Origin: Sulfurimonas xiamenensis
Lineage (GTDB): Bacteria; Campylobacterota; Campylobacteria; Campylobacterales; Sulfurimonadaceae
Direction of reading: 5' to 3'
Length of the DNA: 64,000 bases
Assembly: GCF_009258045.1 (NCBI RefSeq)
Contig: NZ_CP041166.1
Location: forward strand, 62,001 to 126,000
The notes under the pieces were generated by a model that saw nothing but the letters and a program-made list of their open reading frames with translations, was not told where the DNA came from and ran no database searches. The position numbers and the translations under genes were made by a program. Positions 1-64,000 of the stretch are shown piece by piece. Position 1 is the stretch's first letter. Every line of letters starts with the position of its first letter.

Positions 1-66
1 TTTGTTAAAAGCTGCTGTAATAGTAACTATAAAAAAATAAAATATAAGAAGTCATTATTAATGTGA

Positions 67-72
67 TATAAT
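67..72 (+). promoter_or_regulatory. Probable -10 box upstream of the small cytochrome gene
   Basis: A TATAAT hexamer sits here, preceded by a TG-rich stretch and no good -35, which is normal for this phylum. It would give a leader of roughly 50 nt before the TTG start at 132. Seen by eye only. Confidence 0.4.
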
Positions 73-131
73 TTTATATCTACTAATTGATATGTGTTAT
101 CAATTTAAAAAATAAAATGCAGAAGTGAATT

Positions 132-461
132 TTGAAAACAATATTACTAATTATAATGATTTGTGCCAGTTTTGTATATGCTGATATAAAAAATGGAATT
201 TATGTGTATAAAACACACTGTGCGAATTGTCACAGTGTAAAGATGGAAGGAGGGATGGGTAGAGACTTTAATCTGGTTTCGTATGATAGAAGAAAAGAGC
301 AGATTGTTTCATATATACAAAATCCGTCCATGAATTTTAGAGAGTTTGGCTACTCGGCAAATGCAATGCCAAAAATAGCGCTAGATGAAGAAGATATATA
401 TGATGTTGCAGAGTATATAGACAGTCTTCAAAAATTTAAAAAATGGATGAAAAAACAGTAG
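132..461 (+). CDS. Small exported mono-haem c-type cytochrome
   Basis: Probably a periplasmic electron carrier. The 109-residue product has a signal peptide (residues 1-17, ending VYA) and one CANCH haem-attachment motif at C30, C33 and H34. M79 in the NAMP stretch is a plausible sixth iron ligand. The length matches class I cytochromes of the c553/c551 type. The start is TTG at 132 with only a weak purine stretch before it. It stands alone 55 bp before the next gene, so its redox partner cannot be read from context. Cytochrome identity is firm; the pathway is unknown. Confidence 0.88.
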   Translation: MKTILLIIMICASFVYADIKNGIYVYKTHCANCHSVKMEGGMGRDFNLVSYDRRKEQIVSYIQNPSMNFREFGYSANAMPKIALDEEDIYDVAEYIDSLQKFKKWMKKQ

Positions 462-504
462 TGGTTAATACTCTTTAGAGGAAATATCATTAACTGTTTT
501 TTAG

Positions 505-519
505 TACAATAATATAATG
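505..519 (+). promoter_or_regulatory. TACAAT -10 box placed for a leaderless start at 517
   Basis: TACAAT at 505-510 puts the expected transcription start (about 7 nt downstream) at 517, the A of the ATG. There is no Shine-Dalgarno sequence between box and ATG. This suggests a leaderless mRNA; the same layout occurs at 6631. Confidence 0.4.
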
Positions 520-828
520 AATTCGAAAAAAATATGGCTGTTTTTACTTTTATTTGCGATAAGTTTCTCAGCAACGCATGATTATGCTTTTGTTGTTTTG
601 GAAGATAATCACTGCTCCGTAAATAGCTGTATCAGTGAAATTCAGAATGCGTCAAATGAAACAGCAGACACTTTGTGTGAAATTCATGCAGAATATCATG
701 CGTCATATCTTTTTACAGAAAAATCAGCTTATATTGCAATTATTCAAAAAAGAGATACTCTTTTTAAATACAATAAAATGTTTCTTTCTTTGGACTATTT
801 CAACTTCTTTAAACCCCCTATAGCATAA
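517..828 (+). CDS. Small exported Cys/His-containing protein next to metal-efflux genes
   Basis: No firm family is recognised. The 103-residue product has a hydrophobic signal segment (about residues 5-20) and then a short polar domain with three cysteines and several histidines, ending in FFKPPIA. Small exported proteins with Cys/His and a Pro-rich tail are common at the head of metal-efflux operons (CzcI/CopL-like), and this one lies upstream of a TolC/adaptor/RND operon, so a role in metal sensing or handling is possible. The ATG has no Shine-Dalgarno sequence and a TACAAT box directly before it. The function is inference from position. Confidence 0.55.
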   Translation: MNSKKIWLFLLLFAISFSATHDYAFVVLEDNHCSVNSCISEIQNASNETADTLCEIHAEYHASYLFTEKSAYIAIIQKRDTLFKYNKMFLSLDYFNFFKPPIA

Positions 829-901
829 TCCTTTTTACCAAATACAATTTATAAATTTTAAAATAGATAAGCATGCTCCTATGCATAAAAAAAGGATAAT
901 T

Positions 902-1225
902 ATGAAAATTTTTATATTATGGATGATACCGTTTGTTCTCTTTGCTTCGGGTCAGACTATGAGTGTTTTAGATACTCTATATTTTAACAAAGCAGACAAG
1001 CAGCTTTTTAAACTTAAATATCAACAAAAAGCCAGAATGAATCAACTCTCTAACATAGATAAAGAAGAGGCAAGAGCTATTATAAAAGAGTCAACACAGC
1101 AGGAGACTCAAGGTATCAAACTGACAACATCGGGTAAATATTTGATCTATAGAGCTTCTACAAAGGACTACAACCTTGTTATCAATGCGCTTGATGGCAC
1201 ACTGATGCAGAAGGAGCCTAAGTGA
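902..1225 (+). CDS. Exported PepSY-like small protein, first gene of the RND operon
   Basis: A 107-residue exported protein with a signal peptide (residues 1-16, ending FAS). The C-terminal half (EEARAIIKES, then a strand-rich YLIYRAS...YNLVINALDGTL segment) resembles a PepSY domain, a fold often found in periplasmic regulators and chaperones. I chose ATG 902 because AAGGAT lies just before it; an in-frame ATG at 881 has no ribosome binding site. The stop overlaps the GTG of the TolC-type gene, so it is probably translated with the efflux genes. The PepSY assignment is tentative. Confidence 0.6.
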   Translation: MKIFILWMIPFVLFASGQTMSVLDTLYFNKADKQLFKLKYQQKARMNQLSNIDKEEARAIIKESTQQETQGIKLTTSGKYLIYRASTKDYNLVINALDGTLMQKEPK

Positions 1226-2418
1226 AAATTATACTCTCCCTTTTAATGGCTGTTTTTTCTTTGAGTGCAGCGCCAATCTCGTTAGATGAGATATTGCTAA
1301 GAGTAAAAGATGAACATCCGCTCTCAAAATCGATCAAATCGCTCAAAGAGGCGCACTCTTCACAAAACAGAGCCTCAGAACTAAATGAGCCGCTTGAGTT
1401 TTTAGCAGCAGGTGCGTACGCAAAGCCAGATGCAGAGAAAGCCGGTTACGAGTACAGCGTTGGTTTGGAGCAAAATATCATGCATCCTGGCGCTAAAAAA
1501 GGTGCGGCGCGCTCTGTGAAATACCAAAACGAATCAGAGATCTTGGAACTACAGAATGATCTATTTCTTTTAAGACAAGAGATAAAGCTTCTCTACCACA
1601 TCAACTGTTTAAACCAAAAAAGCACGCTGCAGTACAGGGACTCTTTTTTGGCTTTTGAGAAGTTTTATGAGAAAAAAAAGAGAGCCTACGAACATGGCGA
1701 GATCTCCAAAAAAGATCTTTTAGCGCTTCAAATAGAGCTTGATAGGATCAGAGCCGAGTATAAACTTTATGAGAATGCGGTTGCTATCTCTCGCAAAAAT
1801 CTGGAGTCTAAAACTCTTCTGCCCTCTTTGAGAGAAGATGAACTCTCCTGCAAAGATACCATCCCAATCACAAAAGAGCTGCAGTTTAACTATGAAGATG
1901 AGACGCTTTTAGAGCAATCGATTGAAAAAAAGATATTGACATACCAGAGTGATTATGAGAGGTACAATGCCTCTTTTGACTCTTTTACTCTTGGAGCTGC
2001 TTATGAGAATGAGCTTGATACAGATAGATTTGTCTTCTCGCTATCTATGCCGCTCAATTTTACAAACTCCTTTAACGAAGAAAACCGTGCGGCGGCAATG
2101 CATAAAAAAAGTGCGCTTATGCATGAAAAAGAGGGAGTAAGGTTACAGAAGAGCTCGTATGCAGAGGCGCTTAAAAAAGAGCTGGTGCAAAATTATGAAA
2201 ATATAACCGCATACCAAGCGATGGCACAGAAGTATGAAAATGAGCTGATGCCTCTTGTAAAGGGCGCTTATGAGCTCGGAGAAGGCTCAGTTGTGGAGTA
2301 TCTTTTAAGCCAAAGAGAGCTTACAGACCTAAAAAAAGAGCTTATTGAACATTATAAAAAATATTATGAAACACTATTTAAACTCTATAGCGTTTTACAA
2401 ACAAAGGAAGAACTATGA
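1222..2418 (+). CDS. TolC-family outer-membrane efflux protein
   Basis: Outer-membrane channel of a tripartite efflux pump. The 398-residue product has a signal peptide (residues 1-16) and long alpha-helical coiled-coil segments rich in Glu, Lys and Leu in two halves, the pattern of the OEP/TolC family (usually 400-480 residues). The GTG start at 1222 is preceded by AAGGAG at good spacing and overlaps the preceding stop. Its own stop overlaps the ATG of the adaptor gene at 2415. With the following adaptor and inner-membrane pump it should export substrate from periplasm or cytoplasm to the outside. Substrate specificity is not set by this subunit. Confidence 0.85.
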   Translation: MKIILSLLMAVFSLSAAPISLDEILLRVKDEHPLSKSIKSLKEAHSSQNRASELNEPLEFLAAGAYAKPDAEKAGYEYSVGLEQNIMHPGAKKGAARSVKYQNESEILELQNDLFLLRQEIKLLYHINCLNQKSTLQYRDSFLAFEKFYEKKKRAYEHGEISKKDLLALQIELDRIRAEYKLYENAVAISRKNLESKTLLPSLREDELSCKDTIPITKELQFNYEDETLLEQSIEKKILTYQSDYERYNASFDSFTLGAAYENELDTDRFVFSLSMPLNFTNSFNEENRAAAMHKKSALMHEKEGVRLQKSSYAEALKKELVQNYENITAYQAMAQKYENELMPLVKGAYELGEGSVVEYLLSQRELTDLKKELIEHYKKYYETLFKLYSVLQTKEEL

Positions 2419-3482
2419 AAAAAATGATTATGGTGCAGATGATATTTGCATTTTGGCTTAGTGCAGATGTTACGCTCACACCCCAAGAGGAGAAAAGCTG
2501 GCAGGTTCAGAGTGCCAAAGCCAAAGAGGTTACCCATGTGCCACTTGATGTCTATATGATGCAGGTCACCACCCCGCCAAAACTTCTTCACACAACTTCC
2601 GTGCCGTATGAAGCGCAAGTGGTGCAGCTGCACAAAACAGAGTTTGAGCGTGTTGGCAAGGGTGAACTTCTTGCAACTCTGAGCTCACAGTACTGGATAG
2701 AGGCGCAAAAAGAGGCAATTGATACCTGGATAGAACTCTCATACAGCAAAAATGAGGCAGATCGCAAAGCACAACTCTGCAAAGAGGAGATAATCGCCCA
2801 AAAAGAGTGTCTTATCGCGGATGAGAATATGAAAAGAGACACAATAAAGCTTCAGGCTGCAAAAGCGCTTCTTAGATCTTACGGAGCAACGGATGAGATG
2901 ATGGAAAAACTTTTTCATGAGTTTGTTATCTTGCCAAATATAGAACTTCGCTCACCGACTAACGGAGTGATTTTACAAACAGATATTCAAGTGGGCAAAA
3001 ACATCTCTCCATCAAGCGCTCTTTTTGTTATAAAAAGAGATGGAGAGAACTGGATGGAGGCAGATATTCCCCAAGATGTTGTAAAAACTCTGCAGCCTTT
3101 GCAAGAGGTTACTTTAAAGGTTGCTAAAGAGGAGATAAAATCGAAGATAGAGCTTATATCCCCAACTCTTCACCCTCTTAATCAGACAAGATATGTTCGT
3201 TTTGTTCTTCCAAAAGATGCAAATCTTCTAGCCGGACTCAGAACAAAGGTCGAACTAAGTGTCGCAAAACGCGCTTTTATGATTGATAAAAAAGCCCTTA
3301 TTAGAGAGAATGAAGAGAATATGGTGTTTGTAAAAAAAGCTCATACATACAGTTTACTCAAAGTAAATGTGCTCTTTGAGAATCGTGAAGTCTGTTATCT
3401 GGAGTATCAAGAGGCTCTTAAAGAGCCCATTGCTGTGAGTGCAACAAGCATACTGCAAAATAGACTCCAAGAGGATGAATAA
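2415..3482 (+). CDS. RND efflux periplasmic adaptor (membrane fusion) protein
   Basis: Periplasmic adaptor joining the TolC-type channel to the RND pump. The 355-residue product has an N-terminal signal segment (residues 1-16), a first half-lipoyl motif around residues 60-90 (VPYEAQVVQL...GKGELLATL), a short helical hairpin and a second half-lipoyl motif around 175-200 (SPTNGVILQTDIQVGKNI), followed by beta-barrel strands. This is the HlyD/CusB-CzcB layout. Two cysteines lie in the hairpin (near residues 120 and 131). AAGGAAG precedes the ATG, which overlaps the upstream stop; the stop shares its A with the next ATG at 3482. Confidence 0.87.
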   Translation: MKKMIMVQMIFAFWLSADVTLTPQEEKSWQVQSAKAKEVTHVPLDVYMMQVTTPPKLLHTTSVPYEAQVVQLHKTEFERVGKGELLATLSSQYWIEAQKEAIDTWIELSYSKNEADRKAQLCKEEIIAQKECLIADENMKRDTIKLQAAKALLRSYGATDEMMEKLFHEFVILPNIELRSPTNGVILQTDIQVGKNISPSSALFVIKRDGENWMEADIPQDVVKTLQPLQEVTLKVAKEEIKSKIELISPTLHPLNQTRYVRFVLPKDANLLAGLRTKVELSVAKRAFMIDKKALIRENEENMVFVKKAHTYSLLKVNVLFENREVCYLEYQEALKEPIAVSATSILQNRLQEDE

Positions 3483-6400
3483 TGCGCCATCTTATCTCTT
3501 TTGCGCTCTCGCAGAGGCTTTTTACATCTCTGTTGGCTCTTATAATCCTGGGTTTTGGTATCAAGTCGTACAACAATCTTGCGGTAGATGCTTTTCCAGA
3601 TATTTCGCCTACGCAGGTTAAGATAATTATGAAATCAAGCGGTATGACGCCCGATGAGGTGGAGTCACGCATTGTTATTCCCGTTGAGATGGGGATGCTT
3701 GGAATCCCACATCAAACAATTATTCGCTCAACTTCAAAATATGGTATTTGTGATATTGCTATCGACTTTGAAGAGGGAACGGACATATACTGGGCGCGTC
3801 AGCAGGTAAGCGAGCGTTTGAATGCCATAATGGATGAGTTGCCTGCAAATCTTGAAGGAGGGCTTGCCCCCATCAGCACGCCGCTGAGTGATATTTTAAT
3901 GTTTACGATCGAGTCTCCCACGCTTGATCTTATAGAAAAACGCTCTTTGCTTGACTGGGTTATCGCACCGCAAATACGCTCTGTTAACGGTGTAGCCGAG
4001 GTCAACTCTCTTGGAGGCAAGGTAAAGACCTATGAAGTAACCCCGAAGCTTGATATGATGCGAACCTATCAGATCACACTTGAACAGCTTCTTGAAACTT
4101 TGGAGAAGAACAACTTAAATGACGGTGCAGGGCGTGTAACCCAAGGTGTAAACAGTGTTCTTGTGCGTAGTGTCGGGAGGATCAATGATATTTATGATAT
4201 TGAGAATTTAAGCGTTACGACAATCGCAAACAAGCCCATCTATATAAAAGATATAGCAGATGTGCATATCGGTCACCTCACGCGCGCAGGTTTTTCAACA
4301 AAAAACGCAAACGGTGAAGCGGTGCAGGGGATTGTCTTGGGGATGAAGGGTGCAAATACGCAAAAAGTTGTCAAAGAGGTAAAAGAGAGACTCTCAAAGA
4401 TGGAGTCAATGCTTCCTGCTGATACGAAAATAGATATCTTTTATGACCGCTCAAGCCTTGTCGATCTCGCAACCGATACCGTAAAAAATTCACTCTTGGA
4501 AGCAACTGTTCTTATTGTCGTTGTTCTTCTGCTTCTGCTCGGAAACTTCGCTTCAGCTTTTAGTGTCGCACTTATTTTGCCATTCGCGCTACTTATGAGC
4601 TTTATTGCGATGGATTATTTTGGGCTTAGTGCCAATCTTATGAGTCTGGGCGGTCTTGCCATCGCCATAGGTATACTTGTTGATTCAGCAGTTGTTATGG
4701 TCGAGCATATTACGGCAGAGCTTGGGAATGAGAAGCGCAAAAATGAGAAAAAAACGCATATTATCTATCATGCCGCTGTTGAGATGGCGCCATCTATCGT
4801 AACGGGCGTGCTTATCATCATCATTGTGTTTATGCCACTTTTAACGCTTGAAGGATTGGAAGGAAAACTCTTTAAGCCCGTGGCACTTAGTATCGTATTT
4901 GCACTCTTTAGCTCCTTACTCCTTGCTCTTACTCTTATACCGGTGCTAAGTTCGTTTATACTAAAGATTCGTCCCGATAAAGAGTCCTGGCTGATTCAAA
5001 TTTTGCTAAAGTTTTTTAAACCAACTCTTGATTTTGCGATCAAACATGCAACCGCCGTCTTTGTCACTATCTTTTTACTTTTTGGCTTTTCTCTTTATCT
5101 TGCGTCAAAAACAGGCAAGACTTTTATGCCGACGATGGATGAGGGAACGCTTGTAGTAATGATAGAGTCCTTGCCGTCCATCAGCCTTGAGGAGAGCGTA
5201 GAGCTTAACAAAAAGATTCAAAAGAAATTAATGGCGGATGTTCCAGAAATTGCCTCTATTATCGCTAGAACCGGTACGGATGAGATCGGACTTGACCCTA
5301 TGAGCCTAAACGACACGGATACTTTTTTTATTCTCAAACCGCAAGAGGAGTGGCGCGAGCCATCAAGAGAGTGGGTGAAAAATGAGATAAGAAAATCTCT
5401 TGATGAGATGCGGGGGGTCGAGTATGTTTTTACGCAACCCATCGAGATGCGTATCTCTGAGATGCTAACCGGAGTTCGCGGTGATTTGGCAATTGACATT
5501 TTCGGAGAGAGTCATAATGAGCTTGAGAGGATTGCGCAAGAGATCAAAACTATTTTGCAGAGTACGGAGGGAAGCAAAGATGTTTATAAAAAGAGCAACG
5601 AAGGGGTAGAGTATCTTGAACTTAGTTTCAATAAAGAAGCACTGGGTTACTACGGACTAAGCGAGCAGGAAGTTGCCCTATTTATGAAAACGATGATCAA
5701 TGGAACTCAGGTCGGCATCATTCAAGAGGAGATGAGGCGAATTGACCTTATGGTAAAGGGTGACTCATCTATGCAAAACTCTCTGAGTGCTTTAGAGTCG
5801 CTCTACTACACTCTGGACGATGGCAGAAGCGTGCCGTTAAAGAGTCTTGTGACATTTACAAAAACAACGGGTTCTGTACAGATAGAGCATGAGAACGGCT
5901 ACCGTAAAACCGTTGTTCAGAGCAATGTCGAAAATCGTGACCTTGTAGGTTTTGTTGAGGATGTAAAGGCGCAAATAGAACAGAGCGTAAAACTGCCTGA
6001 GGGGTACTATGTAACCTATGGCGGCGAGTTTGAAAACCAACAAAGAGCGGCTGCAAAACTGATGATAATCGTGCCCATAGCGCTTTTTCTGATCTTTCTT
6101 TTGCTGTTCGTCTCGTTTAACTCAATAACGCAGGCGCTGCTTGTCCTTATTAATGTGCCACTCGCACTTATCGGCGGATTTGCGGGGCTCTACCTAAGCG
6201 GCGAATATCTCTCTGTTCCTGCATCTGTAGGGTTTATTGCACTTCTTGGCATCGCGGTGCTCAACGGGGTAGTTCTTGTAAATACATTTAACAACCTCGT
6301 AGATAAGGGACATAGCGTCATAGATGCCGTACGCCAAGGAACAATCAAGCGTTTTCGTCCTGTTCTTATGACCGCAACCATAGCGGCATTTGGTCTGGTG

Positions 6401-6556
6401 CCGCTACTTTTTGCTACCGGTCCCGGTTCAGAAATACAAAAACCGCTGGCAATAGTCGTAATAAATGGCCTGATAAGCTCAACCCTTCTAACGCTTATTG
6501 TACTGCCGCTGCTCTATTTGAAATTTACCAAAGAGTGTGATTTTGAAAAATCATAA
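3482..6556 (+). CDS. Heavy-metal efflux RND transporter, CusA/CzcA family
   Basis: Inner-membrane proton-driven metal pump. At 1024 residues with two repeats of one helix, a large periplasmic domain and five more helices, it has the length and layout of the HME-RND family. Family motifs include FMPTMDEG in the pore domain and a PIEMRISEML...GVRGDLAIDIFGE block. TM4 at about residues 390-408 reads AIAIGILVDSAVVMVEH: the single Asp and the AIAIG stretch match CusA (monovalent Cu/Ag pumps), and the first Asp of CzcA's DFG...D pair is replaced by Ala. Cu(I)/Ag(I) is therefore the likelier substrate, although other blocks look CzcA-like. Confidence 0.88.
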   Translation: MRHLISFALSQRLFTSLLALIILGFGIKSYNNLAVDAFPDISPTQVKIIMKSSGMTPDEVESRIVIPVEMGMLGIPHQTIIRSTSKYGICDIAIDFEEGTDIYWARQQVSERLNAIMDELPANLEGGLAPISTPLSDILMFTIESPTLDLIEKRSLLDWVIAPQIRSVNGVAEVNSLGGKVKTYEVTPKLDMMRTYQITLEQLLETLEKNNLNDGAGRVTQGVNSVLVRSVGRINDIYDIENLSVTTIANKPIYIKDIADVHIGHLTRAGFSTKNANGEAVQGIVLGMKGANTQKVVKEVKERLSKMESMLPADTKIDIFYDRSSLVDLATDTVKNSLLEATVLIVVVLLLLLGNFASAFSVALILPFALLMSFIAMDYFGLSANLMSLGGLAIAIGILVDSAVVMVEHITAELGNEKRKNEKKTHIIYHAAVEMAPSIVTGVLIIIIVFMPLLTLEGLEGKLFKPVALSIVFALFSSLLLALTLIPVLSSFILKIRPDKESWLIQILLKFFKPTLDFAIKHATAVFVTIFLLFGFSLYLASKTGKTFMPTMDEGTLVVMIESLPSISLEESVELNKKIQKKLMADVPEIASIIARTGTDEIGLDPMSLNDTDTFFILKPQEEWREPSREWVKNEIRKSLDEMRGVEYVFTQPIEMRISEMLTGVRGDLAIDIFGESHNELERIAQEIKTILQSTEGSKDVYKKSNEGVEYLELSFNKEALGYYGLSEQEVALFMKTMINGTQVGIIQEEMRRIDLMVKGDSSMQNSLSALESLYYTLDDGRSVPLKSLVTFTKTTGSVQIEHENGYRKTVVQSNVENRDLVGFVEDVKAQIEQSVKLPEGYYVTYGGEFENQQRAAAKLMIIVPIALFLIFLLLFVSFNSITQALLVLINVPLALIGGFAGLYLSGEYLSVPASVGFIALLGIAVLNGVVLVNTFNNLVDKGHSVIDAVRQGTIKRFRPVLMTATIAAFGLVPLLFATGPGSEIQKPLAIVVINGLISSTLLTLIVLPLLYLKFTKECDFEKS

Positions 6557-6567
6557 AAATAGAAACA

Positions 6568-6596
6568 ATTATGCACTACTTGCCATAGTGCATAAT
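6568..6596 (+). terminator. Hairpin after the RND operon
   Basis: A perfect 11-bp inverted repeat (ATTATGCACTA and its complement) with a 7-nt loop begins 12 nt after the stop of the RND gene. No U-tract follows, so it may act as an mRNA 3'-end stabiliser rather than a classic intrinsic terminator. Confidence 0.5.
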
Positions 6597-6630
6597 ATAA
6601 AATTAGAGCTCATTTTTAAACCCTTTTGGT

Positions 6631-6644
6631 TACAATAATATATG
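6631..6644 (+). promoter_or_regulatory. TACAAT -10 box placed for a leaderless start at 6642
   Basis: TACAAT at 6631-6636 predicts a transcription start at about 6643, on the ATG at 6642. No Shine-Dalgarno sequence is present. Same arrangement as at 505-519. Confidence 0.4.
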
Positions 6645-9440
6645 GCAAAGAAAAATAAGAAAAATTCAAAAATAAACCAAAAAATTAGAAAATATTTTGA
6701 TGACGACCCGTTTGATGTCGGTGTGGAGAGAGTAAGCGCTCATACGCTAAGCGAGATGTTTGCTACACTGGGTATATATGATATTGACCAGAGTAAAGAT
6801 ATGTTGACAAAAATGGCAAGGATGCTGTGGAGTGAAGCAGATAGCGGTTTTCGCTCAGATATACTCCGTTTTTTTGCAAGTGATGGCAGAGTATATAAAT
6901 CTACAACACCAAAAGAGCCAAATATAGACAGAGAAGATAAGATAGAAACGCTTATAGGCGAACTTGATGTAACACATGAAGAAGCAGCACTTTTGCATGA
7001 AGCATTTGCAGATGTGAGAAGCAAAAAAATAACCATAGAGAAGATGGAGTCAAAACTCCGCCACATCAGGTACAACCTCAAAAAAGAGAGGATAGAGAGA
7101 AAAGTCGACGGGGTTTTTGATATTGACGACTCTTTGGAGTTTAATGCTTCGTTTCACTATGTTTTGTATGGGCAGAGCTTTCATAAGATACTTACGCTTA
7201 ACACAAAAGTCTACGAGTATGAGTACCTCCAAGATTGTGATGAAGCGCAGCTGGTAGAAGAGATTTTAGAAGAAAAAGAGCGCGTAATTGCTAAAAAGCA
7301 GCAAGAGATAGAAATTTTTATAAAAAATCTGGCAGATCCCCATCCATACTTAACACAAAAAGAGATCGCAGGTGCACTTCGCGCAACGCCGCCCAAAACA
7401 AAAGTCTCCTATCCGCTTTTAAAAGAGGGAATTTTATCTAGCATTATCGCCGGTGAACTCGGAGATGTGGAGATAGAGCTTCATGACGAAGAGCTTTTGG
7501 TAAGAATGAAGGAGAACCTGAAACTTCCTTATGCCGAGATTTCTCAAGAGTATATTTTAGAACTTCATGTTGAACTAAATTCACTGCTAGAAAATATTTG
7601 GGAGGCAAACGAGCTTGATTTTAGCGGGGCTGTAAATGAGTCAAAAAGAGAGCATGAAGAGCAATTTTTAAGCGATTTGCAAACACTTGCAGAGGAGTGC
7701 GGCACATATGCAACTCTGCTTCATCTCAGCAAAGAAGCTCTTTATACCAAAGTCTATGAAGTGCTTTTAGAACTTCTGCCGGCATCTCTTGTTATTTCAC
7801 CAAAAATTACAAGAAAATGTGTGCGAAGATTTGTTCATAATATACATGATGAAATACTTAAAAAGCAGAGATATGAACTACTTGCAAGAACCATAAGAGA
7901 TTTTAAAAACCTTTTCCCGACGGCACGCGATATGAGAAGAAAACTCACTCTTCACATAGGACCGACAAACAGTGGAAAGACATATCAGGCGATGCAAAAG
8001 TTAAAGAGTGCAGATACCGGCTATTACCTCGCACCGCTTAGACTTTTGGCGCTGGAGGGTTATGAGGATTTAATAGAGAGCGGGATTGAAGCCTCTTTGA
8101 TAACCGGTGAAGAGCAGATAGTAAGCGAGGAGGCAACTCATATAAGTTCAACCATCGAGATGATAAATTTTGATGTAGATGTTGATGTATGCGTAATCGA
8201 TGAGGTGCAGATGTTAGATGATCGTGATCGTGGCTGGGCATGGGCCAATGCCATCATAGGCGCACCCGCAAAAGAGATCATTATGACAGGTTCACCAAAT
8301 GTAAAAGAGGCAGTTGTCGCACTTGCAAAGTATCTGGGTGAAGAGCTTGAAATCATAGAGTTTGAGAGAAAAAATCCGCTTACTCTTTTAGATGTGTCGA
8401 CTCATGAAAAAGATGTTCAAAATGGTACGGCTATTATAGCTTTTAGTCGAAGAGATGTACTTAAGCTTAAACAAAATTTTTCCAAATATTTCAGCGTGAG
8501 CGTCGTTTACGGCAATCTATCTCCAGAGGTAAGGCGTGAAGAGGCAAGAAGATTTAGAGCCGGAGAAACACAGATTTTGATTGCAACGGACGCCATTGCC
8601 ATGGGACTGAATCTGCCAATAAAGACTATTCTTTTCTCAAAAGCACAGAAGTTTGACGGGGTAAACGACAGAAACCTGCTTCCATGTGAGATACATCAGA
8701 TTTCCGGCCGTGCTGGAAGATACGGTCTGCATGAAAACGGCTATGTCGGAGCTTTAAGCGGCGATGTTTTAAATATTATCAAAAAGAACTTTTACAAAGA
8801 AGCAAAATCTATAACTATACCATTTAAAGTGATGGCAAATCTTGAGCATATCAAGCTTGTAGGAAGCATTTTAGAAGAGAATTCGCTTCATGAGATACTA
8901 AAGTTTTTTGCAAAAAATATGGAGTTTGACGGACCTTTTATCGCCACAAATCTGGATGATATGCTGGAGGTCTCTGTTTTAGTAGATCAGTACGATCTGG
9001 ATATCGCTGCAAAATACCATCTTGCTTGCGCACCGCTTACTCTCAAATCTCCATATATCGTCGCGGCTTACGAGAGCTATCTCGGTGCACTTGAGAAGAA
9101 GATGCCGATTTCATATACTCCGCCGCCGCTTCAAGGAAGTTGTGCACAGACTGCCGATGAACTTTTGCGCGCAGAAGATATGGTAAAAGAGATATCGCTC
9201 TATCTTTGGCTTAGCTATAGATTTGGCGACTACTTTGTAGATGTAAACAAAGCACGAGCGACAAGAGGAGTCTTAAACAAGTTTATAGAAAACTCGCTTC
9301 AACAAAATCAACTCGCTACAAAATGCAGAATGTGCGGCGCCCCGCTGCCTCTAAATTCCACATACGGCATATGTCAGGCATGTTTTAAGAAGAATTACGC
9401 AGGACGAGGAGTAAGCAGCAGAGGGTATAGAAAAAGATAG
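6642..9440 (+). CDS. Suv3-like superfamily 2 RNA helicase with C-terminal zinc motif
   Basis: ATP-dependent RNA (or RNA/DNA) helicase related to mitochondrial SUPV3L1, which works with an exoribonuclease in RNA decay. The 932-residue product has a long helical N-terminal region (1-430), Walker A GPTNSGKT at about 440-447, a Walker B DEVQ near 520, a VVYGNLSPEVRREEARRF motif and motif VI QISGRAGRYG near 685. The C-terminus adds a four-cysteine zinc-binding motif (CRMC at about 894 and CQAC at about 911). It is longer than human SUPV3L1 (786 residues) because of the N-terminal extension. It appears monocistronic, so RNA turnover is inferred from family. Confidence 0.85.
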   Translation: MAKKNKKNSKINQKIRKYFDDDPFDVGVERVSAHTLSEMFATLGIYDIDQSKDMLTKMARMLWSEADSGFRSDILRFFASDGRVYKSTTPKEPNIDREDKIETLIGELDVTHEEAALLHEAFADVRSKKITIEKMESKLRHIRYNLKKERIERKVDGVFDIDDSLEFNASFHYVLYGQSFHKILTLNTKVYEYEYLQDCDEAQLVEEILEEKERVIAKKQQEIEIFIKNLADPHPYLTQKEIAGALRATPPKTKVSYPLLKEGILSSIIAGELGDVEIELHDEELLVRMKENLKLPYAEISQEYILELHVELNSLLENIWEANELDFSGAVNESKREHEEQFLSDLQTLAEECGTYATLLHLSKEALYTKVYEVLLELLPASLVISPKITRKCVRRFVHNIHDEILKKQRYELLARTIRDFKNLFPTARDMRRKLTLHIGPTNSGKTYQAMQKLKSADTGYYLAPLRLLALEGYEDLIESGIEASLITGEEQIVSEEATHISSTIEMINFDVDVDVCVIDEVQMLDDRDRGWAWANAIIGAPAKEIIMTGSPNVKEAVVALAKYLGEELEIIEFERKNPLTLLDVSTHEKDVQNGTAIIAFSRRDVLKLKQNFSKYFSVSVVYGNLSPEVRREEARRFRAGETQILIATDAIAMGLNLPIKTILFSKAQKFDGVNDRNLLPCEIHQISGRAGRYGLHENGYVGALSGDVLNIIKKNFYKEAKSITIPFKVMANLEHIKLVGSILEENSLHEILKFFAKNMEFDGPFIATNLDDMLEVSVLVDQYDLDIAAKYHLACAPLTLKSPYIVAAYESYLGALEKKMPISYTPPPLQGSCAQTADELLRAEDMVKEISLYLWLSYRFGDYFVDVNKARATRGVLNKFIENSLQQNQLATKCRMCGAPLPLNSTYGICQACFKKNYAGRGVSSRGYRKR

Positions 9441-9539
9441 CTGAGTGATGAATCTACTTTATATTTATTGATTATGTAGCAAAAATCTAACCAATAAATG
9501 ATATAATCAGGAATACAATCCATTTTAAGGCTATAAAAT

Positions 9540-10814
9540 ATGGAATCAATTCTTTTAGAAGACAACCCTCACTGGAGAGACAAAAGTGTCTATGATGACT
9601 TTATCCCAAGAGATATTTTGCCAAAAGCTATCTCTTTTCTTGAGACTAAGCAGATTATAGCGCTGATTGGAGCAAGAAGGGTTGGCAAAAGTACCATTGC
9701 AAAGCTTATGATAAAAGAGCTTTTAAAAACGGTTAAAGCTAAAAACATCTTTTTTATTAATCTTGAAAAACCTGAATTTATTCCCTACAAAAACGATGCG
9801 GCTTACCTAAGCAAAATTTACGATGAGTATCTCAAGCTTGCCGACCCGAACAAAGAGGAAAAAATCTATTTTTTTATCGACGAGATACAGATCTTTGAGA
9901 ATTGGGAAGTATTTGTAAAAGCAAAATATGAAAATAGCAATATAAAATTTATCATCACAGGCTCAAACTCATCGCTTCTTACCTCAAACTATGCCACAAC
10001 TCTTACGGGCAGAGTGCTAAAGCTTCAAGTACATAGTTTTAGTTTTTTAGAGTTTTTAAGATTCAAAAAGATTCCCTGCAGTACAAAAATAGAACAAATA
10101 GCCCATAAAATAGATATAGCAAGAGCAAAAGATGAGTACCTTAAATGGGGTGGCTACTATAATGTTATTGCAACGGATGATGAGCTGATAAAAAAAGAGA
10201 TTTTGAAAAATATCGCAGAAGATATTATCTTAAAAGATATAGTTCCAAGGTACAAGATAAAAAACTCCGGTGCCATAAAAGACCTTTTTTATTATGTTGT
10301 CTCAAATGCAACAACACTTTTAAATTATGCAACATTGGCTAAAAAAATAAATATAGATGCAAAAAGCATCAAAGAGTATATTGAGTATTTTGAAGATAAT
10401 TTTTTAGTCTATACTATCTCAAACTATCATACAAAAGTTACTCAGCAGATAAAATCCGCTAAAAAACTCTATCTAAATGACAACGGATTTTTAAACCTAG
10501 GGGTAACAAGAAGCGCCAATAGCGGCACAAGATTTGAAAATATGATTTTTACGATTTTAGCCCAAAAACATGGAAATATTACCTATTTAAGAGATACGGC
10601 AGAGATAGATTTTTTTGTGGAGTATGAGGGTTACTTTCAAGTCTCTTATGACATCCAAGATGAAAAAACCAAACAAAGAGAACTTCAAAGTTTTGGGTAT
10701 TTTAACAAAGAGGGCAGATATAAAAACCTGCTTATCACTTACGATATAGATGAAAATATAGGAGATGTAGAGGTAGTAAGCTTTGAAAATTTTGTTTTTA
10801 AAAATCTACTCTAG
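9540..10814 (+). CDS. AAA ATPase with DUF4143-type C-terminus
   Basis: P-loop ATPase of the archaeal-type AAA_14/DUF4143 family. The 424-residue product has Walker A GARRVGKST at about residues 43-51, Walker B IYFFIDEIQ near 110-118, a sensor-like IITGSNSS motif and a C-terminal domain containing YLRDTAEIDFFVE, a nuclease-like strand pattern (DUF4143 domains have a restriction-endonuclease-like fold). These proteins are widespread, vary between strains and have no settled function. It lies alone between the helicase and the convergent acylation genes, with 20 bp to the latter. Family assignment is good; the role is unknown. Confidence 0.8.
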   Translation: MESILLEDNPHWRDKSVYDDFIPRDILPKAISFLETKQIIALIGARRVGKSTIAKLMIKELLKTVKAKNIFFINLEKPEFIPYKNDAAYLSKIYDEYLKLADPNKEEKIYFFIDEIQIFENWEVFVKAKYENSNIKFIITGSNSSLLTSNYATTLTGRVLKLQVHSFSFLEFLRFKKIPCSTKIEQIAHKIDIARAKDEYLKWGGYYNVIATDDELIKKEILKNIAEDIILKDIVPRYKIKNSGAIKDLFYYVVSNATTLLNYATLAKKINIDAKSIKEYIEYFEDNFLVYTISNYHTKVTQQIKSAKKLYLNDNGFLNLGVTRSANSGTRFENMIFTILAQKHGNITYLRDTAEIDFFVEYEGYFQVSYDIQDEKTKQRELQSFGYFNKEGRYKNLLITYDIDENIGDVEVVSFENFVFKNLL

Positions 10815-10834
10815 TTTTGATGCATCATAGGCTT

Positions 10835-11869
10835 TTATTTGGTTGCGGAGGCTTTGGAGGTGTGAGTCGATGTTTTTTTTGTAACTAATACGCCGAAATC
10901 TTTTGGGATATTTGAATTTACAACTCCAGAAATTTTATTAGCTAATAATTTTGCTACATGTGGATAATAATGGTCATCGTCAGGATAATTATTTAAGTTT
11001 TTAGTTATTGAATTAATTGCCATAAAATGATGCACTTCTCCAAATATGGCAACAAGTTCTCTAAGCCATTTTTCATATTCTTTCCATCTTTTTCCATTTT
11101 TTATTATCGAAACTAATAAATCAGCAGTAACAGGGGAAGTAAAAATAATAAATTCACTTATTGGGTTTTCTTTTTTTATTGTTTCATGTATCTTTCTATA
11201 ATCATTATTCCAAATGTATTTTTCTCCACTTAATTCATCTGTATGTCTAACTAAATTTTTCGTATATTGATGCAATCTTTCATTTTCTGATACTTTTTGT
11301 TGATATTTTATATTGTTTCTATCATAATAGTCTTTTGCTCCAAAAAAAGAATTTTTTATATTTGTAAGTGAATAGTTTAAAGCGTCAATAGATAATAAAG
11401 ATTTTAATCTATAAAAATGTTCATTAGATTTTTTAATATAAAATTCTGGTTTTTGAAATTTTATTTGTTGAAAATCTGGCGTATCTGTTCCAAAAAAGTC
11501 TGAACCTATGATAATATATCGTAATGGCTTATTGATTTTTTCTCTAAAATAGTCTATGTATCCCTTGTACTCATATGGAAGCATGCTACTTGAAGCGTAG
11601 TTATAGATGTTCATATCAATAAAATCATTTTCATTTATAAATGTAGTCCTACTACTTCCAAGTAAAATTCCATCGTATTTTTCTAAGTTTCTATATGTAA
11701 TGTAGTTTGTTTTTTGTTGTCTTTCATCTAAACCTTTTTGTAAGCTATTGAAATTATTTGAATGTGAGAAAGTCCACAAGGGATCAATAACATAATTAAC
11801 AACTCCAACTCCTCCAACAATAAAAACAAAAAAAGAAAATACAAAAATGAGAAATTTTTTAGCTTGCAT
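10835..11869 (-). CDS. SGNH-hydrolase-like partner of the MBOAT acyltransferase
   Basis: Probable periplasmic acetyl-transfer partner in polysaccharide O-acetylation. The 344-residue product has one N-terminal membrane anchor (about residues 4-27), a GILLGSSRT motif near 69 that fits SGNH block I, and DDDHYYPH near residue 300 that fits the Asp-His pair of block V. It follows the MBOAT gene by 8 bp on the same strand, the usual AlgI-AlgJ/X or PatA-PatB arrangement. I chose ATG 11869 because AAGGG lies before it; a TTG immediately upstream is also in frame. The acceptor polymer cannot be told from sequence. Confidence 0.65.
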   Translation of the reverse strand: MQAKKFLIFVFSFFVFIVGGVGVVNYVIDPLWTFSHSNNFNSLQKGLDERQQKTNYITYRNLEKYDGILLGSSRTTFINENDFIDMNIYNYASSSMLPYEYKGYIDYFREKINKPLRYIIIGSDFFGTDTPDFQQIKFQKPEFYIKKSNEHFYRLKSLLSIDALNYSLTNIKNSFFGAKDYYDRNNIKYQQKVSENERLHQYTKNLVRHTDELSGEKYIWNNDYRKIHETIKKENPISEFIIFTSPVTADLLVSIIKNGKRWKEYEKWLRELVAIFGEVHHFMAINSITKNLNNYPDDDHYYPHVAKLLANKISGVVNSNIPKDFGVLVTKKTSTHTSKASATK

Positions 11870-11877
11870 CAAAACCC

Positions 11878-13329
11878 TTAAAAATTAAAATATAAAAATT
11901 CACTTACTTTGGTTAGTGAAAGTACGCTAAAAGAGAGCAAGAAAGCGGTGAAGAGAGCCGTTTTTTTGTTCATGGTAAAACTTTCTCTTTTTTGCATTGA
12001 ATTTTTAAATACTAGCACGAGAATAAAAGCTGCAAAAATCCAAACTGGAGTAAAATAATCCCCTTGAATGTTTTCTACAAATCCTCCAAACTCGATTCCG
12101 TAATTTTGCAAAAAAGAGAGTTTGCTTGCAAGTACATTAGGTAGCACAACCCCACCCATCCCAAACATCCCACCAAGCACCTTCAGCGCATCCTCCATCT
12201 CTTTGGCTCTAAAAAATACCCATGTGATATTGATAAAGTTAAAGGTGATAAACCATGCCAAAAGGGTATTCATTTTTAAGCCTAGCTGCTGCCAAATGCG
12301 ATGAAGCACGATAGCCCCGCCGTGGAGTGCACCCCATATCACAAACATCCAGCTTGCACCATGCCAAAGTCCACCTACGAGAAAAACGCTAAAAAGATTG
12401 AAATAATTGCGAAGGGCTGCGACCTTGTTGCCACCTAAGGGGATGTAGATGTAGTCTCGCAAAAATCTGCTGAGTGTAATATGCCATCTGCGCCAAAAAT
12501 CTTGGATGTTTGTGGCTTTGTATGGGCTGTTGAAGTTAATTGGGAGTTTTATATTAAAAAGAAGAGCGGCACCGATTGCCATATCGGTGTACCCGCTAAA
12601 ATCAAAATAGAGCTGAAAAGTGTAACTTAAGCTAGTTGCCCATGCTTCAAAAAGGCTTAGTGTGCTTGCAGTATCAAAACCATTGGTCGCCCAGACGGCA
12701 AATGTGTCGGCAATCACTACTTTTTTAAATAGCCCTATGGAAAATATAAAAAGCCCCAAAGCAATGTTGCGGTAATTTTTCACCTTATTCCAATGGCTTG
12801 CAAATTGAGGCATCATCTCTTTGTGGTGCACAATCGGACCTGCAATAAGTTGAGGAAAAAAACTCACAAAAAGCGCATAGTTTAAAAAGTCGTACTCTTG
12901 TGTTTCACCTCTATAGCTATCTACCAAATAGGCAATCTGCTGGAAAGTAAAAAACGAAATGGCAAGAGGCAGAGCAATATGTAAAAGCGGTACATTGAAG
13001 CCAAAAATACCATTAAAATTTTCTATAAAAAAGTCGGCATATTTAAAATAGCCAAGAAGTGCGATGTTAAAAACTATTCCAAAACTCAAAAGCGTTTTTT
13101 TCGACACCTTCTTTGTTGAACTAAAAGAGTTTCCCACAGCAAAGTTGATAAGCATAGATGAGAGGATAATCGGTAAATACGCCACATTCCACCATGAGTA
13201 AAAAAACAAGCTCCCAAGCACAAGCCAGACTTTAGAAGCGATGATAAGACGCTTAGATGTAAGAAAAAAGTAACCAAAAAAGAGGATTGGTAAAAATAAA
13301 AAGATAAATTCGTAAGAGTTAAAGAGCAT
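11878..13329 (-). CDS. MBOAT-family O-acyltransferase (AlgI-like)
   Basis: Multi-pass inner-membrane protein that moves acyl groups, usually acetyl, across the membrane for O-acylation of an extracellular polysaccharide. The 483-residue product is hydrophobic throughout and contains the signatures FWRRWHITLSRFLRDYIYIPLGG (in part) and GGLWHGASWMFVIWGALHG, with the catalytic histidine near residue 323 and a second near 335. The length matches AlgI/PatA proteins. A GGAAAAAA stretch precedes the ATG. The downstream SGNH-like gene supports a two-component O-acylation system. Confidence 0.88.
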   Translation of the reverse strand: MLFNSYEFIFLFLPILFFGYFFLTSKRLIIASKVWLVLGSLFFYSWWNVAYLPIILSSMLINFAVGNSFSSTKKVSKKTLLSFGIVFNIALLGYFKYADFFIENFNGIFGFNVPLLHIALPLAISFFTFQQIAYLVDSYRGETQEYDFLNYALFVSFFPQLIAGPIVHHKEMMPQFASHWNKVKNYRNIALGLFIFSIGLFKKVVIADTFAVWATNGFDTASTLSLFEAWATSLSYTFQLYFDFSGYTDMAIGAALLFNIKLPINFNSPYKATNIQDFWRRWHITLSRFLRDYIYIPLGGNKVAALRNYFNLFSVFLVGGLWHGASWMFVIWGALHGGAIVLHRIWQQLGLKMNTLLAWFITFNFINITWVFFRAKEMEDALKVLGGMFGMGGVVLPNVLASKLSFLQNYGIEFGGFVENIQGDYFTPVWIFAAFILVLVFKNSMQKRESFTMNKKTALFTAFLLSFSVLSLTKVSEFLYFNF

Positions 13330-13356
13330 TTTTTTCCATATTGATAATGTTTTTAC

Positions 13357-13412
13357 AAAGAACTGTTTCTAAATGGAGAAAAATAGTTCTTTTTTCGATA
13401 GATATTATCTAT
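13357..13412. promoter_or_regulatory. Divergent intergenic region with two inverted repeats
   Basis: Between the MBOAT gene and the HTH gene lie an 8-bp inverted repeat (AAAGAACT at 13357-13364, complement at 13385-13392) and a perfect 15-bp palindrome ATAGATATTATCTAT at 13398-13412. Either could be an operator for one of the divergent genes; no regulator is known. A TATAAT box at about 13474 probably serves the rightward gene. Confidence 0.3.
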
Positions 13413-13510
13413 TTTTACAATTATAGTAAAAATACTTGAAATTAGAACTGATTATTTTCTCATATTCGTAAAACTATAATCTTTTTAGAAATAAAAATAC
13501 GGATACCGCA

Positions 13511-13969
13511 ATGTTAACAATAAAAGATATTTCAGAAAAATTTAATATTTCTAAAAGCACCCTCTATGGCTGGGAAAAAGAGAGACCTGAAATTTTTGCG
13601 TATCTTCAAAGAGCAGATGATAAATATGAAGAGTTGCGAGATATTACGATTATTTTACAAAAACATGCAAAGACGATAAAAGCGACATTTGAACTTAAAG
13701 AGATAGAGTTTATTATAACACTTAAGCTTAAGATAAATGATGCAAAAGATATAGAGTATCTGCATCTGCTCTACAGCCAAGCCATAGCGCATGAGATAAA
13801 GCAAAGAGCTCCTTTTGTGATGCCCATCTATACAAAGATAGAGCAACTTAACTTAGTAGAGAGGTATATCTTTGCAAGTAACTATAAAGAGATTTTGCTA
13901 AAGCTGCCTAAGATAAAAGAGGAGAGAACAGGATTGATAGAGCACTATTTTAAACCTTTTTTATGCTAA
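13511..13969 (+). CDS. Small HTH-domain protein of unknown function
   Basis: No specific family recognised. The 152-residue product begins with a MerR/excisionase-like helix-turn-helix (residues 3-30: TIKDISEKFNISKSTLYGWE), followed by an alpha-helical, Lys/Glu-rich region without further motifs. It could be a DNA-binding regulator or a helix-turn-helix accessory protein. The ATG at 13511 has GGAT 9 nt upstream. The stop lies 10 bp before the glycosylase-like gene, so the two are probably co-transcribed. Function unknown. Confidence 0.6.
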   Translation: MLTIKDISEKFNISKSTLYGWEKERPEIFAYLQRADDKYEELRDITIILQKHAKTIKATFELKEIEFIITLKLKINDAKDIEYLHLLYSQAIAHEIKQRAPFVMPIYTKIEQLNLVERYIFASNYKEILLKLPKIKEERTGLIEHYFKPFLC

Positions 13970-13979
13970 AGTTTTTTAA

Positions 13980-14507
13980 ATGAGAGTAAAACATAAATTA
14001 TTAAAAGAGTATCCGCTTCAAGGCAGAAAGACACTCATCATAGGGACTTTCAACCCGGATGTTGCGTGTAACGATGCCGAATTTTTTTATGGCAGGGCAA
14101 AGAACTTTTTTTGGAGGCTGCTTCCCGAAGTGTTCGGCAAAGAGAGCCTAAAGGGTGATGTGCAAAAACAAAAAGAGTTTTTAATGCAACATGACATAGA
14201 GCTGAGCGATCTTATACTAAGTGTCGAGATGAGCGAAAAAGATATATGCAGTTACGGCGACGATAAACTAAAAGAGGTGATAGAGTGGAACACGCCTAAT
14301 ATTTTAAAAACTCTCTCAAAAGGCAAAACTAAAGAGGTCTACTTTACCAGAAAGTCGTTTGATAAAAATGTACAAAACATAAGAGACGAAATATATAAGA
14401 TAAAAGAGTTTTGCGATAAAAACGGTATAAAATTTGGATTTCTTCCTACTCCATCACGCTTTTACAGTGAAAAAAAACTGCAGGAGTGGAGAAGTGCTTT
14501 TAATTAA
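13980..14507 (+). CDS. Uracil-DNA-glycosylase-superfamily-like protein
   Basis: The 175-residue product carries the layout of the UDG/TDG superfamily: a first motif LIIGTFNPD at residues 19-27 (like the GxNPG water-activating loop), a FYGRAKNFFWRLLPEVFG block at 37-53 that matches the FYxxxxNxFWRxL signature, and a late LPTPSR at 155-160 in the position of the DNA-intercalating loop. In classical UDGs the key residues are Asp or Asn in motif A and His in motif B; here motif A has N25/D27 and the late loop lacks the usual His. It may be a divergent base-excision enzyme or a non-catalytic relative. A copy of its extreme 3' end recurs at 15807-15838. Confidence 0.6.
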   Translation: MRVKHKLLKEYPLQGRKTLIIGTFNPDVACNDAEFFYGRAKNFFWRLLPEVFGKESLKGDVQKQKEFLMQHDIELSDLILSVEMSEKDICSYGDDKLKEVIEWNTPNILKTLSKGKTKEVYFTRKSFDKNVQNIRDEIYKIKEFCDKNGIKFGFLPTPSRFYSEKKLQEWRSAFN

Positions 14508-14590
14508 AAGAAGCAGAAAATTTTTTTTTACGATAAACTTACCAAAAAACAAAAAGAGCTAATTGGTAGATAAAAATAAAAGGATTTTCT

Positions 14591-15049
14591 GTGGATAAAA
14601 TTAAAAAAAATACGATTGTGTCAATGCTTATAAAGTTAGAAGACGAAGAGGGCAATATCATCGATGAGAGTGAGGAGCTTATGTATCTTCATGGCGGTTA
14701 CAATCAAATCTTTAAAAAGCTAGAAGATGAGCTTGAGGGAAAAAAAGTAGGTGATACTTTTCATGTTACGCTTACTCCGGCAGAGGCGTTTGGAGAGTAC
14801 GACGAGTCTTTGGTTTTAAAAGAGCTGCTAGAGGATTTGCCTGAAGATATTTATGTAGGTGCAGAACTTGACGGCGAAGAGGAAGGCATCGTATATGTCA
14901 TTGAGAGCATAGACAAAGAGCACGCAATCCTAAATGCAAATCATGAACTAGCAGGAATTACACTTATTGCAAGCGGCAAGATTTTGGAGATAGAACAGCT
15001 CTCGGATGAGGCAGCACAAGAGCTGCTAAAGGAAGAACATCATCATTGA
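14591..15049 (+). CDS. slyD: FKBP-type peptidyl-prolyl isomerase, SlyD-like
   Basis: Cytoplasmic prolyl isomerase and metallochaperone-like protein. The 152-residue product has an FKBP domain split by an insert-in-flap: strands from residue 1, a GEYDESLVLKELLEDLP stretch at about 60-80, the flap insert and the closing strand HELAGITL...GKILEI near 118-135. The tail ends in HHH, a remnant of SlyD's metal-binding His-rich tail (E. coli SlyD is 196 residues). The GTG start has AAAGGAT 6-7 nt upstream. It is separate from its neighbours. Confidence 0.85.
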   Translation: MDKIKKNTIVSMLIKLEDEEGNIIDESEELMYLHGGYNQIFKKLEDELEGKKVGDTFHVTLTPAEAFGEYDESLVLKELLEDLPEDIYVGAELDGEEEGIVYVIESIDKEHAILNANHELAGITLIASGKILEIEQLSDEAAQELLKEEHHH

Positions 15050-15126
15050 GATCAGTCGATGGTTTGATTTTATGATAACCAATTTAGGCGCTGAATATAT
15101 GAAAAATTGTAGAGATGCAAAAAGTG

Positions 15127-15240
15127 CTACAAAGTATAGTTTTGCTCTTGAATATCTTCGAGCATTACAAGCATCGCTCTTCCCGTGCATCTCTCCTGTT
15201 CCAGCATCTCTTGAAGCTCTCCATTTTTCTCCCTTTGTAA
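15127..15240 (-). pseudogene. Possible histidine-kinase fragment
   Basis: The minus-strand frame reads ...GELQEMLEQERCTGRAMLVMLEDIQEQ... The RAMLVMLEDIQEQ part resembles the dimerisation-helix linker seen in PAS-histidine kinases. No start, no Shine-Dalgarno sequence and no rest of a kinase are present. It could be a remnant or a chance similarity. Confidence 0.22.
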
Positions 15241-15242
15241 AT

Positions 15243-15269
15243 GGGGTAAAAAAGAAGAACCCCTTTTTT
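15243..15269 (+). terminator. Probable intrinsic terminator downstream of slyD
   Basis: GGGGT and ACCCC form a 5-bp stem around an A/G-rich loop of 11 nt, followed directly by six T. It could end rightward transcription from slyD about 190 bp upstream. Confidence 0.4.
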
Positions 15270-15413
15270 CCCTCATATCTATGATAATATAGAGTTTGTT
15301 TGAATTAAAATAAAAAGAGCTTATCCACAATTTGACTAAAAAATTCAAATGGCAGTGATAAATTAAAGTAAAATACTATTATTGTTTATGTTGCGGTAAT
15401 TAAAAGGGAAAAA

Positions 15414-15638
15414 ATGGTTTCAGTAAAATATCTTCATCAGGTTCAGGCACTTTTGCTCTCGGGCTTTATGAGTTTTATCATGTCGGGGGCGATTACATTT
15501 ATTAACTTGGGATTAGTGGATGATTTCGTCTCAATTTGGATGCATGCATGGTTGGTGGCTTATGTTATTGCATTTCCGACCATACTGCTTGTATTTCCTT
15601 TTGCACGCAAGCTTGCTATGAAAATAGCATCAAGGTAA
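15414..15638 (+). CDS. DUF2798 small membrane protein
   Basis: A 74-residue inner-membrane protein with two transmembrane helices (about residues 12-33 and 43-64) separated by a short polar loop, ending FARKLAMKIASR. The pattern with ALLLSGFMSFIMSG and FPTILLVFPFARKL matches the DUF2798 family, whose function is unknown. AAAAGGGA precedes the ATG. A beta-lactamase gene fragment starts 3 bp after its stop. Confidence 0.75.
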   Translation: MVSVKYLHQVQALLLSGFMSFIMSGAITFINLGLVDDFVSIWMHAWLVAYVIAFPTILLVFPFARKLAMKIASR

Positions 15639-15641
15639 AAA

Positions 15642-15839
15642 ATGTCTATTTTACCTCTGTTTGTTAAAGAGCAAATGAAAAAGAGAGCAAAAGCTGTAAA
15701 ATATGCGAACAATAATATTTCAAGTTCACTTGATGGCTTTTGGCTTGGTGGCGAAAGTATAAAAATATCGCTAAGTGAACAAGTAAATTTTATTTCATCA
15801 CTTGTTAAAAAAACTGCAGGAGTGGAAGAGTGTTTTTAG
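15642..15839 (+). pseudogene. Class D beta-lactamase gene fragment fused to a copy of another gene's 3' end
   Basis: The 65-codon frame is a decayed copy of the middle of the beta-lactamase gene at 16661-17380: KEQMKKRAKAVKY through SLVKK aligns with residues 115-162 of the intact enzyme, including the identical stretch SSSLDGFWLGG. The catalytic YGN is YAN here, and both the STFK and KTG halves are missing. From 15807 the DNA switches to a near-copy of the last 30 bp of the glycosylase-like gene (20 identical bases at 14471-14490 and 15807-15826). It is a mosaic remnant and unlikely to make a functional protein. Confidence 0.8.
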
Positions 15840-15870
15840 CTATTTTAATGCAGTTTGAAAGGAAAATATA

Positions 15871-16650
15871 ATGCATCTTAAACTCTACCAAATAGATGCT
15901 TTTGCAAAAAAAATATTTGAAGGAAATCCTGCGGCAGTTTGTCCGCTGGATAGTTGGCTTGATGATGAGTTAATGCAGAAGATAGCGATGGAGAATAACC
16001 TTTGTGAAACAGCTTTTTTTGTAAAAGAGGGTGAGCGTTATCACATCCGCTGGTTCACGCCGATTGCAGAAGTTGACATGTGCGGACATGCTACTTTGGC
16101 TAGTGCATTTGTGCTGTTTAAGATTTTAAACTACCCAAACGATGAGATCGTTTTTGATTCAAAAAGCGGCGAACTGCGCGTCAAAAAAGAGCATGATAAG
16201 TTTATTATGGATTTTCCGGCTCAGGAGATTGCGGCATCTGCAGTTCCGTATGCCATAACAGAAGCGTTTGAGATTCAGCCAAAAGAGTGTTATAAGTCGA
16301 TGGACTATCTGCTTGTTTTTGAAAACGAAGAAGATATTTTAAATCTAAAACCAAATTTCCAGAAGCTAAAAAACATCGATGCCAGAGGCGTGATCATCAC
16401 TTCAAAAAGCAAAGAGTATGATTTTGTCTGCCGTTTCTTTGCTCCAAAAATCGGGATAGATGAAGACCCTGTGACGGGTGCCGCCTTTACTCAGCTTGTG
16501 CCTTACTGGAGTAAAGTTCTGGACAAAAAAGAGTTTAGAGCCAAGCAGGTCTTAAAAAGAGGCGGAGAAGTTTTTTGCAAACTCCAAGGCTTAAGAGTTG
16601 AGATAGCAGGATACGGCGTCAAATATCTTGAGGGAGCTGTAGAGTTGTAA
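15871..16650 (+). CDS. PhzF-family isomerase/epimerase-like protein
   Basis: Member of the PhzF (diaminopimelate-epimerase fold) family. In PhzF the enzyme isomerises a phenazine precursor; most relatives have unknown substrates. The 259-residue product has the family signatures: QIDAFA...GNPAAVCPL at 7-26, the catalytic glutamate E46 in NLCETAFF, MCGHATLA near 70 and DEDPVTGAAFTQLVPYW near 205-220. GAAAGGA precedes the ATG. It lies between the beta-lactamase fragment and the intact gene, with 10 bp to the latter. No other phenazine genes are present, so phenazine synthesis is not implied. Confidence 0.85.
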   Translation: MHLKLYQIDAFAKKIFEGNPAAVCPLDSWLDDELMQKIAMENNLCETAFFVKEGERYHIRWFTPIAEVDMCGHATLASAFVLFKILNYPNDEIVFDSKSGELRVKKEHDKFIMDFPAQEIAASAVPYAITEAFEIQPKECYKSMDYLLVFENEEDILNLKPNFQKLKNIDARGVIITSKSKEYDFVCRFFAPKIGIDEDPVTGAAFTQLVPYWSKVLDKKEFRAKQVLKRGGEVFCKLQGLRVEIAGYGVKYLEGAVEL

Positions 16651-16660
16651 TGAGGTTAAA

Positions 16661-17380
16661 ATGTTTAAATTAATAATGCTATTTATGCTGAGTGTAGCTC
16701 TCTTTGCTAAAGAGCCAAATTTCGGCAAATATGACGGAAGTGCGGTTATCTTGGATCTCAACAGTTCAGAAAAAAAAGTTTTTGGAAACAGAGCCGATGA
16801 GAGACTGAGCCCATGTTCAACTTTTAAGATCTTAAACTCATTGATCGCGCTTGATAGCAAAGTCGTTAAAGATGAAAATGAAACAGTAAAGTGGGATGGA
16901 GTGAAGCGAGAGTATGAAGTATGGAACCGCGACCACTCAATGCGTTCTGCCATAGCCGTATCTACCGTATGGTTTTATCAAGAGATGGCAAGGCGAATCG
17001 GCGAGGAGCAGATGAAGAGGAGCGTCAGAGCTGTAAAATATGGAAACATGGATATTTCAAGTTCGCTTGATGGTTTTTGGCTTGGCGGCGGAAGTATAAA
17101 AATATCACTAAATGAACAAGTAGATTTTATGGCGTCACTTGTTAAAAATGAGTTGTCGTTTTCGCCTCGCGCCATGAAGATTACAAAAGATATTATGACT
17201 CTAAAAAAGCACAATGGCTATACATTGGCGGCAAAAACAGGAAGCTGTGCCGGAGTAGGCTGGTTTGTGGGTTTTGTGCAAGAGAGTGGTAAAACTACTG
17301 TTTTTGCTTTTAATATTAAGGGTGAAGGCGCAAACGGAGCAGAAGCAAAAAGAGTAGCATTAGAGTATTTCAAAAGATGA
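16661..17380 (+). CDS. Class D (OXA-type) beta-lactamase
   Basis: Periplasmic serine beta-lactamase. The 239-residue product has a signal peptide (residues 1-16) and all class D motifs: STFK at 53-56 (nucleophile S53, carbamylatable K56), S101-T102-V103 in an AVSTVWFYQ context, YGN at 127-129, and KTG at 192-194 followed by W201. It is slightly shorter than typical OXA enzymes (about 250-275). All active-site residues are present, so hydrolysis of some beta-lactam is expected; the spectrum cannot be read. A partial copy lies at 15642, and no transposon ends are visible. Confidence 0.9.
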   Translation: MFKLIMLFMLSVALFAKEPNFGKYDGSAVILDLNSSEKKVFGNRADERLSPCSTFKILNSLIALDSKVVKDENETVKWDGVKREYEVWNRDHSMRSAIAVSTVWFYQEMARRIGEEQMKRSVRAVKYGNMDISSSLDGFWLGGGSIKISLNEQVDFMASLVKNELSFSPRAMKITKDIMTLKKHNGYTLAAKTGSCAGVGWFVGFVQESGKTTVFAFNIKGEGANGAEAKRVALEYFKR

Positions 17381-17453
17381 TTTTATTAAAAAGCAAATTT
17401 AAAACAAAAGATAGTAGTATGTTAAATCACACTCATTTCATCTAAGGTCGTTG

Positions 17454-19208
17454 ATGTTTAAAAAGTACTATTTTCAGTTTTTTTTACTTTCTCTTGCATT
17501 TGTGGTTTTTTATAGTGACGACTACAAGATCATTATAGCTGGAATTGCCATATTTTTAGTCGGTATGTTTTTTATGGAGGATGGCTTTAAGCTCTTTAGC
17601 GGCGGTATGCTTGAGAAGGCTTTGCAAGCTAGTACCGATACTCTGCCAAAGGCTATAGGTACGGGATTTGTTGCAACTGCCATTATGCAAAGCTCCTCTT
17701 TAGTTTCTATCATCATTATCTCATTTTTAAGTGCAGAGCTTATTAGTTTAAGCGGTGCCACTGGAGTCATATTTGGTTCAAATATCGGTTCTACAACGAC
17801 TGCGTGGATAGTTTCTTCATTTGGTGTAAAGATAGATATAGCGACTTTTGCAATGCCTATGATAATTTTTGGGGTGGTTCTTAAATTTTCAAATAGTAAA
17901 AGCTATCAAGGGGTTGGAAAAGTTTTGCTTGGACTAGGGTTTGTTTTTCTTGGTATTGCTTATATGAAAGATGGATTTGAGATTTTGCAAAGTACGCTTA
18001 ATCTATCAAAATATGCGGTTGAAGGCTATTTTGGTGTTTTGATTTATATATTGTTTGGAATTGTAGCAACTGTTCTTATGCAGTCAAGCGCGGCAACGAT
18101 GGCACTTGTTATTACAGCACTTGCAACAAACCAAATCATCTATATCAATGCTCTTGAACTTGCTATCGGAGCAAATATTGGTACAACTGTTACCGCTATA
18201 TTGGGAGCTATCTCTTCAAACTCAAATGGGAAAAGAGTGGCTGTTGCACACTTTATTTTTAATATAACGACGGCAGTTGTTGCTATTGTTTTTCTCTACC
18301 AGTTAAGCGATTTGACAACATTTTTAGCTTCAAAAATAGGCATTGCAGATAGTGATTATGCCATGAAACTTGCACTTTTTCACACACTCTTTAATATTTT
18401 GGGGGTTATAATTGTCTCTCCTTTCACACAAAAACTCGTAAAGTATTTGGAGACACTTTTTATAGAAGTAAATATTTATACTATTAAACCTTTATATCTT
18501 GATAATATAGTTATTAATGTTCCGAATGCGGCGATAGAGTCGATAAAAAAAGAGACTATACATCTTTATGACAGTGCCGTTGAAGCCATTTCTCACTCTA
18601 TGTTTTTGCACCGTCATAAATTTATAGGGAGTAAAGATATAGAGAATGTTGTAAAAAATTCAGATATAAGTGTAAATACGGATGTGGATGAGTTTTATGC
18701 AAATAAGATTAAATCACTTTACGGAGAGATAATCCATTATGCGACTCTTTCTCAGGAAAATATGAATGAAGAGGATCAAAACAGAGTGTATGACCTAAAA
18801 CTTGCTTCACGCGAGATTGTAGAGGCTTTAAAATATATGAGAGAGCTGCAAAAAAACATCTTTTACTACTCCAAATCAAAAAATAGTTATGTTAAAGAGG
18901 AGTATAACAACCTAAGAGTTTACATTGCAAAGACAATAGATGCTATAGAGAAGTTAAAAGAGCATGATGATGATTTGGATGTCATCTCTACAATCGAGCT
19001 TTTAAAAGAGAGTACAAAAGCGCTGGACAACATAAAAAACAGCAGGATAGATACACTTATACGAGAAAACAGGATTGATTCCAAGATGGCGACATCGCTT
19101 ATCAATGACAGCTCGTTTGCTTATGATGTAACACAAAAGTTGTTACAAGTTGCTACAATATTGTGGATAAAAGATGCAGATATTAGAACACTAGGAACTC
19201 AAAAATGA
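17454..19208 (+). CDS. Na+/phosphate cotransporter with PhoU-like C-terminus (NptA type)
   Basis: Inner-membrane sodium-dependent phosphate symporter. The 584-residue product has two inverted Na_Pi_cotrans repeats, each with the conserved QSS signature (ATAIMQSSSLVSI near 76-88 and VLMQSSAATMAL near 207-218), many transmembrane helices to about residue 345, then a long helical PhoU-like cytoplasmic domain. The ATG at 17454 is preceded by AAGG; an adjacent TTG is also in frame. The stop overlaps the next small gene. It has no Pst/Pho neighbours, so it may be a stand-alone importer or efflux symporter. Confidence 0.85.
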   Translation: MFKKYYFQFFLLSLAFVVFYSDDYKIIIAGIAIFLVGMFFMEDGFKLFSGGMLEKALQASTDTLPKAIGTGFVATAIMQSSSLVSIIIISFLSAELISLSGATGVIFGSNIGSTTTAWIVSSFGVKIDIATFAMPMIIFGVVLKFSNSKSYQGVGKVLLGLGFVFLGIAYMKDGFEILQSTLNLSKYAVEGYFGVLIYILFGIVATVLMQSSAATMALVITALATNQIIYINALELAIGANIGTTVTAILGAISSNSNGKRVAVAHFIFNITTAVVAIVFLYQLSDLTTFLASKIGIADSDYAMKLALFHTLFNILGVIIVSPFTQKLVKYLETLFIEVNIYTIKPLYLDNIVINVPNAAIESIKKETIHLYDSAVEAISHSMFLHRHKFIGSKDIENVVKNSDISVNTDVDEFYANKIKSLYGEIIHYATLSQENMNEEDQNRVYDLKLASREIVEALKYMRELQKNIFYYSKSKNSYVKEEYNNLRVYIAKTIDAIEKLKEHDDDLDVISTIELLKESTKALDNIKNSRIDTLIRENRIDSKMATSLINDSSFAYDVTQKLLQVATILWIKDADIRTLGTQK

Positions 19209-19411
19209 AGATAGACAAGGTATTTAAAGGCATAGAAAAACTCTTTTTTAGTGAAATAAACGATGAAAAAAAGCAGCAGATGTTAAAAGAGAAACTTTTT
19301 GAAAAGATTGAGCAGACAAAAAAAGAGATAAAAGAGTCTTCCAATGAGGAAGAGCTACAGGATTTAAAAGCTAAACTCTATATTTTAAAAAAATTGCTTG
19401 ATAGAGTTTAG
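19205..19411 (+). CDS. Small coiled-coil protein co-translated with the phosphate transporter
   Basis: A 68-residue, highly charged alpha-helical protein with heptad-like Leu/Ile spacing (for example EKLFEKIEQTKKEIKE). Its ATG overlaps the stop of the transporter gene, so it is probably translated by coupling. No named family is recognised. It may bind the transporter's helical cytoplasmic domain; that is inference from position only. Confidence 0.6.
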   Translation: MKIDKVFKGIEKLFFSEINDEKKQQMLKEKLFEKIEQTKKEIKESSNEEELQDLKAKLYILKKLLDRV

Positions 19412-19422
19412 CCCATAAAAAT

Positions 19423-19788
19423 TTAATGTGCTGAACAGGTTCCTTGACCGTCGCTTTTTTGCAGCTCATTTTTTATAAGTCGTGCCACACTTTCTTGAAC
19501 TGTTTTTGAAGTAGAGTCAAAGTAAAGATCCAGTCCGGCTTGTGCAAACCCTTGTGCAGGAGAACCTCCTATTCCAGAGACAACTAAAGCATCAGGATTT
19601 AAACTCATAATATTGGCTACTGCATTACCGCAGGCTCCTCCGCTGTGACCGGGATTTTCTACTCCCTCTACATCAATCATTTTGTCATTTTCTAATGTAA
19701 TAATTGTGTAAAATTTTGCTTTTCCAAAGTGTGCACCTATTTTTGACAAATATCCCATATTCTCATCTGTTGGATAAACTATTCTCAT
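19423..19788 (-). CDS. NifX/NifB-type cofactor-binding domain protein (third in operon)
   Basis: Single-domain protein of the dinitrogenase iron-molybdenum cofactor family (PF02579-like, RNase H fold), which in nif systems holds Fe-S or FeMo-co precursors. The 121-residue product shows HFGKAKFYTII near 22-32, a GGACGNAVANI stretch near 69 and the glycine-rich SGIGGSPAQGFAQAGLDLYF near 90-110. The tail ends in a single Cys followed by SAH. It is the last gene of the operon, 11 bp after the preceding NifX-like gene. No nitrogenase genes are in the window, so a role in nitrogen fixation is not implied. Confidence 0.82.
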   Translation of the reverse strand: MRIVYPTDENMGYLSKIGAHFGKAKFYTIITLENDKMIDVEGVENPGHSGGACGNAVANIMSLNPDALVVSGIGGSPAQGFAQAGLDLYFDSTSKTVQESVARLIKNELQKSDGQGTCSAH

Positions 19789-19799
19789 TTTTTTACTCC

Positions 19800-20144
19800 C
19801 TATTTTTGAAATTTTGTTAATTTATTGGCAAGAAATGCGCTATAAGCTTCTTTAACCGTCATGTCACCTGCGCCTACATACATGGTTACTTTTGATTTTT
19901 TTAATATCTCTAAAGCTTTGTTACCGGGTCCATTTCCGGTTATAAGGATATCGGGATTGAGTTCAAGCACTTTTTTTGCCGCCTGAAGTCCAGCTCCGTG
20001 TTCCATTGTCTCCGTATCCGCATTAGAGATAAAACTTAAAGAATCATCCTCCTCATTATACACAACAAGTGTGTCAGTTCTTCCAAATCTTGGGTCCATT
20101 AAAGAATCCCAGCTCTTACCCTTTGCCGTAAATACAATTTTCAT
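19800..20144 (-). CDS. NifX/NifB-type cofactor-binding domain protein (second in operon)
   Basis: A 114-residue protein of the same NifX/NifB-C family. It shows DPRFGRTDTLVVYNEEDD at 17-34 (the usual xRFGRxxxFxIyd entry), ETMEHGAGLQAAKKVLEL near 46-63 and a GNGPGNKALEILKKSKVTMY stretch near 69-90. AAGGAG precedes the ATG, which lies 1 bp after the ATPase stop. Stand-alone NifX-like proteins next to MinD-type ferredoxin ATPases are common in anaerobes; they are thought to bind metal-sulfur clusters, with undefined partners. Confidence 0.85.
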   Translation of the reverse strand: MKIVFTAKGKSWDSLMDPRFGRTDTLVVYNEEDDSLSFISNADTETMEHGAGLQAAKKVLELNPDILITGNGPGNKALEILKKSKVTMYVGAGDMTVKEAYSAFLANKLTKFQK

Positions 20145-20145
20145 T

Positions 20146-21024
20146 TTAACTCCTTAGTATATTTTTTATGTATTGCCAACTTTTTTCAATCTCTGTTTTA
20201 AGACTGCTATCGCCATATTCTATAATCGTTTTTGCTTGAGAAAGAGCTTTTGCAAATGTTTCATCATAGGCAATTTTTGTTATAAGAGTGATATCTTCTT
20301 CTTCTAAAAAAGCCTCAATCTCTTTGGTTACATCTATATTTAAATCATACTTGTTGATAATACAAGCAGCTTCTATATTGAAACTTTTAACCAGTTTATA
20401 AACTCTTTTAAGATCATGAAGTCCCGAAACGGTTGCTTCCGTAACCAGCAGTGCCAAATCTGCCCCGCTTAAGGAGGAGATAACAGGACATCCCACACCG
20501 GGACTTCCATCAACAATCAAAAACTCTTTTTTATTTGCCAAAGTTAGTTTTTTCGCTTCATTTTTTACTTTTGCCACGAGCTTTCCGGAGTTCTCTGCTG
20601 CAAAGCCAAGTTTTGCATGTACCATTTCGCTTTGGGCTTTTGTCATGGAGAGATAAAAATCTCCGACTTTTTGTGTTTTCATATCAATTGCTTCTACCGG
20701 GCAGACTCTGGAACAATACCAACACCCTTCGCATGAAATGGGATCAACACGATGCTGATCATCTATCACATGAATAGCATCAAAGCGGCATACCTCTTTG
20801 CACTCTCCGCAATTTATACAATTCTCTTCGTCGATAACAGCTATCTCGCCGCTATAAAAATCCTCCTGATATCTAAAATCAGCTTCCAAAAGAAGATGCA
20901 TATTTGCAGCATCGACATCACAATCAGCTATAACGGCATTCTCTTTTTCAAGATAGGCAAAGGATGCAGCAAAAGAGGTTTTACCGGTTCCCCCTTTACC
21001 TGAGATAATGACTACCTCTTTCAT
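20146..21024 (-). CDS. MinD/NBP35-like ATPase with two [4Fe-4S] motifs (second copy)
   Basis: P-loop ATPase with an inserted bacterial-type ferredoxin domain. The 292-residue product has a deviant Walker A GKGGTGKTS at 9-17 (signature lysine K10), then Cys at 69, 72, 75 and 79 and a second set at 98, 101, 104 and 108, each CxxCxxCxxxC, enough for two [4Fe-4S] clusters. DGSPGVGCPV near 173-182 follows as in the paired copy. Such ATPases resemble Fe-S scaffold/carrier proteins (Nbp35/ApbC/Mrp). The ATG overlaps the stop of the first copy by 4 bp, suggesting stoichiometric synthesis and possibly a heterodimer. Confidence 0.88.
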   Translation of the reverse strand: MKEVVIISGKGGTGKTSFAASFAYLEKENAVIADCDVDAANMHLLLEADFRYQEDFYSGEIAVIDEENCINCGECKEVCRFDAIHVIDDQHRVDPISCEGCWYCSRVCPVEAIDMKTQKVGDFYLSMTKAQSEMVHAKLGFAAENSGKLVAKVKNEAKKLTLANKKEFLIVDGSPGVGCPVISSLSGADLALLVTEATVSGLHDLKRVYKLVKSFNIEAACIINKYDLNIDVTKEIEAFLEEEDITLITKIAYDETFAKALSQAKTIIEYGDSSLKTEIEKSWQYIKNILRS

Positions 21025-21872
21025 TTGACACCCCCGACAAACTGTGCTATCTGCTTTAATGCGGTTTCAAACTCTTGAATTTTCGGATAAATCAGCTCGC
21101 CTTTGGAGTAAAGCTCGGCGACTCTTCTGTCGTTTGGAATTTTGGCAATTATAGGGATACCCTCGGCATTACAATACTCTTCTACACCATTGTCGCCGAT
21201 GCCATGGCGATTGATTACTACACCAAATTTTTGACATAAAACTCTCATTGTTTCTACAGCAAGCTTGAGATCATTGAGCCCAAAAGGGGTCGATTCGGTT
21301 ACCAATATAACAAAATCGCTTCCGCGGCTCGCCTCAATGACCGGGCAGGAAGTTCCCGGAGGAGCATCAAAGAGCTTGATGGTGTCTTGTGAAAATTTTT
21401 CATCTATATACTCAATGACCTGGCTGATAAGAGGGACAGCCTGCTCCTCTCCTATGTCTAATCTTCCCTCAACAAAATCTAAATTTTCAGTTTTAAAATG
21501 CTTTAATTCGCCAATTTTTTGTGGCATCATTGGAAGAGATTCAGTCGGGCATAGTTCTGAGCAGGCATAACAGCTATGACAAAGTTCCGGAAATACCAAA
21601 ATTTCGTCACCTACTTTTATAACTGCATTGAATCTGCAGACCTCTTCACAGTTGCCGCATAAAGTACATTCCTCTTTTTTCCATTGAGGTACCATTTTGT
21701 CGCATGCTTTTTCAAAAATCAGATTCCCCTCGATAAAGAGTTTGGAATTTGGTTCTTCAACATCCAGATCCGCGAGCACAACATCTGCCTCTTTGGCTAG
21801 ATAGGAAGAGAGATTTGTAGAAATGGTAGTTTTACCAGTCCCGCCTTTTCCGCTTGCTATAGTTATCTTCAT
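21021..21872 (-). CDS. MinD/NBP35-like ATPase with two [4Fe-4S] motifs (first copy)
   Basis: Paralogue of the neighbouring ATPase. The 283-residue product has deviant Walker A GKGGTGKTT at 8-16, a first Cys set in CTLCGNCEEVC and a second in CHSCYACSELC, and the switch-like DAPPGTSCPV near 165-174. The Cys pair around the second switch region is retained in both copies. Its first base overlaps the last base of the NifX-fusion gene. A tandem pair of such ATPases flanked by NifX-type proteins is a recurrent anaerobe gene set whose function is unresolved; handling of a metal-sulfur cluster is the likely theme. Confidence 0.88.
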   Translation of the reverse strand: MKITIASGKGGTGKTTISTNLSSYLAKEADVVLADLDVEEPNSKLFIEGNLIFEKACDKMVPQWKKEECTLCGNCEEVCRFNAVIKVGDEILVFPELCHSCYACSELCPTESLPMMPQKIGELKHFKTENLDFVEGRLDIGEEQAVPLISQVIEYIDEKFSQDTIKLFDAPPGTSCPVIEASRGSDFVILVTESTPFGLNDLKLAVETMRVLCQKFGVVINRHGIGDNGVEEYCNAEGIPIIAKIPNDRRVAELYSKGELIYPKIQEFETALKQIAQFVGGVK

Positions 21873-22453
21873 TACAGGCTTCCAGTGCCTCTACCAAATC
21901 CCATGCCACGACCTCCTCTTGCACATCTTCTTTGCATAAAACTTGACCTTCTTTTTATATAACTTTCTTCATCTCTTAGATAATTGGTATTTATATCCTC
22001 ACTTCTTTTTTCATTTCTGCCAAGACCCATGCCGCGACCTTTTCTCATGCCTCTTCCTTGCATAGCACTCAATCCTCTTTTTGTATACATCTCTTCACCT
22101 CTCTCATCATTATTTGTAAACATATCTTTTTTGCTAAGTATATTCAACACTGCTTCTATATCTTTTTCCTGTGCCTCATAAGCTGTAATTGCAAATTGTT
22201 CAAGATTTTGTTTTAGCCCCTGTGAGTAAAACTCCACCACAGCAAAAATATCAATATTTTTTTCTGACAAAAACTGCGACAAAATTCTGCCCGTACCGAA
22301 GTGTCTTTCTCCCGCTTTTGCAATTGGCAAGTTTTCCTCTTTTACCATTTTTAAAATCGGATTTTCGATTACTTCAACTTTTTTTTCATTTTCATAGATA
22401 ACAATTTTTTTGCAAAGACCGATATGTTTTGCTATTGTTTGTTCATTGTTCAT
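21872..22453 (-). CDS. NifX-type domain fused to a Met/Gly/Arg-rich tail
   Basis: The 193-residue product has an N-terminal NifX/NifB-C domain (residues 1-105, with AGERHFGTGRILSQFLSEKNIDIFAV) followed by a tail made of two imperfect repeats. Each contains a KRG/KRR start, a MQ(G/R)RG element and an RGMGLGR or RGMGFGR motif (about residues 124-145 and 168-190). The tail resembles the small Met/Gly-rich DUF5320-type proteins often encoded beside NifX/ATPase genes, here apparently fused. The start ATG lies in a heptamer repeat with no Shine-Dalgarno sequence, so translation probably depends on coupling with the regulator gene 3 bp upstream. Confidence 0.75.
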   Translation of the reverse strand: MNNEQTIAKHIGLCKKIVIYENEKKVEVIENPILKMVKEENLPIAKAGERHFGTGRILSQFLSEKNIDIFAVVEFYSQGLKQNLEQFAITAYEAQEKDIEAVLNILSKKDMFTNNDERGEEMYTKRGLSAMQGRGMRKGRGMGLGRNEKRSEDINTNYLRDEESYIKRRSSFMQRRCARGGRGMGFGRGTGSL

Positions 22454-22468
22454 TGTTCATTGTTCGTT
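22441..22468. repeat. Heptamer tandem repeat spanning a stop/start junction
   Basis: GTTCATT is repeated three times (22441-22461) with a fourth, variant copy GTTCGTT at 22462-22468. On the minus strand it reads as three ATGAACA units carrying the stop of the DUF134 gene (22459-22457) and the start of the NifX-fusion gene (22453). Confidence 0.85.
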
Positions 22469-22780
22469 GGAAATGCTACTCTCATTATATGATTCCTTTG
22501 TATGGATAATAATTGCTTTTGCATTTAACAACGCATCTGCAATTTTTCGTCTTGCACTTTCAATCGTTCGGGAAAAAGTAGTTCGTGATATACCCATACG
22601 ATCAGCACACTCTTGTTGATACAAACCCAAAGAATCACTCAATCTTATAGCTTCCATCTCTTCTTCAAACAGTACTACATACTCAAGCGATTTTTTGCAT
22701 ACACCACATGGCTTAAAACAGATATCACTATGATCTTCATCTACTCTTCTGTGTTTTCTTTTTCTGCCAAATTGGTTCAT
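22457..22780 (-). CDS. DUF134-family HTH regulator
   Basis: DNA-binding protein of the DUF134/UPF0251 family, a sigma-70-region-4-like helix-turn-helix often encoded with NifX and MinD-type ATPase genes. The 107-residue product opens with a basic segment (RKRKHRRV), has a Cys pair around residues 21 and 25-27 (FKPCGVCKK), then a helix-turn-helix at about 55-85 (LYQQECADRMGISRTTFSRT). I chose ATG 22780 because AAAGGA lies 8 nt upstream; a TTG at 22813 lies inside the operator palindrome. It is the first gene of the six-gene operon and a plausible autoregulator. Confidence 0.82.
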   Translation of the reverse strand: MNQFGRKRKHRRVDEDHSDICFKPCGVCKKSLEYVVLFEEEMEAIRLSDSLGLYQQECADRMGISRTTFSRTIESARRKIADALLNAKAIIIHTKESYNESSISNEQ

Positions 22781-22797
22781 TGTTTTTTCCTTTAGTT

Positions 22798-22813
22798 TTG
22801 AACATATGTTCAA
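22798..22813. promoter_or_regulatory. 16-bp perfect palindromic operator candidate (downstream site)
   Basis: TTGAACATATGTTCAA is a perfect palindrome located at about +6 to +21 from the predicted start of the DUF134 operon. A related site, 12 of 16 identical, is centred 33 bp away (three helical turns). Location and symmetry suggest repression, probably by the DUF134 protein; the binding protein is inferred. Confidence 0.6.
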
Positions 22814-22824
22814 TTTCAGCTGTA

Positions 22825-22853
22825 ATTATAATGTGCATATGTTCATTTGTCAA
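22825..22853 (-). promoter_or_regulatory. Exact consensus sigma-70 promoter with an operator in the spacer
   Basis: On the minus strand TTGACA (22853-22848) is followed by exactly 17 nt and TATAAT (22830-22825). A perfect -35 is rare in this phylum. The spacer contains the second palindrome-like site (22831-22846, core CATATGTTCA). The expected transcription start is about 22818. A strong promoter with operators in the spacer and just downstream fits tight repression and strong induction. Confidence 0.7.
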
Positions 22854-22958
22854 GTAAAAAATCATTTTATTTTTTAAATATTTTATTTATTATTTATTTT
22901 TATAAAGAAAAATCAGTATTTTTTTGTTATCATTTTTAAATCTTATAAAGGAGCACAG

Positions 22959-23537
22959 ATGAAAAAATTTGTTTTACTTATAACTTTGTTAGCTTCCCTG
23001 GTTTTTGCTCAATCTGCAAAAATGGTTGAAATTATTTCAGAAAATACAGTAAAAATAGACAAAGATGGTGTTAAAAAAAAGATCCACTTAAGTGGAATAG
23101 AACTTTTTGCAAAAGCAAATAACAGCAAAGAAACCATTCAGCTTGTAGATTATAATAAAAGAGATGAGTTAAAAAGAGAAGCTTTGTCATATATGAAAAA
23201 AATGTTTCCTGAGGGGGTAGATCTTTCATATCAAATTTTTTCTAAAGATGAGCATGGTCTTGAATATGTGTGGATAAGCAACAATGATTTTAACTACAAG
23301 ATAGTTAGAGATGGCTATGCTTTGACTGATGTTGAAGATCCAAGTCTGCCAACCGGATTGAAAAATAGAATGTTAATTGCTCAAAACTACGCAAAAGAGA
23401 ATGGCATTGGACTTTGGGGTAAATATAAAGAGATGAAAGCACTTGAAAATCAAGATATAGAATCTTGCGGATGTGGATTTACTCAAAAAAAAGATGTTGC
23501 GTCAGATATACTTAAACAACAACAAAGAGGGCTTTAA
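22959..23537 (+). CDS. Exported staphylococcal-nuclease-like domain protein
   Basis: The 192-residue product has a signal peptide (residues 1-17, ending VFA) and an SNase-like (TNase) fold pattern: VEIISENTVKID...KIHLSGIELFAKANN for the first strands, a REALSYMKKMF helix, DEHGLEYVWI strands, the YKIVRDGYALTD segment and NGIGLW near 147-152. Catalytic Arg/Glu residues of true thermonucleases are not clearly all in place, so it may be a nuclease or a non-catalytic relative. A CGCG cysteine pair lies near the C-terminus. ATAAAGGAG precedes the ATG. It is transcribed divergently from the DUF134 operon. Confidence 0.7.
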   Translation: MKKFVLLITLLASLVFAQSAKMVEIISENTVKIDKDGVKKKIHLSGIELFAKANNSKETIQLVDYNKRDELKREALSYMKKMFPEGVDLSYQIFSKDEHGLEYVWISNNDFNYKIVRDGYALTDVEDPSLPTGLKNRMLIAQNYAKENGIGLWGKYKEMKALENQDIESCGCGFTQKKDVASDILKQQQRGL

Positions 23538-23588
23538 AAAGTTTGTTATTACTTTTGCAAATGAGTCTTGTTTGTAAAGATACTATAG

Positions 23589-24467
23589 TTATTCAAGTTC
23601 ATCTTTATTTACAAGACCTTGAGCAAGAAGCTCTTTTATAACAATTTCTGTCATATCGCTTTTAAATTTAAATTCATAGCGGATATCCATAACATAAGCT
23701 TTTATCTTCATTTCTAAAAAAGATTTGTGCTGATAGATTCTGTTTGTAAATAGTACTTCAATGGGTTTGTTGAGATAGATATATCTTGAAACCTGAGCTG
23801 TTTCGATGGCAACTTTACGGATTTTGTCCATGGGAGCATCGATGGGGAGCATTATTTTTGCAACTACTTGACAGTATAGTTCGCCTGAATTACTGTTGGA
23901 TACCGATGTGTTCATAAGCTCCATATTTGGAACAATAACCATTGAATCATCAGGAGTTACGATGCGCGTTGCCCGCAGACCGATATTTATAACTTCACCG
24001 TAATTTTCTCCGACTTCAATCTTATCTCCTACTTTAAAAGGACGGTCAAACAGAAGCATAATTCCACCAAATATATTTTTGAGCAGGTCCTGTGTTGCAA
24101 AACCTACGGCAATGGCTACGGATGCCAATGCCGTCATAAGCATCTCCATTGGCGGATGATAGATCACTTTTACAATTATAACAATAACTGCTGCCCAAAG
24201 AGCAATTCTGATAATAGGAATTAGACCTTTGATGGTTATTCTCGCTTTTGAACTCTTTTCGGCAAAAAATTCAAGTGCTTTTGTAAAGAAAGTTATAAAA
24301 ATATATGCGATAACAAAAAAGAGCAGTGTCCAAAGAATTTTTGAAACCGAGATAATCGCAATCAAATCCATTGGATCAACCTTTGAAGCATCATCTTTTT
24401 GCAAAATATCTGCTGCATAGAGGATATGTGTAAAAAAAGTTAAAAAGAAAAGTATTATAAATTTCAT
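23589..24467 (-). CDS. MscS-family mechanosensitive channel
   Basis: Small-conductance mechanosensitive channel of the inner membrane that releases solutes on hypo-osmotic shock. The 292-residue product (E. coli MscS is 286) has an N-terminal signal-like helix, two further membrane helices, a pore-lining Ala/Gly-rich TM3 (TALASVAIAVGFATQDLLKN, about 112-131), then the hallmark FDRPFKVGDKIEVGE beta-domain entry and the soluble alpha/beta domain. It lies 14 bp downstream of the ATPase gene on the same strand, so the two may be co-transcribed. Confidence 0.9.
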   Translation of the reverse strand: MKFIILFFLTFFTHILYAADILQKDDASKVDPMDLIAIISVSKILWTLLFFVIAYIFITFFTKALEFFAEKSSKARITIKGLIPIIRIALWAAVIVIIVKVIYHPPMEMLMTALASVAIAVGFATQDLLKNIFGGIMLLFDRPFKVGDKIEVGENYGEVINIGLRATRIVTPDDSMVIVPNMELMNTSVSNSNSGELYCQVVAKIMLPIDAPMDKIRKVAIETAQVSRYIYLNKPIEVLFTNRIYQHKSFLEMKIKAYVMDIRYEFKFKSDMTEIVIKELLAQGLVNKDELE

Positions 24468-24481
24468 ATAAGTATCCCGTT

Positions 24482-25708
24482 TCAGTGAATAAAATTTTTA
24501 GATGAGAGATAATTATGAACTTGTTTGTATATAGCCGGATTTATATTGTACTTTTTATACGGCTGAATGAGCAACCCTTTTTCAAGCATAGGCATAAGTA
24601 TTTTACGGCACTCTTCAGATGATTCATTCATTACAATAGCAAAATCATGCAGAGTCAGCCCATCATGGAGCATAAGTGCTTGCAATGTAAAGAGAGATTT
24701 AGCCGAGAGATTTTTAATAAATGAGTAGTCAAGATCTTCTATCTCTTTTACAAAGATAGTTTGTTCATCAATTTTGTCAATTGCTCTGACCCAGTAGAGT
24801 AAAGCAAGAGATATATTTCCATATGAGAGTTTATATAGTAGTTTAAAAAATCTCTCTTCCAGATAAGGCTGTTTTTCATCATCATCTAATTTTTCAAATA
24901 TTTTACTCTCTAAAGTATCTTCTTGCGGTATAAACTCTATTGTAAGATCTTCATACTTGTTTCTTCTAAATAATATCTCTTTGATAATCTCATGATTTAG
25001 CTCTTGCATGGCTATTTCGCTTGTAAAGTAGTTTGAAATGGAGATTGTTTTATCAAGATAGCTCCATGTTTCAGGTGTAAAATTTCCAATCCAAAGTACT
25101 TTTTTTGTCGTGTAGGAGATAAGTTCAAAGAGCAGTTTTATGCTCTCAAATCCGCCTACTTTTTTTAAAAACATATGATGGAGATTTTCTATAATAATTA
25201 TTTTTGCACTTTGCGAATTATTTAAAAAATCTATCAGCTCTTTATTTGTAGTAATATTTTGTGTATTTAAAAGAGAGTTGAAAAATTCAAAATAGGACTC
25301 TTTTGTGTAGATTTTTTCATGCATTTCACCTCTAATGGTGTCTATTTGTGGAATTTTTTCTAAAAAATTATTGAGCAGAGAAGTTACCCCGGACCCTTTT
25401 TCAGCGATTAGGGCGCATGTTACAAAACGGTTTTTTGTCCAGTTTGTAAAAGATTTTTCAAGTTTTTCTATTTCATTTTTTCTATTTACAAAAAAATATT
25501 CTTGCGCAGGTTTGAGTTCATAAAGGTTTTTATAATTTTGCGGCAGCTCTTGCAAAGCAGATTCTGTTTCTTGCATAAATTCGGATAGTTCAAAAGAGAT
25601 AGGTTCTTTTTTATCTACTATACCTATTGATTTTTTAAACTCTTTGATTTTATCTTTAAAAAATGATAAAAATTTTTTATTTTTTGATTCGTTAGATTTA
25701 TCGCTCAT
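24482..25708 (-). CDS. P-loop ATPase-like protein with altered Walker A
   Basis: The 408-residue product looks like an AAA/STAND-type ATPase: a linker FFVNRKNEIEKLEK (near 72-85) as in Orc/STAND proteins, a P-loop IAEKGSGVTSLLNN near 101-114, a Walker B-like IIIIENLHH near 162-170 and a C-terminal winged-helix-like region (LTLHDFAIVMNESSEECRKIL). The Walker A lysine is replaced by valine (V108), while a lysine occurs earlier in the loop (K104). ATP binding may be lost or use the deviant lysine. ATG 25708 has AAGG upstream; a TTG at 25729 is also in frame. It precedes mscS by 14 bp. The role is unknown. Confidence 0.65.
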   Translation of the reverse strand: MSDKSNESKNKKFLSFFKDKIKEFKKSIGIVDKKEPISFELSEFMQETESALQELPQNYKNLYELKPAQEYFFVNRKNEIEKLEKSFTNWTKNRFVTCALIAEKGSGVTSLLNNFLEKIPQIDTIRGEMHEKIYTKESYFEFFNSLLNTQNITTNKELIDFLNNSQSAKIIIIENLHHMFLKKVGGFESIKLLFELISYTTKKVLWIGNFTPETWSYLDKTISISNYFTSEIAMQELNHEIIKEILFRRNKYEDLTIEFIPQEDTLESKIFEKLDDDEKQPYLEERFFKLLYKLSYGNISLALLYWVRAIDKIDEQTIFVKEIEDLDYSFIKNLSAKSLFTLQALMLHDGLTLHDFAIVMNESSEECRKILMPMLEKGLLIQPYKKYNINPAIYKQVHNYLSSKNFIH

Positions 25709-25804
25709 ACAACTAACCTTTTTTATCAAATTTGGATTTATTTTAGCATATTTATTGATATTTGCAGAAGTTTATGTTTTTTAAAAAAGAGAGAAAGAGG
25801 GAGA

Positions 25805-25830
25805 AACCTCATCTAAAGAAGTAGATGAGG
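25805..25830 (-). terminator. Hairpin downstream of the small exported peptide gene
   Basis: A perfect 10-bp stem (ACCTCATCTA and its complement) with a 6-nt loop lies 15 bp after the stop of the 44-residue peptide gene. Reading leftward it is followed by a pyrimidine-rich run (TTTCTCCCTCTTTC), so it is a plausible minus-strand terminator. Confidence 0.5.
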
Positions 25831-25844
25831 TGTAAAATCAAACC

Positions 25845-25979
25845 TTAATAAAGGTCTTGATTTGGGTGATTGGTTTTAATGCCCTCGGTGTTGCCGCCGC
25901 TGTTTGTGTTGTAAGTTACAGTATTGTCAGCTTGAAGAGCACCTAGTGTTAATCCGATTAGTAAAATAAATGTTTTCAT
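25845..25979 (-). CDS. 44-residue exported peptide
   Basis: A short gene with a good ATG and AAAGGA 8 nt upstream. The product starts MKTFILLIGLTLGALQA, a clean signal peptide with an LQA or LQAD cleavage region, followed by a mature segment of about 27 residues rich in Asn, Thr and Gly (DNTVTYNTNSGGNTEGIKTN...) and ending NQDLY. No Cys is present. A hairpin follows the stop, and a long nested hairpin fills the 5' leader. No family is recognised; it could be a secreted peptide, small periplasmic protein or leader peptide. Confidence 0.6.
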   Translation of the reverse strand: MKTFILLIGLTLGALQADNTVTYNTNSGGNTEGIKTNHPNQDLY

Positions 25980-25993
25980 TGTGTATCCTTTGT

Positions 25994-26063
25994 TAAGAGA
26001 GCCTTACCCTCTACTGTTTTTAAATCGGAGTAATTTTATCCGATTTAACTTTTGACTCTCTTA
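25994..26063 (-). ncRNA. Structured 5' leader of the small exported peptide gene
   Basis: Two nested perfect stems: an outer 8-bp stem (TAAGAGAG at 25994-26001 with CTCTCTTA at 26056-26063) and an inner 10-bp stem (26020-26029 with 26039-26048) around a 9-nt loop. Read on the minus strand, the outer stem closes 14 nt before the ATG, next to the AAAGGA ribosome binding site. A TATAAA at 26073-26068 predicts transcription from about 26061, at the outer stem's first base. It may be a cis-regulatory RNA; the ligand or function is unknown. Confidence 0.45.
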
Positions 26064-26241
26064 TACTTTTATAATTAGCGTTTCTGTTTAAGTTTTTTTT
26101 ATGCTTAAAAAATGGATAAAAAAGTAATCATTTTGTAATGAAGACAAACTATAATATTTTATTTAAGCCCTAAACATACAATAAAGATTGATATGTGTTG
26201 GCGATATTTTTTAAAAAATTTAAATTAATTGAGGAATTTAT

Positions 26242-26661
26242 ATGTTAAAAGTATTATTTGTTTGTGTGCATAATAGTGCTCGCAGCCAAATGGCAGAAGC
26301 TTTTTTTAATCTATATGCAAAGGATGTTGACGACACAGCCCAAAGTGCAGGAATTAAACCCGGTAAGCTTAATCCTTATGTTGTTCGTGCTATGGCTGAA
26401 AAAGAAGTTGATATTTCAGATAATACTCCAAAGGCGGTGTTTGATCTTTATAAAGAAGGAAAAAGATTTACCCATGTGATTGCTGTGTGTGATGAAGCAT
26501 CACAGCAGTGCCCAATTTTCCCAGGTATAAATAAAATTATTGCTTGGAGTTTTTCTGATCCTTCAAGCTTTAAAGGAAGTGATGAAGAGATTATGCAAAA
26601 AGTGCGTAGCGTCCGTGATGAGATTGAAGCAAAGGTCAAAGATTTTATTCAAAATTCTTAA
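26242..26661 (+). CDS. arsC: Thioredoxin-type arsenate reductase (low-MW phosphatase fold)
   Basis: Cytoplasmic reductase converting arsenate to arsenite. The 139-residue product has the phosphatase P-loop CVHNSAR at C8-R14, and C83 and C90 ([11 protein letters not shown]) match the second and third cysteines of the S. aureus ArsC relay, so the thioredoxin-coupled triple-cysteine mechanism is expected. The DPSSFKG loop near 106 supplies the general acid region. TTGAGGA lies upstream of the ATG. No arsB/acr3 or arsR is adjacent, so efflux genes must lie elsewhere if present. Confidence 0.9.
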
Positions 26662-26794
26662 GGGTTAAATATATTTATATATTAACATCATTTATAATAT
26701 TTATTAATGATAACTATTTTATTGGGCATTTTGTCCTATTTTTGCCAGAATTATATGTTATCATTTTAATAAATTTAACAAAAGGATGTATTAG

Positions 26795-27565
26795 ATGAAA
26801 GTGAAAAATATTGTACTCTATACACTATTAACTACATCTACATTGTTTTCCCAATCAGGGGAAGAGCTTTTTAACAAATATTGTGCAGAGTGTCATACTA
26901 CCATACTGGGTGTGGATGAATCCGGCGGTAAAATTAAAAATATATATGGCGCACCGTATGCCAAAGATGTGATCCACAAATTAAAAACTGAAACCAAAAC
27001 AAAAGAAGAATTTATAAGTTTTATAAAAGACTACATCAATGAACCTGACAAAAGAAAATCTGTTTATGGAAAAAAAGCTATTAAGCAGTTTGGTCTTATG
27101 CCTTCTTTAAAAGGGGCTATGACAGATAGTGAATCAAGCATATTGGCTGAATATCTTTATAGCGATTATGGCAAAGAGCCACAAAAAACAGAAGAAAAAG
27201 TTGTCTCTTATGAAAAGGATGAAAAATCGGCACAGTTGGAAAAAGCAAATGAAGAACTTTTTAACAAATATTGTGCAGAGTGCCATATTACCGTGTTAGG
27301 TGTCGATGAGTCCGGTGGTAAAATTACAAATATACATGGTGCACCATATGCCAAAGATGTGATTCATAAGTTAAAAACTGAAACCAAAACAAAAGAAGAA
27401 TTTGTAGATTTTATAAAAGATTACATCAACGAGCCTGACAGAAGAAAATCTATTTATGGAAAAAAAGCTATTAAGCAGTTTGGTCTTATGCCTTCTTTAA
27501 AAGGGGCTATGACGGATAGTGAATCAAGCGGATTAGCTGAATATCTTTATCATAAGTATGATTGA
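26795..27565 (+). CDS. Di-haem c-type cytochrome made of two duplicated domains
   Basis: Exported 256-residue cytochrome with a signal peptide (residues 1-20) and two nearly identical mono-haem domains 130 residues apart: CAECH at 30-34 and at 160-164, and GLMPSLKGAMTDSES with candidate Met ligands M102 and M232. A charged linker of about 25 residues (126-151) joins them. The domain is longer than a minimal class I cytochrome c because of the VDESGGKI...YINEP insert. The repeats are highly similar in DNA as well, so the duplication is recent or homogenised. AAAGGA precedes the ATG. A periplasmic electron carrier is likely; the partner is unknown. Confidence 0.85.
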   Translation: MKVKNIVLYTLLTTSTLFSQSGEELFNKYCAECHTTILGVDESGGKIKNIYGAPYAKDVIHKLKTETKTKEEFISFIKDYINEPDKRKSVYGKKAIKQFGLMPSLKGAMTDSESSILAEYLYSDYGKEPQKTEEKVVSYEKDEKSAQLEKANEELFNKYCAECHITVLGVDESGGKITNIHGAPYAKDVIHKLKTETKTKEEFVDFIKDYINEPDRRKSIYGKKAIKQFGLMPSLKGAMTDSESSGLAEYLYHKYD

Positions 27566-27584
27566 TAAACTTTATGTTTATCAA
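27562..27584 (+). terminator. Hairpin at the end of the di-haem cytochrome gene
   Basis: TTGATAAAC (overlapping the stop codon) pairs perfectly with GTTTATCAA over 9 bp with a 5-nt loop. A second 7-bp stem (AACAGGC/GCCTGTT) lies at 27618-27640 in the gap to the convergent gene. Neither has a good U-tract. Confidence 0.4.
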
Positions 27585-27687
27585 CAATCTGCTTTAGCTA
27601 TATTTTTTAAGTAACATAACAGGCGGTAAATCTGCCTGTTTGATATCTATATCACCTAGCTCCTTTACTCTTGAATCACTTGCCCTT

Positions 27688-28308
27688 TTAATACCAATAA
27701 AGCGGATAATGTCTTTTGGTGTTGTTTGAGAGATTGTTTATTAAAAGTGCAACAAGAAGCATAATAAGAGCCCCAGTGGCAATAGGAGTGATAGGATACA
27801 ACCATTCAAGAGACCTTATATCATCACTCCCTATAACATAAATAAGTGCTGTCGCACCACCTGGAGGATGCAAGGTGAGAGTGAAATGCATTAATAAAAT
27901 GGATAAAGATACACTAATGGCGCAAAGAGTTTCAAATTCTAATATATTTCCAAAAAACTTCACTAAAAAAACAGATACAAAAGCGGAGAGTATATGACCG
28001 CCAAGAAGGTTTCTAGGCTGAGAAAAAATGGCATCCGGTGCACCGTAAACAAGTACTGCAGAAGCTCCGAAAGAACCAAGTAAAAAAAAGCCATCTTGCG
28101 GTGAAAAATATTGGCTGAATTTTGAGAGAAGATATATGCTTATAAAAGCACCGAAAGTTGACCAAAGTATTTTACTGATGGGCTTTCTTGTAGGGCGTCT
28201 CTCTTTTGAACGCATTCTTGTAAGATATTTTCTCAAATATGTATCTCCAATAGAAAAATATGGCGAATGATAAACCTTTTTTACATAGGTTTGGCTGATA
28301 TAAATCAA
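27688..28308 (-). CDS. HPP-family integral membrane protein
   Basis: Inner-membrane protein of the HPP family (some plant members transport nitrite; bacterial roles are largely unknown). The product has about five transmembrane helices and the family signature TLHPPGGATAL near residue 140, plus the SFGASAVLVYGAP motif near 75. The frame opens at TTG 28308 (206 residues) without a strong ribosome binding site; an internal ATG at 28215 (MRSKERRP) is an alternative giving about 175 residues, closer to single-domain HPP proteins. The C-terminus is polar and short. Confidence 0.8.
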   Translation of the reverse strand: MIYISQTYVKKVYHSPYFSIGDTYLRKYLTRMRSKERRPTRKPISKILWSTFGAFISIYLLSKFSQYFSPQDGFFLLGSFGASAVLVYGAPDAIFSQPRNLLGGHILSAFVSVFLVKFFGNILEFETLCAISVSLSILLMHFTLTLHPPGGATALIYVIGSDDIRSLEWLYPITPIATGALIMLLVALLINNLSNNTKRHYPLYWY

Positions 28309-28377
28309 CTTTTTTGACTTTTTATTTAATTATGGGTAAGATATAATTAAGTTGAAAATCACATAAGAGGAGATAGT

Positions 28378-28902
28378 ATGTATAAACGAATTTTAATTGC
28401 AAGTGTTCTTGCTTCTACTTTGCTTTCAGGAGCTGCAATAGCGTCAAGTCATGGCAATATGGGCGGCTCTTCCATGAGTAACAAACAAGATGAGGGAAGT
28501 CACAATAAACAAAAGAAAGAGTTCGTCAAAAAGGTTGTTAATGCCGTCAGTAAAACAGGTATTAATGCTGTACAAGCTCAAAAAGTGACTGATGCAATCA
28601 ATGTTTACAAACAGGCAAAGGTTAAAATAAAACAAAAAGGACCTGTTTGCCCTCTTGAAGCTTTTAAAGGCAATAGTTTTGATAAAAAAGTATTCAGAGA
28701 AACCATGCTAAGCAAACCTGATGCTATGATTAGCGCTAGAGCAAATATGCTTGAAAGTATTTATGCTATCCTAGATAAAGAGCAGAGAGAAATTTTCACG
28801 CGTGAGTTTACAGCGCACATGATCGAAAAAACTATCAAAAAGAACATGATCAAAGGATACATGCTTCCAAAACGCAATATGATGCAGCAACAGCAGCAAT
28901 AA
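28378..28902 (+). CDS. Exported Spy/CpxP-like helical protein
   Basis: A 174-residue exported protein with a signal peptide (residues 1-22), a Gly/Ser/Asn/Met-rich linker (24-45), then an all-helical basic domain with ISARANMLESIYAILDKEQREIFTREF (in part), reminiscent of the LTxxQ helices of the Spy/CpxP periplasmic chaperone family. A single Cys occurs in GPVCPLEAF. The tail is a run of Gln. AAGAGGAGA precedes the ATG, and a TATAAT-type box lies about 30 bp upstream in the divergent region with the HPP gene. A stress-related periplasmic role is inferred. Confidence 0.55.
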   Translation: MYKRILIASVLASTLLSGAAIASSHGNMGGSSMSNKQDEGSHNKQKKEFVKKVVNAVSKTGINAVQAQKVTDAINVYKQAKVKIKQKGPVCPLEAFKGNSFDKKVFRETMLSKPDAMISARANMLESIYAILDKEQREIFTREFTAHMIEKTIKKNMIKGYMLPKRNMMQQQQQ

Positions 28903-28912
28903 ATTGTCAATG

Positions 28913-28936
28913 CAAAGACTCTTTAAAGAGTCTTTG
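28913..28936. terminator. 24-bp perfect palindrome, possible bidirectional terminator
   Basis: CAAAGACTCTTT is followed directly by its exact complement. As RNA it forms a stem with a small loop from either strand, between the end of the Spy-like gene and the end of the convergent outer-membrane protein gene. No clear U-tract on either side. Confidence 0.45.
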
Positions 28937-29021
28937 AAAACTTCAATTGGAGATTGTTTTAATATAAAGAGAAGTTTGCAGTGGTTGACTTCTGCCGCGT
29001 ATAAGGCGACAGAAAAATTTT

Positions 29022-29672
29022 CTAAAACTTGTAAGCTAAACCGAAGTTAAAAGTATCAGTAGTAATATCTGCATAATCATGACTATATGAAGAACTAAAT
29101 ACTGTTATTTTATCATCATAAAGCCTTACATAGTCTGCAAAGAGGGTAAGTGAATCATTGATAGCATAAGAAGCTCCTACACCATAAGAGAATGAAGTAT
29201 CTGAAAAGTTACGATGCGCATACTCTTCACCATTGGATATATAAGTTAAATCATAATTCATCAGCGCAAAACCAAGCAATCCATATACATCAAATCCGTT
29301 TGCTACCGGATACATTGGTTTAAGGTAAAGCCCCATTGCATCAAATTTTGTTTCAAACGAATCGTCAGGATCACTGCTCCAGTTTTCTAAATCTTGCCAA
29401 CTTCTACCACCGGTAGCCCAGTAGCGTGTTTCAACTGCAATATAAGGGTTGAATTTATATCCAAGCTGTAACATAGCTCCTACATGGTCTGTATCTCCTT
29501 TAGCCATATCACTATCCTCTTCGTAATAATAATAGTGTGATTTGGCTGCAAACTCATTTTGAATTGAACTGACTGCTGCACCAACATAAAATCCTGTGTT
29601 AGTACTCTCACTTGCTACAACAGATGCACTTATTAAAACTAATGCGGCTACTGAAAATGTAAACTTTTTCAT
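29022..29672 (-). CDS. Outer-membrane beta-barrel protein (OmpA-barrel/porin-like)
   Basis: A 216-residue outer-membrane protein with a signal peptide (residues 1-21, ending VVAS), alternating hydrophobic strands with aromatic girdles (GFYVGAAVSSIQNE, MLQLGYKFNPYIAVETRYW, FSYGVGASYAINDSLTLFADY) and a terminal Phe in FNFGLAYKF, the classic barrel-insertion end. The eight-strand size fits small OmpA/OmpW-type barrels. The long acidic/Tyr-rich segment near residues 48-56 is a probable outer loop. AAAAGGAG precedes the ATG. Ligand or pore function cannot be told. Confidence 0.85.
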   Translation of the reverse strand: MKKFTFSVAALVLISASVVASESTNTGFYVGAAVSSIQNEFAAKSHYYYYEEDSDMAKGDTDHVGAMLQLGYKFNPYIAVETRYWATGGRSWQDLENWSSDPDDSFETKFDAMGLYLKPMYPVANGFDVYGLLGFALMNYDLTYISNGEEYAHRNFSDTSFSYGVGASYAINDSLTLFADYVRLYDDKITVFSSSYSHDYADITTDTFNFGLAYKF

Positions 29673-29986
29673 AATATCTCCTTTTTTATGTGTTATTACA
29701 ATAGCATAAAAATATAATTATTTTTAAAATATTTTTGTAAACCTACAATCAATCTAATTTTTATGTTTCATAATTTAACATATAGTTAAAAACTGCATAT
29801 AATCAATATATTTTTGTTGCAATTATCATCTTTGTACAAGAAGATTTGGCACTTGTTCTATTTTTGAGAAAATTTTTTCTATTTGTTTGCTTATGTTTTC
29901 TATAAATTGTAAATAATGTCTTTTCAAGTTATAGTTATCACTTGACCCTATAAGTGCTGTAAGCAATTAGTCAGTTGTCTAGTTAT
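29673..29986. other. Non-coding stretch upstream of the outer-membrane protein gene
   Basis: About 314 AT-rich bp between the start of the barrel gene and the end of the HD-domain gene. It must contain the barrel gene's promoter, probably near its start where AATATAATTATT occurs at about 29710-29721. I see no ORF, no strong hairpin and no repeat worth naming elsewhere in it. Confidence 0.4.
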
Positions 29987-31666
29987 TTAGGATTTCCACT
30001 CCATATTTTTTTCAAAAACAGAGATTAAAATCTCTTTTAAACTCTCTTTTATCTCTGTAGTTAGTTCACTTTTGTTGCAGTAGATAAAAAATGGAACAGT
30101 GTTGAGCATCGACTTTTTAAGTCTTTTTCTCAGAGTGGAAACTTCGTCGATGGGAACTAGGTTTTTGCCGCTAAAGAGAGTGAAATCTTTTGAGATTCCA
30201 AGATTAAAAGAAACAATCTGATAGGATAAAAAAAGAGAACTGTTTTTTGCTTCATGGTGTAAGACAAAGTTTTGCAAAGAGTTTTTTAAGATGGTGAGTT
30301 TAGACTCGCAAATATAGCCAAAACTTTCACGAAATTGATACTTTTGTGTTGTACTAAAGTTGAGTACATCGTAGAGGTCGTTTAGATTTTTCCAGATGGA
30401 GTGAAAATATTTTTTGCCAAAAAGAACCTCTTCAAAAATCATAAGCATTTTTTGTGTCTCTTTTTGTTCTGAATATTTGAGCCGAAAATACTCCTCTTTA
30501 AAGAGCGAAATAAGCCAATTTTCATCCATAAGACTTATGGTGTCGAGTCTTTTTGCATTGTCTGTGGCATCCAAAAATTTCCAGAGCATTGAAATATCGT
30601 TTAGTTTTTGCTCTTTTTGTTTTGTAAAGTACTCTTTAGATAGATAAAGAATAAGATTTTCAAGCATCGCATCTTTTTTTGCTATCTGATGGTTGAAAAT
30701 CACTTTTTTGTAGAGATTGAAACGCATCTCTAACATATGTTCTATATCTAAAATAGCGCTGTCAAAAAAAGAGAGATGATATATATCTTTATTTGAAGTT
30801 AAAACTGCCTGTTTAGTGATTCGAAGCAGATCAACTGCTCCGCTGATGTAGCCGCTGGCGAGCATATCACGGTTTACATAGTCAAGTCTGTCCGCATCAA
30901 CACTTGAATCGATAAAAGAGTGTAACATTGCAAAATCAAATCCACCGAATTTTGTATCTTGCAAGATAAAATCCACTAATTTATAGATAAGTTGTATATA
31001 TTTTTTATCAATAATTTGCTCAAAACTTTGAAGAATTTCATACTCAAAAAGCATTTTTGTAAACTCTATTCCCATCGCTTCATGAAGAACTTTTGAGTTT
31101 TTTTCGGTGATATGTTCGTAAAATAGTATAAAGTTTTTCTCTTCTTTATTGAGATTAGAACAAAGCAGAAGATTTTCATAGATATTTTGCATTGCATATT
31201 CGCTTTGATGTGAAAAGGGCAAATGTCCCACATCATGTAAAAGCCCTACAAGTCTTAGTGCTTGAAGTGATAAAAGATAGGCATACTTCTCTTTGGGGTT
31301 CTTAAGAGGTATAAGAAATTGGTAGAGCGCATCATCTTCAAAAAGATTACATTTTTGGATTTTACTATCAATTTCAAGCCTGGATTCTATTTTTTTTATG
31401 GCTTTGTAGAGATTTTTTAAAAAAAGAGACCTCATCTCGCTTTTTGCATTTAAAAGCGCGCCTTTGTACATGTGCGAAGCTAAGTGCATTGTTCCTAAAC
31501 TATGTATATATCTTTTAGTATTGATAGATGGAAAAGCAAAGTAAGCCAGTGCATTTTGCGTGATAAACTGCAAGCGGCTTAAAACTTTTGTTTGAAGTAT
31601 TTCTCCCTCAAATTTTGTGTATTCAATATGGCTGTAAATGGTGTCGTTTATAAACTTATTTGTCAT
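29987..31666 (-). CDS. HD-domain phosphohydrolase (dGTPase/SAMHD1-like)
   Basis: Metal-dependent phosphohydrolase of the HD superfamily. The 559-residue product shows the ordered motifs of the dNTPase/SAMHD1-like group: HSLGTMHLASHMY near 50, LLHDVGHLPFSHQSEY near 140-155 with the metal-binding HD pair, a HEAMGIEF helix near 195, and SSVDADRLDYVNRDMLASG near 250-268 with the final Asp. Substrates may be dNTPs or another nucleotide. The ATG shares a base with the stop of the upstream PIN-PhoH gene, so both come from one transcript. Confidence 0.82.
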   Translation of the reverse strand: MTNKFINDTIYSHIEYTKFEGEILQTKVLSRLQFITQNALAYFAFPSINTKRYIHSLGTMHLASHMYKGALLNAKSEMRSLFLKNLYKAIKKIESRLEIDSKIQKCNLFEDDALYQFLIPLKNPKEKYAYLLSLQALRLVGLLHDVGHLPFSHQSEYAMQNIYENLLLCSNLNKEEKNFILFYEHITEKNSKVLHEAMGIEFTKMLFEYEILQSFEQIIDKKYIQLIYKLVDFILQDTKFGGFDFAMLHSFIDSSVDADRLDYVNRDMLASGYISGAVDLLRITKQAVLTSNKDIYHLSFFDSAILDIEHMLEMRFNLYKKVIFNHQIAKKDAMLENLILYLSKEYFTKQKEQKLNDISMLWKFLDATDNAKRLDTISLMDENWLISLFKEEYFRLKYSEQKETQKMLMIFEEVLFGKKYFHSIWKNLNDLYDVLNFSTTQKYQFRESFGYICESKLTILKNSLQNFVLHHEAKNSSLFLSYQIVSFNLGISKDFTLFSGKNLVPIDEVSTLRKRLKKSMLNTVPFFIYCNKSELTTEIKESLKEILISVFEKNMEWKS

Positions 31667-33033
31667 TAGACGAAAATTCTCTCGCTAAATTCTGCAAATT
31701 TTCCGCGCACCGCTTTTTCAAGCTCTATAGCAAACATGCCAAGCTCAGGGTGTGTTGCTCTCGTCTGTTTTAAAAGCGTTGTTAGACCATTGTTGTATTT
31801 GTTAAGATAGAGATTGTCTATCTGTCTGTTGGAGCCGATAACGATTGCCATGCAGCTCTCATCAAGTCGTGAGAGGATAAGCTGTGTCGTCTTTTCACTG
31901 CTGTTTTGCCACTCATCCATAATAACGATAGCTTCACTTAGCGTGCGTCCTCTTGCCTCTCCCGGCCAGAGAGTTTGTATGTCATATCTTGCTATAAGCT
32001 CCTCTGTTTTAGAGCGGATAGATTCGGGATTTTCGGCGTTTATTCCATTTTTGAGTCGCTTTTTTGCTATAAACTCCATGGTATCGCTCAGTGCCATATT
32101 GTAGATGCGAAATTTTTCATCATTTCCCGACAAAAAGCCTACTTCTGCTCCTCTGTCGATAGATTCTATAGAGTTTCGCACATAGACTATTTTGTCGTAA
32201 AGCCCTTTATCCACAAGTCTCATCGCTGCCACAAAAGACATAAGTGTTTTACCGCTTCCGGCTTTGGCGTCGATTACAAGCAGGTTGTAAACATTTTCAA
32301 TTATGGCTTTGACAAAAAATTTCTGTTTCAGGTTTGCAGGTTTGACGGCAAGAGGGTTGAAATCGCTCTCATCCATAACCATCACGCGCTCGTTCGCAAT
32401 GATTCCATATGCGCTGTTTCCATCACTTGACTCAAATGTATAACAAAAATTCTCCGGCTTGTATTGACCATCTATCTCTTTAATACTTTGAAGATTTAAA
32501 TTGTTAAAGTAGATGGACTCAAGCGGCGTGCTTTTTACAAAAGAGAAGTCAGGAACCTCGCTCTTGTCATCATTTAGTGTTTGGGTTTTAATGTTTTTAA
32601 AGAGTGCGAATGTTCGAGCATAGATATCGATAGAGATAAAGATGACCTTCTGCCCTTTATAGTAATCTCTTGCAACCTCGGCAACTTCTATAATCCTTTT
32701 GTCATTGCTCTCGGAGATGTGGTGTTGCTCTATCTGGGTATCGTAGCTCTCTTTTGAGATAATGTGAATAATTACATCGCCTTTATAGAGTTTGACAACT
32801 TTGTAGTTTTTCTTATAATCTATCTCTTTTATTTTGGTGGAGGCTAAAAATCTTGCAAACTCTCTTGAGTAGTAACCAAGTTCGTTTGTGAGTTTCTTTT
32901 TATCTTCAAGTTCAAGCAGTACCGTCTCAGGTATCACAACTATGTTAGAACCATTATCGCTCAGGGTATCTATATTTTGCAGATTTTGCAAAATAATGTT
33001 GGTGTCTATGACATAAACTTTATCTTTTTTCAT
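31666..33033 (-). CDS. PIN-domain/PhoH-like ATPase fusion
   Basis: A 455-residue protein with an N-terminal PIN-type RNase domain (VYVIDTNIILQNL near 6-18, later Asp/Glu in VIPETVLLELED and SNDKRIIEVA) and a C-terminal PhoH-type P-loop ATPase/helicase domain (Walker A DAKAGSGKT at about 255-263, DEWQNSSEKTTQLILSR as Walker B). PIN-PhoH (PhoH2) proteins are reported as RNA helicase-RNases linked to toxin-antitoxin biology. I chose ATG 33033, where the PIN motif begins; an in-frame upstream extension overlaps the preceding gene. There is no clear Shine-Dalgarno sequence. Confidence 0.85.
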   Translation of the reverse strand: MKKDKVYVIDTNIILQNLQNIDTLSDNGSNIVVIPETVLLELEDKKKLTNELGYYSREFARFLASTKIKEIDYKKNYKVVKLYKGDVIIHIISKESYDTQIEQHHISESNDKRIIEVAEVARDYYKGQKVIFISIDIYARTFALFKNIKTQTLNDDKSEVPDFSFVKSTPLESIYFNNLNLQSIKEIDGQYKPENFCYTFESSDGNSAYGIIANERVMVMDESDFNPLAVKPANLKQKFFVKAIIENVYNLLVIDAKAGSGKTLMSFVAAMRLVDKGLYDKIVYVRNSIESIDRGAEVGFLSGNDEKFRIYNMALSDTMEFIAKKRLKNGINAENPESIRSKTEELIARYDIQTLWPGEARGRTLSEAIVIMDEWQNSSEKTTQLILSRLDESCMAIVIGSNRQIDNLYLNKYNNGLTTLLKQTRATHPELGMFAIELEKAVRGKFAEFSERIFV

Positions 33034-33056
33034 GTCAAAATAGTAGAAGATATTTA

Positions 33057-33485
33057 TTACATATGGGTTACGCTGCAATCTTTCATGATTTCTTTCCAAT
33101 CAAGGCTAAACTTCTTTTTTACATAGGCTCTATGGTGCGGAACGGTGCATTTTGAACAGTCTTGATGGATGGCTCCGTTTCTGCCGATGGTGGAACCGTT
33201 GTTGATGTCGCAACGGCTTAGTATCTTTAATCCATTGTACTCACCAAGCCCTTCGTCGTTAAATCTAAAGTGCGGACAACCGCAGAGGTAGCAGTTGAGT
33301 TTTTCTATGTCGTGGCATTTGCGGGATTCTATGTAAAGCGGGCAGAAGTCATTCTCCTCTTTTACCATATTTTCAAAATCAAAATAGTCTATAATCTCAT
33401 TTTCGCTTAAACCGTGCACTACGAGCTTCTCGACTATCTTTTTATGTTTTGCGGCGTGTTGTTCAAACCACTCTTCGTAACTCAT
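33057..33485 (-). CDS. Cysteine-rich small-domain protein (metal-binding, PF04071-like)
   Basis: A 142-residue cytoplasmic protein with many conserved cysteines in the order C...C(H)...CYLCGCP...C...DCSKCTVPHH. The CYLCGCPHFRF and DCSKCTVPH blocks match the Cys-rich small domain, a probable metal-binding module that in many genomes occurs near cobalamin genes. An N-terminal helix-rich region of about 45 residues precedes it. The ATG overlaps the stop of ycaO by 4 bp. The corrinoid connection is supported by the upstream BtuCDF/TonB-type genes; the chemical role is unknown. Confidence 0.7.
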   Translation of the reverse strand: MSYEEWFEQHAAKHKKIVEKLVVHGLSENEIIDYFDFENMVKEENDFCPLYIESRKCHDIEKLNCYLCGCPHFRFNDEGLGEYNGLKILSRCDINNGSTIGRNGAIHQDCSKCTVPHHRAYVKKKFSLDWKEIMKDCSVTHM

Positions 33486-35104
33486 GCAATCACTCCTTTT
33501 TTCTTTGTTTCAAGTCTATCATATAATGCTAACATATTATGGTAATCGTTATGAAACTCCACATCTATAAAAAAATCTTCTCCGTCCAAAATCCGCACCG
33601 CTTTTTCAACTCTAGCTTCTGTAAATACGGCATAAAGCCCCTCTTTGTACTCTTCAAAATCAAGCCTCGCTTCACGCATGCGGATAAGTTCTGCAACCAC
33701 ATGTCCGAGTCTATTTTCTCCAAACTCTAAAAGTTCAAGCGCCTCTTCCAGTTCGCCCAGAAGGAGGTGGTTTTGCGCTTTAAACTCTGCCATCGTAAAG
33801 TTGTTTTCAAAGATAACGCCGATGTACTTCTCCATGCTTAGAGAGTTGTCAAGCGACTCTATTTCATCTAAAATATCTTCAGGGTCATATTCGCTAAAGT
33901 TTAAAACCATATCGCGGATAAGCTTGCCGCTGTTTTTGTTGTTATAGACCAAATCCTCCATAGGATAAACCTCAGAGATACTCGGAATAAGAATCTGGCA
34001 TGAGTAAAATCCGAGGTAGTCATACTCTCTCATGTAAATCTCTCTGTCCATCTCTTTGGCGATGTTTGTTAAAAATTCAAACTCATCCTGAGTGCCGCTT
34101 CCGCTGTATCTCCATGGCGCAAACTCAAAACTCTTTTTTGCGCTTAAAAATCCAAACCCCAGCTTTCCGTTTGAATCCACAAAATGAGACTCAAGATTGA
34201 AGCTGTCCGCTACTATACTCATGTCAAAAGTAGGAGTCTCAAAACTCTCAAGACTCTCCAAGTCACGCCCCTGCATAAGCTCCGTCATGGTTCTCTCCAA
34301 GGAGACTTCCAAAATCGGATGCGCACCGAAAGAGACAAAAAGCGTTGCATTTTTGGGGTTTATAAGCGAGATGGCAGTTACGGGAAACTCTCCGCCGAGT
34401 GAGGCATCAAGAACCTCTACGATATAGCCTTTTTCTCTTAGAGCCATAACATCGTTGTAGACTTTTTCAAATGAGGCGAGAACATCGGTGGGGAACAGCG
34501 GCAGCGCATAACCGTTTTTGATAATCTGAAGTTTTGCATATCGTTCATATATCTCGCTTAACGCTTGAACTTGAGCCTCTTTTGGCGTATTGCCAGCCGC
34601 CAAACCGTTGCTTACATAGAGGTTGCTTAGAATATTTATGGGAAAATAGATGCTTTTGTTATCGGAAAATCTTTTAAAAGACAGAGTTACTATTTTGTCT
34701 AAGTAATCGCTGTTGTAGTCCACCAAATCCTCATCGCCGAGTTCGCCATTTGGGTCGTAAATGTTTAGAAGCTCATCATCTAAAAAATCTCCGCCAAACT
34801 CAAAAGCCGCTTCATCGGGATAGAGTTTGCGGGAGGGAAGATAAAAATCGCTAAAAAAGTTGTTTGTCTGAAGCCGCTCGATATATTCGCCCAAAGCGCT
34901 TGCCATGGATGCTTCGCTTGAGACTCCTTTGCCGTTTGAGTAGATGTGAGACGGCGCTTCTGCCGAGCTTAGATTTACGGAGTAGCAGTTTTGCAGTGGA
35001 TGTTTCTCTTGTGAAAAAAGAACCTTGCAGCCGACATCCTTTAAGACTTTTTGCATCTTTGCGATGGACTCCTCCAGCGGAGCGGTTTTTGATAAAAGAT
35101 TCAC
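33482..35104 (-). CDS. ycaO: YcaO-domain protein, E. coli YcaO type
   Basis: ATP-using YcaO-family enzyme. YcaO proteins activate amide backbones; E. coli YcaO is linked to RimO-dependent beta-methylthiolation of ribosomal protein S12. The 540-residue product matches the E. coli type in order: NGKGVSSEASMASALGEYIERLQTN near 32-56, NILSNLYVSNGLAAGNT near 155-172, EIYERYAK, SLGGEFPVTAIS and FVSFGAHP...LERTMTELMQGR, followed by a C-terminal helical domain. The ATG overlaps the last base of the permease gene. No RiPP precursor or dehydrogenase is nearby, so natural-product maturation is not supported. Confidence 0.88.
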   Translation of the reverse strand: MNLLSKTAPLEESIAKMQKVLKDVGCKVLFSQEKHPLQNCYSVNLSSAEAPSHIYSNGKGVSSEASMASALGEYIERLQTNNFFSDFYLPSRKLYPDEAAFEFGGDFLDDELLNIYDPNGELGDEDLVDYNSDYLDKIVTLSFKRFSDNKSIYFPINILSNLYVSNGLAAGNTPKEAQVQALSEIYERYAKLQIIKNGYALPLFPTDVLASFEKVYNDVMALREKGYIVEVLDASLGGEFPVTAISLINPKNATLFVSFGAHPILEVSLERTMTELMQGRDLESLESFETPTFDMSIVADSFNLESHFVDSNGKLGFGFLSAKKSFEFAPWRYSGSGTQDEFEFLTNIAKEMDREIYMREYDYLGFYSCQILIPSISEVYPMEDLVYNNKNSGKLIRDMVLNFSEYDPEDILDEIESLDNSLSMEKYIGVIFENNFTMAEFKAQNHLLLGELEEALELLEFGENRLGHVVAELIRMREARLDFEEYKEGLYAVFTEARVEKAVRILDGEDFFIDVEFHNDYHNMLALYDRLETKKKGVIA

Positions 35105-36063
35105 TATTTTTTCCTCATTATAAGATATATAAAAAACGGTCCGCCGATAAGCGCTGTTATTATCCCGATGGGCAGTTCGCTCTGCGTGGATAAAGCCCTT
35201 GTTATTGTGTCACAAAAAACCAAAAAAAGTCCCCCCAAAAGAGCGGTTTTCATTATGCGTCTATTTACAGTGCAGGGGTGGAGTTTTGCGACAATATGCG
35301 GTGTTATAAGTCCTACAAAGCCGATAGGCCCGCTTATGCTTACAAGCGTGCCAATAGCAAAAGAGGAGACGACAAGAAGTACTCTCGTTGTTTTTTTGGT
35401 ATCCAAACCTTTTAGTTTCGCACTCTCGTCCGAGATGCCCAAAAGTTGAAGCTCAAAGCGGTAGATGTAAACAGCGCTAAGTAAAACAGCGGCTATAAAA
35501 CCCACCATAATTGGATTTTGCCATCCGATGACGGAGAGTGAACCCATCGTAAAGCGGATAAGCATATCGTTTTGGATTGCACTCCCCAGATAAAAAACAA
35601 TCATAAGAGCAGAGGTGTAAAAGAGCGAGAGAGCGATTCCAAGCAGCAGGAGCGACTCATGGTGTGCATTTTTTAGAAATTTTGAGAGATAAAGAAGTAA
35701 AAAAACGCTAAAGAGCGCGCCGAAAAAGCCAAATAGATGAATGGCGCCAAGACCAAAAAAGAGGCTTCCCAGACCAAGTTTTATGGCAACTCCCGCACCC
35801 AAAACAGCGCCGCTTGAGATGCCCAGCGTGTAGGGCGTCATAAGCGCATTGCGAAAGAGTGTTTGAAACAGCAGCCCGCTAAGAGCAAGGATGACTCCCG
35901 CAAAAAAAGCAAACAAAACCCGCGGCACTCTAAGCTCAAAAAAGATGCTTGAAGCAAGAGTGGAGAAGTCAAAAATCTCAGCCATTTCAAGTTCTACCGC
36001 GCCGACAAACGGAGAGAGTATAAAAACACACAGAAGCAAAAACCAAACCAAATATTTACCCAT
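35104..36063 (-). CDS. FecCD/BtuC-family ABC permease
   Basis: Inner-membrane permease for import of siderophore, haem or vitamin B12. The 319-residue product has 8-10 transmembrane helices and family signatures RVPRVLFAFFAGVILALSGLLFQTLFRN near 44-71, LGISSGAVLGAG near 80 and GPIGFVGLITPHI near 244-256. The length fits the FecCD family (320-340). Its start overlaps the ATP-binding gene by 8 bp and its stop abuts ycaO. With the ATPase and binding protein it forms a type II importer; a corrinoid is favoured by the Cys-rich neighbour, iron chelates being the main alternative. Confidence 0.88.
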   Translation of the reverse strand: MGKYLVWFLLLCVFILSPFVGAVELEMAEIFDFSTLASSIFFELRVPRVLFAFFAGVILALSGLLFQTLFRNALMTPYTLGISSGAVLGAGVAIKLGLGSLFFGLGAIHLFGFFGALFSVFLLLYLSKFLKNAHHESLLLLGIALSLFYTSALMIVFYLGSAIQNDMLIRFTMGSLSVIGWQNPIMVGFIAAVLLSAVYIYRFELQLLGISDESAKLKGLDTKKTTRVLLVVSSFAIGTLVSISGPIGFVGLITPHIVAKLHPCTVNRRIMKTALLGGLFLVFCDTITRALSTQSELPIGIITALIGGPFFIYLIMRKK

Positions 36064-36781
36064 ACTTCACCGCCAGCGAGAAAAACTCAACTCCCCAAAG
36101 CTCTTTTAATACCTCGTCGTCGAAAAAATCCCTTCCGTAGAGATGCGCTTTTTTCTCTTTTATAAAAGCGATGGGGTTGTCAATATAGCATGCCAGATGC
36201 AGATCATGAGTGATGAGTATCACTTGATGCGTCTCTTTTAGCTTTTTTATATAGTGTGCGATTACTTTTGAGTTGTGCGGGTCAAGGTTTGCAGTCGGTT
36301 CGTCAAAGATGATGATTTTGCTCTCCTGCGCTAGTGCCGCAGCGATGAGGGAAAGCTGCTGTTCACCCGAGCTTAAAGAGGCAAGAGTGTGCTCTTTTAG
36401 ATGTTCAAGCCCTAAGAGTTTTATCTTTTGCGCAGCTATGACTCTATCCTCATGTGAATACTCGAAAAAGTTTTTTTTATAGGCAAATCTTCCAAGCAGC
36501 ACAAAATCCTTCACGGTTATAAACGAGTCGTAAATCTCAAGTTTTGCGGGGATGTAAGAGATAGTTTTTGCCATCTCCAAGAGTGAGAGTTCTTTTGCGT
36601 CTACGCCATCTATGTAGATTTCTCCCCCGTAAGAGACAAGAGCGCAGATGGCACGAACAAGAGTGCTTTTTCCCGAACCGTTCGCACCGAGTATGCTAAG
36701 ATGAGACTCTATCTCCATGTTGATATCTTGCAAGATTATATTGCTGCCGTAACTGCATGAGAGGGATTTTAGCTCAATCAT
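36056..36781 (-). CDS. ABC importer ATP-binding protein (FecE/BtuD-like)
   Basis: Cytoplasmic ATPase energising the neighbouring permease. The 241-residue product has Walker A GANGSGKST at about 33-41, a Q-loop region (AKTISYIPAKLEIYDSFTV-like), the signature LSSGEQQLSLIAAALAQ near 135, Walker B IIIFDEPTANLD near 157 and the H-loop ITHD. It overlaps binding-protein and permease genes by a few bases on each side (36778 and 36063), showing tight translational coupling. Confidence 0.9.
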   Translation of the reverse strand: MIELKSLSCSYGSNIILQDINMEIESHLSILGANGSGKSTLVRAICALVSYGGEIYIDGVDAKELSLLEMAKTISYIPAKLEIYDSFITVKDFVLLGRFAYKKNFFEYSHEDRVIAAQKIKLLGLEHLKEHTLASLSSGEQQLSLIAAALAQESKIIIFDEPTANLDPHNSKVIAHYIKKLKETHQVILITHDLHLACYIDNPIAFIKEKKAHLYGRDFFDDEVLKELWGVEFFSLAVKYG

Positions 36782-37590
36782 CTGTTCATCTCACGGCAGA
36801 GGCGCTCTATAGTTAGGGCTACTCTATGCGAAGGTATGTGAATATAACTCTCATCCACTACCGTTATGAGTCTGTTTTTACTCGCGTTAGTAGGAAGTGA
36901 GTGCCATGCACTCAAGGCTTTTTCTTTGTCAACCGAACTGTTTGAAGCGTCTGAGTGGAGTATGATAATCCGGTCGGGGTTTAGAGCTATAACATTTTCA
37001 TAACTTAAAACGGGTTGGTTAGTTTGGTTAGCATCATATGCGTTAGTGTTGCCGCAGAGTGTGATGATGTCGTCAAAAAAGATGTTTTTACCCGCTATAT
37101 AGATACCGCTTCGTAAATCTTCATGCAGACCGTAAACTATCATGACTCTATGCGGTTTTTTGCTCTTAGTGGCATTTTTTATAGCATACTCAATGCTTTT
37201 TATAACCTCTTTGGAGCTTACATGTAGTCTCTCTGCTAGTTCTATAATGGAGCTTTTTATATCGTTAATGGTTTGGAGTTTGAGCATTAAAGTTTCTATC
37301 TTAAATCTTTTGAGTTTTTCTAAAGTCGCATGACTAAAATCCTGCCCGATAACCAAAGTGGGGGATAGCGCTATAATCTTCTCCAAGTTTGGAGCTGAAT
37401 TGCCGCCTATAACAGGCAGATTTTGAGCCTCTTTTGGATAGAGTGAAAACGCACTTGTTGCAACCAAATCATCCCCTTTTTGCAAAGCATAAACTATCTC
37501 CGTAATAGAGGGGCTAAGAGAGATAACTCTCTCATTAGCAGTGAGTGTGAGCGTAAAAAGCAGTAGTAAAAAAATAGTTTTTATGCTCAA
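36778..37590 (-). CDS. Periplasmic binding protein of the FecCD-type importer (BtuF-like)
   Basis: A 270-residue class III solute-binding protein with a signal peptide (residues 1-18) and the PF01497 pattern: RVISLSPSITEIVYALQKGDDLVATS near 21-46, LPVIGG...NLEKIIALSPTLVIG near 58-78, LHVSSKEVIKSIEYAIK and a late LSYENVIALNPDRIIIL. BtuF, FhuD and FecB-like proteins share this pattern, so the ligand is not settled. The start is TTG 37590 with AAGGA 8 nt upstream; it lies 10 bp after the receptor gene. Confidence 0.85.
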   Translation of the reverse strand: MSIKTIFLLLLFTLTLTANERVISLSPSITEIVYALQKGDDLVATSAFSLYPKEAQNLPVIGGNSAPNLEKIIALSPTLVIGQDFSHATLEKLKRFKIETLMLKLQTINDIKSSIIELAERLHVSSKEVIKSIEYAIKNATKSKKPHRVMIVYGLHEDLRSGIYIAGKNIFFDDIITLCGNTNAYDANQTNQPVLSYENVIALNPDRIIILHSDASNSSVDKEKALSAWHSLPTNASKNRLITVVDESYIHIPSHRVALTIERLCREMNR

Positions 37591-37600
37591 AGCATTATCC

Positions 37601-39493
37601 TTAGAGTTTTAGTTTAAACCCTGCTGTCGCAGTTGTAGTAAAGTTTACAGGGTAGATGGCGTCATCTCGTATCCATAAACCGTTCTTTTGGTTAAACAGA
37701 TTGTTTATTTTAGCGAAAAGTTCCAAACTATCTTTTGTATAGGTTAGAGATACATCAGTACTTTTGTACGCCTCCTGCTTTTGGGCAAAGTCGTTATTGA
37801 AGTCGTCTGCCGCATATGCTTCTGAGCGATATACCTGCGTGAGTGCCAAAGTAATGTTTTTGTTTGGAAGGTAGCTGAGTGTCGCTTTTATGTTATGGTC
37901 TGAAACACCCGGCAGATCGTTACCCGAATAGTCTCCTTCTTCGTCAATAATTGCTCTGACATAGTTATAGTTGAGCGCAATATTAAACTCATCCGTTACC
38001 AACCACTTGTTATAAATATCCAAACCATACTTATATGATTTGTCAATATTGGTGTTTGTCCAAGTTAAAGGGCTTAGATAAATCTCATCTTTTAAATCGA
38101 TATAAAAAAGAGAAATTTTAAACTTGTTGTTTGAGTGAATATTGTTGTAGCCAAGAGTAAAACTATCTGTTTGCATCGGGTCTATGAAACCGTTGAAACT
38201 AACATTTCCAGACCACTCTTTATTGAAAAATCTGTCAATGTCAGGAGCCTGATAAGAGTGTGCATAGTTTATAAAAAGAGAATTTTCTTTGTTAAAAGTA
38301 TAGTTATATCCAAGCTCTGCACCGTATAGCGAATGGTCATCTTTAAGTGATAAAGTCGTATCTCTGTATTTATATGATACTTCTTCGACTCGCATTCCTG
38401 CTTTTATAGAGTGGCTTTTAAACATAAAATTACTTATAACAAAACCTGCAAGATTATCTTTGCTTGTCTCATTTTCATAAGCTCTTCGTTTACCTTCAAA
38501 ACTATCAATCCCTGCAACAACTGCTATATTTTTATTTTCGTAATTGAAAGCGGCTTTGCCAGAGTTGTATACATAATCGGCAACAGATGCGTAAGTTATA
38601 TAGTTTGACTCTTTTTCTTCACGGCTTGCATCAATATTTAGAGAGAGATTATCGCTCAGGTAGTAACTAAATCCTCCATTTATAGTATCTGTATCAAACT
38701 CTTGCTCAGTTGCACCCCAATTTGCGGCTCCTGCTTGTTTCGGGTCATCGTTATACTCATCAAGCGTTAAGTAGCTTGCATAGATGAGATCCATTCTGGC
38801 GTAGGAGATACCGGCTCTAAGTTCCAAATCTTCAATAGGAGCGTATGCAGCATGAAAATCAGCACTTTTTAAACTGCTTTCATCTTTGTCTCCGTTGCTG
38901 TTTATGGTTCGGATACCGTCACTATTTTGTATTTCTGCGTTTGCTGAGATAGATAATTTTTCATTGCTGTGTCCCAGATAAAAAGAGCCATCGATTACGC
39001 TGCCGCCGTAAAGAGTTATCTCTTTGTCCCTGTTTTTTTTGGTGATTATATTGATGGCTCCCGCATTTGCTCCATCTCCGCTGTTTACGATACCGCTGGA
39101 CTTTATAATCTCTAGGCGCTCGATGGAAGAGGGAGAGATAGAAGAGAGTAAGGATGGAACCATATCTATATTATTGATTTTTCTACCATTAAGTGTAATA
39201 ACAATGTTTTGATATCCATCGTTGATGCCATATCCTCTAAAGTCTAATTTTTGAGAAAATGAGTTTCCGTAAGAGGGCATAGCAATAACAGAAGTTTGCT
39301 GATTTAAAAACTCATAAACATTTTGTACATGTGCGTTTTGTATATCTTCAGCTGTATATATCTCTACTGCGTCGGTTGATTTTAACTCGTCTGTTTTTAT
39401 TGCCGTTGAAGTAATATTGAGAGGCTCTAGCTCAATCGTTTGAGCGACTAATATACTTGAAGTAAGCAGTGACAAAAATATCTTTTTTTTCAT
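37601..39493 (-). CDS. TonB-dependent outer-membrane receptor (BtuB-like)
   Basis: Outer-membrane gated transporter. The 630-residue product has a signal peptide (residues 1-17), a TonB-box-like stretch IELEPLNITSTA just after it, a plug domain at about 35-150 (VYEFLNQQTSVIA, DFRGYGINDGYQNIVITLNGR, DGANAGAINIITKK) and a 22-strand barrel region after that. The size is at the BtuB end of the family. I chose ATG 39493; an in-frame start at 39535 would add 14 residues before the signal. Periplasmic and inner-membrane import genes follow directly. Confidence 0.9.
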   Translation of the reverse strand: MKKKIFLSLLTSSILVAQTIELEPLNITSTAIKTDELKSTDAVEIYTAEDIQNAHVQNVYEFLNQQTSVIAMPSYGNSFSQKLDFRGYGINDGYQNIVITLNGRKINNIDMVPSLLSSISPSSIERLEIIKSSGIVNSGDGANAGAINIITKKNRDKEITLYGGSVIDGSFYLGHSNEKLSISANAEIQNSDGIRTINSNGDKDESSLKSADFHAAYAPIEDLELRAGISYARMDLIYASYLTLDEYNDDPKQAGAANWGATEQEFDTDTINGGFSYYLSDNLSLNIDASREEKESNYITYASVADYVYNSGKAAFNYENKNIAVVAGIDSFEGKRRAYENETSKDNLAGFVISNFMFKSHSIKAGMRVEEVSYKYRDTTLSLKDDHSLYGAELGYNYTFNKENSLFINYAHSYQAPDIDRFFNKEWSGNVSFNGFIDPMQTDSFTLGYNNIHSNNKFKISLFYIDLKDEIYLSPLTWTNTNIDKSYKYGLDIYNKWLVTDEFNIALNYNYVRAIIDEEGDYSGNDLPGVSDHNIKATLSYLPNKNITLALTQVYRSEAYAADDFNNDFAQKQEAYKSTDVSLTYTKDSLELFAKINNLFNQKNGLWIRDDAIYPVNFTTTATAGFKLKL

Positions 39494-39509
39494 TATTGTT
39501 TTCCATTGT

Positions 39510-39863
39510 TTATTTATATTTTTTTTGTGAATCAAAATAGAAAATGGGCGGAGAGATAGCGTTGTTTAGAGTTTTAAAGTAGTCAAAAAAGTAGTTTTGA
39601 TTTGGGTGTAGCAGGAGTGTTTTTCTTGTTTTTTTTAAATAGTAACAGTTGCAATGGCAAGGTTTTGAAGAGAGTTCAAAAGAAAGGAGTATGGCGGCAA
39701 GCTCCTCTTCTTCAAGTTCGGCTTCAATCTCGTCACCTTGAAAGTTTGATATGTGAAAATTTTGCACACGAGATGCGTTGGCATTAAGGCTTATTTGATT
39801 TACGGTTGCAGTAATTGCTCTTAGTGTAAAATAGTTTTTGCCAAAGCCCCTTGGAAGTTTCAC
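39510..39863 (-). CDS. Small protein with a CxC motif upstream of the TonB-dependent receptor
   Basis: No family recognised. The 117-residue frame starts GTG with GGGAT upstream and ends 16 bp before the receptor, so it is probably the first gene of the uptake operon. Visible features: a basic N-terminus (MKLPRGFGKNYFTLRA), an acidic stretch DEIEAELEEEELAAILLSFE near 45-64, and a CHCNC cluster near residues 68-72 that could bind a metal. No signal peptide. The operon position supports it being real; function is unknown. A short regulatory or metal-sensing protein is one possibility. Confidence 0.5.
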   Translation of the reverse strand: MKLPRGFGKNYFTLRAITATVNQISLNANASRVQNFHISNFQGDEIEAELEEEELAAILLSFELSSKPCHCNCYYLKKTRKTLLLHPNQNYFFDYFKTLNNAISPPIFYFDSQKKYK

Positions 39864-39988
39864 AAATATCCCATATATTGATTTTTCGTTATTATAACAG
39901 GATGTATCTGAAAAAATTTTATCATTAAAATGATTTTAAAATAATTATATAATATAATAGGGTAAATATTTTGACAAAAGGATAAAGA

Positions 39989-41983
39989 GTGCATATAAAA
40001 TATTCTAAAAATAATAGAAGTGCATTTTTTATCTCTGCAATATTTTTGGCAGTAGGAGTCATATGGATAATGTTATCTGATTCAGCAATCTCCTCTTTAG
40101 CAGCTAATCCGGCAGAAGCTTCATTAATGAAAGCGTATAAAGAGTGGTTTTTTATTTTCACCACTGCTTTGATTTTGTTTTTTTTAAGTCGCAAATTTTT
40201 TCATAATATTCATAACTTATATTTTCAAAAAATAGAAGATATTGAAAAAAATTATAAAAAACAGAAAAATTTTGTTCAGGCAAAAGAACTTATAGAGTCT
40301 TCGCAGATAGAACTCTCAAAATATGAAAAACTTTTACACACTATTATAAACACTTCACCTGATGCCATCTATGCAAAGGATCGAGATGGAAAATATATAC
40401 TATTTAATGATGCTGCGGGATTGATGTTAAATGTAGATGCGCAAAATATTGTAGGCAAAAGAGATGAGACACTATTTACACCTGAATATGCTGCCGAAAC
40501 AGCTGATGAAGAGAAAAAAATTATAGAGAATAAAAAAATAATCAAAAAAGAGGAAAAATATACTGTAGTAGGTGGAAAAGAGAAGGTTTTTTCAACAACC
40601 AAGGGCGCTCTTGTAGATGAGCGAAAGAAAGTTTTTGGAATATTTGCAATAGCCAGAGATATGACCGAACATAAAGAGCATGAGCGTTTCTTGATAGAAA
40701 CAAAAGAGAAATTTTATAGACTTTCACATCTCGATGATGTAACCTTTTTGCCAAACAGATTGTATATGAGCGAAGTTTTAACACAGAAGTGCTCACAAAA
40801 TTTGCCGTTTGCTTTAATTCTTATTGATCTTGATAATTTTAAAATCATAAACGATTCTTACGGCCATTTTTATGGAGATAAGATTCTTGTTGAGATATCA
40901 AAAGTTCTTAAAGAGGTCTTTATATCAACTGCATTTATTGCCAGAATGGTTGGCGATGAGTTTGGAATTGTAGTAAACTCGGGCAATAAAGAGGAGATAA
41001 AGAGATTAATGCAAGAGCTGCATTACAAATTTAGCAATCCGCTTCAAGTAGATTCTATAGATGTTTATATTACAGTAAGTTCCGGTATCTGCCTCTATCC
41101 TGATGATGTTAAAACGATGCAGGAGATGTATCAAGCTGCAGATGCTGCAATGCATAATGCTAAAAAGAGAACCCAAAACAACTACAGCTTTTATGATTTG
41201 CAGTTTAAAAAAGATGCCATCTCCTATACAGAAACAGTTACAAACTTAAAGCAGGCGGTTGAAAAAGGAGAGCTTGAACTCTACTTTCAACCTCAAAATG
41301 ATGCACAAACAGGCAGCATTGTCGGTGCCGAAGCTCTTATAAGGTGGAATTATAAAGGGGAAGTTGTACCTCCTGATTTTTTTATTCAGGCAGCTGAAAA
41401 AAGTGGTTTGATCGTGGAGATAGGAGATTTTGTACTAAGAAAAGGTTTTAAAACTGTTAAAAGATGGCATGACAAAAAGATAGCAAAAGGAAGAGTGGCT
41501 ATCAATGTATCCGCGCACCAACTTACCCATCTTGATTTTATAAACACTCTTAAAAGTATGCTTCAAGAGAGTGGATGCGAGGCATCTTGGATAGAACTTG
41601 AGATTACGGAGAGTTCTGTTTTGGAAAATCCAGATCTAGTTATAGATTTGCTTCAAAAGATAAAAGCATTGGGATTTCATATCTCAGTAGATGATTTTGG
41701 GACCGGTTACTCCTCCCTCTCTTACCTGAAAAATCTTCCGATTGATAAGCTTAAAATTGACAGATCTTTTATTATGAGTATTCAAACTGAACCAAAAAAT
41801 CAAATTATTGTAAAAACAACTATTTTTTTAGGAAATGAGCTTGGCATACATGTACTTGCAGAGGGTGTGGAGACAGAAGAGGAGCATAGCTTTTTGTTAG
41901 AGAACAAAATAGATTCCATTCAAGGCTACTACTACTCAAAACCGTTGTCTTTAGATGAGTTTGAGAAGCTGCTTAAAATGTAG
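39989..41983 (+). CDS. Membrane PAS-GGDEF-EAL protein, intact EAL and altered GGDEF
   Basis: c-di-GMP signalling protein of 664 residues. It has two N-terminal transmembrane helices (about 13-33 and 52-72), a PAS domain (about 110-235, DAIYAKDRDGKYILFNDAA), a GGDEF domain (245-410) and an EAL domain (415-660). The GGDEF signature is V321-GDEF, so cyclase activity is doubtful. The EAL motif E448-A-L is intact, with ELEITES, DDFGTGYSSL, LKIDRSF and EGVET, so phosphodiesterase activity is expected. The start is GTG 39989 with AAAGGAT upstream. The paralogue at 42085 has the opposite pattern. Confidence 0.88.
   Translation: MHIKYSKNNRSAFFISAIFLAVGVIWIMLSDSAISSLAANPAEASLMKAYKEWFFIFTTALILFFLSRKFFHNIHNLYFQKIEDIEKNYKKQKNFVQAKELIESSQIELSKYEKLLHTIINTSPDAIYAKDRDGKYILFNDAAGLMLNVDAQNIVGKRDETLFTPEYAAETADEEKKIIENKKIIKKEEKYTVVGGKEKVFSTTKGALVDERKKVFGIFAIARDMTEHKEHERFLIETKEKFYRLSHLDDVTFLPNRLYMSEVLTQKCSQNLPFALILIDLDNFKIINDSYGHFYGDKILVEISKVLKEVFISTAFIARMVGDEFGIVVNSGNKEEIKRLMQELHYKFSNPLQVDSIDVYITVSSGICLYPDDVKTMQEMYQAADAAMHNAKKRTQNNYSFYDLQFKKDAISYTETVTNLKQAVEKGELELYFQPQNDAQTGSIVGAEALIRWNYKGEVVPPDFFIQAAEKSGLIVEIGDFVLRKGFKTVKRWHDKKIAKGRVAINVSAHQLTHLDFINTLKSMLQESGCEASWIELEITESSVLENPDLVIDLLQKIKALGFHISVDDFGTGYSSLSYLKNLPIDKLKIDRSFIMSIQTEPKNQIIVKTTIFLGNELGIHVLAEGVETEEEHSFLLENKIDSIQGYYYSKPLSLDEFEKLLKM
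41789..41944 (+). repeat. 156-bp block identical to 43864-44019 (EAL C-termini)
   Basis: Base-for-base identical to 43864-44019 by direct comparison, including silent positions. The N-terminal halves of the same two genes differ at many codons, so this block is a likely gene-conversion tract. Confidence 0.85.
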
Positions 41984-42084
41984 TTATAGCTCAAAGAATC
42001 GGCATGACTATTATAGAAAACTATTTTTAAAATAATTTTTAACATAAAATTTTTTAAAAAAATAAAATAAAGAAAGGATAGAAA

Positions 42085-44058
42085 GTGCAAAACAAAAATC
42101 TAAATCCTTATAAAAGTGCATTTTATCTCTCTATAGTTTATTTTATATTTGCTACAATCTGGATAGTTTTATCAGATTATTCTATTATATTAATGATAGA
42201 ACATTTAGATGAAATCACGATGCTGCAAACATATAAAGGTATTTTTTTTGTTTTTGTAACTACAGTCATTTTGTTTTTTGTAACTTATAAATTTTTTTAC
42301 ACTATGCGATTGCAATATAATAAAAATTTAGAATATCTTATGAAAAAGCAAAAGTTAAGAGAGAGTTTAAAAGATTCTCATGAAGAACTCTCAAAATATG
42401 ATACGCTCTTAAATATGATAATCAACAACTCTCCTGATGCAATTTATGCAAAAGATAGAGATGGAAGATATATACTTTTTAACGATGCAGCGGCAAAAAT
42501 GGTAAATTTAGATGCACAAAATATTTTGGGCAAGGGCGATGAAGTGATCTTTACATCTGAGGACGCTGAAAAAATAAAAGCTGAAGATAAAGAGATTGTT
42601 CAAAACGGCAAAATAATCAAAAAAGATGAAAGGCATATATTAACCGGCGGAATAGAGAAAGTATTTTCAACAACCAAGGGCGCTCTTATAGATAAACAAA
42701 AGAGAATTTTTGGAACATTCGCAATATCCAGAGATATAACTGAGCATAAAGAGCACGAGCGTTTTTTAATAGAAACAAAAGATAAATTTTATAAGCTCTC
42801 ACATCAAGACAAAGTGACTTCCTTGCCCAATAGACTCCATATCAGTGAATTTTTAATCAATAAGTGTTCTCAACATATTTCATTTTCTCTTATACTGCTT
42901 GATCTTGATGAGTTTAAAATAGTAAATGATTCATACGGTCACCGTTTTGGAGACAAGCTTCTCATTGAAATATCAAAAGTTCTTAAAAAGGTCTTTGATT
43001 CCACCGCCTTTATCGCTCGTATGGGCGGTGATGAGTTTGGAATCGTTGTGGATTTAAATGATAAAAAAGAGATAGAAATTTTGATGCAAAAACTGTACAA
43101 TGAGTTTAATAATCCTTTTATAATTGATTTAATAGATGTTTATATTACGGCAAGTTCGGGTATTTGTATCTATCCAGATGATGCAAAAACCATGCTAGAG
43201 ATGTATCAGGCGGCAGATGCCGCAATGTACAATGCTAAAAAAACAACTCAAAACAGTTACAGTTTTTATGATCTGCAATTTAAAAAAGATGCTGTCTATT
43301 ATGCGGAAACAGTCTCAAACTTAAAACAGGCAATTGAAAAGGGGGAGTTTGAACTCTACTTCCAGCCTCAAAACAACGCACAAACAGGCACTATAGTCGG
43401 CATGGAAGTTCTTTTACGGTGGAATCATAAAGGGAAGATGATACCTCCGGATCTTTTTATACCGGTAGCAGAAAAAAGCGGTTTGATAGTTGAGATAGGA
43501 AATTTTGCATTGAGAAAAGGCTTTAAAACTGCTAAAAAATGGCATGACGAAAAAATAGCAAAAGGAAGAGTGTCTATTAATATATCTGCACGCCAACTTA
43601 CACATCTTGACTTTATAAACACTCTAAAAAGTATGCTTCAAGAGAGCGGATGTGAAGCATCCTGGATAGAACTTGAGATTACTGAGAGTTCTGTTTTGGA
43701 AAATCCGGATCTTGTTATCAATCTGCTTCAAAAAATAAAAGCGCTTGGGTTTTATATCTCAATGGATGATTTTGGTACCGGTTATTCCTCCCTATCTTAT
43801 CTGAAAAATCTTCCGATTGATAAGCTTAAAATTGATAGATCTTTTATTATGAGTATTCAAACCGAACCAAAAAATCAAATTATTGTAAAAACAACTATTT
43901 TTTTAGGAAATGAGCTTGGCATACATGTACTTGCAGAGGGTGTGGAGACAGAAGAGGAGCATAGCTTTTTGTTAGAGAACAAAATAGATTCCATTCAAGG
44001 CTACTACTACTCAAAACCGCTGCCTTTGAATAAGGTTGAGATATTATTGCAAGCGTAG
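42085..44058 (+). CDS. Membrane PAS-GGDEF-EAL protein, intact GGDEF and EVL variant
   Basis: Tandem paralogue of the preceding gene, 657 residues with the same layout: two transmembrane helices, PAS, GGDEF, EAL. GGDEF is canonical (G314-G315-D316-E317-F318), so diguanylate cyclase activity is expected. The EAL motif is E441-V-L; Glu is retained, and ELEITES, DDFGTG, LKIDRSF and EGVET are present, so some phosphodiesterase activity may remain. The start is GTG 42085 with AAAGGAT upstream, 101 bp after the first gene. A 156-bp block near the end is identical in both copies. Confidence 0.88.
   Translation: MQNKNLNPYKSAFYLSIVYFIFATIWIVLSDYSIILMIEHLDEITMLQTYKGIFFVFVTTVILFFVTYKFFYTMRLQYNKNLEYLMKKQKLRESLKDSHEELSKYDTLLNMIINNSPDAIYAKDRDGRYILFNDAAAKMVNLDAQNILGKGDEVIFTSEDAEKIKAEDKEIVQNGKIIKKDERHILTGGIEKVFSTTKGALIDKQKRIFGTFAISRDITEHKEHERFLIETKDKFYKLSHQDKVTSLPNRLHISEFLINKCSQHISFSLILLDLDEFKIVNDSYGHRFGDKLLIEISKVLKKVFDSTAFIARMGGDEFGIVVDLNDKKEIEILMQKLYNEFNNPFIIDLIDVYITASSGICIYPDDAKTMLEMYQAADAAMYNAKKTTQNSYSFYDLQFKKDAVYYAETVSNLKQAIEKGEFELYFQPQNNAQTGTIVGMEVLLRWNHKGKMIPPDLFIPVAEKSGLIVEIGNFALRKGFKTAKKWHDEKIAKGRVSINISARQLTHLDFINTLKSMLQESGCEASWIELEITESSVLENPDLVINLLQKIKALGFYISMDDFGTGYSSLSYLKNLPIDKLKIDRSFIMSIQTEPKNQIIVKTTIFLGNELGIHVLAEGVETEEEHSFLLENKIDSIQGYYYSKPLPLNKVEILLQA
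43864..44019 (+). repeat. 156-bp block identical to 41789-41944 (EAL C-termini)
   Basis: Second copy of the identical block, in the end of the second PAS-GGDEF-EAL gene. Confidence 0.85.
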
Positions 44059-44085
44059 TTGTTTTATCTATGATAAAATTTCTTT

Positions 44086-45414
44086 ATGAAATTATCACAT
44101 CTTAAACAAATCGTTGCTTATTTACAGAAATTTTTGAAAATTTCCGCAATTTACAGAGTAAGCGATACTATTATCAAAGTGGCTTTTGACAGAGATGACG
44201 AGCTCTATTTTGAGATGCAGCGCTCAAATTCCAGGATATTTAAGTGCGCTTCTTACCCTCGTTCAAAAGTTTACAACGCTCCTTTTGATGTTCTTTTGGC
44301 AAAGCGGTTTAATCGTGCAAATATTTTAAATATAGAACTTTTAAATAACGACAAGATTATACGCTTTAAAACCTCCGTTGCTTCTGCTTATAAAGAGGAG
44401 ATTACCTATCTGCAATTTGAATTTACCGGAAAATATACAAATGTAATTATCTTAGATGAAGAGAATATTGTTCTTGAAGCGCTTCGTCATGTAGATATCT
44501 TTTCATCGTTTCGTGAAGTAAGAGTCGGTCAAAAACTTTTAGATGTTCCTGCTGCCCCCTTTGTTGCAAAAGAGTATCCTATTGATGATGTAGAGCAGTT
44601 TTTATATAATGAGTACGAAAAAGAGATGGAGGATAAACTCTCCTCTTTAAAGAAACAAAAAATAGCACTCTTAAATAAAAAACTAAAAAAATTAGAGAAG
44701 CTATATAGTTTGTTAGATGATGAAAAAGAGCTTGAAACTGAGGCGGCAAAATATAACTATTTTGGAAATCTGCTTTTGGCAAATATGCATAAAGTAAAGC
44801 CGTATCAAAGAGTTATAGAGTTAGAAGATTATGATGGAAATAGAGTTGAGATAGAGCTTCATAAAGAGTTCTCTTCCGTTTCTATGATGGCAAATTCACT
44901 CTTTAGCAGAAGTAAAAAAGCAAAACAGAGAGCCTCTCATCTGCATATAGAAAAGAGTTCTCTTCTTTCAAAAATAGAGCATATAAAACTTTTTATCCAT
45001 ACGGTCCAAGAAGCAAAAGATGTTGCAAAAATAGCACTTCTTTTTCCAAAAAACATACAAGCTAAAAAGGTAAAAACCAATGATTCCATTGAGACTTTTT
45101 GGATAGAGGGTTATAAAGTGAGTCTTGGGAAAAATGAAAAAGGCAATATAGAACTGCTTCAAAAAGCACGCGCAAGAGATATCTGGCTTCATATGAAAGA
45201 GAGACCATCCGCTCATGTAATTATTACAACTGATAAACAAAATGTTCCTTTAAGTGTTATAGAGAGAGCGGCTAGATTGTGCGTAGACTTTACAATGTTT
45301 CAAAAAGACAGATACTTGGTTGACTATACTCCACGAAGAGAAGTAACTATACAAAACGGTGCTAATGTGCTTTACAACAAATATAAGACCATAGAGGTTG
45401 ATACTAGGGAGTAG
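44086..45414 (+). CDS. NFACT-family protein (RqcH/NEMF-like)
   Basis: Ribosome quality-control protein family that binds stalled 50S subunits and directs C-terminal tailing in other bacteria. The 442-residue product has an NFACT-N domain (1-180, FKCASYPRSKVYNAPFDVLLAKRFNRANILNIE in part), a central coiled coil (about 185-325, rich in Lys/Glu/Leu) and an NFACT-R/DUF814 domain ending in ARDIWLHMKERPSAHVII. It is shorter than Bacillus RqcH (about 570), as is usual in this phylum. A TAAAAT box at 44074-44079 points at the ATG, with no Shine-Dalgarno sequence, suggesting a leaderless transcript. Confidence 0.82.
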   Translation: MKLSHLKQIVAYLQKFLKISAIYRVSDTIIKVAFDRDDELYFEMQRSNSRIFKCASYPRSKVYNAPFDVLLAKRFNRANILNIELLNNDKIIRFKTSVASAYKEEITYLQFEFTGKYTNVIILDEENIVLEALRHVDIFSSFREVRVGQKLLDVPAAPFVAKEYPIDDVEQFLYNEYEKEMEDKLSSLKKQKIALLNKKLKKLEKLYSLLDDEKELETEAAKYNYFGNLLLANMHKVKPYQRVIELEDYDGNRVEIELHKEFSSVSMMANSLFSRSKKAKQRASHLHIEKSSLLSKIEHIKLFIHTVQEAKDVAKIALLFPKNIQAKKVKTNDSIETFWIEGYKVSLGKNEKGNIELLQKARARDIWLHMKERPSAHVIITTDKQNVPLSVIERAARLCVDFTMFQKDRYLVDYTPRREVTIQNGANVLYNKYKTIEVDTRE

Positions 45415-45460
45415 ATATAGTAATTTTTATATATATACCAGATATTAAAGTGTGATTGGT

Positions 45461-45466
45461 TATAAT
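45461..45466 (+). promoter_or_regulatory. Extended -10 box for the cdsA-dxr-tsaD operon
   Basis: TATAAT preceded by TGGT fits an extended -10. The predicted start near 45473 lies upstream of ATG 45494 with AGGA between, and downstream of the GTG at 45452, which argues for the later start of cdsA. Confidence 0.5.
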
Positions 45467-45493
45467 AATTTTACTATTTTATTAGGAATTTTA

Positions 45494-46249
45494 ATGAGTA
45501 TATTTACAAGTTCTAAAGAGAGAATCACAACCGGAGTGGCGCTTGTTGCCGGAGTGCTTATTATAGGTTTTATAGACAACTTCCTGCTTATGTGGCTTTT
45601 TCTGGGAGCTGTTTATCTTTTGGCATTTAATGAAGCAATGAAATTGTTTGATATAAAAAACAGCAGTTTGATATATTTTGCTGCGGGGATTTGGCTGTTA
45701 GCCGGAATATATCCTTACAGTGATGACCTTTTTGTTTTGGCAGGTGTGGCGTACGCGAGTGCTGTTGCATTTAACAGAGATATAACTTGGAAAAACTTTT
45801 TTCCTTTTATCTATCCGACTGCAGGAATGCTTTTTATTTTGACAATGTATCAAGAGTATGGCGTAATCTCTCTTTTATGGCTTTTAGTAGTCGTTGCTAT
45901 GACTGATGTTGGAGCGTATGCAGTTGGCAAAAGTATAGGAAAGACTCCTTTTAGCAAGACCTCTCCAAATAAAACGATGGAGGGTGTTGTCGGCGGCATA
46001 GTGGTTGCAACAATCGGCGGTATGTTTGTGGGCTTGTCTGTAGTAAGTTTGGGTATTGCGTTTATTATCTCTTTTATGGTTGCAGTGAGTTCGATTTTTG
46101 GAGATCTGTTTGAGAGCTCGCTAAAAAGAGCTGCCGGTGTTAAAGACAGCGGAACTATTTTACCGGGTCACGGCGGAATGCTTGACCGCATAGATGGTTA
46201 TCTTTTTGGCGCTATCGTAATGCTTGTGCTTTTAAGAGGACTTGTTTGA
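45494..46249 (+). CDS. cdsA: Phosphatidate cytidylyltransferase
   Basis: Inner-membrane enzyme making CDP-diacylglycerol from phosphatidate and CTP, the branch point of phospholipid synthesis. The 251-residue product is hydrophobic with about 7 transmembrane helices and carries the full family signature near the C-terminus (SSLKRAAGVKDSG followed by PGHGGMLDRIDGY) with the catalytic Asp pair region. I chose ATG 45494 because AGGA and a TATAAT box place the start there; a GTG at 45452 is also in frame. Its stop overlaps the TTG start of dxr. Confidence 0.92.
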   Translation: MSIFTSSKERITTGVALVAGVLIIGFIDNFLLMWLFLGAVYLLAFNEAMKLFDIKNSSLIYFAAGIWLLAGIYPYSDDLFVLAGVAYASAVAFNRDITWKNFFPFIYPTAGMLFILTMYQEYGVISLLWLLVVVAMTDVGAYAVGKSIGKTPFSKTSPNKTMEGVVGGIVVATIGGMFVGLSVVSLGIAFIISFMVAVSSIFGDLFESSLKRAAGVKDSGTILPGHGGMLDRIDGYLFGAIVMLVLLRGLV

Positions 46250-47313
46250 TAGTTCTTGGTTCAACAGGTTCTATCGGAGTCAATACTCTAGAAGTTGCCA
46301 AAAAATTTTCAATCGATATTGAGGTTTTGGTTGCCGGCAATAATATAGAGTTATTAAACAAACAGATACAAGAGCACAACCCAAAAACGGTTGTTATCGC
46401 AAACAAAGATGATCTTTTTAAAGTAAAACACCCAAATGTTTTGTGCGGAGAAGAGGCTATTTTAAAGATTATAGAAGATTCAAAGAGTGATTTGGTTGTA
46501 AACGCGCTTGTTGGCTTTTTGGGACTTCGACCAACACTTACAGCTCTTAAATGCAACAAAAGAGTGGCTCTTGCAAACAAAGAGTCTCTAGTAGCATGCG
46601 GAGCATTTATAGATACAGCCAAAATCCAGCCTATAGACAGCGAACATTTTGGGCTTTGGTATCTGTTGCAAAACAGGCCGGTTGAGAAAATGATTATTAC
46701 GGCAAGCGGCGGGGCATTTCGAGACTGGGATATAAAGAAGCTTCAAAGGGCTACTTTGGCAGATACTCAAAAACACCCAAATTGGTCGATGGGACAGAAA
46801 ATTACTATAGACAGTGCAACTATGGTAAATAAAATGTTTGAACTTTTAGAGGCACGATGGCTCTTTGGAGAGGGTAAATATGATGCGATTATCGAAACAA
46901 AATCTCTTATTCATGCACTTATCGACTTTAAAGACGGTTCAACAACTGCACATTTTGCTGATGCAAATATGCAGCTCCCTATCGCTTTCGCACTTGATTC
47001 TAAGATGCAAGAAAACATACTCTCACATGTGGATCTGTTAAAAGTAGGCTCTTTGGAGTTTCGTGAAATAACAGTAGAGAGATATCCTGTATGGGAGATA
47101 AAAGAGGAACTTTTGCAAAATCCTTCTCGAGGAGTAGTTGTAAATGCCGCAAATGAAGTTGCTATAGAGAAGTTTATAGCTAAAGAGATAGGTTTTATGG
47201 ATATAGCAAAAAATATCATAAAAGCGTATGAGAAATTTGATGCACAGCCAAAAAATGTAGATGATGTGTTTGCTATAGATAAAGAAGTTCGAAATTTTGT
47301 GAGGGTAGAATGA
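46246..47313 (+). CDS. dxr: 1-deoxy-D-xylulose-5-phosphate reductoisomerase
   Basis: Second enzyme of the MEP isoprenoid pathway, NADPH-dependent conversion of DXP to MEP. The 355-residue product has the NADPH loop VLGSTGSIG at 3-11, NKESLVACG near 105, a metal/substrate region [13 protein letters not shown] near 125-138, [25 protein letters not shown] (in part) near 180-205 and [12 protein letters not shown] near 298. The TTG start at 46246 overlaps the cdsA stop, and AGAGGA lies 6-7 nt upstream. The stop overlaps the tsaD ATG. The cdsA-dxr pair is conserved in many bacteria. Confidence 0.93.
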
Positions 47314-48287
47314 TTTTAAGCATAGAGAGCTCGTGTGATGACAGTGCGATAGCGATAACAGAGATAGCTACAAAAAAACTCATTTTTCATAAAAAGATAT
47401 CCCAAGAGATAGAACACTCGGTTTACGGCGGGGTTGTCCCAGAGCTTGCAGCCAGACTTCATGCAGAGGCTCTTCCTAAAATTTTAGAAGATTGCAAGCC
47501 CTATTTTAAAACTTTAAAAGCGGTTGCCGTCACCTCTTCGCCCGGACTCACGGTTACCCTTATTGAAGGTGTGGTTATGGCAAAAGCCATCTCCATAGCG
47601 CTTAATATTCCGATAATCGGAGTAAATCACCTTGTGGGGCATATCTACTCTCTGTTTATTGAAAAAGAGGCGATTTTTCCCTTGACGGTTCTTTTGGTCT
47701 CAGGCGGGCATACGCAGGTTATGGAGGTGAAATCTTTGGATAATATCAAAACAGTTGCAAAAAGCATGGATGATAGTTTCGGTGAGAGTTTTGATAAAGT
47801 AGCTAAAATGATGCATCTTGGTTATCCTGGAGGTCCGTTAATACAAGAGTTGGCGAAAGATGGAGATAGAAAAAAATACAATTTCACCGTTCCGCTTCAC
47901 CAATCTCCACTTATCGCCTTTTCATATTCAGGATTAAAAAATTCTGTCAGACTTGCTGTTGAAAAAGCAGAGGAGAGTGACTATAAAGATATAGCCGCTT
48001 CTTTTGAGCATATTGCCACGGCACATATTATTCAAAAGTTGAAAAGGTATTTTAAAGAAGCTACTCCAAAAAACTTTGCTATCGTAGGCGGAGCAAGTGC
48101 AAATCTCTACCTGCGCGAGCAAATAGAGAAGCTTTTAGCGCTCTATGGGGCAAAACTGCTCTTAAGTGAACTCAAATACTGTTCTGATAACGCGGCAATG
48201 ATAGGAAGAGTTGCACTTGAGATGTATAAAAAAGAGATGTTTAGTTCGCTTGATGAGTTAAAAGTTTGTCCCAAAAGTGTCATTTAA
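47310..48287 (+). CDS. tsaD: tRNA N6-adenosine threonylcarbamoyltransferase
   Basis: Catalytic subunit of t6A37 tRNA modification. The 325-residue product begins [15 protein letters not shown], has the metal-binding HLVGHIYS near residues 108-115, LLVSGGHTQ near 127 and the ASFKMIM-type [15 protein letters not shown] near 152, and ends with [14 protein letters not shown] and [11 protein letters not shown], all typical of the Kae1/TsaD family (330-345 residues). The ATG overlaps the dxr stop, making a three-gene operon cdsA-dxr-tsaD. The tsaB/E partners are not in the window. Confidence 0.94.
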
Positions 48288-48393
48288 CTTAATAATTACT
48301 TAGCATAATGCTCTTTTTTTCTAATTAAGAGCAAAATTATTCTATTTCAAATATACTACTTCATATAAATATTAAAAATAAAAAGGAGCCAGG

Positions 48394-48897
48394 ATGGCAA
48401 CTACAAAATTTAAAGGTACAGAAGTAGAGTTATTAGGAAATCAAGTAAATGTTGGTGATAAGGCACCAGAAGTAAAAGTTGTAAACTCAGAAGGTTTAGG
48501 TGATGTGGTAGTTGGTGGCGCGCAAGGCGTGAAGCAGTTAGTAATCGTTGTTCCTTCACTAGACACTGGCGTATGTGCTACCGAGACTCGTAACTTCAAT
48601 GCAAAAGCAGCTTCATTAGAGGGTGTTAAAACTACTGTTGTCTCAATGGACTTGCCATTTGCATCAGGAAGATTTTGTGCTGCAGAGGGAATTGACAAAC
48701 TAACTGTTGCATCTGACTTTAGAAACAAAGATTTTGCTAACGCTTATGGTGTACTTCTTGGCGGTTCTGTTCTTGCAGGTGTTACTTGTAGAGCAATCTT
48801 TGTAATTGATGAAAACGGTATTGTAACTTATAAAGAGATCGTTCCAGAAATTACGGAAGAGCCAAACTACGACGCTGCAATCGCTGCTGTAAAATAA
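48394..48897 (+). CDS. tpx: Thiol peroxidase
   Basis: Thioredoxin-dependent peroxidase (atypical 2-Cys peroxiredoxin) reducing H2O2 and alkyl hydroperoxides. The 167-residue product has the peroxidatic C61 in SLDTGVCATETRNF and the resolving C95 in ASGRFCAAEGI, matching E. coli Tpx C61/C95. AAAAAGGAG lies upstream of the ATG, a strong site, and base composition is slightly richer than neighbours, as expected for a highly expressed gene. A strong hairpin follows at 48921. Confidence 0.95.
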   Translation: MATTKFKGTEVELLGNQVNVGDKAPEVKVVNSEGLGDVVVGGAQGVKQLVIVVPSLDTGVCATETRNFNAKAASLEGVKTTVVSMDLPFASGRFCAAEGIDKLTVASDFRNKDFANAYGVLLGGSVLAGVTCRAIFVIDENGIVTYKEIVPEITEEPNYDAAIAAVK

Positions 48898-48920
48898 TAA
48901 TATTTCTCCTTTTTCCTTAA

Positions 48921-48942
48921 ATATAGGGCTTTTGCCCTATAT
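48921..48942 (+). terminator. Hairpin after tpx
   Basis: ATATAGGGC pairs perfectly with GCCCTATAT around a TTTT loop (9 bp). It lies 24 bp after the tpx stop. The flank after the stem is not T-rich, but the stem is strong. Confidence 0.55.
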
Positions 48943-48997
48943 CAATCAAGTAAAATTTTGATACAATAATCCTATTTTACAAATAAGGATTTACTAT

Positions 48998-49750
48998 ATG
49001 AAAAAAGTTTTATATACTTTTGCATGTGGGGCTGTTTTGGCTTCCGGCGCTATGGCTGATTTTGCAAGGGTTGAAGTGGGTGCGGGAGCTTGGATGCAAA
49101 CTCCTGAAGGGAAAGTAACATATACCGAGAACGGGGCAGATGGTATTTATACTTCAAAAGAGGGGGATAGCACAGAGCTATATTTTTGGGTTAATATAAA
49201 ACATCCTGTTCCTGTTTTGCCAAATCTTAGACTTGAATATGTAACGCTAGAGGACAGTGGTACTGCAAGCGGAGCATTTAAAGATTTTAGCATCGGTTCA
49301 GATTTAACCTCATTATCATATGATATGAAACAGTACGATATTATTCCATACTACAATATTTTAGACAATACTGCTTGGATTACACTTGATTTGGGTCTTG
49401 ATATTAAAATTATGGATGTCTCCTATTCAGTTGCTCCAGTTGGTTTATTTACCGGCTATAGCGATGATTTTATTTTGCCTGTTCCTCTTTTATATGCAAG
49501 AGGAAGATTTGAGATTCCATCTACAGATATCGGTCTTGAAGCAGATGTAAAGTACATCACTACAGGTGATTCTACTGTCTATGATATAAGAGCAAAAGTT
49601 GATTATACTTTAGATGTTTTTCCTGTTATTCAACCCGCTTTAGAGGTTGGTTATAGAGCACAAAAGATAGATATTGACGAGAGTGATGCAGATGCAAAAC
49701 TTGATATTGATTATTCAGGTTTTTATGCAGGTGTAATGCTTCGTTTCTAA
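48998..49750 (+). CDS. TIGR04219-type outer-membrane beta-barrel protein
   Basis: A 250-residue outer-membrane protein with a signal peptide (residues 1-20) and the family opening FARVEVGAGAWMQTPEGKVTY, repeated amphipathic strands and a terminal Phe in GFYAGVMLRF. These proteins are common in Campylobacterota and marine gammaproteobacteria; no function is assigned. A TACAAT box about 35 bp upstream and AAGGA before the ATG support the start. It runs convergent to the GNAT gene with 3 bp between stops. Confidence 0.85.
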   Translation: MKKVLYTFACGAVLASGAMADFARVEVGAGAWMQTPEGKVTYTENGADGIYTSKEGDSTELYFWVNIKHPVPVLPNLRLEYVTLEDSGTASGAFKDFSIGSDLTSLSYDMKQYDIIPYYNILDNTAWITLDLGLDIKIMDVSYSVAPVGLFTGYSDDFILPVPLLYARGRFEIPSTDIGLEADVKYITTGDSTVYDIRAKVDYTLDVFPVIQPALEVGYRAQKIDIDESDADAKLDIDYSGFYAGVMLRF

Positions 49751-49753
49751 ATT

Positions 49754-50305
49754 TCAATCCATCCATTTACGGGAGTCGTAGCCGTCACTTGGTCTTACGA
49801 CTCTCTCTTTTGGCAGCTCTTTTATCATAATTACAACTTCACTTCCATCAACTGGACTCTTGCTAAAAGAGTTTTCAACCTCTACAAACCCATGCTTTTT
49901 AAAAAAACTGAGTGCTTTTCCACTCTTTAAAACACTAACGCTCATGTACTCAAAAAGTGCACCTGCTTCTAAAAAGAGCTGTTCAAGCATTGCGGAACCT
50001 ATGCCTATAGCTCTAAATTCCGGTTTTATCCCGATTGTAAGAACAGGCGTTTTTTCATCTATAAAACCGTTTGCATTGTCATCTTCCCTTAGCAACCGTA
50101 GCCATGCAGCGCCTGCAATTTTGTGTTCACTCAAAGCGTAAAGCCCTAAATCTTTGGAGGATAATCCGTAAAATTTGCTGTAAGTTTCCAGTTCCATGAC
50201 ATCTTTGAGCGTTTTGCCGACTTCATCAAGACGGTAGGCGTAGTGGAGCATATCGGTTGCGATTTTTTGCTCCGAAGATCTTAGAAAGTATAGTGTTGGT
50301 TTCAT
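49754..50305 (-). CDS. GNAT-family N-acetyltransferase
   Basis: Acetyl-CoA-dependent transferase of unknown substrate. The 183-residue product has the GNAT core: VLTIGIKPEFRAIGIGSAMLEQLFLEAG (in part) near 87-113, with the acetyl-CoA loop RAIGIGSAM as a variant of RxxGxG/A, followed by a LSVLKSGKALSFFKKHGF segment where the late strand and Phe-Lys-His are typical. It starts 6 bp from the end of tex, so it is the last gene of that minus-strand group. Confidence 0.8.
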   Translation of the reverse strand: MKPTLYFLRSSEQKIATDMLHYAYRLDEVGKTLKDVMELETYSKFYGLSSKDLGLYALSEHKIAGAAWLRLLREDDNANGFIDEKTPVLTIGIKPEFRAIGIGSAMLEQLFLEAGALFEYMSVSVLKSGKALSFFKKHGFVEVENSFSKSPVDGSEVVIMIKELPKERVVRPSDGYDSRKWMD

Positions 50306-50311
50306 TGTGTT

Positions 50312-52402
50312 TTATATCAGACTAAGTCCGACTTTTCCTTCATCTATTGATACAACCTCGATTTGAGGCAGGTATTGATTTAGTGATAGCACTTCAAGCG
50401 GATGAGAAATTTTTGTTACGCTCATTTTTGAGATGTGAATCATGCCGTCATTTTTCAGTCCAATGTCCACAAATGCCCCAAAATCAGCAATATTTCTAAC
50501 AACCCCTGAGACAAAACTTCCTACACTCAGCATTTTAATATCCGTTATGCCCTCTTTAAATGGGATAGGCGGCAACTCTTCTCTTGGGTCAAAACCGGGT
50601 TTTTGCAGCTCTTTTATAATGTCTTTTAGCGTCTCTTCCCCGACATGCAGCTGGGCAGCTTTGTCTTTAACATTAACAGTTGCGAGATCCAAACCGAGAA
50701 GTTTTTTAGCAACTTCGTAACTCTCAGGGTGGATTCCGCTGTTGTCAAAAATGTTTTTACTATTTTTGATGCGGATAAATCCCACAGCCTGCTCGTACGC
50801 TTTTTTACCTAAACCCTTTACTTTTAAGAGTTGCTCTTTTGTCTCAAATGGACCGTTTTCTTCTCTAAAAGCGATAATGTTTTGGGCTACTTTTGCACTC
50901 ACACCTGCTACATAAGAGAGAAGCGAGAGAGATGCGGAGTTTATATCAACACCTACGCGGTTTACAAGATCCTGCGTAACATCGCTAAGTTTCTTCTCTA
51001 AAAGTTTTTGATCAACATCATGCTGATACTGCCCGATGCCTAGAGATTTCGGGTCTATTTTAACAAGAGCTGCCATCGGGTCTTGGAGCCTTTGAGCTAT
51101 GGAGATTGCTCCTCTTATAGTCACATCAAGGTTTGGATACTCCTGCGAAGCTATCTTTGAAGCGGAGTAGACTGAGGCTCCGGCCTCGGAGACAACCGTA
51201 TAGTTTAGTTTTGCATTCTCATCTCTGTTTAGCCTTGCAAAAAACTCCTGCGTCTCTCTTGAACCTGTTCCGTTTCCGATAGCCGCGCCCGTGATGGTAT
51301 ACTTGTTTGTTAGGAGAAGTACTTTCTTTTTGGAGTTTTCATAATCCCTCTGTGGTTCGGTCGGATAGATAACGCATGACTCAAGATAATTGCCGTTTTC
51401 ATCAATAACAGCCAGTTTGCACCCTGTTCTAAAAGCGGGGTCTACTCCTAGTATTACTCTTTTTGTGACAGGTGGAGTCATTAAAAGCTGGTTTAGATTT
51501 TTTCCAAAGACCGAAATTGCGGCTATGTCGGCTCTCTCTTTTAGCTCGGCTTGAACTTCTCGCTCAATGGATGGAAGCAGAAGCCTCTTTAGTCCGTCTC
51601 TGTAGGCTTCAAAAAGCAGCTCTTTCGAGCTTGAAGCATTGCGCGGTATCTTGTACTGCTTTATATTTGCTTCTATGTAGTCGGTATCGATCGTTATCTT
51701 TACGCTCAGCTCTTTTTCTTTAACCCCGCGCATTACGGCAAGATAGCGATGAGACGGTATGTAAGCTACTTTTTCGCTTTTTTGCGCAAAGTTTTTAAAG
51801 AGTCCGTTTTCATCAAAACTTTTTGTTTTTTTAATTTCTAAAACTCCATGACGCAGCATATTGTTTCTTATTGCTTCACGCTCTCTTGGCATATCTGCAT
51901 ATCGCTCTGCCAAAATATCCTGCGCTCCTTGCACTGCTTCATCTACAGATGTAATAGCGCTTCTTACAAACTCTTTGGCTTTTGTTTTGAACTCGGCTTC
52001 GCTAAGCCGCGCTTTTTCTAAAATATCCGCAAGAGGAGAGAGACCATTTTCTATGGCAGTTGCCGCACGGGAATTTTTCTTCTCTTTGTAGGGACGGTAG
52101 ATATCCTCTAAGACTCTTAAGCTCTGAGCCTCTTCTATGCTCTTTTTGACGGCTTCGGTTAAGGTCGCTCTTTCGCTAATAAGCCTTAAAACTTCATCTT
52201 TTCGCTCAAGTAGTTTTTTGGCACTTATGTAGATAGTCTCAAACTCACGAAGCACTTCATCATCAGCTCCGCCCGTCATCTCTTTGCGGTAACGGGCAAT
52301 AAAAGGGATGGTTGAACCCTCCTCAAGAAGCTTTAAAATATTTTCTATATGCTCTCGTTTAAGAGCAGTTTTTTTGGTTAGCAGATTGATTAAATTATTA
52401 AT
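50312..52402 (-). CDS. tex: Tex-family transcription accessory protein, probable ATT start
   Basis: RNA-binding S1 protein of the Tex/Spt6 family, involved in transcription or RNA quality. With an ATT start at 52402 it has 696 residues in the order Tex_N (GSTIPFIARYRKEMTGG near 30-46), a YqgF-like RNase H-fold region (GVDPAFRTGCKLAVID), helix-hairpin-helix segments and a C-terminal S1 domain (SGVVRNIADFGAFVDIG). The first in-frame ATG, at 52279, would cut off the conserved Tex_N start. ATT 52402 overlaps the preceding stop (ATTAA) and has AGGA 8 nt upstream. Confidence 0.82.
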   Translation of the reverse strand: MNNLINLLTKKTALKREHIENILKLLEEGSTIPFIARYRKEMTGGADDEVLREFETIYISAKKLLERKDEVLRLISERATLTEAVKKSIEEAQSLRVLEDIYRPYKEKKNSRAATAIENGLSPLADILEKARLSEAEFKTKAKEFVRSAITSVDEAVQGAQDILAERYADMPREREAIRNNMLRHGVLEIKKTKSFDENGLFKNFAQKSEKVAYIPSHRYLAVMRGVKEKELSVKITIDTDYIEANIKQYKIPRNASSSKELLFEAYRDGLKRLLLPSIEREVQAELKERADIAAISVFGKNLNQLLMTPPVTKRVILGVDPAFRTGCKLAVIDENGNYLESCVIYPTEPQRDYENSKKKVLLLTNKYTITGAAIGNGTGSRETQEFFARLNRDENAKLNYTVVSEAGASVYSASKIASQEYPNLDVTIRGAISIAQRLQDPMAALVKIDPKSLGIGQYQHDVDQKLLEKKLSDVTQDLVNRVGVDINSASLSLLSYVAGVSAKVAQNIIAFREENGPFETKEQLLKVKGLGKKAYEQAVGFIRIKNSKNIFDNSGIHPESYEVAKKLLGLDLATVNVKDKAAQLHVGEETLKDIIKELQKPGFDPREELPPIPFKEGITDIKMLSVGSFVSGVVRNIADFGAFVDIGLKNDGMIHISKMSVTKISHPLEVLSLNQYLPQIEVVSIDEGKVGLSLI

Positions 52403-53312
52403 ATTTTTTTCCTAAGCACTCTATAAAATCTTTTTCGCTCAAGTCTTCTATAAGTGTTTTAAAATTTTTTAGAGCAAATAGTTTAACATCTTCGCCCTTT
52501 AAGGCTTTTAGCTCATTTGAAAAACCGCCTTTGGAGACAATAAAATAGATGTTAGGCGTTAGTTCAGCTTGGCGGCACTGCTCTTGAAGTTTGCCGAGCT
52601 CACTCTTTTTTGCTTTTTGGTTGGAGTATTTGCATATTCCTGCAATGACTTTTCCAGACTTTGTTTTTGCCAAGATATCGATTTGTGTATTTCTATCCCA
52701 GTAGCTTCCTATCTCTATAATCGGGTCATCTTTTAAGCTTTTTTTGATGAGCTCATGGGAGAATTTTTTAAAAGTAAGTTCGTAAAATTCGCTCTTGCGG
52801 TTTGCAAACGATTCCATCGCCTCTTTAAAGTCTCCATCTTTGATAGTTTTAAAATATGGAGAGACAAAAGCAAACCAAAAACGCATAAAAGGGGTGCTAA
52901 AGTTTAGTTTTTCATCTACCTTTTCATCCTCATTTGGCGGAGACTCAAGCGAATATTCACGCTTTAGGATATTTTTAGCGCAAAGCGCATCAATCGCCTC
53001 TTCGCCTTCAGCTCTTGAGATGCGTGCTCTCTTTAGCGCGGAATGAACTCGTCCGTCACCCGTTGCAGCCGCGCTTAAAAGTGCGTGGCTTGTTTTGTCG
53101 CTGCGAGTGATTTTTGTAATATCACCGTGGATATAGGTGTAATTTTTTAAAATTTTGTTCTCTATTAACTCATCAAGACTCTTTGACATGTCAACACTCC
53201 AGCTCGTTCCGCCAAATACAGAGAAGTACTCTATTGCCTGCTCTAGCTCTTGTGGAGTGTTTTGAAAACAAAAAGAGCGGAACTGTTCTAAGAGTGATGG
53301 ATGTTTTGCCAT
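52398..53312 (-). CDS. DUF234-type protein with restriction-endonuclease-like C-terminus
   Basis: The 304-residue product lacks an ATPase domain but has the DUF234 layout found at the C-terminus of archaeal-type ATPases: a winged-helix region (30-120), LNFSTPFMRFWFAFVSPYFKTIKDGDFKEA (in part) near 138-167, and IGSYWDRNTQIDILAKTKSGKVIAGICKYSNQKAKK (in part), which resembles a PD-(D/E)xK core (D...xIxK). The N-terminal region may contain a second helix-turn-helix. It is the upstream gene coupled to tex. Function unknown; a nuclease-like or DNA-binding role is possible. Confidence 0.65.
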   Translation of the reverse strand: MAKHPSLLEQFRSFCFQNTPQELEQAIEYFSVFGGTSWSVDMSKSLDELIENKILKNYTYIHGDITKITRSDKTSHALLSAAATGDGRVHSALKRARISRAEGEEAIDALCAKNILKREYSLESPPNEDEKVDEKLNFSTPFMRFWFAFVSPYFKTIKDGDFKEAMESFANRKSEFYELTFKKFSHELIKKSLKDDPIIEIGSYWDRNTQIDILAKTKSGKVIAGICKYSNQKAKKSELGKLQEQCRQAELTPNIYFIVSKGGFSNELKALKGEDVKLFALKNFKTLIEDLSEKDFIECLGKKY

Positions 53313-53414
53313 AAGAAAGCCTTTAATCTGTTTTTGAAATTATACAGGAATAAAAACTATCTCTAAAGAAAAATCTGAAAATAAAAATATCAATGCTTAT
53401 GGATATATAAAAAT

Positions 53415-54626
53415 TTACTCATATCGCAATGCATCGATAGGATTTAACTGTGCCGCTTTGCGTGCCGGAAAGTAACCAAAAACAACTCCTACGCATGTAG
53501 AGAAAAGAAATGCAATGATAATAATAAAGGTATTGAAAATCAAAGGAAGATCAAAAAAAAGAGTGATGCCCACGCCGACACTTACTCCCAGGATGATACC
53601 GATGATTCCTCCTAGAGATGCAAGAACAACGGCTTCGACTAAAAACTGCAGCAAAACCTCCCGCTCCATTGCACCTATTGCAAGCCGTATCCCTATTTCA
53701 CGGGTCCGCTCTGTTACGGAGACAAGCATAATATTCATAATTCCTATGCCGCCCACTAGCAGACTGATTGCTGCAATGGCTCCAAGTAAGATGGTGAGCA
53801 TCTTTGTTGTCGAAGAGAGAGTTTGAACCATTTCACGCATATCATGTACATTGAAATCATTCTCCTCTCCCGCCTGTATACGACGACGCTCCTGCATAAG
53901 CAGAGTGATAGAGGATTTAACATCTTCGATAGCCGATGCCGCACTTGCTGAAATCATAATTCGAGAGATATCCTGATTTCCGCTGATACGCCTTTGAAAC
54001 ATCCGAATCGGAACAACGACAATATCATCTTGATCCATTCCAAACATTGCCGCACCTTTAGACTCAAGTTCTCCAATCACTTCACATGAAAAATTTTCGA
54101 GTCGCAAAGCAGCTCCAATGGGATCTTGATCATCAAAAAGCTCTCTTTTAACTGTTGCCCCAATTACACATACCGCTTTTCCTCCTCTGAGTTCACTCTC
54201 GTTAAAGTTTCTACCCGAAGCAAAAACCCAATCCTTAACGATAAAGTAGTCATTATTGCTCCCCTCGACGGTTGTTGAGTAGTTTTTATTGCCATATACT
54301 GCTTGGATTGTACTTGATCCCACAGGCGCTACTCCGCGTACTTCAGCAATCTCTCTTTTTAATGCTTCAACATCGTTATGCGTAAATTTTTTGGCTGTAA
54401 GATCACTGCTGGGAGGTCCTTTACGCTCTTGCCCAGGTATCACCATAAGCATATTTGTGCCCAGTTTTGAGATGCTTTGCGTTACATATGCGGTTGTCGC
54501 ATCGCCCAGCATGACCATGGTAATAACCGATGCTATGCCTATAACAACTCCTAGTATTGTAAGCGTTGAGCGCATAACACTTCTGCGGATTTCGCGCAAA
54601 GCAAGTAAAAAAGCGTTCCAAATCAT
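53415..54626 (-). CDS. MacB-type ABC permease (separate from its ATPase)
   Basis: Inner-membrane permease of the MacB/FtsX family. The 403-residue product has one N-terminal transmembrane helix, a large periplasmic domain (about 50-270), then three helices with ERTREIGIRLAIGA between, and ends in PIDALRYE, the classic MacB C-terminus. In E. coli MacB the ATPase and this part are one chain; here they are on adjacent genes overlapping by 4 bp. With the adaptor and TolC gene upstream it forms a tripartite efflux system for peptides, lipids or small molecules. Confidence 0.9.
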   Translation of the reverse strand: MIWNAFLLALREIRRSVMRSTLTILGVVIGIASVITMVMLGDATTAYVTQSISKLGTNMLMVIPGQERKGPPSSDLTAKKFTHNDVEALKREIAEVRGVAPVGSSTIQAVYGNKNYSTTVEGSNNDYFIVKDWVFASGRNFNESELRGGKAVCVIGATVKRELFDDQDPIGAALRLENFSCEVIGELESKGAAMFGMDQDDIVVVPIRMFQRRISGNQDISRIMISASAASAIEDVKSSITLLMQERRRIQAGEENDFNVHDMREMVQTLSSTTKMLTILLGAIAAISLLVGGIGIMNIMLVSVTERTREIGIRLAIGAMEREVLLQFLVEAVVLASLGGIIGIILGVSVGVGITLFFDLPLIFNTFIIIIAFLFSTCVGVVFGYFPARKAAQLNPIDALRYE

Positions 54627-55333
54627 AAAATTTCCTTTATGCCGTTTGCGTCATCAATTTTTCCATCGCGAAAATGAATTGTTCGCGAGGCATATTTCGC
54701 CATCTCATTTTCATGTGTTACCATGATAATGGTTATTCCCTTCTCTTTATTGAATGATTGCAAGAGATTCATAATCTCTATACTTTTGACGGTATCGAGA
54801 TTCCCTGTCGGTTCATCAGCTAAAAGAATCAGCGGATCGGTTACAATCGCTCTTGCAATTGCTACGCGTTGCTGTTGTCCGCCTGAGAGTTCTCCCGGAG
54901 TGTGATGGGCTACATGTTCGAGTCCCACACTTTGCAGAGCTTTCATTGCCAAGATATGTCTTTTTTTGGCAGGCAGACCGCGGTATAGCAGCGGGAGTTC
55001 CACATTTTCAATTGCAGATGTTTTTCCTAGCAGATTAAATCCCTGAAAAATAAAACCTATATAATTTCGCCGCAATAGTGTACGCTGATTACGAGAAAGC
55101 ATTCCGACCTCAACCCCGTTAAAGAGATAGTTGCCACTACTAGAAGTATCAAGACAGCCGATAATATTCATAGCGGTTGATTTTCCAGAGCCGCTAGGAC
55201 CCATAATGGCAACAAACTCTCCTTGTTCTATTTTAAGGTCTACTCCTCTAAGAGCATAAGTCGTTGCTTCTCCTTTTCCGTAGGATTTGACAGTTTGGCG
55301 AAGTTCAATGATAGGTTTTTTTTGCTTTATCAT
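54623..55333 (-). CDS. MacB-type ABC ATP-binding protein (LolD/MacB-like)
   Basis: ATPase subunit of the neighbouring permease. The 236-residue product has Walker A GPSGSGKST at about 44-52, the Q-loop FIFQGFNLLGKTSAIENVELPL (in part), signature LSGGQQQRVAIARA, Walker B LLADEPTGNLD and the H-loop MVTHE. ATG overlaps the adaptor stop, and the stop overlaps the permease ATG, so the order is TolC, MacA, ATPase, permease. Confidence 0.92.
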   Translation of the reverse strand: MIKQKKPIIELRQTVKSYGKGEATTYALRGVDLKIEQGEFVAIMGPSGSGKSTAMNIIGCLDTSSSGNYLFNGVEVGMLSRNQRTLLRRNYIGFIFQGFNLLGKTSAIENVELPLLYRGLPAKKRHILAMKALQSVGLEHVAHHTPGELSGGQQQRVAIARAIVTDPLILLADEPTGNLDTVKSIEIMNLLQSFNKEKGITIIMVTHENEMAKYASRTIHFRDGKIDDANGIKEIL

Positions 55334-56535
55334 TGTTTTTCTATCCCGATAAGTACGCTGTCATTCGTTGTTAAAGATGTATCTGTAATATATGTTGAAG
55401 TGCCGTCGCTTTTGCCGGTTTTTACCTCTACTTTAAGTGGTTCGTTTTGACGAAGTATCCACACGCTTTGTGTTTTTGAGCGGATACTTTTGTTACCGAT
55501 TTTTTGTTCGGCTGCAGGAGTGAAGCGAAGTGCCGCATTTGGCACGCTCAATACACTATCTAAAATAGCGGTAGTAATAGAAGCTGAAACAGTCATGCCG
55601 GGATGCAGCAGAAGATCACTGTTATCTACTTCAACAACAGTGTTGTAGGTAACTACTCCGTTAATAATTTCAGAATTGAGGCGAATCTGAGTGATAATAC
55701 CGTGAAATTTTTTTTCAGGATAGGCATCGACATTAAATTCAACTTTTTGTCCCTCTTTTACCTCGCCTATGTCCGCTTCATCTACACTTAAAATGACTTT
55801 CATCTTTGTTAAATCTTTTGCCATTGTAAAAAGAATGGGTGTTTCCATGGAGGCAACAACAGTTTGCCCGGGCTCTATCTTACGATCCAGTACAATTCCA
55901 TCTATCGGAGAGACAACAATTGCTTTGCGCAGATCATCTTCATTGGATGCAAGTTCGGCGGATGCCTGTCTGGTTTGAGCCAGCGCGGCATCATGGACAG
56001 CTTTTGCTTTTTGCAGTGAAGCATATGCTTCGTCAACCTCTTTTTTTGAGGGATAGTTGCCTTTTGTCGCCGTGTACATTTTATCAACTCTCTCCCACTC
56101 ATTTTGTGCATATACAAGAGATGCCTTTGCTTCGGCGGCATTTGCTTTGTATCGCAAAAGAGCCGCTTTTGAACTCTCAACCGCCGAAGCAAGTTTTGTA
56201 GTGTCAAGACGCGCCATAATCTCTCCAACCTTTACACGACTGTTGTAATCCACCAAAACCTCTTTAATGGTTCCTGATACTTCAATTCCTACATCAACGC
56301 TGTTTGTAGGCTCAAGGTTTCCGGTTGCCAAGACGGTTGTAGTGATTGTTTTTAGCTCTACAGGCGCGCTTTTATAAACCACTTCATTACCGGAATCAGT
56401 ATAAAATTTGTAAAAAAAGATGCCAATAAAGAGAAGTATAAAAAAAGAGATTATCCAAATATATTTTTTATATGATTTTTTAGAGTCTTGAGTAAGACCA
56501 AGTGTTTTTTCTATCTCATCTGTTGAAGGATTCAT
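55330..56535 (-). CDS. MacA/HlyD-type periplasmic adaptor
   Basis: Membrane-fusion subunit of the MacAB-like pump. The 401-residue product has one N-terminal transmembrane helix (about 27-46), the first lipoyl half (TVLATGNLEPTNSVDVGIEVSGTI) near 68-91, a long alpha-hairpin, the second lipoyl half (VVSPIDGIVLDRKIEPGQTV) near 206-225 and beta-barrel strands to the end. Overlaps of 4 bp with both neighbours show tight coupling. Confidence 0.9.
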   Translation of the reverse strand: MNPSTDEIEKTLGLTQDSKKSYKKYIWIISFFILLFIGIFFYKFYTDSGNEVVYKSAPVELKTITTTVLATGNLEPTNSVDVGIEVSGTIKEVLVDYNSRVKVGEIMARLDTTKLASAVESSKAALLRYKANAAEAKASLVYAQNEWERVDKMYTATKGNYPSKKEVDEAYASLQKAKAVHDAALAQTRQASAELASNEDDLRKAIVVSPIDGIVLDRKIEPGQTVVASMETPILFTMAKDLTKMKVILSVDEADIGEVKEGQKVEFNVDAYPEKKFHGIITQIRLNSEIINGVVTYNTVVEVDNSDLLLHPGMTVSASITTAILDSVLSVPNAALRFTPAAEQKIGNKSIRSKTQSVWILRQNEPLKVEVKTGKSDGTSTYITDTSLTTNDSVLIGIEKQ

Positions 56536-57743
56536 TTTATCTCCCTGTTTGTGTTGAGGGCAAAGTGAAGTTTTGCCAGTTCAAGTTGTATATTGATCTC
56601 ATTTATTTTTATAGTGTACTCTTCGATTGCTTTGGTGTTTTTAAGCGTCTGAAGATCATATCCGGTTTTTGAGCCGGCATCCACTCCCGCTTTTGTTGTC
56701 TCTATTAACTCATCATAAAGCACTATGTTTTTTAAACTGATGTCAATATAGCGGCGATAGCTCTCAATAAGCTCAAGAGATTGAGCATAGGATGCTTTTG
56801 CATTGCGTGCCCTATCTGCCGCATCCGCACTCTGTTTTAGATAGAGTGCTTTTGCCTCCTCTTTTGCGGCTGAAGCATTATAGGTAAGCGGAATATTTAT
56901 TGAAACTCCTGCTGTGTAAAAATTGCCGTCATACCCCTCATAAAGCTCTTTTGGGTCATATTTAAGATATCCCGCATCGGCATTAACGGCAACGGCAGGA
57001 AGATAGCTGCTCTTTGTTACATTATACTGCTCTTCATATGTTTGGCTCTGCGCACGGGCATAGCGCACTTCAAAATTGTTTTGAAGATATGCATCCTCCT
57101 GAACCAAATCAAAAGAGTAAAGAGGAAAATTATCTGGATCTATATCACTTAGTTTTGCAATTTCAAGCCGCTCTTTAGCTATTTCATACTCCAATGAGGC
57201 ATATGTTTTTTGTTCGCCGCTTTTATCCATCAGTGCATTATTAAGCTCAGTTATATCAGCTTTTCCCACATCATAAAGCTGGCGTTTGATAAAGATTTCA
57301 ATATCGTAGTTATCAAGTTTTTTGCCGCTTTGCTTTAGCTCGTATCTGCTTTTTTTATAATTGAGCAGTGCACTAAAGAGCTCTTCATTGAGATTTGCAA
57401 TCTCTTGTTTTAATTCAATCGCATCGGCTCTTTTTTTTGCATCGGCATAACTGATTTGATAGATAATTCCCCCTGAGCGAAATATATCTTGATTTATGGA
57501 TGCAGAAACTTTTTTGGTGTCGCTGTGATTGCCGTTTGCGCTTTTGTCGTAACTGTAAGAAGCACCCAGATTAAGCGGTGCAATCCAGTTGTTTCTTAGT
57601 TTTTCATTTTCAGCTTCGTACTTATTTTGCTGCTGATGCAAAATATCCTGTTTTTGCGGGGATAATAGTTCCACATCCTGCGCGTCTGCTATTGTTAAAG
57701 AGAAAAAAATTGCGATTAGATAAATTTTAATTTTTGTTTTCAT
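56532..57743 (-). CDS. TolC-family outer-membrane protein of the MacAB-like system
   Basis: A 403-residue outer-membrane channel with a signal peptide (residues 1-22) and two repeats of long helices with scattered Ala, Lys and Glu, as in the OEP family. The strand-like APLNLGASYSYDKS and VAVNADAGYLKYDP segments would form the barrel. It heads the operon and overlaps the adaptor gene by 4 bp. It is a different, diverged copy from the TolC-type gene at 1222. Confidence 0.88.
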   Translation of the reverse strand: MKTKIKIYLIAIFFSLTIADAQDVELLSPQKQDILHQQQNKYEAENEKLRNNWIAPLNLGASYSYDKSANGNHSDTKKVSASINQDIFRSGGIIYQISYADAKKRADAIELKQEIANLNEELFSALLNYKKSRYELKQSGKKLDNYDIEIFIKRQLYDVGKADITELNNALMDKSGEQKTYASLEYEIAKERLEIAKLSDIDPDNFPLYSFDLVQEDAYLQNNFEVRYARAQSQTYEEQYNVTKSSYLPAVAVNADAGYLKYDPKELYEGYDGNFYTAGVSINIPLTYNASAAKEEAKALYLKQSADAADRARNAKASYAQSLELIESYRRYIDISLKNIVLYDELIETTKAGVDAGSKTGYDLQTLKNTKAIEEYTIKINEINIQLELAKLHFALNTNREIK

Positions 57744-57832
57744 ATTTTATTATAATTTCCTCTTCTAATAGATGCTGGTAAAATTATATATCAGTGATGT
57801 TAACGATAATTTAATTTCATATTAATGATTTA

Positions 57833-58024
57833 TTAACGATTGGTTATATCTACGCCTTTTTCTTTAAGTTTGTTTCCAATTTCTACTATTTTGTTTTTAT
57901 ATTTTTCAGTTTTCATAAAACCTTCATATGCATCCAGCTCTTTTTTTTGGACCTTTGCTGCGATATCATCTATCTTTGCAAGTGTTTCTTCGAGCTCTTC
58001 TTCTAAATCTTCAATCATCTGCAT
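57833..58024 (-). CDS. Small coiled-coil protein
   Basis: A 63-residue, acidic/basic alpha-helical protein beginning MQMIEDLEEELEETLAKIDDIAAKVQ with clear heptads. AAGGAAA lies 4-5 nt before the ATG. No family recognised. It is 41 bp downstream of rmuC on the same strand and could be co-transcribed with it. Function unknown. Confidence 0.6.
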   Translation of the reverse strand: MQMIEDLEEELEETLAKIDDIAAKVQKKELDAYEGFMKTEKYKNKIVEIGNKLKEKGVDITNR

Positions 58025-58065
58025 ATATTTTTCCTTTTTTTTGCAAATTATATAATAATTGCGAT

Positions 58066-59289
58066 TTAATCCTCAAGTGCTCTTACTATATGTTCGGGCA
58101 AACTTTTGCTGGTAGCGGCACCAAGTTTTTCCAACTTTTGAAACTGGCTTGTTACACTTCCTGCTCCCGTGTGCATTTTTGAAAATATCTCATCATATGT
58201 TTTTTGTGCAGTTCCTATCTGTTTTCCGAGCTTCTCAAAACTCTCAACGAAGCTTGAAAATTTATCAAATAAAAGTCCGGCTCTTTTTGCTATCTCCTGT
58301 GCATTTCTTTGTTGATTCTCATATTTCCATGTATTTTCAACGGCGCGAAGAGAGACCATTAAGGTAGTCGGTCCAACCAAAATAACATTTTTCTTAAAGG
58401 CTTGGTCAAATAGCGAACCGTCATACTCCATAGCCATCAGCAGCGCACTTTCAATCGGTACGAACATAAAGATAAAATCAAGTGTTTGGATACCCTTTAG
58501 GTTTGTATAATCCTTTTCGCTAAGCTCTTTTATATGTTTTTTTATAGAAGCGACATGATGATTGGCAAAGAGCTCTTTTTGTTCTTCATTTTCAGAGGAT
58601 GTATACTCCTCGTAAGCTTTAAGTGAAGTTTTTGCATCAATAATAATATCTCTGTTGTCTGGAAGATGCACTACAACATCGGGGCGGTATCTGCTGCCGT
58701 CGCTGTTATGTTCAAGAGTGACTTCTCGTTCGTACTCAATACCGAGTCTAAGGCCTGAGTGTTCAAGTACGCTCTCTAAAACCATCTCACCCCAAACACC
58801 CTGTTTTTTGCTCTCGCCTTTTAATGCTTTGGTAAGATTTTTGGCATCTTTGCTCATCTGATGATTTATCTCTTTGATGCTTTTTATCTCCGCTTGAAGC
58901 ATGGAGCGATCTTTTGCCTCTTTTATATAGACATCATCTATCTGTTTTTTAAATTCGTTAAACTGCTCTTTTATCGGATTTATCACTCTGCTGATACTTT
59001 CTTGATTTTGAAGAGAGAATTTTTGGGAGTTGGATTCGAATATCTTATCTGCAAGCTCTTTAAACTCAAGCTTCATCTGCTCTTTGTTCTTTTCTAGCAG
59101 CTCTATCTTTTCCTGATTTTTCTCATTTATACCGTTTATACGCTCTTTTAAAACCGCATTTTCATTCATCAAAGTGTTTGATTTTATGGTTTCACTCTCA
59201 AGCTGAGTTTTTAAATTGCTAACAGTTGTAATCCAAACAGCGATGGCGCCAAATAGCAGACCTATTATTACATAGAGGGCTTCAAACAT
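58066..59289 (-). CDS. rmuC: RmuC-family DNA recombination protein
   Basis: Membrane-anchored coiled-coil protein with a nuclease-like domain, reported to limit inversion between short inverted repeats. The 407-residue product has an N-terminal transmembrane helix (about 5-24), a long coiled coil (25-130) and the conserved core GKQGVWGEMVLESVLE-like (here KGESKKQGVWGEMVLESVLEHSG in part) near 150-175, with DVVVHLPDNRDIIIDAKTSLKAY near 205-228 (PD-(D/E)xK type) and MFVPIESALLMAME. It is a full-length member. Confidence 0.9.
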   Translation of the reverse strand: MFEALYVIIGLLFGAIAVWITTVSNLKTQLESETIKSNTLMNENAVLKERINGINEKNQEKIELLEKNKEQMKLEFKELADKIFESNSQKFSLQNQESISRVINPIKEQFNEFKKQIDDVYIKEAKDRSMLQAEIKSIKEINHQMSKDAKNLTKALKGESKKQGVWGEMVLESVLEHSGLRLGIEYEREVTLEHNSDGSRYRPDVVVHLPDNRDIIIDAKTSLKAYEEYTSSENEEQKELFANHHVASIKKHIKELSEKDYTNLKGIQTLDFIFMFVPIESALLMAMEYDGSLFDQAFKKNVILVGPTTLMVSLRAVENTWKYENQQRNAQEIAKRAGLLFDKFSSFVESFEKLGKQIGTAQKTYDEIFSKMHTGAGSVTSQFQKLEKLGAATSKSLPEHIVRALED

Positions 59290-59374
59290 CTTTTATATTC
59301 TCCAAATTATTGCTGTATTGTAGCATAACGCATAAAATAGATATAATTGCATATATAAAACAGAGGATACTCCT

Positions 59375-59566
59375 ATGGACGGTACAAAAAGAGCAGATAT
59401 AAAAAGTGGCATGAGCGTAGCGATTGTACTTAAACAAGATCAAGAGAGCGGCCGCTTAACAGATGGAGTAGTGCGCGATATTTTAACAAAATCCCCATCT
59501 CATCCCCACGGTATCAAAGTTCGTCTTATGAGCCGTGAAGTCGGACGAGTAAAAAAGATATATTAA
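59375..59566 (+). CDS. YwbE-family small protein
   Basis: A 63-residue basic protein matching the YwbE/DUF2196 family: RADIKSGMSVAIVLKQDQESGRLTDG (in part), then VRDILTKSPSHPHGIKVRL and a GRVKKIY end. Function is unknown; many members lie beside RNA helicase genes, as here. Its stop shares the A with the dbpA ATG at 59566, so translation is coupled. A GAGGAT lies before the ATG. Confidence 0.85.
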   Translation: MDGTKRADIKSGMSVAIVLKQDQESGRLTDGVVRDILTKSPSHPHGIKVRLMSREVGRVKKIY

Positions 59567-60936
59567 TGAATAAAAAAGATTTTTCAAACCTTCCTCTATC
59601 AAAAGAGATGCTTAGTAACCTAAATGAGATTGGTTACAAAGAGATGACACCGATTCAAGCGCAAAGTCTGCCATATATTTTAGAGGGCAGAGATGTAATA
59701 GCTCAGGCAAAAACAGGAAGCGGCAAAACAGCGGCTTTTGGCATAGGTTTGCTTCATAAGCTGCAGGTGAAAAAGTTTAGAGTTCAGTCTCTTATACTCT
59801 GCCCAACGCGTGAACTGGCAGATCAGGTTGCAAAAGAGCTTAGAATGCTTGCTAGATTTAAGCATAATATAAAGATTTTGACTCTGTGCGGAGGAAGTGC
59901 TTTTGGACCACAGCTAGGTTCTCTTAGACATGGAGCGCATATTGTTGTAGGAACTCCGGGAAGAGTTTTAAAACATTTAAAAAAAGAGACACTTTCGCTT
60001 GAAGATCTTGATACACTCATTCTTGATGAAGCAGACAGAATGCTGGATATGGGTTTTAGCGAAGAGATAAACGAGGTTTTAAGCTTTGTTCCAAAACAGA
60101 GGCAAACGCTTCTTTTCTCTGCCACCTACACAGATGAGATTTTAGATATCAGTGCATCTATTCAAAAAGATGCTCTAAATATAAAGACAGTTTCAACAGA
60201 GGTTGCTAACAAAATAATAGAGCGTTTTTATGAGCTGCAAAGCTCTCAAAAGCTAGACACTCTTATAAATATACTCGGTAATTTCAAACCTGAAAATGTT
60301 ATAGTGTTTGCAAACACAAAAGCAGAAGTGCAGGAGATCGCAGATACTTTGCAAAAAAACAAAATCGACGCTCTTGCAATTCACGGCGATTTGGAACAGT
60401 ATGAGAGAAATGATGTGTTAGTACAGTTTGCTAACAAAAGCACTCCGGTGTTAGTAGCAACCGATGTTGCTGCGCGCGGACTTGATATCAAAGAGCTCTC
60501 TATGGTTATAAACTATGACTTGCCCCATAGCCAAGAGATATACACGCATCGCATCGGCAGAACGGCGCGAGCCGGAGCGGAAGGCTTGGCTTTTACCTTT
60601 ATAAGCCCTTATGAAGCGGATAAAGCAGATGAGTACAGAGATGAGAATCGTCTCTTTGAAGATGCAAACCTGTTAAAACCCGTGCAAAGTTTTGAGATGA
60701 AGCCTCAAAATATAACACTTGTTATAGAGGGCGGAAAAAAAGATAAAGTCCGTGCAGGCGATATTTTGGGTGCACTCACCGGTGAAGCCGGACTTAGCGG
60801 CGACTCTATTGGAAAGATAGATATTTACGACAGACAGAGTTATGTTGCTATTGAAGCCGGGAAAATAGATGAGGCACATGAGAAGCTCAAAAATGGAAAA
60901 ATCAAAGGGAAGAAATTTTCAGTTTGGATTCTCTAA
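59566..60936 (+). CDS. dbpA: DEAD-box RNA helicase, DbpA-like
   Basis: ATP-dependent RNA helicase of ribosome assembly. The 456-residue product has all DEAD-box motifs: the Q motif (MTPIQAQSLPYIL), AKTGSGKT, PTRELADQ, DEAD near 155, SAT, ARGLD and HRIGRTARAG. The C-terminal domain (about 385-456, NITLVIEGGKKDKVRAGDI...) is the DbpA/YxiN RNA-binding domain that in E. coli and Bacillus recognises 23S rRNA hairpin 92. ATG overlaps ywbE and the end overlaps the next gene's TTG. Confidence 0.9.
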   Translation: MNKKDFSNLPLSKEMLSNLNEIGYKEMTPIQAQSLPYILEGRDVIAQAKTGSGKTAAFGIGLLHKLQVKKFRVQSLILCPTRELADQVAKELRMLARFKHNIKILTLCGGSAFGPQLGSLRHGAHIVVGTPGRVLKHLKKETLSLEDLDTLILDEADRMLDMGFSEEINEVLSFVPKQRQTLLFSATYTDEILDISASIQKDALNIKTVSTEVANKIIERFYELQSSQKLDTLINILGNFKPENVIVFANTKAEVQEIADTLQKNKIDALAIHGDLEQYERNDVLVQFANKSTPVLVATDVAARGLDIKELSMVINYDLPHSQEIYTHRIGRTARAGAEGLAFTFISPYEADKADEYRDENRLFEDANLLKPVQSFEMKPQNITLVIEGGKKDKVRAGDILGALTGEAGLSGDSIGKIDIYDRQSYVAIEAGKIDEAHEKLKNGKIKGKKFSVWIL

Positions 60937-61436
60937 AGTATATAAATCACTACTCAGAAACAACAAAAAAACAGGTGTTAGAACTTATAAAGCAAGAGAA
61001 GTTAGGGCAGTACCTTAAAAAAAAGTACGCGAACTCTCATGCCATAAAAACAGACAAGGCGCTTTTTGCTTATGTAAATGAACTTAAAAATGCCCATATG
61101 AAAAAGGTTGCGCCTCTTAGCAAAGTTCTTTATGATGGAAAGATTAATATTATTCACAATGCGCTTGGAACCCATCATTTTATCTCAAGAGTGCAGGGCT
61201 CAAAGCTAAAAAGCAAAAATGAGATTCGTATAGCTACAATGTTTAAAAACACTCCGTTAGAGTTTTTGGAGATGATAGTTGTACATGAGCTTGCACACTT
61301 TAAAGAGAAAGAGCACAATAAAGCGTTTTACTCTTTGTGTGAGTATATGCAGCCCTCTTATCATCAGGTAGAGTTTGATTTGAGACTCTATTTGACGCAT
61401 ATGGATATAAAAGGCAAGATTGAGAAGTGGGGTTAA
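60924..61436 (+). CDS. YgjP-like zinc metallopeptidase-fold protein
   Basis: A 170-residue protein with the zinc motif VVHELAHFKEKEHNKAFY at about 113-130 (HELAH plus a third ligand-like His), as in the YgjP/WLM (DUF45) family. Members are metal-dependent peptidase-fold proteins of unknown substrate. The start is TTG 60924 within dbpA, overlapping it by 13 bp, with AAGGGAAG 12 nt upstream; translation is probably coupled. No signal peptide, so it is cytoplasmic. Confidence 0.78.
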   Translation: MDSLKYINHYSETTKKQVLELIKQEKLGQYLKKKYANSHAIKTDKALFAYVNELKNAHMKKVAPLSKVLYDGKINIIHNALGTHHFISRVQGSKLKSKNEIRIATMFKNTPLEFLEMIVVHELAHFKEKEHNKAFYSLCEYMQPSYHQVEFDLRLYLTHMDIKGKIEKWG

Positions 61437-63271
61437 TCCTCAATTTCTGCTATCTTCTCTTCATACTTTTGTGTAATTGCGTCTAGTTCATTTTGGGCGC
61501 TCTCCAGCTGTTCAAACAGCTCTTCAACTTCACTCTCCTGAGAAGAGACAAGCTTTGAGAGTTCCATAAGTTTAGAACTTTCACCGCTGTTTGAGGCCTC
61601 TATAAGTTTTTCATGATTTGCCTCTAAAAGCTCCTCTGTTTTCATAATAGAGCTCTCCAATTTTTCAACTCTTTTTCTCAGAGGCAAGATTTCCATATTT
61701 CTTTGTCGGATAAGCTCTGCTCTTATCTTTTTGTTCTCTTTGTTGTTTGTTTTTGGTTTCTGCTTTGGTTTTTGAAGCTCATCCTCCTCTTCATCCCAGC
61801 CTATTTTTTCCAAAAAGAGATCATATCCGCCCTCAAAATACTCTGCACCCTCTTTTTTAAAGATGATAAGTCTGTCGCAGACGCGGCGAAGCAGCTCCTC
61901 TGAGTGGGTAACAAGAATAACCGAGCCTTGAAAATTTTGAATCGCTTTTGTAAGCGCTTCTATAGAGTCCATATCTAAATGGTTTGTAGGTTCATCGAGA
62001 AATAGAAGATTTACATCGCGGGCTAAAATCTGACCAAGCATTACACGGCTTTTTTCTCCTCCTGAGAGAAGAGATACTTTTTTATCGGCGCTGTCTCCGC
62101 TAAACATCATAGCTCCGCAGATGCTTCTGATAACCTGAGTCGAGAGTTTTGTATTTGCCGAGTGAATCTCATCCGTTACCGTGCTATCTGGGTGAAGTCG
62201 AGCGATATTTGTCTGCCCAAAGTGTGCAAAGGTTGTACTTGGGTGCATATGAATCTCTCCGCTTAGCGGTTTTAATTCTCCTGCCATAGTATTTAAAAGG
62301 GTTGATTTTCCTTTGCCGTTTTTTCCGATAATACCAAGACGCTCGCCTTTTTGAAGAGAAAATGAGATGTTTTTAAACAAAATATTATCATTTGTATATC
62401 CAAAGCTGAGATCTTTTACATCAAGCAGAACTTTTGCAGGTGTCTCTTTGTAGTTAAAATCAAATTTTAGTGTTGCATCATATCCCAGATCTTCAAGCCG
62501 ATCCATCTTCTCGAGCTGTTTCACTTTTGATTGTGCAAGAGCTGCCGTAGAGGCGCGGGCTTTGTTTCTTGCTATAAAATCTTCAAGCTCTTTTACCTTC
62601 TTATCTTGAGAAATTTTTTGTTTTTCATAGAGCTCCTCATCGGCTTGAAGCTGTTCATAGAACTTATGGGTATCGCCTTGGATAACATTTAATTTTTTTC
62701 TGATAATTCCCATTGTATGAGTTGTGATGGAGTCCATAAAATCTCGGTCGTGCGTGATAAGAATCACCTCTCCCTCAAAAGAGCGCAGAAAGTTTTTAAG
62801 CCATCTTAGAGAGAGGATATCGAGATAGTTTGTCGGCTCGTCTAAGAGCAGAAGGTTTGGTTCTGTAACTAGGAGCTTTGCAAGATTGATGCGGATCTGA
62901 TAGCCGCCTGAGAATGAGAGTGGGTCTTTTTCCAGATCCTCCTGCGTAAAACCCAAGCCAAAGAGAATCTTCTCTACTCTGTAGAGATCATACTTCATCT
63001 CCTCTTCAAGTGCAAGCGCCGCTTCTTCTCTAAGGGAGTTTTCGCTAAATTTCAAATGCTGTTTTAGCGCGCCTATCTTATACCCTTTTGGAATAATCAC
63101 TTCCCCGCTGTCGGGAAGCTCTTCACCTAAAATGATTTTAAAGAGTGTTGATTTACCGCTTCCGTTGCGTCCTACCAAACCGACTTTATTGCCTGAGTTT
63201 AGTTTAAAGTTTAGATTGGAAAAAAGCTCCTGTGAAGCAAAACTTTTTGAGATATTTATAAGTTGTATCAT
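61433..63271 (-). CDS. ABC-F family ATPase (Uup/EttA-like)
   Basis: Soluble translation-factor-like ATPase acting on ribosomes rather than a transporter. The 612-residue product has two ABC domains (Walker A GRNGSGKST near 35-43 and GKNGKGKST near 316-324; signatures LSFSGGYQIR and LLSGGEKSRV; Walker B LLLLDEPTNYLD and LLFLDEPTNHLD), a linker with an arm-like insert between them, and a long C-terminal coiled coil (about 500-612). No transmembrane helices. The coiled-coil tail resembles Uup. It is convergent with the YgjP-like gene, whose end it overlaps by 4 bp. Confidence 0.88.
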   Translation of the reverse strand: MIQLINISKSFASQELFSNLNFKLNSGNKVGLVGRNGSGKSTLFKIILGEELPDSGEVIIPKGYKIGALKQHLKFSENSLREEAALALEEEMKYDLYRVEKILFGLGFTQEDLEKDPLSFSGGYQIRINLAKLLVTEPNLLLLDEPTNYLDILSLRWLKNFLRSFEGEVILITHDRDFMDSITTHTMGIIRKKLNVIQGDTHKFYEQLQADEELYEKQKISQDKKVKELEDFIARNKARASTAALAQSKVKQLEKMDRLEDLGYDATLKFDFNYKETPAKVLLDVKDLSFGYTNDNILFKNISFSLQKGERLGIIGKNGKGKSTLLNTMAGELKPLSGEIHMHPSTTFAHFGQTNIARLHPDSTVTDEIHSANTKLSTQVIRSICGAMMFSGDSADKKVSLLSGGEKSRVMLGQILARDVNLLFLDEPTNHLDMDSIEALTKAIQNFQGSVILVTHSEELLRRVCDRLIIFKKEGAEYFEGGYDLFLEKIGWDEEEDELQKPKQKPKTNNKENKKIRAELIRQRNMEILPLRKRVEKLESSIMKTEELLEANHEKLIEASNSGESSKLMELSKLVSSQESEVEELFEQLESAQNELDAITQKYEEKIAEIED

Positions 63272-63280
63272 TAATCTCTT

Positions 63281-63823
63281 TTATTTGGACAAATTTTTAA
63301 TTTTTTGCAGTATCCACGGCCATTCACCGTAACTGCTTGAAGCATTTATGTGCCCTGCATTTTCTAAAACTTCTATAGGTATATTTAGTCTTTTTTGAAG
63401 TTCTTGTGCCTCTTCTTGCGTTATGTAAGGATCATTTGTTGATGTGATAAGAAGAGACTCTTTTGCGTAGAGATTTGCAGGAATTTTGCAAGGGTAAAAA
63501 CTCTCTATCTCTTTGATATCGCATGTCAGACTCGGCGGAGCAACGAGAAAAAGATTTTCCAGCTCTTTGGGTTTTGTTTCATTGCAGATGTGAAACCATA
63601 GTATATTTGCAACAGAGTGGCAGATAACAATATTCGGATTAAATGCATCGAGCTCTTTGGTTAACTCCTCTTTCCATCTGTTTTTATCGGGAAAATCTGG
63701 ATCGCTGAATTTTAAAAAACTTACACACCCGTAATCTTTTGCAATCTCTCCTGCCAGCCAGCTCTGCCAGTGAGGGAAATCGCTTCCGCCCCAGCCATGC
63801 AAAATTAAAACTCTTTTTTTCAC
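63281..63823 (-). CDS. RBBP9/YdeN-type serine hydrolase
   Basis: Small alpha/beta hydrolase of 180 residues. Visible: VLILHGWGGSDFPHWQSWL at the start, the nucleophile elbow VICHSVAN with S70, an Asp in STNDPYIT near 131, and AGHINASSSYGEWPW near 157-171 with the catalytic His. The family includes human RBBP9 and bacterial YdeN; substrates are mostly unknown. The nucleophile has Cys before His (CHS) in place of Gly, which is tolerated in this family. It lies 9 bp upstream of the ABC-F gene on the same strand. Confidence 0.82.
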   Translation of the reverse strand: MKKRVLILHGWGGSDFPHWQSWLAGEIAKDYGCVSFLKFSDPDFPDKNRWKEELTKELDAFNPNIVICHSVANILWFHICNETKPKELENLFLVAPPSLTCDIKEIESFYPCKIPANLYAKESLLITSTNDPYITQEEAQELQKRLNIPIEVLENAGHINASSSYGEWPWILQKIKNLSK

Positions 63824-63860
63824 TTTTTGCTCCTATTGGAAATAATAAAAGTATATCAAG

Positions 63861-64000
63861 TTATTTATTTTCATATGCAACATGATTTCTACCGTTTTCT
63901 TTTGCTCTATATAACATTTTGTCCGCAGCTGCTATAAGCTCCTCTTTCTCCTTGCAGGCATGAGGATAGAGTGTTGCCAATCCTATACTTGCCGTTAATG
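63861..64000 (-). CDS. 3' end of a GGDEF-domain protein (runs off the window)
   Basis: Partial gene; only the last 46 codons are inside. They read LTASIGLATLYPHACKEKEE followed by AADKMLYRAKENGRNHVAY and a stop at 63861-63863. The SxGxA strand, the AADxxLYxAK helix and NGRNxV are the conserved end of GGDEF domains, so this is the C-terminus of a diguanylate cyclase-type protein. The catalytic GGDEF loop and any sensory domain lie beyond position 64000. Confidence 0.88.
   Translation of the reverse strand, partial: LTASIGLATLYPHACKEKEELIAAADKMLYRAKENGRNHVAYENK

Follow-up and report, generated by a model that had tools for sequence, protein, structure and literature searches.

CATATG-centred operators upstream of DUF134 genes change in concert with the recognition helix of DUF134, suggesting autoregulation of a NifX-ATPase operon in Sulfurimonas xiamenensis

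Within the 64,000-nt stretch of Sulfurimonas xiamenensis DNA analysed here (the window), six genes that begin with one for a DUF134 protein lie behind a promoter interleaved with two palindromes, and the question is what reads those palindromes and to what end. The gene order and tight spacing described in an earlier note are borne out (Table 1), the gaps from one gene to the next being +3, -1, -4, +1, and +11 nt. The DUF134 protein scores 71.9 bits against PF02001 (gathering cut-off 27), matches only DUF134 and HTH/sigma region-4 families, and carries the recognition helix SRTTFSR and the motif CFKPCGVC. The second gene, read in the earlier note as a NifX fusion, does encode a NifX domain, but what follows the domain is better described as a tail.

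Table 1. Features of the DUF134 operon and its control region (window positions).
Feature	Position	Strand	Basis or remark
NifX-family protein, 121 aa	19423..19788	-	PF02579, E 3e-13
NifX-family protein, 114 aa	19800..20144	-	PF02579, E 4.6e-11
CbiA/ParA-type P-loop ATPase with ferredoxin domain (B)	20146..21024	-	Pfam
CbiA/ParA-type P-loop ATPase with ferredoxin domain (A)	21021..21872	-	Pfam
NifX-domain protein, 193 aa, with 81-residue Arg/Lys/Gly-rich tail	21872..22453	-	PF02579, E 1.7e-7
DUF134 regulator, 107 aa	22457..22780	-	PF02001, E 6.9e-20; AlphaFold model with HTH
Operator O1 (putative), TTGAACATATGTTCAA, perfect palindrome	22798..22813	-	about +6 to +21; centre 33 bp from O2
-10 element TATAAT	22825..22830	-	sequence; predicted start near 22818
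Operator O2 (putative), ATGAACATATGCACAT	22831..22846	-	within promoter spacer; similar position in relatives
-35 element TTGACA	22848..22853	-	sequence; similar element in relatives

The promoter is exactly as first described, TTGACA and TATAAT separated by 17 nt, and it is unusual here: it is the sole 12/12 match among 55 promoter-like sites between window positions 15000 and 30000, where loose matches as a class are not commoner than in shuffles (55 seen, 57.2 expected). Over the whole 64 kb the exact pattern TTGACA-N16..18-TATAAT occurs twice against 0.03 expected, so it is rare but not unique. O1 is an exact 16-bp palindrome and the only exact match of that 16-mer in the 1.92 Mb genome, and O2, as had also been noted, agrees with it at 12 of 16 positions. 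A similar layout is found in relatives. In a hand-chosen sample of 25 site-bearing loci, 18, this one among them, have sites interleaved with a promoter of the TTGAC[A/T]/TATAAT type that matches at 11 or 12 positions, and where a promoter is recognisable the operators overlap its -35 element, spacer, or start region; three loci in the sample (L108, L195, and L258) have no promoter better than 9/12.

Conservation of such sites before orthologous DUF134 genes, whose absence had been named beforehand as refuting, holds both within the order and across phyla; one scan of relatives kept the best 80 of 524. In the order, a site stands at the gene or operon start in 24 of 34 DUF134 loci (0.08 expected), and in 22 of the 27 that have at least 200 nt of upstream sequence; this count leaves out the S. 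xiamenensis genome itself, a partial gene in G011, and a second fragment in G083, and includes one gene (L094) placed by hand, the ORF caller having taken the opposite strand. Farther afield, DUF134 genes from about ten phyla are preceded by a CATATG-centred palindrome. We collected these in two sets, the first comprising 160 genes (222 of 233 alignment rows had the helix pattern, and repeats and genes with less than 120 nt upstream were then removed) and the later one 112 (147 rows, less 32 without the helix pattern, which here permitted two additional residues at position x7, and 3 duplicates). Palindromes with at least four of five flanking pairs around CATATG precede 56 of 160 genes in the first set and 42 of 112 in the later set, the next best cores occurring 3 times and once; among 493 regions preceding other genes of these loci, 5 have such a palindrome. 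A chance origin was rejected on these figures and the count in the order. Sites with at least three pairs within 260 nt are missing from 71 of 160 and 54 of 112 genes, some of them distal in their operons and others unexplained, and no CATATG site was found near a DUF134 gene on a clostridial plasmid (L454).

The sites also vary in step with the protein. Numbering the recognition helix SRx3TFx6x7, the mutual information between helix and operator arm peaks at x3, x6, and x7 (excess 0.65, 0.77, and 0.68, respectively), the next column reaching 0.23. Asparagine at x7 goes with T at base -3 in 44 of 44 half-sites of the first set and 24 of 24 of the later one; serine at x6 goes with A at -1 (71/72 and 12/12), and glycine at x6 with G at -1 (53/64 and 66/66). 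The rule was seen in the first set before the later one was fetched, and the latter consists of new loci but not wholly new lineages, since both include the phyla of G139, G140, and G125. Proteins with glycine at x6 and arginine at x7 are less uniform, their 23 first-set sites being 16 G/G, 2 A/A (L038 and L177), 2 T/T, and 3 mixed. On a DUF134 tree built without the helix, supported independent pairs nearly always change in the expected direction, but at 1 for x7 and 3 to 6 for x6 they are too few for significance. If the code is true, SRTTFSR should prefer TTGAACATATGTTCAA (TTGAA-CATATG) and SRQTFGN should prefer ATTGGCATATGCCAAT (ATTGG-CATATG). Because the palindromes recur and covary with its DNA-reading residues, DUF134 is very probably the self-regulating switch of this cluster and very probably binds the operators itself. 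The autoregulation proposed in the earlier note is thus strongly supported by comparative sequence evidence, and we put the probability that DUF134 binds and autoregulates its operon at roughly 0.8.

A structural parallel comes from DeoR of Bacillus subtilis (SorC/DeoR; PDB 7bhy, 8r7y), whose HTH segment SRPTVSR aligns to the DUF134 segment SRxTFxR. Among PDB entries, the DUF134 profile finds its best HTH match in the DeoR DNA-binding domain (7bhy; E 6.3e-5), and Foldseek superposes the DUF134 model on it with an rmsd of 0.7 Å over 41 columns at 36% identity; the E-value of this comparison is 0.067, Foldseek gave no match at 0.001 or better, many sigma region-4 chains match the fold equally well, and DeoR is absent from the 50 matches listed in a VIA structure comparison. 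According to the DeoR study (PMC11229326), the left operator is TTGAA-N6-TTCAA, one of two half-operators whose centres, counted here from the printed sequence, lie 22 bp apart, and residue R39 contacts G4 in a 3.7 Å structure, although in one chain of a sharper structure of the domain that arginine touched only the backbone. Arg39 aligns to x7, and G4 is equivalent to base -3 of the DUF134 operator. The two families differ in that SorC proteins have at their C-terminus a sugar-binding effector domain some 250 residues long, whereas the 107-aa DUF134 protein lacks one and its family stands alone or fused to NifX, and in that the core of the DUF134 site is fixed as CATATG.

We envisage that a DUF134 dimer would sit on each of the two CATATG-centred palindromes, that the pair would share one face of the DNA at a distance of two or three turns and perhaps bind cooperatively, and that the bound protein would block the strong consensus promoter and so repress its own operon. 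Repression is suggested because the operators overlap the promoter. DUF134 might instead activate, or repress or activate depending on the site, given that the binding evidence does not supply the sign of control and that the HTH resembles sigma region 4; this we think unlikely, as the promoter is already a perfect consensus and the arrangement in the 18 interleaved loci is the usual repressor layout.

The choice of DUF134 as the binder also had competitors. A TetR-family protein encoded in the same genome (G000:C1, about 973.4-974.0 kb), with the DUF134 promoter as one of its targets, was favoured at first on the strength of four TGAACANNTGTTCA-type palindromes at 32-bp spacing before the TetR gene, in two of which one side reads TGTTAA. 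It was dropped because DUF134 sites keep CATATG throughout, whereas the centre varies freely in the TetR array; the DUF134 sites moreover span phyla and follow DUF134 helix residues, and we now give this candidate very little credence. Less credible still is that another regulator usually travelling with DUF134 binds the sites, or that the palindrome acts in RNA. O1 would indeed be transcribed, and the remaining regulators were excluded less than exhaustively, but O2 would not be transcribed, lying upstream of the predicted start; an Rfam scan of the window gave nothing above gathering scores, and the arm covariation peaks at three positions of the DUF134 helix itself. ArsR was likewise rejected: the genome has two PF01022 matches, and the only one above the cut-off, beside a gene that we take to be arsenate-reductase-like, has a different palindrome, ATATCAAGATATGTTGATAT.

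If DUF134 is the repressor, what it controls bears on what it might sense. Orp3 and Orp4 of Desulfovibrio vulgaris are MinD-like ATPases, as are the operon ATPases here. The ORP complex (Orp3, Orp4, Orp8, and MrpORP) contains two ferredoxin-motif proteins and NifX-type (Di-Nase) proteins (PMC6345978), and the present operon likewise groups a pair of ferredoxin-type P-loop proteins with NifX proteins, with no MrpORP-like fusion of P-loop NTPase and Di-Nase among its six genes by Pfam. The control may differ: the orp operons use sigma54, the EBP DVU2106, and IHF (PMC3897727), whereas here the predicted promoter is an exact sigma70 type and DUF134 is the first gene. The tailed NifX protein recalls IssA, whose cationic tail is described in PMC6345978 as binding thioferrate; this is a likeness of kind, drawn without sequence comparison. 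The operon may be a strongly inducible module for metal-sulfur cluster assembly or carriage, yielding metal-sulfide-binding proteins of the NifX type and P-loop ATPases with ferredoxin domains, a set that resembles the ORP complex. Much less surely, the repressor might let go as metal-sulfide clusters or reactive sulfur accumulate, the cue being sensed through a NifX partner, which is fused to DUF134 in some relatives, or through the CxxxC motif of DUF134.

The exact sequence TGMACATATGTKCA is present in 22 of 119 genomes (backward-pattern control, 1 of 119). It is not a strict DUF134 marker, as 15 of the 22 have DUF134 and 7 do not. Among the 15, the exact site is at the DUF134 operon in ten, heads a NifX-ATPase operon in one (G013), and lies away from the DUF134 operon in four (G007, G026, G040, and G110); among the 7, it is at a TetR gene in three, before a NifX gene in one, and unassigned in three. 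A cydA match was found in 35 of the 119 genomes, and in the 30 loci examined up to 900 nt upstream (less in L286, L287, L291, L294, and L300; no located start in L307), a site with at most one mismatch precedes cydA in four (G000, G008, G030, and G047) and a two-mismatch site in G110, so general trans regulation of cytochrome bd was rejected as a rule. In G030 and G047 a DUF134-NifX fusion diverges from cydA and the site lies between the two; in G008 (a 62% complete genome) DUF134 was not found, and in G090 a NifX-NifX-cydA string is headed by a site more than 900 nt from cydA. A cue in the form of metal sulfide or reactive sulfur is hinted at by fused and neighbouring NifX, by cytochrome bd, and by sulfur genes on a plasmid. 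A broader proposal, to which we give somewhat less than even odds, is that DUF134 proteins are self-regulating metal-sulfide or reactive-sulfur sensors across bacteria, with a code in which x6 specifies base -1 and x7 base -3 around an invariant CATATG, with fused or adjoining NifX as the cluster-sensing half, and with control over ORP/IssA-like metal-sulfide proteins and, in certain lineages, over cytochrome bd oxidase as well.

Our literature search found no operator, target, or ligand for DUF134/UPF0251 (PF02001), and a search by motif letters gave nothing on DUF134 among the matches listed. An uncharacterised family found in many phyla would gain from these results a predicted operator, candidate targets, and a residue-base code testable by a few residue swaps, and these may help to find out which signals govern the widespread metal-sulfide proteins of the NifX/ORP type.

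The six genes are closely spaced (intergenic distances of +3, -1, -4, +1, and +11 nt) and match DUF134, NifX (Nitro_FeMo-Co), a pair of CbiA/ParA-type ATPases bearing 4Fe-4S domains, and another two NifX proteins in Pfam, which bears out the tight DUF134-NifX-ATPase operon claimed by the earlier note. The exact consensus promoter, the perfect palindrome, and the spacer site that it described are likewise all present. An exact TTGACA/TATAAT pattern occurs twice in the 64-kb window against 0.03 expected, and the 1,916,242-base genome contains a single copy of the perfect 16-mer.

Promoters, CATATG-centred sites, and a tailed NifX protein (L, individual loci; G000:C1, the contig of S. xiamenensis; G110, another genome)
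Feature	Position	Strand	Remark
Promoter, TTGACA-17 nt-TATAAT	22853-22825	minus	sequence
Perfect 16-bp palindrome, 3' of promoter	22813-22798	minus	sequence
Second CATATG site, in promoter spacer	centre 33 bp from that of perfect palindrome		sequence
Other exact match in window, promoter-like, TTGACA-16-TATAAT	32792-32819	plus	
Arg/Gly-rich tail of NifX protein	21872-22117		
DUF134-type operator in spacer of TTGACT-17-TATTAT promoter	L048:3389-3402 (G000:C1:1548888)		~470 bp upstream of cydA
Four TGAACANNTGTTCA-type palindromes, two imperfect	L043:3564-3673 (G000:C1:974063-974172)		32-bp spacing
DUF134-type site	L118:4969-4982 (G110)		5' of pyridine-nucleotide-disulfide oxidoreductase

Conservation of the palindrome upstream of DUF134 orthologs, the lack of which the earlier note had named as a refutation, holds within the order and in other phyla as well. 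In the regions 5' of the DUF134 gene and 5' of its gene string, an operator with at most one mismatch is found at 24 of 34 loci, against 0.08 expected from shuffles, and at 22 of the 27 where at least 200 nt of upstream sequence was available; in several (L083, L086, L091, L099) it heads a gene string in which DUF134 is distal. DUF134 is present in 36 of 119 genomes, our own counted (35 above the Pfam cut-off), whereas the first ATPase was found in only 9 (search at E 1e-40), so the operon beyond DUF134 varies. Among 25 hand-picked site-bearing loci printed for promoter layout, 18 (counting our own) show a promoter that scores 11 or 12 matches; in these, one operator overlaps the -35 or falls in the spacer, and a second usually sits at or after the start; four others have 10 matches, L258 has 9, and L108 and L195 have no recognisable promoter. 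Neighbouring CATATG hexamers (n = 52 spacings) lie 22-23 bp apart in 11 cases and 28-36 bp apart in 30, clustering at approximately two or three helical turns.

The palindrome finding is real, and it extends further than the earlier note had supposed. We ran a DUF134 profile against a single genome from each species and, for the best 80 of 524 loci, counted palindromes in the 180 bp upstream that are centred on CATATG and keep four or more of the five flanking pairs. Such sites occur at 12 of 34 loci within Campylobacterota and Desulfurella-type records and at 16 of 45 outside them (the best of 63 other palindromic hexamers at the same loci reaching 3 and 1), the latter including, to judge by record titles, Gammaproteobacteria (Thiocapsa, Thiocystis), Bacteroidetes, Treponema, Sedimentisphaerales, Actinomycetota, Lentisphaerae, Verrucomicrobia, Deltaproteobacteria and Smithella, Acidobacteria, Zixibacteria, and Caldisericia. 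Upstream of other genes in these best 80 loci, 5 of 493 regions have such a site, of which one (L189) precedes a NifX gene and two (L157, L162) appear to head gene strings ending in DUF134. In a first set of 160 distinct DUF134 genes 56 have the site (next core, 3), as do 42 of 112 in a later set (next core, 1); a site of at least three pairs is absent at 71 and 54 genes, respectively. Among the open-licence papers listed, titles and abstract openings yielded no study of a DUF134 operator, and DUF134 text in the open-licence papers sampled is incidental or unrelated; earlier reports may exist elsewhere.

The recognition helix of DUF134 (SRx3TFx6x7) covaries with the operator arms. For 89 first-set sites with at least three pairs, mutual information between helix residue and arm triplet rises above the shuffled level chiefly at x3 (excess 0.65), x6 (0.77), and x7 (0.68), the next column reaching 0.23. 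Counting outward from CATATG, asparagine at x7 goes with T at -3 in 44/44 half-sites (24/24 among the 58 sites of the later set), arginine with G at -3 in 116/134 (83/90), serine at x6 with A at -1 in 71/72 (12/12), and glycine with G at -1 in 53/64 (66/66); the later set also brought a new helix class, SRGTxQR, paired with TGTGCATATGCACA. When both sets are placed on one tree with the helix left out, x7 N/K requires 9 changes and T(-3) 10, and relatedness limits this evidence, with just one independent x7 pair on supported branches and three to six for x6, which nearly all agree with expectation but fall short of significance. DUF134 is very likely, judging from these sequences, the protein that binds the palindromes, and its predicted control is likely to be repression.

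Against the PDB, the DUF134 profile finds its best helix-turn-helix match in B. subtilis DeoR, whose DNA-binding domain (7bhy; E 6.3e-5) aligns SRPTVSR with SRxTFxR; the top match overall is a NifX-family chain, which pairs with the fused portion of the profile alignment. An AlphaFold model (mean pLDDT 83.5, HTH blocks >90) fits 7bhy to 0.7 A over 41 columns at 36% identity, and sigma region-4 chains score as well as DeoR against it. In the DeoR study (PMC11229326), the left operator is ATTGAACAAAATTTCAAT and the right part ends in ACATATGTTCAA, with R39 contacting G4 and R34 contacting T12, contacts in which the authors caution that 3.7 A resolution limits confidence; in a sharper domain structure, one chain's R39 touched only the backbone of a neighbouring duplex. 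The left operator shares TTGAA-N6-TTCAA with our own DUF134 operator, R34 and R39 are five apart like the invariant arginine and x7, and G4 is the counterpart of -3. A SorC protein is ruled out because the effector domain is missing (Pfam).

DUF134 and cytochrome-bd-type cydA (36 and 35 of 119 genomes) occur together in 24, with a Fisher p of 1.3e-8 that ignores kinship among genomes. The product of our own cydA matches bd subunit I models below equivalog cut-offs. We reject bd as a general target: of 30 loci examined, only 4 have a near-perfect site upstream of the bd gene, which makes cytochrome bd at most a lineage-specific one. The four-palindrome array in our own genome adjoins a TetR-family gene on one side and, on the other, what we take to be the RNase P RNA gene; in three related genomes (L061, L065, L069), this TetR gene is likewise accompanied by a TGAACATATGTTCA site. 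Cross-talk with DUF134 is possible because the half-sites are identical. The oxidoreductase preceded by a DUF134-type site in G110, which has a DUF134-NifX fusion elsewhere, weakly resembles type III sulfide:quinone reductase.

Within 3.5 kb before to 4.5 kb after DUF134, local profiles, whose detection is approximate, place a NifX gene or fusion at 57 and an operon-type ATPase at 23 of the best 80 of 524 loci. Six fusion candidates were scanned: NifX exceeds the Pfam cut-off in L106, L107, L150, and L160, falls slightly below it in L095, and has no Pfam match in L111. Both cysteines of the CFKPC motif are present in 18/19 stand-alone and 0/9 fusion-length rows of the order's alignment. Some NifX proteins adjoining DUF134 have Arg/Gly-rich tails (in the window and at L082, L101, and the Nautiliaceae record L151, the last three with GRGFG-type repeats). 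A cationic tail is mentioned for thioferrate-binding IssA in PMC6345978, a likeness by description only that is suggestive of IssA-like metal-sulfide binding. The gene set also resembles the Desulfovibrio ORP complex (PMC6345978), whose operons are sigma54/IHF controlled (PMC3897727).

DUF134 matches occur in 189 plasmids, three of which were examined. A clostridial, unannotated one has no CATATG site near DUF134. Klebsiella and Aeromonas plasmids (L452, NZ_CP058120.1; L453, NZ_CP047963.1) carry DUF134-NifX pairs with CATATG sites 29 bp apart upstream, and both pairs adjoin a CoA-disulfide-reductase-like enzyme, Dps, and PaaI, one with a BigR-like regulator and the other with rhodanese, DsbB, and a TehA-type transporter; these names come from model matches, several of which fall below cut-off. 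By association only, the neighbourhoods of DUF134 point to sulfur or metal-sulfide chemistry.
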